IMG/VR virus record: IMGVR_UViG_3300032892_000011
Coordinates: 1-20,358 of that record
Origin: a virus
Strand: one strand, 5' to 3'
Length of the DNA stretch: 20,358 nucleotides
A program made the position numbers and the translations under genes. Below, piece by piece: positions 1 through 20,358 of the stretch (the first letter of the stretch is position 1; every line of letters begins with the position of its first letter). The notes beneath the pieces are model-generated. The model saw only the letters and a program-made list of their open reading frames with translations. It was not told the DNA's origin and did not search any database.

Positions 1-297
1 TTCTTCCGGGTAGCAGTCATCATCAGTGGTCCAGATGATGTCCGCGTCCCCCTGCAGGGCCTTGAGGAACCCGAACGACCTGCACGCTGACGTGCGGCGG
101 GGGATGATCCACTCGTCCTCGCCGAGTTCAGCGAAGTCCCGCCAGGAGTAATGTTCCGCGCCGGAGATCGCGAACGTCGGCTCCGGATTGTCCTCCACCA
201 GGATGACCCGGGCGTCCCGCAGGTCATCCTTCCACTCGTCAAGCCAGCGCAGCGCGCATTCCTCGCGGATCGTCGGGACGACAACAGCCACGCTCAC
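1..297 (-). CDS. GT75-like (reversibly glycosylated polypeptide family) glycosyltransferase, partial
   Basis: The frame is open from GTG at 297 to the left edge, so only the first 99 residues are visible. They begin with a beta strand typical of GT-A folds (VSVAVVVPTIRE), followed by ILVEDNPEP near residue 33, the segment IIPRRTSACRSFGFLKA at 64-80, and an acidic DDD at 92-94 in TTDDDCYPEE. The RRTSACRSFG plus DDDCYP pair resembles the reversibly glycosylated polypeptide / UDP-arabinopyranose mutase group (GT75), where the acidic triplet binds metal and nucleotide sugar. The start is set by a GTGA overlap with the stop of the upstream methyltransferase, which implies translational coupling. 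A role in modifying sugars on virion protein or DNA is inferred from the neighbours. The missing C-terminus prevents a check of the remaining active-site residues. Confidence 0.78.
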   Translation of the reverse strand, partial: MSVAVVVPTIREECALRWLDEWKDDLRDARVILVEDNPEPTFAISGAEHYSWRDFAELGEDEWIIPRRTSACRSFGFLKALQGDADIIWTTDDDCYPEE

Positions 298-929
298 CGG
301 GAGATCACCAAGGCGAAAGAGTCCATTCCGTTGTCCGGGCCGCGAACCCAGTCCGGGTCGAAGTGCCTGTAGAGGTCGGGGCGTTCCCGCCATCCGAGCC
401 GGGCCAGTTCCGCGATCCACCAGCCGCGCTTGCGGACGGTGGCGTGATAGTCGCGCCCTTCCCAGTGGTCCGCTCTCTGGGAGATGGAGCAGATGAACAG
501 GCCGGCCGGGGCCAGGTGCGCGGCCACGTTCCCCATCACCGCGCCGATGAGCGGCTCCGGGATGTGCTCGAGCACCTCCCACGCGGTCACCACGTCGAAC
601 GACAGCAGCACGCCGTCGTCGTCTTCCAGGGTGAACGGGCAGGTGATGTCTGCGGTGAACAGGTTCCCCGGGATGACCGGCCACTCCGCCCTGGAGGTGC
701 GCCTGCTGTAGTCCGACCCGTCCACCCCCGCGGCGAAACCGCCGTCCCTGAGGATGGACGCGACGAGGCCGCCGCCCGCGCAGCCCAGGTCAAGCAGCCG
801 CACCCCGGGGATCAGCTGGAACAGTTTCCGGTTGAACCCCGGGTGCACGGTCGAATCAGTAGCGGTGCCCTTCGGGTGGGTGTGGTCCAGTGACCACCCG
901 GCGACCGGGTGGCCGGTCGCGATCCTCAC
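294..929 (-). CDS. SAM-dependent class I methyltransferase
   Basis: This 211-residue protein has the core of a Rossmann-type methyltransferase. The glycine-rich SAM-binding motif I is LLDLGCAGGG at about residues 45-54, an acidic residue that could contact the SAM ribose is D70 (GVDGSD), and FDVVTAWEVLEHIPEPL at 111-127 matches the motif IV region of the methyltransferase 11/23 type. The reading frame continues upstream to 1007, but GTG at 929 overlaps the glycosyltransferase stop by four bases (GTGA) and gives a protein that starts just before the conserved part, so it is preferred. It sits between two glycosyltransferases, which suggests methylation of a sugar or a small molecule attached to the virion. 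The substrate cannot be read from the sequence. Confidence 0.85.
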   Translation of the reverse strand: MRIATGHPVAGWSLDHTHPKGTATDSTVHPGFNRKLFQLIPGVRLLDLGCAGGGLVASILRDGGFAAGVDGSDYSRRTSRAEWPVIPGNLFTADITCPFTLEDDDGVLLSFDVVTAWEVLEHIPEPLIGAVMGNVAAHLAPAGLFICSISQRADHWEGRDYHATVRKRGWWIAELARLGWRERPDLYRHFDPDWVRGPDNGMDSFALVISR

Positions 930-1627
930 CGGAAAGTCAGGGTCCTCTTCGAGTCCAGCACCTTCCGGACGGTCGCGATGTCCGCGGCCATCCGGTCCCG
1001 CCGCCACACGGCGTACGCCTGCGCGTCAGCAGCGCCGTTCAGCCGCTCCGACTCCGAATACACCCTGTCCGGGGCACCGCCGTCCTTGCCCATCGAGTAG
1101 TGGAAGTTCTCGAACAGGACCTCCGGGACAAGCTTCAGGCACCGGGCACCACGGCCGAGATCGGCCCACGCGTTGTCGATCCAGTAGTGGGCCATGGACG
1201 GCTCGCAGAACCAGCCGAGCGCCTTCACGATGTCAGAGGAGATCAGCACGTTCTCCGGGACATCAGTACGCCGGTCGTCACCCGGGTACACCATCCCCGA
1301 CCCGCCCATGCCCGCGAGCGCGTCCATGAGGATCGTGTCCCAGTGCGGCGTGGCGAAGACAATATCGTCCTCGGCGCACATCAGCGCGTCGTAATCGTCC
1401 GCGAACATGCCCGCCGCATAGTTCCGCTTCGGGCCGATCATGCCCCGCGGGTCGAGGACGACCTGCCTGGTCCGTCCCCAGTCGACACCCTCGTACGTGC
1501 CGAGGTCATCGGGATCGAGGATGAACACCATGTCCGCATGGTCTACGGTGTCCTCGTATGCCCGCAGGAGCCGCTCGCAGTTCGCCTTGCGGCCCCGGAC
1601 AGGCACCATGATCAGCAGGCCGGCCAC
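926..1627 (-). CDS. GT-A fold glycosyltransferase
   Basis: This 233-residue protein starts with a typical GT-A nucleotide-binding strand (LLIMVPVRGRKANCERLL, residues 4-21). FILDPDD follows near 35-41, then GPKRNYAAG at 65-73 and an acidic metal-binding motif EDD at 86-88 (MCAEDDIVF). The later segment FENFHYSMGKDGGAPDRVY resembles the acceptor end of phage-encoded family 2-like glycosyltransferases. It is of normal length for a single-domain enzyme with no membrane segment, so it should act in the cytoplasm on a nucleotide-sugar donor. The GTG start lies just after the TGA of the upstream gene, and the stop overlaps the methyltransferase start. The acceptor may be a virion protein or DNA base, which is inference. 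Confidence 0.8.
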   Translation of the reverse strand: MAGLLIMVPVRGRKANCERLLRAYEDTVDHADMVFILDPDDLGTYEGVDWGRTRQVVLDPRGMIGPKRNYAAGMFADDYDALMCAEDDIVFATPHWDTILMDALAGMGGSGMVYPGDDRRTDVPENVLISSDIVKALGWFCEPSMAHYWIDNAWADLGRGARCLKLVPEVLFENFHYSMGKDGGAPDRVYSESERLNGAADAQAYAVWRRDRMAADIATVRKVLDSKRTLTFR

Positions 1628-1628
1628 C

Positions 1629-2147
1629 TCACACGACCCCTGCGCTGACCCGGATCTGCCCGATCTGCGCGGTCGCCGAATACACGACCTGCCCGGACTC
1701 GTGATCCATCAGCAGCGGCGACGACGTGCCGATCGTCGTACCGCTAGTCGAGACGGTGCCCACCACCACCGACTCCCACCCCGTGTTCGCCGTGTTCCCG
1801 ACAACCAGCACCGACCCCGCCGCGGTGGTCACCGACGACGACGTGACCACCGTGGACGTCCCCGCGGTGTACCCGGCGTTCAGCGTCGACACCGACGACC
1901 CCACCGACACGTAACTAGCCGCGTACAACGTGGCAGTCACGTTCTGCAACTCCAGCGGGCGGCTGCCCGGCGGCACCGGGAACCCGCTCGCCTGACCGCA
2001 GCCCAGACCCCCCACATACACCGGGTACTGCCCTATGTTCACCACCCGGACCGTGTTAATCGCCGACGTGTTCGGCGTGAAAATCCACGTCGGCGTCACA
2101 GCCGGCACAACCGACTGACCCGTACCCGGCGGAAGATTCAACGGCAT
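1629..2147 (-). CDS. Small beta-rich virion-associated protein (hypothetical)
   Basis: This 172-residue protein is rich in Ser, Thr, Val and Gly, with alternating hydrophobic residues as expected of a beta-sandwich. It has no signal peptide or membrane helix. NTVRVVNIGQYPVYVGG near residues 31-47 and GFPVPPGSRPLEL near 55-67 resemble small decoration or head-fibre-type proteins found downstream of capsid genes. The C-terminal part (SVGSSVSTLNAGYTAG, then VVVGTVSTSGTTIG) looks like a beta-structured fibre or adhesin domain. The ATG at 2147 follows a very strong ribosome binding site (AGGAGGAGG) six bases upstream, which suits a highly expressed structural protein. The N-terminal half is similar in style to the 100-residue protein just upstream. 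No firm function can be assigned. Confidence 0.72.
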   Translation of the reverse strand: MPLNLPPGTGQSVVPAVTPTWIFTPNTSAINTVRVVNIGQYPVYVGGLGCGQASGFPVPPGSRPLELQNVTATLYAASYVSVGSSVSTLNAGYTAGTSTVVTSSSVTTAAGSVLVVGNTANTGWESVVVGTVSTSGTTIGTSSPLLMDHESGQVVYSATAQIGQIRVSAGVV

Positions 2148-2179
2148 GAAAGCCTCCTCCTAGTCGCTGCCCGAGGGGC

Positions 2180-2482
2180 TTATTCGTAGGTGACGTTCGA
2201 GGCGTAGCCGATGGAGAAGTTCGTCCCGGACGCGGAGTAGCCGTAGATCTTCGAGCTGGCCACGACCTGGCACTGGGTCAGGATGAGGCTCCCCCCGGCG
2301 GGGATTTCCACCCCTGCGGTAGCGGCTGCCGAGGACACCGACGGGCCGACGGCCACGTACCCGAGGTTGGCGCCGCTGTTGGTGACTACCAGGTCCCTGA
2401 CGTAGGTCGTGCCGGTGGTGTAAAGCGCGGTCGAGCTGGTGATGCCGGTCGCGGTGGTAAGCCACGAGGTCGCGATGGCCAC
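2180..2482 (-). CDS. Small beta-rich virion-associated protein (hypothetical)
   Basis: This 100-residue protein starts at GTG 2482 with AGGGAG upstream. It is dominated by short beta-prone stretches: TTYVRDLVVTNSGANLGYVAVGPSV and EIPAGGSLILTQCQVV. The pattern of a value strand, then IPAGGSL, then a closing strand (SKIYGYSASGTNFSIGY) is common in small phage decoration or head proteins. It lies 32 bases upstream of the 172-residue protein with the same kind of fold signature, and the pair may be a duplication of one small domain. The location just after the capsid gene supports a virion role. No catalytic motif is visible. Confidence 0.68.
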   Translation of the reverse strand: MAIATSWLTTATGITSSTALYTTGTTYVRDLVVTNSGANLGYVAVGPSVSSAAATAGVEIPAGGSLILTQCQVVASSKIYGYSASGTNFSIGYASNVTYE

Positions 2483-2571
2483 AAAACTCCCTGGTTCTGC
2501 GAGTGACTTGGTTGGGGTTGCGCGGCCAGGCCGCAGTTATTCAGTTGTGAGTCAGCCGAACGGCGGCCAAC

Positions 2572-2577
2572 GATAAT
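2572..2577 (+). promoter_or_regulatory. Possible -10 element for a leaderless gene
   Basis: GATAAT ends seven bases before the ATG at 2584, the distance expected if transcription begins at the start codon. A weak TTGTGA lies at 2545-2550, but the 21-base spacer is longer than usual. This is a suggestion from spacing only. Confidence 0.3.
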
Positions 2578-2583
2578 GGCTGG

Positions 2584-2919
2584 ATGAGCGAGAATTGGCA
2601 ATGGGGTGCAGTCATCGACTCCGACTGGCTAGACGCCCAGGAGGCATTCGGCCGGTGGATAGACGCGAACCCCGATCACCCCGCCGTAGCCGCCTACCGG
2701 GAACTGTCCCGCTGGAGCGGCGAACGCGGCATTGACGTCGACCTGTACCGACTAGGCAGCGACGGCCCGCTGCGGATTCTCAGCCGCGCCGGATTCTGCG
2801 TCGACTTCAGGGGAGACCCGATCCGGGTCACGGTGGAAACGAGCGGCGGCTACCGGGAAGAGTTCCCGGAAGGGCTTGACGTGTCCGCGCTGGTCGATCT
2901 CATCGCGGAACTAGCCTGA
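2584..2919 (+). CDS. Hypothetical protein on opposite strand, possibly leaderless
   Basis: This 111-residue, acidic, soluble-looking protein is read against the surrounding head operon. It has an even amino acid composition with aromatic and acidic residues (SENWQWGAVIDSDWLDAQEAF at the start, RVTVETSGGYREEFPEGLDV near the end) and a C-terminal helix (SALVDLIAELA), unlike the Arg/Pro-rich shadow frames of this GC-rich DNA. No ribosome binding site precedes the ATG; instead GATAAT at 2572-2577 lies so close that the transcript could start at or beside the ATG. Leaderless messages are common in actinobacteria. No family is recognised. It could be a small accessory gene expressed independently, for example from a prophage. 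Confidence 0.6.
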   Translation: MSENWQWGAVIDSDWLDAQEAFGRWIDANPDHPAVAAYRELSRWSGERGIDVDLYRLGSDGPLRILSRAGFCVDFRGDPIRVTVETSGGYREEFPEGLDVSALVDLIAELA

Positions 2920-2980
2920 AACCTCGAAGGCCCGGCCGCGGTGGTCCGTAGTCTCGGGCAACCCGGACTTCCTGCGGATC

Positions 2981-3175
2981 ATGCAGGAGCAGGTCTACGA
3001 GCACACGGGGATCTGGCCGGGCGGCCCGTATGAGGACAGGCGTCACGAGCACGCTTGGTCGATCGTGCAGACCGGTGAGCCAGTCCGGGCACTGGATGCC
3101 TGGATACACCGGGACGTGCCCGGACTGGCTCGTAAGAGGCTGGCTGGAAGCGATCTCCAGCCATCGTTGTGGTGA
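2981..3175 (+). CDS. Possible small hypothetical protein
   Basis: This 64-residue frame lies downstream of the 111-residue plus-strand gene. Its composition (QEQVYEHTGIWPGGPYEDRR, then HAWSIVQTGEPVRALDAWI) looks protein-like. The same frame remains protein-like for about 20 codons before the ATG at 2981, back to a stop near 2911, but with no usable start there. That could mean an unusual start, a decayed gene or a frameshifted continuation. No good ribosome binding site is visible. The frame contains both arms of a 16-bp inverted repeat, which could equally be the real reason this stretch is conserved. Confidence 0.3.
   Translation: MQEQVYEHTGIWPGGPYEDRRHEHAWSIVQTGEPVRALDAWIHRDVPGLARKRLAGSDLQPSLW
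3077..3131. repeat. Perfect 16-bp inverted repeat (candidate terminator or processing hairpin)
   Basis: The arms GAGCCAGTCCGGGCAC (3077-3092) and GTGCCCGGACTGGCTC (3116-3131) are perfect complements separated by 23 bases. The hairpin would lie 67 bases after the capsid stop on the minus-strand message. No T-rich tail follows on either strand, so if it terminates it would be of the tail-less kind proposed for actinobacteria. It may instead protect the 3' end of the capsid message. Confidence 0.6.
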
Positions 3176-3197
3176 CTACCGAGAATCGGACATACCG

Positions 3198-4394
3198 TTA
3201 CGAATACGGCGTTACGTCCGAAACCTGTAGTCCTTGGAGGATACCGCTATAGAAGGGCGCTTGGGCCACGAGGGTGCCGAGCAGGAAGATGGAGTACCTG
3301 AACGTGGCGTCGATCACGGGCCAGGCCACACTGACGTAGTCCTGGACGCAGATCATCTCCCACGCGTTGTCCACGTGGCTCCACGTCTGCGGGAGCTGGT
3401 AGGACATGAGCAGGGCCGTGCCCTGGCTCATCCACGGGTGAACGGTGAGCTTCACCGTCGACCTCGTGACCGGGTTGACGAACTCCGCGACGGCCGCTCC
3501 CGCTCGGATTCCGCTGATCTGATCCTGCGAAATATTGAGCAGGTAATTCAGGCCCGCACCCTGCGTGAGCATGTCGTTTGCCAACCGCATGAGGTCGCCG
3601 CCGTCCGCGACAATCTCACTCGGGTCCGCCCTGTAAACCCCGGGCGTGACATTATTCATGCCATTGTTTTCCCACAATCCGTCCAATGCCGTGAAAATGG
3701 CATTAGTCGAAAGGTGGGTTCCGACGGACTGGTTGACGTAGCCGCCCTGCCACACGTTGGACGCCTCGAACCCGACATTCGCGTACGGGCCGGAACCCGT
3801 GTCCGACAGGCCGGACAGGACCGGGATCAGTCCTTCCATCCGCTGCGAGGAACCCGTGCCGGTGTCCGCGCCAGGCGGGGTGCCGTTCGCGGCAACCGGG
3901 TCGTTGCCCTGGATGGTGAACCGGATACCGCCGACCGCGTTGCTGGTCTGCTTACCCGTGTACGTCGTACCCGACTGCACCGACGTGCCCGCCTGCAGGT
4001 ACACCGTCGCGGAGTTCCCCGCATAGTAGACGTTGTACTGCTGGGCACCTGCCACCGGGGCGATCACCACGTCGACCACCTGGCCGGCGCTGGTGGTGAC
4101 CGTTCCCGCGGTGGACGCGGCGGTCTCGCCGAAGTAGTTCAGCGCCGTGATCTGCACGTGCGCGGTGCCGGTCGTGCCGACCGCGGTCTCGTTGGACCCG
4201 GCCGTGCGGGCGGTCAGGGTGGGTGCGGCGGGGGTCGCGAGGTTCTGCGAAGAACCCGCCAGCAACTGATACTCCTCGCCCAACATCATTTCCTGGAGGA
4301 GGACGAGGTTGGCGAGGGCGGAGATGTCCTCGAACCCCTGGCCCTGGAACTGGGCGAGCCAGCTCAGGGACTCGGACAAGCCGAAAAAGCGGTA
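3198..4394 (-). CDS. Major capsid protein, exon 3 (C-terminal 398 residues)
   Basis: This exon encodes residues 224-621 of the spliced capsid protein. It starts in phase 0 right after the last G of intron 2 with YRFFGLSESLSWLAQF and continues through the long spine-type helix GQGFEDISALANLVLLQEM, as in HK97-fold capsid proteins. Residues about 278-371 (from PAAPTLTA to SGTTYTG) look like an inserted Ig or fibronectin type III-like beta domain, with ALNYFGETAAS and QQYNVYYAG as typical strands. The rest (MEGLIPVLSGLSDTG to the end) returns to capsid A/P-domain-like sequence, ending DVTPYS. TTG at 4379 could serve as an isolated start, but no ribosome binding site precedes it and the frame continues into the splice site, so this is an exon and not a separate gene. 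Confidence 0.85.
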   Translation of the reverse strand, partial: YRFFGLSESLSWLAQFQGQGFEDISALANLVLLQEMMLGEEYQLLAGSSQNLATPAAPTLTARTAGSNETAVGTTGTAHVQITALNYFGETAASTAGTVTTSAGQVVDVVIAPVAGAQQYNVYYAGNSATVYLQAGTSVQSGTTYTGKQTSNAVGGIRFTIQGNDPVAANGTPPGADTGTGSSQRMEGLIPVLSGLSDTGSGPYANVGFEASNVWQGGYVNQSVGTHLSTNAIFTALDGLWENNGMNNVTPGVYRADPSEIVADGGDLMRLANDMLTQGAGLNYLLNISQDQISGIRAGAAVAEFVNPVTRSTVKLTVHPWMSQGTALLMSYQLPQTWSHVDNAWEMICVQDYVSVAWPVIDATFRYSIFLLGTLVAQAPFYSGILQGLQVSDVTPYS

Positions 4395-5575
4395 CTTGTT
4401 GTTACTCGCCGCTCAGAACAGAGTGGCGGGGGCGGTCGTTTCCGCCGCCCTCTGCGCGTCTCCGCGCAGGTCGGACTCTACCTTGGTCTGGTGATGACGC
4501 TTCTTGCCAGCGCTGATCTTCGCGCGATGCTCAGCAGTGAACGGGCCGAGTTTCGCGCCGACCCTAGCCTTTGCCGAGCACTGTCTGCTGCAGTACACGT
4601 GCTCGCCCGTCCGGTGCTTCGGCTGGGCAAGGAACGTGCCGCCGCACGTCTCGCAGGTGAACTCCCGCTTGCCGCCCTTCCAGAGCGGGTGGAGTTCGCC
4701 TGAGAACTTAGTGCGGATGTCGTAGACCGGTTCCCTGTCGGGAACCAGTCCGCAGGCGCTGGTCACGCGCTCGATGCACGCCACGGCATCGGTGTTGATC
4801 TCGCTGCCGGTGAACCGGAAGACCCGGTAGCCGGCCTCGGCGAGAGCAGTGTCGCGGAGTGCATCTTTGGCTTTCTGCTGCGGCAGGGAGTGGACTTGCC
4901 CGTCTGCCTCGATGACGACCGGAGCTTGGTTGATCTCGATATCCACCAAGTAGGTTCCCAGCAGTATGGACTGCGTGCGGAACCCGATCCGGGCTGTTTT
5001 CAGGGCGTCGTGCAGGCGGCGTTCGATGGCTGTGTTGATGGCGGGACTTTCCCGCACCTTGGCCAGCCGGGCGAGTGTTGCCGTCCGCGCCTTGGCCGCG
5101 AACTCCGGCGTCCTGGTGGCGAGCCGGTGCGCTTCACGCCGCTCCGGAGACCACTCATTGCCTGTCATGTTGCCGCGAGGGCGAATGACTACGCCAGCGT
5201 CCAGGATTACCTGCTTGATCTTGGGCTTGCCACGCTGATATTCGGCCATGAGGACTTCCAGTCCTTCTCCGGCTTCGTACCGTCGTGCGATTTCCTGTCG
5301 CTCAGCAGGGATCAGAGGCTTCTGACCTTTAATCCTTGCCACGTTAAGATTGTACTATCACCAGATCCCGCGTGCCGAGTCTCTGAACCTTGACCCTGGG
5401 CGTGTCGCCTTTAGGCCCTCGGCTGCTGATTACCCCTGCCGCTCGCTTCTCGGACCGTCGCGCTCGCCCTTTCGGGCCACGCTGTGGTGCGAGCGGGTGA
5501 CGCGGGCTTCCCAGCAATTCTCGCGGTTTTCACTCACGGGTCACCCCGCGAGGCCCCTACCTGCTAATTCATGCA
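4395..5575 (-). ncRNA. Group I intron 2 in the capsid gene (1181 nt)
   Basis: On the minus strand the 5' splice follows CCCT (last exon base 5576) and the intron ends in G at 4395, giving a phase-0 join VP/YRFF. Visible core parts are: TAGGGG shortly inside, which can pair with CCCT as P1; P2 arms CTCGCGG and CCGCGAG (5546-5552 with 5520-5526); AATTGCTGGGAAGCCC (5504-5519), resembling the Q/P4 element, whose GCTG can pair with CAGC in AATCAGCAGCC; and GGTTCAGAGACTCGGCACG (5371-5389), a close match to the classical R/P7 element. GGTGATAGTAC, just before the endonuclease start, is a candidate S element. The 3' end GCGGCGAGTAACAA is shared with intron 1. A self-splicing ribozyme with a homing endonuclease in a peripheral loop is the natural reading. 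The exact boundaries are inferred from frame and ribozyme rules. Confidence 0.82.
4413..5342 (-). CDS. Intron-encoded homing endonuclease, Vsr-like (EDxHD / DUF559 type), in intron 2
   Basis: This 309-residue protein has an N-terminal helical DNA-reading part (AERQEIARRYEAGEGLEVLMAE). A PD-(D/E)xK-like nuclease core spans about 105-185, with E107, D134 (LVDIEI), E145 and D147 in VVIEADGQVH, H151 and a later D160 or D164 (KDALRDTALAEAGYRVFRF). This is the EDxHD layout known from I-Bth0305I-like homing enzymes. A zinc-binding knuckle follows: C230, C233, C251, C255 around HPLWKGGKREFTC. A short basic nuclease-associated modular motif lies at 268-281 (FTAEHRAKISAGKK). The GTG start at 5342 is weak and lies just inside the ribozyme core; the stop is 15 bases before the intron end. 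It should cut the intronless capsid allele. It is clearly paralogous to the enzyme of intron 1. Confidence 0.87.
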   Translation of the reverse strand: MARIKGQKPLIPAERQEIARRYEAGEGLEVLMAEYQRGKPKIKQVILDAGVVIRPRGNMTGNEWSPERREAHRLATRTPEFAAKARTATLARLAKVRESPAINTAIERRLHDALKTARIGFRTQSILLGTYLVDIEINQAPVVIEADGQVHSLPQQKAKDALRDTALAEAGYRVFRFTGSEINTDAVACIERVTSACGLVPDREPVYDIRTKFSGELHPLWKGGKREFTCETCGGTFLAQPKHRTGEHVYCSRQCSAKARVGAKLGPFTAEHRAKISAGKKRHHQTKVESDLRGDAQRAAETTAPATLF

Positions 5576-5792
5576 AGGGACATTCAGCCGGTACTGGGTC
5601 TGGGACCCCGAACCGGGAAGGTGAAGCGGCCAGGTGGAACCGGAGATCCCGGTCTGGCCGGACTGGACGAGTTCCGGCAGGGAGATGTCGACGACGCCCT
5701 GGCCGCCGGTCTGGGAGCCGGAGATGCCGAGCAGGCCGTAGACGGTCTTGGCGAGACCCTGGCCTGCCGGGCGGGGGAACTTGTTCCGGAAG
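5576..5792 (-). CDS. Major capsid protein, exon 2 (about 72 residues)
   Basis: This is the middle coding segment, too short to stand alone: it has no start codon and runs out of frame into both introns. It encodes FRNKFPRPAGQGLAKTVYG, then LLGISGSQTGGQGVVDIS, LPELVQSGQTGISGST and WPLHLPGSGSQTQYRLNVP. With the last two bases of exon 1 (CT) the first base here completes a Leu codon, so the joined protein reads YPVYTLFRNKFPRP, a typical capsid N-arm/E-loop transition. It ends after CCT at 5576 in phase 0 and joins to YRFFGLSES. The lengths of exons 1, 2 and 3 (452, 217 and 1197 bases) sum to 622 codons including the stop. Confidence 0.82.
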
Positions 5793-6866
5793 CGCTATTT
5801 GTTACTCGCCGCCGTAGCGGCGGGTCAGGTCATTTCTGCCTGACTCTGCACGTCCTCGCGCGGTTCGTGCAGGCCGGACTGTATCACCATCTGGCGTCCG
5901 CGATTCGCTATGCCATCCTTACGGGGACCGCGATTCGCGACTGACGTTCTCGTTCGCCGCTGCCACTCTGTCTGGCACTCGCGACTGCATGTGCGGCAGG
6001 GCTTGCCGTAGCCTCTCGGCCACGACCGGAACTTGCCCCCGCAAACCTCGCAGGTCCATTCCGGCTTGCCGCCCTTCCAGCGCGGGTTAGCCTCGGCCAT
6101 CAGCCCGTTGCGGATGTCGAAGACCGGCTCCGCATCGCGGACGAGCCCGGCCTTCTCGATCACTTGCCGGATGCAGCCGTCTGCGTCCTTGCAGATGTCG
6201 CCGCCGTGGAAACGGAATACCTCATATCCCGCAGCCTGCATGTCCTTGTCGCGTTGCGCGTCGCGCTCGCGGGACTTGGCGTGCAAGTGCATGTTGCCGT
6301 CCGCCTCGATGACGACCGGCTTCTGGGTGACAAGGATGTCCGCAACGTAGCGGCCGAGTAGCGGTTGTTGCGTGGAGAACGAGATGCCCTCCTTGCGGAG
6401 AGCGCGGTGGAGAAAACTCTCGAGAGGTGAGCCGCCGTGCCGGGGTGCTTGCATCCCCGGTAGCCGCTCCAGCCACTTCTTGCGCTGCTCCTCGCGCCAC
6501 TCTGGGTCGTCCCAGTGCTTGCGTGAGGCTTCGCGCCACGCCTCGGATTTCTTCTGTCCTTTGACGTGCCCACGAGCCTTGAGCGGGATGCCCTGCCGGA
6601 CCAGTTCTTCGCGGACGGTGGTGTTCCGTACGCCGTAGAACCGGGCCAGCCTATTCAGGTTCCCGATCCGCTCGTAGTCCTCTCGGAGGTGACTCCAATC
6701 GCCAGATGCCCTGCGTGCAGTCTCTACGGAGTCCCCAGGCTGCGGGGTTCCCTCGGTATTGCCCTCATCCATACGGAAAATTATAACCTATCCCGTATTC
6801 GCGAAGGGTGTTCACCGATACAGCAGGGTCTTTACCTGCGGATCACTCCGCAGGGCCCCCTAGTTG
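5793..6866 (-). ncRNA. Group I intron 1 in the capsid gene (1074 nt)
   Basis: The 5' splice follows CCCT (last exon base 6867) and the intron ends ATAGCG, with the final G at 5793. This boundary is chosen because it restores frame, leaves U before the cut and G at the end. Close inside are TAGGGGG (P1 partner of CCCT) and a perfect P2 hairpin with arms CCTGCGGA and TCCGCAGG and a GTGA loop (6835-6854). Near the 3' end CCGCCG-CTA-CGGCGG forms a P9-like stem, followed by GGCGAGTAACAA, also found at the end of intron 2. A clear R element is not visible before the endonuclease; GGTGATACAGTCCGG at 5874-5888 resembles an S element and lies inside the endonuclease coding sequence. Group I identity rests partly on homology to intron 2. 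Confidence 0.72.
5825..6772 (-). CDS. Intron-encoded homing endonuclease, Vsr-like (EDxHD / DUF559 type), in intron 1
   Basis: This 315-residue protein begins with a helix-turn-helix-like region (DYERIGNLNRLARFYGVRNT, residues 32-51). The nuclease core at about 115-195 carries E118 (LESFLHRAL), D145 (YVADILV), E156 and D158 in VVIEADGNMH, H162, and D171 or D175 (RERDAQRDKDMQAAGYEVFRF), as expected for the EDxHD homing family related to the mismatch nickase Vsr. A zinc knuckle follows with C241, C244, C259, C262 and C266 after NPRWKGGKPEWT. The ATG at 6772 lacks a good ribosome binding site, as is usual for intron-borne nucleases whose expression is kept low. Its last codons overlap what may be part of the ribozyme core. 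It shares order and motifs with the intron 2 enzyme but is diverged, so the two did not arise by a recent copy. Confidence 0.87.
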   Translation of the reverse strand: MDEGNTEGTPQPGDSVETARRASGDWSHLREDYERIGNLNRLARFYGVRNTTVREELVRQGIPLKARGHVKGQKKSEAWREASRKHWDDPEWREEQRKKWLERLPGMQAPRHGGSPLESFLHRALRKEGISFSTQQPLLGRYVADILVTQKPVVIEADGNMHLHAKSRERDAQRDKDMQAAGYEVFRFHGGDICKDADGCIRQVIEKAGLVRDAEPVFDIRNGLMAEANPRWKGGKPEWTCEVCGGKFRSWPRGYGKPCRTCSRECQTEWQRRTRTSVANRGPRKDGIANRGRQMVIQSGLHEPREDVQSQAEMT

Positions 6867-7318
6867 AGGGTATAAACCGGATACACGAGCCTCGCCGGTG
6901 CGCTGAGGTCGAAAGGCACCAAGCCATATGGAGCCCCGGCACCACCGAGGTTCTGCGCGGTGAAGTTCTTGCGGATCTCCGCGTCGGACTTCAGCCGGTA
7001 CGCCAGCGGCGCGAACGCCGGGTGAGCGGCGAAATCGGTGGACAGGCCGCCGATCACCTCATCGGAGGCGTGCGCTCCCTGGACCATCGCGGCTTTGGTC
7101 CGCATGATCGCGTCGTGCGACTTGGTGAAGATTGCCCCTCCGTCGGCGGCGTCGTCCAGGGGCCTGCCCTTGGTGACGTGACCGACGCCCTTGACCGCCT
7201 TCGCGGCGGTGGAGGTGAGGGCTTCTTCGAAGTTCCTGCCGGACGGGGGCGCTATCCTGGGCGCTCCCCCGGCCCCCATCTGGGGGCTGTTCGCCTCATC
7301 GGCGAGTGTTACTGCCAC
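6867..7318 (-). CDS. Major capsid protein, exon 1 (N-terminal 150 residues)
   Basis: The GTG start at 7318 follows a strong GAGGAG ribosome binding site. The exon encodes the N-arm: VTLADEANSPQMGAG, then EALTSTAAKAVKGVGHVTKG, a helical segment (SHDAIMRTKAAMVQGAHAS) and LIYPVYT-like sequence (RLVYPVYT) that marks entry into the capsid core. Unspliced reading runs only two more codons after the splice site before TAG at 6860, giving a truncated 152-residue product without the capsid fold. It lies directly after the protease/scaffold gene, the expected position for a major capsid gene. The spliced protein is 621 residues, longer than many HK97-fold capsids because of the beta insertion in exon 3. 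Confidence 0.85.
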
Positions 7319-7338
7319 AAAAATGTCTCCTCATGGGC

Positions 7339-10296
7339 TCATGAGGCCACCTCCGGGACGCCTAGCTTGGCGAGGGCCTCGCCGGCGGCCTCACGGACGT
7401 ATGGGTTGGAGTGAGTCGAGTAGGTGCTCTGGAGGTTGCGCCGGACCATTTCCTGGGCACGCGCCGCGTACTCAGCCTGGTCGGGGACGGCCGCCGGCCG
7501 CCTCGTCTTCTGGACCGGGTTGAATGCCAGGCCGGAGAATGCGGCCGTGGACGGGTCTGGCTGGTCAGCGATGGCGTCGATCACCTTCTGCTGTTCAGCG
7601 AGCTTGGTGGTGAAGGTCTCCTGCTGCTCGGCGAGGAGCGCCTTGGTGGAGGACAGTTCGGCAGCGACGGGGGCGAGCGCCTCGGCGACGGCGGTCTTGA
7701 ACAGGTCAGCCGTGGCACTCATGTCCACGGTGAGCGGCTGGAGAACGTGCCGGTCGGTCACCTGCGCCGACTTCTGCACCGTCTCGGCCGGCTCTCCGGC
7801 AGTCTCGCCTTCGCCCTTCTGGGCGAACGTGCGGCCCATCCTGGCCCGCGCCTCGTCCACCGTCATCTTCCCGGACAGGACTTTCTTGCCGAGCTTCTTG
7901 CGCATCTTCTTGAAGCCCTTGTATACGTCCGCGTCAGCGAACATGTCCGCGCCGTCCTCAGGCTCGGCCTTGAACGCGGCAGCGGCAGGAGCAGCCTGCG
8001 CGGGAGCGGGCTCGGGGTCGATGGCCTTGCCGATGCCCGCGATCGGGGGGACGGGGTGGCCTTCGGGCTGGACGCCCCGCAGCGGCCCGTCCTCCACGCC
8101 TTGCGCGTTGACCGTGTTCAGCGGGCACACCTCGGGGAACTGGCGGGACAGATGGCTGTGCATCCGGACCAGCGCCATCCGCTGGTGCTCCTTCTGCATC
8201 TGCGCATACGACAGCTGCGTCGGGACGCCCTGCCGGTCCGGGTACTCCCCGTCGCCCTTCATGTGACTGGGGCTGGGTGACTGGTGCCCGGCAGACAGCG
8301 GGGGCCGGTCGAACGACATCGCGTTCGGCGGCCCGGAGGCAACCTGCGGACCCGAGTTCGGCCCGGCGTAATCCACGGCGTCCGCGGCCCGGCCGTCGGT
8401 CAGGACCGGCCGGTTATACGACTGCGGGGAGATCGATCCCGGGGTGGGGTAGGTGGCGGGGCCGGGGTTCGCGTCGCGGAACGCTTTGAACGCCTCGAGG
8501 CGCCACTGGTTCACGTCGGCGGGCGCGGCGGTCTTCAGCAGGTACGCCGCCTCCCATGCCTCCTGCATCTTCAGGGACTGCTCGAGCGGCCCGGCGGCGG
8601 CGGCGAGGGTCTTACGCTGCCACGCCCGCGAGTCGATCAGGGCGCCCAGGTCCGCGTACGGGTGGTACTTGCCGACGGTCTCGGGGTGGTAGGCGGGGCA
8701 TGTCAGGTCGTGGAGGCGGCCCAGGTCTTCGTCCGCGCCGGCCATCTTGAAGCGGAGCAGCGCGGCGACTTCCGGGTCCGGGGCGAGGTCGGCGGCGAAC
8801 TTCACGCTGTCCGCGTCCTCCTCCGCGGGGACGTCCGACTTCAGCGCGGCCGGGAGAGTGGACTCCATCAGCTCACCGACCGGGGCCGGGTCCATCGGCG
8901 CTGTCGTGACACCCGCCGCGGCGGCCGGGGTGGTGTGGCACTTGGAGCAGAACACCTCGTTCACAGGCCCATCCGGGGACCAGGTGACGGAAGCGGCCCA
9001 CAGGTGGTCCGCGACCGACTTGCAGGACGAGTCGTCGTCCTTATCGTCGCCGTCGTCCCCGTCGTCGTCTTTGGGCTTGTTCAGCCACGGGGGCATCTTC
9101 TTCGGCTTCTTCGCCTTCTTGACCGGCTTGTCCTTGGGCTCAGGCTCAGGCTCGGGGTCCTTGGTGACGTCCGGCTCGGCTTCCTTCAGGGCGGCGTCCA
9201 GGTTCTCCGCGAGTTGGTCGACCGCCTTCTGTGCGCCAGCCTGATCGTGCGCAGCCTCAACGTCTGCGCCGAACTGGGCGACGGCCTCCAGGCCCTTCTT
9301 CACCTCGTCGCTCTCATCGAGCGGATTGGCCACACCCAACTCCCTTGCCCTGCGGGCGATAAGGCGGCGCGCAGCCGCGACGTCACCGTGACCCGAGCGC
9401 GCCAGCGTGGCAGCGTTCGACAGGTCCCCGGCGTTCTCGATCGGATAGGACAGGTTCGGCAGCGCCTTGCCGTCTGCCGCGAGCCTGCGCCGGGTCGCGG
9501 TGTCGATGTCCCGCTTGTAGACCGCCCCTTCGGCGTCCATGACGGCCTTCAGCGCAACGTCTTCCTGCGCTTCGGCTGCGGCCTTGGCGGCGAGTTCGTC
9601 GTAATGCTGCTGGACGAACTTCTGCTTCATCAGCCGGGCCAGGTCATTCGGCGTGAACGTGACCGACAGGTCCTCGGCGAAACCGAACCGTGAGGCATTA
9701 GCCGGAGCGGCGGCGGTCTTGGTCAGCAGGTCGTCATCGAGCGCCTTGGCGAGGAAGTCATCGGAGCCGCCGACCTTGCCGGTGAACTCGCAGGTGCCGT
9801 CAGCTGCTGACTTGGCGATCTCCAGGAAGCATGAACGGTTGGCCGGGGAGTCGACAAGTGACACCTCGACGATCTTGCCGCCCTTGATGACCCCGCCTCG
9901 CGCCTTGCCGGTCACATCCCGCTCGATGACCGGCCGCGAGATGCCGACACTGAACGCCCTGAGGTGGCCTTTCTTCACCAGACGCTGGGCGATGGGCTCG
10001 TCTACGGCGGCCTTGAGCCAGTGGGCTCCGTCGCCATCGCGGTTCACGTCCACCCGGACGGCGGATCCGGCCGGGTCCCGCTGCGCGTTGTGCTGCACGC
10101 GGACCGTCGGGGCGGTGGCTAGGTACTCCTTAAGGGCCGGCCCTGACCAGCCGCTGTCTACCACCTGCTCGTCCGTGTCGACCTCGGGCGTCGTGCAGCG
10201 GCCGTAGACGTAGACGGTGCCGTCCGGCCCCTCGTCCCACTTCTCGATCTCCGCGACCGAGACCCGCGTCAGCTCATCAGTCAAGACAGCGGCCAC
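7339..10296 (-). CDS. Prohead maturation protease fused to large scaffold
   Basis: This 985-residue protein has an HK97-type prohead protease domain at about 20-165. The candidate catalytic residues are H69 (VRVQHNAQRDPAG), S116 (LRAFSVGIS) and E144 (KIVEVSLVDSPANRS), in the order and spacing of the U35/S78 family. Next, at about 255-330, is a region like a phage-associated domain of unknown function (RRRLAADGKALPNLSYPI, then RRLIARRARELG). The rest is low in structure: acidic and lysine-rich tracts (DPEPEPEPKDKPVKKAKK and DDDGDDGDDKDDDSS), a CxxC pair in VFCSKCHTT, and a C-terminal coiled coil (ELSSTKALLAEQQETFTTKL) before a short basic end. This fits a scaffold that is digested during maturation. 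The GTG start follows AAGGAG. It lies just before the capsid gene, the classical order. It is much longer than a simple protease. Confidence 0.88.
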   Translation of the reverse strand: MAAVLTDELTRVSVAEIEKWDEGPDGTVYVYGRCTTPEVDTDEQVVDSGWSGPALKEYLATAPTVRVQHNAQRDPAGSAVRVDVNRDGDGAHWLKAAVDEPIAQRLVKKGHLRAFSVGISRPVIERDVTGKARGGVIKGGKIVEVSLVDSPANRSCFLEIAKSAADGTCEFTGKVGGSDDFLAKALDDDLLTKTAAAPANASRFGFAEDLSVTFTPNDLARLMKQKFVQQHYDELAAKAAAEAQEDVALKAVMDAEGAVYKRDIDTATRRRLAADGKALPNLSYPIENAGDLSNAATLARSGHGDVAAARRLIARRARELGVANPLDESDEVKKGLEAVAQFGADVEAAHDQAGAQKAVDQLAENLDAALKEAEPDVTKDPEPEPEPKDKPVKKAKKPKKMPPWLNKPKDDDGDDGDDKDDDSSCKSVADHLWAASVTWSPDGPVNEVFCSKCHTTPAAAAGVTTAPMDPAPVGELMESTLPAALKSDVPAEEDADSVKFAADLAPDPEVAALLRFKMAGADEDLGRLHDLTCPAYHPETVGKYHPYADLGALIDSRAWQRKTLAAAAGPLEQSLKMQEAWEAAYLLKTAAPADVNQWRLEAFKAFRDANPGPATYPTPGSISPQSYNRPVLTDGRAADAVDYAGPNSGPQVASGPPNAMSFDRPPLSAGHQSPSPSHMKGDGEYPDRQGVPTQLSYAQMQKEHQRMALVRMHSHLSRQFPEVCPLNTVNAQGVEDGPLRGVQPEGHPVPPIAGIGKAIDPEPAPAQAAPAAAAFKAEPEDGADMFADADVYKGFKKMRKKLGKKVLSGKMTVDEARARMGRTFAQKGEGETAGEPAETVQKSAQVTDRHVLQPLTVDMSATADLFKTAVAEALAPVAAELSSTKALLAEQQETFTTKLAEQQKVIDAIADQPDPSTAAFSGLAFNPVQKTRRPAAVPDQAEYAARAQEMVRRNLQSTYSTHSNPYVREAAGEALAKLGVPEVAS

Positions 10297-10304
10297 ACGG
10301 CTCC

Positions 10305-10535
10305 TTACTGTGTTCCTTCAGGGGCCATGCAGCCCGCTTGTCGTTGCAGATCACCCGGGTCCAGCCGGGACCGCACCGCCCACCTGTGCCCCAGCCGCGG
10401 CTCCCCCACCGCCAGGACATAACCCCGCGCGGTCAGCGCCGCCCCGTGCTCGAGGTCCACGACGATCCCGTGACGCTCGCATTCGTTCAGGGCGTCAGCG
10501 ACAGCAGCGAGGAGGACAGCCGGGTCTGCGGTCAC
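10305..10535 (-). CDS. Small hypothetical protein
   Basis: This 76-residue protein starts at a GTG that overlaps the stop of the upstream gene (GTGA), and it ends nine bases before the protease start. It has an N-terminal helix (PAVLLAAVADALNECERHG) and a small beta part (IVVDLEHGAALTARGYVLAV). It may be a small soluble adapter or regulator expressed with the head genes. No family is recognised. The tight coupling on both sides is the main support that it is real. Confidence 0.6.
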   Translation of the reverse strand: MTADPAVLLAAVADALNECERHGIVVDLEHGAALTARGYVLAVGEPRLGHRWAVRSRLDPGDLQRQAGCMAPEGTQ

Positions 10536-10768
10536 TCCCGTGCCGCCACCTGGGGCGTGCCGTCGCGTACCAGCAGGACCAGTTCACCCGCCGGGGCAGT
10601 CCCGGCGGGGTCTCCGTAGAACCCGATCATCTGCATCTCGCTCCATCCGCCGCTACCGCCGACAGCCGGCGCCTGGTAGACGTTGCCGTCGGGGGCGAGC
10701 ACCACGTCGCCGGGCTGGGCGTCGGCGGCGGCCAGGGTGGTCAGGGTGAGCTTCACGGCCGGCCTCAT
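10532..10768 (-). CDS. Small hypothetical protein
   Basis: This 78-residue protein begins at an ATG placed directly after the TAA of the upstream gene. The sequence LAAADAQPGDVVLAPDGNVY followed by WSEMQMIGFYGD and ELVLLVRDG reads as a compact beta domain, perhaps SH3-like. Many phages carry such short proteins between portal and protease. An alternative GTG start four codons further in (VKLTLTT) is possible. No function can be given. Confidence 0.62.
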   Translation of the reverse strand: MRPAVKLTLTTLAAADAQPGDVVLAPDGNVYQAPAVGGSGGWSEMQMIGFYGDPAGTAPAGELVLLVRDGTPQVAARE

Positions 10769-10987
10769 TTACTTCCGGTATTTCCGGAGGATGTAATCCC
10801 AGTACCTGGCGGCCCTCTTCGGTGAGCATCCGCAGGTGACGGTTTCGGTGACGAGCCCGAGAATGACCTGCTGCGCCTCTGCCTGCGGATCGAGCAGAAC
10901 AGGCGAGGCACCCCAGTCCTGGACGGGTTCCCAGCCGTACCGCGTCTTCTTGTACCTGCCGCCCATGGCGGCCACGGGGAGCTTCAC
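10769..10987 (-). CDS. Small hypothetical protein with CxC pair
   Basis: This 72-residue basic protein starts at GTG 10987, which overlaps the stop of the 105-residue gene (GTGA). A longer frame runs upstream to 11233, but that part is the shifted reading of the 105-residue gene and is rich in Arg and Pro, so the short form is preferred. It contains RYKKTRYGWEPVQDWG, a helix with AEAQQVILGLVTETV, and CGCSPKRAARYWDYILRKYRK at the end. The two cysteines with the basic tail could bind nucleic acid or metal, which is speculation. Confidence 0.62.
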   Translation of the reverse strand: MKLPVAAMGGRYKKTRYGWEPVQDWGASPVLLDPQAEAQQVILGLVTETVTCGCSPKRAARYWDYILRKYRK

Positions 10988-11301
10988 GGGTGGTGGCTGC
11001 TCCTCAACTGCTCCCATTCGGCGACCGCGCGCTGGGAGGCTGCCTGGACTTCTGGGGTCACCTTCCCGTGCCCCCAGTGGAGATCTCCCCGTGCCCACCG
11101 CTTGACCGCGTTGATCGCGGTGGCGATGGCCTGCTGCTCGTCCATGCCGCCCCTGATCAGAGCGTGAGCGATGTGCTCGACATAGTTCGGGAGCTTCTGG
11201 GGGTGGCCGACATGGAGGTCTGGGGTGTGCCACAGGCCGTGACTGCCGAGCAGGTCCGGGGTTGCCTCAAGAGAGGGGGTCTGCGCGGACTTTCCTGTCA
11301 C
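10984..11301 (-). CDS. Small helical phage protein (hypothetical)
   Basis: This 105-residue protein has a conserved-looking helical core: HPQKLPNYVEHIAHALI, GGMDEQQAIATAINAVKRWA and VTPEVQAASQRAVAEWEQLR. This pattern (a helix, an AIA-INAVKRWA helix, then a V-x-PEVQAAA-AEWE helix) recurs in small proteins and in portal/MuF tails of actinobacterial phages, where it is of unknown function. The start is GTG 11301, about 25 bases after a candidate minus-strand -10 element. It is the first minus-strand gene after the plus-strand cassette, so it needs its own promoter or depends on read-through from the portal. Confidence 0.7.
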   Translation of the reverse strand: MTGKSAQTPSLEATPDLLGSHGLWHTPDLHVGHPQKLPNYVEHIAHALIRGGMDEQQAIATAINAVKRWARGDLHWGHGKVTPEVQAASQRAVAEWEQLRSSHHP

Positions 11302-11315
11302 CAGTTCGCGCCTTT

Positions 11316-11347
11316 CGTATCAATGCATTGTATCGATACGCTATGAT
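11316..11347. promoter_or_regulatory. Overlapping palindromes with divergent candidate promoters
   Basis: Outer arms CGTATC (11316-11321) and GATACG (11335-11340) enclose two perfect 10-bp palindromes that share a base: CAATGCATTG (11321-11330) and GTATCGATAC (11330-11339). A near-consensus plus-strand -10, TATGAT, lies at 11342-11347 and would start transcription a few bases before the first pentamer array. On the minus strand TACAAT (complement of 11327-11332) could serve the 105-residue gene. The palindromes would cover both promoters, so a dimeric repressor here could set the switch between cassette and head genes. No clear -35 boxes were found. Confidence 0.5.
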
Positions 11348-11357
11348 GAACGACACG

Positions 11358-11447
11358 AAGCAAAGCCGAGTGCAGCTTAGCGTCGCAAAGTTCAGCAGAG
11401 CCGGGCGAAGCAATGTCCAGTCCAGCCACGCAAAGCTCAGCACAGAT
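11358..11447 (+). repeat. Degenerate NAGYN pentamer array, leader copy (18 units)
   Basis: Eighteen consecutive 5-base units run without a phase break. G is at position 3 in all 18, A at position 2 in 14, and C or T at position 4 in 17; positions 1 and 5 vary freely. Examples are AAGCA, GAGTG, CAGCT, TAGCG. It fills almost all of the predicted 5' leader and stops shortly before the ribosome binding site (GGGAAAGGAAAG) of the 206-residue gene. Confidence 0.9.
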
Positions 11448-11467
11448 ACCCAGGGAAAGGAAAGCCC

Positions 11468-12088
11468 GTGGCGGTGACCACGAACGTCTACAAGCTCCAC
11501 CTGATCCTTACTGGTACGAGTCCCCTGGTGGTCAACAACATCAGGGGCGCCGATCCCGACGAGCCCCTCGTTCGGGAGATCAAGAAGATCACCGACAAGA
11601 AGGGCAACATGACCGAGGAGGATCGTCAGCGTCTTGAGTGGCTGAAGTGGATGGTCAGCCTCTACGACGATCCGAAGGGATTCAGCGGCGACCTGCACTT
11701 CCCGGCGGCGGCCATCATGAAGTCGTTCACGCGAGCCGCCTCGCAGTTCCGCGATGGCACCAAGCTTGCCCGCGCCGTTCAGCCCGCACAAGCGATGGTC
11801 GTCATCCAGCACAGCGGCCCCAAGGATCTCGGCCAACTTTACGACGATGACAGGTTCCGGCTGCGGAACATGGTCAACACGAACCCAACGGGTAAGAAGA
11901 CGATGGTGCCGACCGTGCGCCCGATCTTCCCGGAGTGGGGCATGGAACTGGATGCGGTGCTGTTCAACGACATCCTGGGTGAAGCTGACTTCAGCCGCTA
12001 CGCGGACCTTGCTGGAGTCGGCGAGGGCGTCGGGAATGCCCGGCCACTCGGATACGGACGGTTCGGCATTCAGATCCAGAAGCTGTAG
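11468..12088 (+). CDS. RAMP-like (Cas7-fold-like) phage protein, function unknown
   Basis: This 206-residue protein is encoded against the head operon. Its N-terminus reads YKLHLILTGTSPLVVNN (8-24). LHFPAAAIMKSFTRAASQF (77-95) recalls the beta strand plus helix written LPGSSLKGALR in RAMP-type proteins. The end, GVGEGVGNARPLGYGRFGI (183-201), recalls their glycine-rich loop. The middle (MVPTVRPIFPEWGMELDAVL) is typical of a family of uncharacterised phage proteins. No nuclease catalytic set is evident. The GTG start at 11468 follows GGGAAAGGAAAG. RAMP folds bind RNA with regular spacing, and the gene is flanked by 5-nt phased repeats, so nucleic-acid binding is a reasonable guess. Similarity to RAMPs is judged by eye only. 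The stop codon TAG is the first unit of the next array. Confidence 0.72.
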   Translation: MAVTTNVYKLHLILTGTSPLVVNNIRGADPDEPLVREIKKITDKKGNMTEEDRQRLEWLKWMVSLYDDPKGFSGDLHFPAAAIMKSFTRAASQFRDGTKLARAVQPAQAMVVIQHSGPKDLGQLYDDDRFRLRNMVNTNPTGKKTMVPTVRPIFPEWGMELDAVLFNDILGEADFSRYADLAGVGEGVGNARPLGYGRFGIQIQKL

Positions 12089-12234
12089 CGGAGCGGAGCA
12101 TAGCGAAGCGGAGCTAAGTTCAGCGAGCATAGCTCAGTTCAGCCCAGCAGAGCGTAGCGCAGCACGGTCTAGCGCAGTTCAGCATGGCGTAGTTAGCAGA
12201 GCCCAGTAAAGCCAAGCACAGCACAGACCAGCCG
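12086..12234 (+). repeat. Degenerate NAGYN pentamer array, spacer copy (30 units)
   Basis: The array starts with the TAG stop of the 206-residue gene. Eight units in NAGYN register (12086-12125) are followed, after a one-base slip, by thirteen units in AGYNN register (12126-12190), a four-base unit (AGTT, 12191-12194) and eight more (12195-12234). It ends next to GAGAAGGG, the ribosome binding site of the next gene. The repeat thus fills the whole spacer between the two genes. Confidence 0.9.
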
Positions 12235-12251
12235 ATAGAGAAGGGCATCCC

Positions 12252-12758
12252 ATGTCGCCATTCGCCCCGAAGGGTGACCGCTCCCTACGGGTAATCGTCG
12301 CAGAGATGGTCGCAGAGCGATCCCCGGGCGATCTACTCACCTACGAGGATCTCGGGAAGTCGCTTGACCTTGACCCGGATGAGAGGCGTGACCAGATCCG
12401 GCAGGCTGTCTCTGCCGCCCGCCCTATCGTCCTCACTGACCAGAAGCGGGCACTGATCCCGGTACGCGGCCAGGGATACCGGGTCGCCTGGGCGTCCGAG
12501 TTTGCCGGTATCGCCCAGGAGCACCGCCGCAAGGCCGACCGTCAGATCGGCAAGGCGCTCGACATCGTTAAGAACGTGAACGAGAAGGAGCTATCGCCCG
12601 AGGAGCTGAAGCGTCACCGAGCTGTTGCCATGGTCATCACGAACCTGCACACGAGGATGACCAGCGCCGAATCAAGGCTTCAGCAGCTTGAAGAGGCTGT
12701 TTTCGGTTCGCCCCGCCCGGTCATCCAGGGCGAGGTGGAGCGCGATGAACTTACATAG
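12252..12758 (+). CDS. Probable winged-helix DNA-binding protein with C-terminal helical part
   Basis: This 168-residue protein follows the RAMP-like gene. Residues 10-80 look like a winged helix: helix SLRVIVAEMVAER, then LLTYEDLGKSL as helix 2, RRDQIRQAVSAARPIVL as recognition helix, and a wing RALIPVRGQGYRVA. The C-terminal part is helical and charged (EHRRKADRQIGKALDIVKNV, then a heptad-like MTSAESRLQQLEEAVF), suggesting dimerisation. The ATG at 12252 follows GAGAAGGG with good spacing. It may regulate the cassette by binding the palindromes at 11316-11340, or act with the RAMP-like protein; both are inference. Its TAG stop opens the third array. Confidence 0.75.
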   Translation: MSPFAPKGDRSLRVIVAEMVAERSPGDLLTYEDLGKSLDLDPDERRDQIRQAVSAARPIVLTDQKRALIPVRGQGYRVAWASEFAGIAQEHRRKADRQIGKALDIVKNVNEKELSPEELKRHRAVAMVITNLHTRMTSAESRLQQLEEAVFGSPRPVIQGEVERDELT

Positions 12759-12850
12759 CCCAGCTAAGCACGGATTAGCGAAGTCCAGCGTAGTGAAGCA
12801 CAGAGTAGCGAAGTTCAGTTGAGTTCAGCCCAGCACAGCGAAGCAGAGTC
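12756..12850 (+). repeat. Degenerate NAGYN pentamer array, tail copy (19 units)
   Basis: Nineteen units without a phase break run from the TAG stop of the winged-helix gene into the stop codon of the convergent portal gene (12849-12851). G is at position 3 in all 19, A at position 2 in 18, and C or T at position 4 in 17. Exceptions are CGGAT and CAGAG. The array forms the start of the 3' untranslated region of the cassette message. Confidence 0.9.
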
Positions 12851-15800
12851 ACCTATTACCCGGGTCCGCGCCTTGATGAATCTGAGAGGAGTGCGTCTCA
12901 TCCCACGGGCCGTCTTCGCCGGGGACGAACCCAACATAGGTCAGGAACGGCTTGCCTGCCTGCTGCGAGCCCAGCGCCCGGTGATGGCCGTCGACAACGT
13001 TGATCTTGGGCCGGCCGGGCTTCTGCACCGACACGCCCGGAGAGACGTCCTCGCCGCGCCTGATCCGGCCGGCGAAGTGACGGACCCGGCTGCGCTCGTG
13101 ATGCGCCGCCCACTTTTCCTCGTCCTCGTAGTCGATCCTGTCGTGCGGGATGGCGACAGGACCGATCCAGTGGATGCGCGGATCTTTCACCCAGCCGATG
13201 GCCTTGGGCGGAAAGTTCCCGAGTAGCTGGCTGTACACGTGGAAGGCTTCCACCGGGTTCGGGTCACCCGGATCTGCTGCGCCCTTGCGGGCACCGGGCA
13301 GGTCGTGAACGATGTCGCTGTCAGCCTCCGGGCTCCACTCTTCGACCGCCGAGGACGGGTCGAATGCCTCAGGCTCGACGGAGTGCGGCTTGTACGGCTT
13401 CGGGGCCTGCGCCGGGACGGACCCGACTACCGGGTGACCGGAGTCGTTCTTCCTCGCCCCGGACGGCGGGACGCCCGTATTAGCGCCGACAGGGGAGGCC
13501 ACGGGGGTGAGTGTCACCTGAGGCTCAGGCCACGCCTCGTCATGCTCCGTGCCCTGGTCCGGGAACGCGTCCGCCGGGGGGGCCGGCTTGCGTCCGCGCG
13601 AGGGCATTTTCCCGTCCTGGCCGCCGCGGGGTGTCAGGGTGTCGTGCGGCTCAGGCTCGGCCATGTCGTTGATGTGGTTCGGGGGCTCAGCGCCTGCGCT
13701 GCCGAGTTCAGACGGGACTGCCCCTGGTCCGGCGTCAGGCCAATGCTCCGGGTCTTCCGTGCCGTCGCTGCGCCGCGGATAGGGCCAGCGCGCCCCGACA
13801 GCCTGGAGGGCTTGCGAGGCCGGGGTGAGGGTGAGGACTTCCCCGTTCTCGTTCACCATCCGCTGCAGGGCCTTGGTGGCATGCTCCCGGAGGGTGATGC
13901 CGTGTTCCCAGTCGTCGCGGAACTTCGGCGCGAGGTTGAGGTCCTTGATTTCCTTGCGGCGGAACCATGCCACGCCCTGCGTCTCCTGGGGCGTGGACCC
14001 GTTCAGCAGCGGCGTGAAGTACGGCACGTCGCACAGCCACAGGAACACCTGCGTCTTGCCGTCGTCCTCGACGTGGTGGAACGTCCCGGCGATCCTCAGC
14101 CCCGCGGGCAGGTCCCCGATCTCCTCGGTGACCTCGCGGAGCGCAGCACCCCACGGGTCCTCGCCCATGTGGGGTTTGCCTCCTGGCATCCCCCACGTGC
14201 CGTCGTCGCGCTGCTGGAGGAGGAACCGGTATTTGCCGTCGTCGTCGCGGGCGCGCAGCAGCAGCCAGACCAGGCGGGAGTCGTCATCGGCGGCGGCGGA
14301 CTTGCCGAGGTCGGCGAGCGGTGGTTCGGTGTTGACGCTGCTGGGAGCAGGGCAGCAGCGGCAGCGGATATGACACTGGCCGATCACGCCGCCCGCGGAG
14401 AACGGGGCGTCCAGCGGGATGTCTCCGTCGTCGGCGGCGTCCTTGCACAGATCGCAGGCATTCGGTGACAGCAGCAGGTGCTTGTGGGTGACGCCGTTGT
14501 CGCGGTAGCACTGGATCGCGGCAGTGTTGATGGCCCGGCCGACTTCGGTCCACGCGATCATCTCCGAGCGCACGGCATTGTTCCCCAGTCCAGTCCTGGA
14601 GATCTCGCTGAGCCAGTGTGCTTCCTCCGAGCCGATGAACCCCTGCAGGGCATCCCCCTCGGCCTTGGCCGTGAAATCCGCGGGCTGCCCGGTGACGAGG
14701 GACTTGGCTGCGGCGTAGCCCAGGTTCCACGCTTCGGTCCACAGGGGCTTCAGGACGCCGGAGAAGACGTCACGTACCTCGTCGCTGATCAGGTCCCGCA
14801 GGGTGGAGTTGGAGACGAACATGCCCCCGGTGGCGGCCTTCTTGCGGAGTTCGGAGCCTCTAGTCTCGGCGTCGTGGAAAGCCTGCCCGATGAGGTTCTT
14901 GTAGGCGCCGACGAGACCGAGGTCGCGCTCCCAGCCTGGCCAGTGAGCAGCCTTGGTGACCTCCGGGTGCCCTGAGGGCGCGCTGTAACCGCTTTCCCGC
15001 GCGCTTTCCGCGTCACCGGCCCATTCGTAGGCATCCTTGGTCAGGCAGATATCCCCGGCGCGCTCCACGGCCGTGTCAATCAGCACGCCCTTGGCGATGT
15101 CCTCGGCGATCATCCCCAGGGCGCGTCCGGGGATGTGCTCGGCTTCCCACGTGGAGATCAGCCGGCCCTTCCGCAAGTGCCTGCGGAGCGCGTCCAGTTC
15201 GCACTGGACGGCCTTGAGCCGGTCGGTGTGCCCCTCGCCCCGCTTCCGGCTCCCCGCGACGGGAGAACGGCTCGTGGTGCCCCCGGTGCGCGGCCCGGGT
15301 CCTTGCACGGCCCCGGAAGCAGCCGAATGCGCGGGAGTGACGGACTCCCGGTGCGGCGCGACAGGCTTCGGATGGCTGCCGTTCGGGCGCGTCTGGCCGC
15401 CCTGTCGGACACTCGGCTGGCTCGTGCGGGACCTGGAAGACGTGGTGCGCTGACCGCTGTTCGTCCCCTGCGCCCCGCCCTGCGCGCCCGCCTGCATGTT
15501 CGCGATCAGCTGCGGGGCCATCGAGAGCGGGATCGGCCCCTGCGCCGTGAACACCACCGGCTCCGACGTCTCCTGCAATCCCCACGGAGGAAGGTCAAGC
15601 CGCTCCCGCACCTCGTCAATCGAGGAGATGGCGTTCTGCACCTGCTCCACGCCCAGGGAGGTGATCGCCTGCTTGTCCTCGTCGTCCTGCAGCCCCTCGA
15701 ACGAGAAGCACATATCCTGCTGCCCGCAGATGTCCTGCAGGATGTAGTCCATGATGCTGGCCAGGGTCAGCAGCAGCGGCTTGGTGGATTTCCGGGACTT

Positions 15801-18185
15801 CATGTCCCGGGAGGCCTGCGCGCCGAACTTGATCCCCGACGCGGACGGCCCCGACGTGCTGGCGCCGATGTCCGGGATGATCCCGAGTTCGGTGGGCAGG
15901 ACGTCCAGTTGCATGAGGACCTGGTTCATCACCAGGTAGTCGAACGAATCCGAAAGATCTACCGGACGCTGCGGGTCAACTTTGCTGCCGGGCGGAAGAA
16001 CGATCACTTTAAGGTGATAAGCAGGGTCTCCCGCAATGCCGTTCAACGCATCCTGGAGTTCCTTGACCTGCGTCGGGGTGATATTCGGGTCCCCGGGTGA
16101 GATGTAGACGGCGGGGACGGTGTTCCCGCACCATGCGGCCTTGCCGTTCCTGCGGACGTAGACGATGCCGTTCGGGACGGTCACGCAATGGACGGTCCCG
16201 TGGTACTCGACCCGCTTGGGTTTCGGCAGCCAGTGATAGTCCTGCATCCGCTCGCGGACCACGTACTGGATGCGGCCACTCCGGCGGATAGGGCGACCGT
16301 TGCCAGCGTCCCCGGCGTCATACTGGCTCAGGTCTTGAGGGCGAATCCAGGCGTCTCGTCCGAGCTTCTGGAAGACCTCCTGGATGTCATCAGCGAGCCG
16401 CTCGCTGGTGGTGGTGTAGTACCGCTGGCCCAGTGGCCCCCAGTGGCCGTCGCCGAGCATCGCCGCAGACAGAAGCGCCTCAAGCAGGCGCGGCGAGTAG
16501 TCCTTCACGTCGGCGGGGATCGCCTTGTTCCATGCCCGGTGACCGATGTTGTCGCGCAGCCATGCCGCGAGCGCCTTATTCGTCACCTCGAAACGGTTAT
16601 GAGAAGCGCGGTATGTCCAGTGGAGTCCCGTCTCCGCGAGGATGTCGCTGACCGCGCGGAAGTGCCGGGACGTGGGCGCCTGGGCGACGTAGATGTCGTT
16701 GCGGTCTTGCCGCGTCCATCCTTCAGCGAGATAGATGCCGAGGAAGGCACAGAAAGCGCGGGCTTCCATGACGACATCGCGGGCTGGATGGCGGGGCGAT
16801 GCGATGCCCGGGATGCGGACAATCCCGGGTTCCGCTCCGCGCCACGTCGATGTGACCGGGTAAAGCCAGCGCGTCTCAGGCGCGCGGGCGATGTGCTCGG
16901 CCAGCCGGATGTGCCAGCCGTCTTCTCCGTCGCGCGGCTGATGCTTGGCCAGGTAGGCGTGTGGACGGGATACCAGCATCCGATGGCCGGGCGTCACCAG
17001 CAGTTCCACCGACTTGCTGGTGAACTCCACCATCTCCCCGGCGAACGGGTACTCCAGCCGCGCAGACGGGATCTGCCACTCGAACTCGCCCTTTTCGCCC
17101 CGGGTGGCCACCTCATCGGCATCGGAAAGCTCAGTAAAGAGCTTCCAGCCATTCCGGGTAAGGATCTCAGTGTCGCTTGAGTAGCATCCTTCGGTAAAAT
17201 AGTCAAGTTGAAATTCTTGCTTCTGGAGACCAGAGATTATGGGGAGAAGTGCCTGCTCAATGGGCGGGAAGCCGTAAGGCGATTCGCGGCGCGGTACCAG
17301 CGGAAGGTACAGCATCACGTCGGCGCGGAACTCGTTGACCTGGGCACCCGTCAACCCGTAGTCGTCGATGTCTGAGCCGGAGATGACGGTCTGGTAATCG
17401 CTTCGGGGTACCCCGTAGAGGTATTGCTGATAAGCGGGGGCGGGTGGCCTCGGCTTTCCGCCGTGCATATTGAGAAGTGGACGAATTGTTGGCCCGCTCA
17501 CAAGGCTAATACTATCAAGATCCGAGCCCAAAAGCCCGAGGCCGAGTCCTTTCCCGTACTTGGGCCGGAAGATCAACGACAAGGCATCGAAAACGAAGAT
17601 CTCCTCGAGGAGCGCCTTGAGGAACGACGACCAGTCGAAGTAATCCGGGTCCGGGTGGCGGAAGAACCTCGTCGCCTTGGCGGCGCGTTCCCCGAAGTCC
17701 CTCATCGCCTTGTGGTCGCCTTGGTAGGCCTTGGCGGCCTTGGTGGTGAGCTCGATGGACCATTCGAGGCCGGCGATTTCCTCTTTGCGGAGCTCGATGG
17801 CGCGGCGGGCCACGTTGTACTTGGAGGCGATGGTCTGGAGCTGGGAGAAGCTGGCGAGCTTGAAGCCTTCGCTGCCGGGCTGGGTGGGGAGGTTGTAGCC
17901 GACTGGGTATTGCCAGAGGCGGGGGTCGGCGAATCCGCCGGGGATGGCGGGCTGGTCGACGGGGACTGGCTGGATCGGACTCATGGGGCCGAACGCGCCG
18001 TCGGTGAAAGTGCGGGACGGCCTGGGCAGGAAGGGCCCGTAGCTCGACTGGTACGGGTTGCCGTACATGGCGTTCGCGGCGACCTGGTTCATGCCGCCCC
18101 ACCCGCCCGACTGGGGTGCGGGGGTGTAGCGGGCGCCGCCGGGGACGGCTTTCATCGCGGCGAGGACACCGGAGGTGCGTGACAT
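12849..18185 (-). CDS. Portal protein with intein, fused to MuF-like, Nudix and ParB-like domains
   Basis: This 1778-residue frame encodes, in order: portal part 1 (1-333, with VARRAIELRKEEIAGLEWSI near 125-144); an intein (334-688); portal part 2 (689-about 895, TVPAVYISPGDPNITPTQV to IDEVRERLDLPPWG); a low-complexity Ser/Gly/Pro linker; a MuF-like region (about 1085-1280) ending with CDLC and HIRCRCC; a complete Nudix box at 1336-1358 (G1336, E1342, REVTEEIG 1350-1357) in a domain of about 1303-1440; a long Pro-rich linker; and a ParB-like domain at about 1655-1755 with NVVDGHHRALGSQQAGKPF. Without the intein it is 1423 residues. The portal forms the DNA entry ring at one vertex; the Nudix domain would hydrolyse a nucleoside diphosphate derivative. 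The ATG at 18185 follows GAGGAACGG. No frameshift is seen, so the fusion appears real. Confidence 0.88.
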   Translation of the reverse strand: MSRTSGVLAAMKAVPGGARYTPAPQSGGWGGMNQVAANAMYGNPYQSSYGPFLPRPSRTFTDGAFGPMSPIQPVPVDQPAIPGGFADPRLWQYPVGYNLPTQPGSEGFKLASFSQLQTIASKYNVARRAIELRKEEIAGLEWSIELTTKAAKAYQGDHKAMRDFGERAAKATRFFRHPDPDYFDWSSFLKALLEEIFVFDALSLIFRPKYGKGLGLGLLGSDLDSISLVSGPTIRPLLNMHGGKPRPPAPAYQQYLYGVPRSDYQTVISGSDIDDYGLTGAQVNEFRADVMLYLPLVPRRESPYGFPPIEQALLPIISGLQKQEFQLDYFTEGCYSSDTEILTRNGWKLFTELSDADEVATRGEKGEFEWQIPSARLEYPFAGEMVEFTSKSVELLVTPGHRMLVSRPHAYLAKHQPRDGEDGWHIRLAEHIARAPETRWLYPVTSTWRGAEPGIVRIPGIASPRHPARDVVMEARAFCAFLGIYLAEGWTRQDRNDIYVAQAPTSRHFRAVSDILAETGLHWTYRASHNRFEVTNKALAAWLRDNIGHRAWNKAIPADVKDYSPRLLEALLSAAMLGDGHWGPLGQRYYTTTSERLADDIQEVFQKLGRDAWIRPQDLSQYDAGDAGNGRPIRRSGRIQYVVRERMQDYHWLPKPKRVEYHGTVHCVTVPNGIVYVRRNGKAAWCGNTVPAVYISPGDPNITPTQVKELQDALNGIAGDPAYHLKVIVLPPGSKVDPQRPVDLSDSFDYLVMNQVLMQLDVLPTELGIIPDIGASTSGPSASGIKFGAQASRDMKSRKSTKPLLLTLASIMDYILQDICGQQDMCFSFEGLQDDEDKQAITSLGVEQVQNAISSIDEVRERLDLPPWGLQETSEPVVFTAQGPIPLSMAPQLIANMQAGAQGGAQGTNSGQRTTSSRSRTSQPSVRQGGQTRPNGSHPKPVAPHRESVTPAHSAASGAVQGPGPRTGGTTSRSPVAGSRKRGEGHTDRLKAVQCELDALRRHLRKGRLISTWEAEHIPGRALGMIAEDIAKGVLIDTAVERAGDICLTKDAYEWAGDAESARESGYSAPSGHPEVTKAAHWPGWERDLGLVGAYKNLIGQAFHDAETRGSELRKKAATGGMFVSNSTLRDLISDEVRDVFSGVLKPLWTEAWNLGYAAAKSLVTGQPADFTAKAEGDALQGFIGSEEAHWLSEISRTGLGNNAVRSEMIAWTEVGRAINTAAIQCYRDNGVTHKHLLLSPNACDLCKDAADDGDIPLDAPFSAGGVIGQCHIRCRCCPAPSSVNTEPPLADLGKSAAADDDSRLVWLLLRARDDDGKYRFLLQQRDDGTWGMPGGKPHMGEDPWGAALREVTEEIGDLPAGLRIAGTFHHVEDDGKTQVFLWLCDVPYFTPLLNGSTPQETQGVAWFRRKEIKDLNLAPKFRDDWEHGITLREHATKALQRMVNENGEVLTLTPASQALQAVGARWPYPRRSDGTEDPEHWPDAGPGAVPSELGSAGAEPPNHINDMAEPEPHDTLTPRGGQDGKMPSRGRKPAPPADAFPDQGTEHDEAWPEPQVTLTPVASPVGANTGVPPSGARKNDSGHPVVGSVPAQAPKPYKPHSVEPEAFDPSSAVEEWSPEADSDIVHDLPGARKGAADPGDPNPVEAFHVYSQLLGNFPPKAIGWVKDPRIHWIGPVAIPHDRIDYEDEEKWAAHHERSRVRHFAGRIRRGEDVSPGVSVQKPGRPKINVVDGHHRALGSQQAGKPFLTYVGFVPGEDGPWDETHSSQIHQGADPGNR
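16122..17186 (-). mobile_element. Intein with LAGLIDADG homing motifs in the portal
   Basis: This 355-residue intein runs from C334 (CYSSDTEILTRNGWK) to N688 (VYVRRNGKAAWCGN), followed by Thr689. Block B is TPGHRML (398-404) with the expected Thr and His. Two LAGLIDADG-type helices are visible: FLGIYLAEGW (481-490) and LLSAAMLGDGHW (571-582), so it is probably an active or recently active homing intein. The residue before the terminal Asn is Gly instead of the usual His, as in several phage inteins. The insertion splits the conserved portal segment DYFTEG/TVPAVYI. Confidence 0.92.
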
Positions 18186-18200
18186 GCCCGCCCCCGTTCC

Positions 18201-18539
18201 TCAGCTGATCTGGAGCTGACCCGCGATGAGAACCGGGGTTTCGGAATAATCCACGAATCGCACGTACACGACGTACGTGCCGATCCCCGGGTTGATCACC
18301 CCGGACGGCCCGACCAGGCATTTCGCGGAGTACGGGTAGAGGATGTTCGTCGGCACGGTATTCCATGACCCGACCACCCAGTCCGAGGATTGCGGGACGT
18401 AGGTCGCGGTGGGCGCGAACGCGAACTGCACCGTGTCGCCGATCGGGTTGTACGGCGCGCCGGCGGGGGTCTCGGCGGCGACGGGGACGAAAATGTACTG
18501 GGTGGACAGGGCTGACATGCCGATCTGGGACCAGCCCAT
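18201..18539 (-). CDS. Small head-associated protein (hypothetical)
   Basis: This 112-residue protein precedes the portal. It has a beta-rich layout: TQYIFVPVAAETPAG, then NPIGDTVQFAFAP, SSDWVVGSWNTV, AKCLVGPSG and GTYVVYVRFVDYSETPV. Proteins of this pattern lie next to portal genes in many actinobacterial phages and are of unknown role, probably structural. ATG 18539 follows the TGA of the previous gene by five bases; the internal ATG 21 bases further (MSALSTQY) is an alternative start. The frame is open much further upstream, but that part is the shadow of the neighbouring gene. Confidence 0.7.
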   Translation of the reverse strand: MGWSQIGMSALSTQYIFVPVAAETPAGAPYNPIGDTVQFAFAPTATYVPQSSDWVVGSWNTVPTNILYPYSAKCLVGPSGVINPGIGTYVVYVRFVDYSETPVLIAGQLQIS

Positions 18540-18544
18540 GCTTC

Positions 18545-18832
18545 TCAGCCCCCTGATCCTCCTGAGGTGTGCATGCTGCCCGTGGCCCACGCGAAGTAGG
18601 GGATGCCGAGGGTGAACACGGGGTTTTCCGGTGTCACCACCGGGCCGCCCGGGTTGCTTTCGGCGCGGCCCCGGGGGGGTAGCGACGGGCGGATCCGGGC
18701 CGGGGTCACGGCCTGGCGGAACGGGGGGCCTGGCACCGGGTCCCGGACCGGGCCGCCGGGGCTGGCGGCGGTGCGGCCCCGGGGGGTGTTCCGGACGGCG
18801 GGAGACCGTGTCGGCTGGGTCCTGCCCGCCAT
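18545..18832 (-). CDS. Small protein built from FRQA/PPRGR repeats
   Basis: This 95-residue protein is almost wholly made of two copies of the repeat found in the large protein upstream: RGRTAASPGGPVRDPVPG, then PPFRQAVTPARIRPSLPP, then RGRAESNPGGPVVTPENP. It ends with FTLGIPYFAWATGSMHTSGG. ATG 18832 follows GGGAGG. Proline, arginine and glycine dominate, with no hydrophobic core, so it is probably extended or disordered. It may be a linker or tether to the portal vertex, or the detached end of the larger protein. The function is unknown. Confidence 0.65.
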   Translation of the reverse strand: MAGRTQPTRSPAVRNTPRGRTAASPGGPVRDPVPGPPFRQAVTPARIRPSLPPRGRAESNPGGPVVTPENPVFTLGIPYFAWATGSMHTSGGSGG

Positions 18833-18844
18833 CCGGCCTCCCGG

Positions 18845-20356
18845 TCATTCCTTCTTGCGCCGCCTCCTGATGTGCTCCGCCATGCCCATGCCCAGCAGGA
18901 GCGACTTGGGGAGCCGGGAGAGGATCTCGTCCTGTGTCTCTTCCGGCGGGGGTTCCGGTTCGTCGTACCTGGCGTAGACGATCATCCCGCCTACGGCCCA
19001 CCGTCCGTCTGGCGGGGGGACCGCGAGGTAGTACGGGTAGCCGGAGGCGGTTTCGACGCCGGCGTCGGACTGGCCGGGGGTGGCGACCAGGGTGGTGTCC
19101 GTGTTGAGGTTCAGGTACTGCATGTAGATCAGGGGGATGGGGCCGATGTACACGGGGGCGGCGTTGCGGACCGGTGCGCCGGGGTTCCCGCTGCCGGCGC
19201 GTCCCCTGGGAGGGAGCGACGAGCGGATCCGGGCGGGGGTGGTCGCCTGGCGGAACAGCGGCCCGGAGGCCGGGTTCCTGACCGGGCCGCCCCAGGAGAA
19301 CGAGATGCGTCCCGTGGAAAACGCGGCGGCAATCGCAGGCGGGGAAACGCCCCCGAGCGCGAGCGCCGCATAAGCGAAAGCGTCGTTGTTTGAGCCCGTA
19401 AGAGAATACGAGCGGGTTCCGGGGCCGGCGATCTGCCATGCGGTCCACGGGTTGACGAAAGTCCCCGGGGTCCAGTTCGCCCACCCGCCGAAGCCGGCGA
19501 GGGCGACGCCGATGATGTCACGGCTGCCCGTGGTGGTGATCGGCGGGGTGGTGTAACTGTTGACGCCGCTCCGGTTGAGGGAGTCGGTGACCAGGCCGTC
19601 AAGTACGGCCCCGGCGGGAAGGTCCGCGAACTCTTCGACGTCGATACCGGCGGCATTGTTGATCGCCGTAGTCCAGGTGGCCGTGACGTAAGTCACCGGG
19701 GACGCGTTTATGCAGTACGCGACATAGGCGGCGCCGTAGTTGGTGCTGACTGCCCCGGTAGCACCGTAGAACGTCCAGTTGTTGCCCGCGTCGTCGGTGA
19801 CTGACGACAGGGTGCTCGTCTGCGAGCTCCCCCATGTCCCGGCGATCAGCGCGATCAGCGTGCCGCCGGCGTGGCTGGCGTAGGTCGCCGTGACCGTGGT
19901 GCCGGATGCGGCGCTAGTCCATCCGGAAGACCCGGCGTGAGTAACCCCGGGCGGAAGCGGGACAGCTGAGTAGTTCTGCCCCGGGGTGTTCTGCGGTATC
20001 GTCGCCCGGGCGGGGGTGACTCGCTGGCGGAACGCGGGACCTTGCGTGTGGATGACCGGCGGCGCGCCGGGACTGGACCCTATGCGGCCTTTAGGGAACG
20101 TCTGCGGGATCCGGGGGCGGATCGGGTAGCCGGCCTGCCGGAAAACCGGGCCCTGAACGGGATTGTGAACCGGGCCGCCCTGATTCCCCAGGACGCGTCC
20201 CTTGAGGAACGGGACGGGAAGCTTAGCGCGTAGCGCCTGGACTGCCGGGCGGAACACCGGCCCGGGAGTGGGTGGCGCCGGGGGCGTGCCCGTGTTGGAG
20301 CCGATGCGTCCCGCGCGGGGGTGAAGCTGCGGGAACCGGGCCTGGACGGGTCCGGG
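18845..20356 (-). CDS. Repeat-rich structural protein with beta-sandwich domain, 5' end outside window
   Basis: The frame is open to the right edge; 503 residues are visible. Residues 1-about 125 are repeats of about 35-40 residues, such as GPVFRQAGYPIRPRIPQ followed by FPKGRIGSSPGAPPV. A beta-sandwich-like domain follows at about 131-340, with GGTLIALIAGTWGSS, SSVTDDAGNNWTFYG and TYVTATWTTAINNAAG, resembling lectin- or adhesin-like domains of phage fibres. Two more repeats come next (about 345-400: GPLFRQATTPARIRSSLPP and RGRAGSGNPGAPVRN), then a C-terminal segment (GRWAVGGMIVYARYDEPEPP) with a basic end (HIRRRRKKE). No signal peptide is visible in the available part. A surface or fibre role is inferred; host binding is possible. 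Confidence 0.68.
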   Translation of the reverse strand, partial: PGPVQARFPQLHPRAGRIGSNTGTPPAPPTPGPVFRPAVQALRAKLPVPFLKGRVLGNQGGPVHNPVQGPVFRQAGYPIRPRIPQTFPKGRIGSSPGAPPVIHTQGPAFRQRVTPARATIPQNTPGQNYSAVPLPPGVTHAGSSGWTSAASGTTVTATYASHAGGTLIALIAGTWGSSQTSTLSSVTDDAGNNWTFYGATGAVSTNYGAAYVAYCINASPVTYVTATWTTAINNAAGIDVEEFADLPAGAVLDGLVTDSLNRSGVNSYTTPPITTTGSRDIIGVALAGFGGWANWTPGTFVNPWTAWQIAGPGTRSYSLTGSNNDAFAYAALALGGVSPPAIAAAFSTGRISFSWGGPVRNPASGPLFRQATTPARIRSSLPPRGRAGSGNPGAPVRNAAPVYIGPIPLIYMQYLNLNTDTTLVATPGQSDAGVETASGYPYYLAVPPPDGRWAVGGMIVYARYDEPEPPPEETQDEILSRLPKSLLLGMGMAEHIRRRRKKE

Positions 20357-20358
20357 CC

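Follow-up and report, generated by a model that had tools for sequence, protein, structure and literature searches.

A very probable AGY-core VIPR cassette in a tailed phage, with a tail guide matching the portal-fusion gene of sister phages

The DNA analysed here (the window) is a whole IMG/VR record of 20,358 bases, with 66% G+C. It is a segment of structural genes from a tailed phage, the majority of its genes being encoded on the minus strand. Two genes oriented opposite to these surrounding genes, together with three arrays of 5-nt units that flank and separate them, are very probably best explained as a VIPR cassette with AGY cores, the tail vrRNA of which is directed against the portal-fusion gene of sister phages. 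Support for this reading comes from protein homology, fold, array statistics, target matches with a one-base skip in codon register, and the asymmetry between the phage's own allele and those of other phages. By analogy with the published systems, the locus would be expressed and would work as they do, with one protein subunit per unit.

VIPR (Viral Interference Programmable Repeat) was presented in a preprint of April 2026 as a system in which a RAMP-like protein (Vipr) is accompanied by a vap gene and by vrRNAs built from pentamers with GGY/NN ‘or a related consensus’; the RNA-protein complex binds double-stranded DNA by a noncontiguous code, in which one base is skipped per unit, and represses the target (PMC13142463). 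The vrRNAs reported there have 9-16 units and an invariant 3′ tail (PMC13142463). A named design, the vrRNA array, therefore exists for what the sequence-only reading had regarded as an element without a name (PMC13142463).

The features of the cassette and of the neighbouring gene are as follows.

11317-11347, plus strand: candidate operator/promoter, proposed from conservation, with GTATCAATGC, the palindrome GTATCGATAC (11330-11339) and then a -10-like TATGAT (11342-11347)
11359-11448, plus strand: leader vrRNA-type array, 18 AGY-NN units
11468-12088, plus strand: vipr, 206 aa, predicted RAMP fold (phrog_4652, E 1.7e-24)
12087-12234, plus strand: spacer vrRNA-type array, between vipr and vap1, about 30 units
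12252-12758, plus strand: vap1 homologue, predicted DNA-binding accessory protein, 168 aa (phrog_5926, E 3.3e-12)
12757-12851, plus strand: tail vrRNA-type array, 19 units
12849-18185, minus strand: portal-MuF-NUDIX fusion gene adjoining the cassette (NUDIX, E 4.9e-12), which resembles the ‘portal and MuF-like fusion protein’ of Arthrobacter phage Sonali
13104-13136, minus strand: portal-fusion site to which sister phage L167 has a matching tail guide (20/22, skip 1)
13317-13376, minus strand: the window's own allele of the tail-guide target (FDPSSAVEEWSP), mismatched to its own guide
13377-13418, minus strand: portal-fusion site to which sister phage L093 has a matching tail guide (26/28, skip 1, on codon position 3)

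The product of the first gene is, as judged from its sequence and predicted structure, a RAMP-fold Vipr protein related to Cas7/Csm3. A profile built from 34 relatives, the window included, has as its sole sequence match in the PDB the entry 36pp_D, ‘SUSP1 Vipr protein’ (E 2.8e-47), which the window protein also matches as a single sequence (E 3.8e-6). The AlphaFold2 model (pLDDT 91.6) is matched by Foldseek to Cas7/Csm3-type CRISPR RAMPs of type III and VII complexes, with E values down to 1.8e-7; no Pfam family reaches a meaningful score with the protein or its 33 relatives. A single-sequence search for vipr among viral contigs gave no match, relatives there being recovered only with an alignment. 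The second gene starts 163 nt after vipr and is homologous to the SUSP1 gene that adjoins vipr (ALH47068; phmmer E 3.7e-6 in a small set, profile E 1e-43); 26 vipr-adjoining homologues were found in all, the window included, and that of phage MakoManhole is annotated as a DNA binding protein, Pfam giving weak and meaningless matches only. The phrog families of both genes are listed there as of unknown function. Vipr homology, the RAMP fold and the vap1 homologue therefore argue that the cassette is a VIPR with vap1.

Every gap of the two-gene cassette, i.e. before, between and after the genes, is filled by AG-core 5-nt units, as the sequence-only reading had it, and its array coordinates and its counts of 18, 30 and 19 units hold on recount. 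The core contains AG in 14/18 leader and 18/19 tail units, and G in all of them (18/18 and 19/19 by counting, i.e. the 37 of 37 claimed earlier). The spacer and tail arrays start on TAG stop codons (12086-12088 and 12756-12758, respectively), again as described, and the tail runs, with its last units, into the stop codon of the convergent portal-fusion gene. The NN letters are AA CG GC TT GT AA TC AG CG GA AA CC CC CA AA TC AC TA in the leader and CC TA AC TT GA CC GT GA AC GT GA TC TG TC CC AC GA AG CA in the tail. Inspection bore out the absence of identical copies; no constant 3′ tail shared among the three arrays was evident on comparison, and no Rfam family was found in the window.

The best 5-nt phase holds AG in 14/18 leader, 11/13 mid-spacer and 18/18 tail units, whereas 5000 controls with the leader's own dinucleotides reach at most 10, and own-dinucleotide controls of the mid-spacer and tail at most 9 and 12, respectively; controls of the same lengths with window-wide dinucleotides do not exceed 6. 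The period thus lies far outside the range of the shuffled-type controls against which the earlier reading had proposed to set it. The rest of the window shows a much weaker AG phase (at most 0.33 on the minus strand, versus 0.94 in the tail). The earlier impression of a near-unbroken phase does not extend to the spacer, which by phase falls into blocks of 8 units from 12087, 14 from 12126 and 8 from 12195; since the two 1-nt slips at 12126 and 12195 break the phase, the whole spacer in a single phase is not significant (12/31, own-dinucleotide control maximum 16). In homologous cassettes, a comparison named beforehand, the phase is kept down to about 20-30% protein identity, with differing NN letters. 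Selection on period and core is, therefore, the part of the earlier interpretation that stands; the part that denied selection on sequence does not, the variable NN letters carrying information.

The association of arrays with the protein extends well beyond the window. Viral contigs were scanned for eight consecutive AGYNN units, yielding at least 119 stretches, many of those listed being loci of 39-69% G+C that have degenerate arrays in more than one adjacent gap, beside relatives of the first gene. With a vipr HMM built from the window gene and five annotated phage homologues, a vipr gene was found, among the matches listed, at 22/31 pattern loci with diverse NN letters versus 3/74 with repetitive ones. 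Because the pattern search is blind to the protein, array and protein are genuinely linked. In L039 (seven pattern matches), L066, L098 and L102, the retrieved sequence holds diverse AGY arrays but no Vipr gene. In L019 (1555-2321), L109 (2070-2801) and L062, AGY arrays of about 9-13 units alternate with near-constant, hairpin-containing separators some 57 nt long (GGCTACAAAGTAGC...GTACCAC), at least six copies in a row, which are probably vrRNA tails. Further separators are of a 12-nt TTACATCCAAAC type and of an AGCAGGC type (L043 3614-4111, L037, L057; L117 5434-5883). In L022 and L089 the period-5 signal is dominated by, or shared with, GT instead of AG/GC, possibly a further core consensus.

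What the NN letters encode was read by the published rule, NNxNNx..., with one target base skipped per unit (PMC13142463). The target DNA, 2.3 Mb from related phages, was collected via relatives of the portal gene and then as whole or near-whole records, so that the portal gene makes up an estimated tenth of it. In this set the window tail guide matches 21/22 letters, i.e. not perfectly, at L156:5392-5424 and does so with a skip of 1 only, other skips or shuffled guides giving at most 18/22. In translation the L156 site, which belongs to the 3′ part of the portal-fusion gene, reads FDPAETVESWS, and the skipped base falls on codon position 3; other sister phages match the guide at the homologous place. 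The portal-fusion gene has relatives in 40 related contigs, and matches also run the other way: by their sequence matches, the tail guides of L093 and L167 likely have the window's own copy as their target.

The same pattern recurs across the clade. When 33 guides were compared, in windows of 11 NN, with 2.28 Mb of related phage DNA, 8, 6 and 3 of them reached at least 20, 21 and 22 of 22, respectively, with a skip of 1, none doing so with skips of 0, 2 or 3; among shuffled guides one at most attained 20/22. All six guides at 21/22 or better are the last array of their cassette, and all six match the sense strand of the cassette-adjoining gene in related phages, the skipped base falling on codon position 3. 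As guide and mRNA share the same sense, pairing must be with DNA.

That the target gene is the immediate neighbour could also mean that the tail vrRNA serves to regulate the convergent portal gene of its own phage and not that of competitors, and own alleles are indeed partly matched (window 20/40 at the homologous site, L093 22/28, L175 24/28, the last as good as the match to others). Such self-regulation is nevertheless unlikely, in that guides of mRNA sense cannot pair with the mRNA and the own allele is the worse match for five of the six: the full window guide scores 26-27/40 in sister phages at the site where its own allele gives 20/40, its best own match anywhere is 16/24 versus 21/24 in others, and the L171 guide scores 20/28 on its own and 27/28 on other alleles.

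Other matches have a different standing. Two skip-1 matches at 20/22 place the skip on codon position 1 (L175 spacer, L172 leader) and are unsupported; skip-3 matches were rejected as targets, being related arrays instead. Leader targets were not found in 49 whole related records with up to three mismatches, and neither leader nor spacer targets were found with sliding windows in the 2.3 Mb of related DNA or in the full set of viral contigs with exact patterns of 8 or 9 NN, four 8-NN leader matches being set aside as chance because they do not extend past the searched stretch. A guide of L057 matches 19/20, with skip 1, near the 3′ end of vipr in related phages (L037:6444-6473, L043:3503-3532), and by this match it may be directed against rival VIPR systems.

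TRAP reads AG-containing triplets every 5 nt. A TRAP-like attenuation, with a ring protein encoded elsewhere that would bind (G/U)AG triplets spaced by two bases and regulate translation or termination, shares with the arrays the 5-nt geometry and the AG core. It is very improbable as an explanation, given that the linked protein is a RAMP-type Vipr and no TRAP is found in the cassette, that the first core base is in many units C or A, that an array also follows the last gene, and that the NN letters decode to specific targets, which is foreign to TRAP, a protein of other fold and function. Thus, the earlier proposal of a cassette-encoded protein that oligomerizes on RNA with AG every five bases survives as the best explanation, with the RAMP-fold Vipr in place of the ring. 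Sites at half-turn spacing for a nucleoid or partition protein, suggested by the closeness of a 5-nt period to half a helical turn, are hardly credible for arrays that lie on the coding strand of the cassette, adjoin vipr and carry skip-1 targets in codon register.

Comparison with Class 1 CRISPR-Cas effectors reveals a common theme, i.e. a RAMP fold (Cas7/Csm3) lining up on a guide RNA. CRISPR-Cas proper was considered and rejected for this locus: identical repeats with unique spacers are absent, the cassette has one small RAMP gene and no other cas-like gene, and the guide is noncontiguous. With the vap1-containing VIPR of the type found in Escherichia phage SUSP1, on the other hand, the window shares the Vipr RAMP homologue, the vap1 homologue, intergenic pentamer arrays with hypervariable NN letters, the 1-nt skip rule, skips at wobble positions and targets in competing mobile elements. 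It differs in its AGY core, compared with the GGY (‘or a related consensus’) of the systems characterized in the paper, and in its arrays of 18, 8+14+8 and 19 units without an evident constant tail, compared with the 9-16 units reported (PMC13142463). A third array between vipr and vap1 also sets the window apart from SUSP1, as the direction of tail guides against the sister allele of the flanking gene sets its clade apart from the published SUSP1-type VIPR. AGY cores and this clade may already be covered in the supplement of the VIPR paper; targeting of the neighbouring gene and the loop residue described below, which tracks the core, may be new details.

In the VIPR reading, a promoter immediately before the leader would drive transcription of the three arrays, giving the vrRNAs. 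Along the RNA, every 5-nt unit would be occupied by one Vipr subunit, which would grip the AGY core and leave the two free bases exposed; these would pair with double-stranded DNA read as NNxNNx..., with one base skipped per unit. The vap1 protein would assist, and the bound complexes would block transcription of the target. Directed at the portal-fusion gene of sister phages, the tail vrRNA would thus most likely shut down a structural gene that close competitors sharing the cell cannot do without, while the phage's own copy, having diverged, would escape.

In sister phages without the cassette the next gene follows closely after the portal stop; points 2,320 bp apart in the window are separated by 779 bp in L127, so that the cassette is an insertion of about 1.5 kb. 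The GTATCGATAC-type palindrome and the -10-like box are the probable promoter and operator, as suggested by GTATC/GATAC motifs that precede the leader arrays of the relatives compared by no more than about 60 nt; a consensus scan gave no sigma-70 site. The whole cassette had no blastn match among phage and plasmid records, and neither Vipr nor portal found a host match in GTDB species genomes. The portal-MuF fusion protein carries its NUDIX domain in the C-terminal part (12849-14201, minus strand), and its reading frame contains an insert of about 355 codons (16123-17187, minus strand), absent from L093 at an exact junction (blast breaks at 16122/17188 versus 865/864 in L093), which starts near CYSSDTEILTRNGW, ends near AAWCGN and, from these sequence features, is a predicted intein. 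Two DUF559/MTES_1575 (endonuclease-like) genes also lie within the structural block (4413-5342 and 5825-6772, minus strand).

A feature of Vipr that may relate to the core is its glycine-rich loop, G187-V-G189-N190-A-R-P-L-G-Y-G197-R-F, in which the columns of GVGNARPLGYGRF are invariant in the alignment. Among 101 Vipr proteins with a clear core, 62 GG and 39 AG (13 labels being set manually, in cases in which the third core base, C or T, scored higher than the first), the residue after GxG, N190 in the window, is D or E in 62/62 GG proteins and N, G, A, T or S in 39/39 AG proteins; furthermore, H occupies window position 23 in 62/62 versus 2/39. The core label changes three times on the tree, with the loop residue following on supported branches, and a total of 2-3 independent changes leaves the link statistically unproven. 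It is put forward tentatively, at somewhat less than even confidence, that the last vrRNA is regularly directed against the sister-phage allele of the flanking gene, making the cassette a local allele-exclusion weapon, and that this one loop residue (D/E or N/G/A/T/S) decides whether GGY or AGY is read.

VIPR, described only recently, is an RNA-guided system that can be programmed and is considered akin to the ancestor of the CRISPR RAMPs; the locus described here supports its skip-1 code independently, through sequence evidence only, and in a clade whose core motif differs. The window offers a natural rivalry between sister phages that can be decoded, and likely target sites are present in the window as well. 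Two testable ideas are provided in addition, namely that last guides are directed against the copies of the flanking gene in rival phages and that one position of the glycine loop sets core specificity; if true, the latter would matter for orthogonal Vipr/vrRNA pairs.
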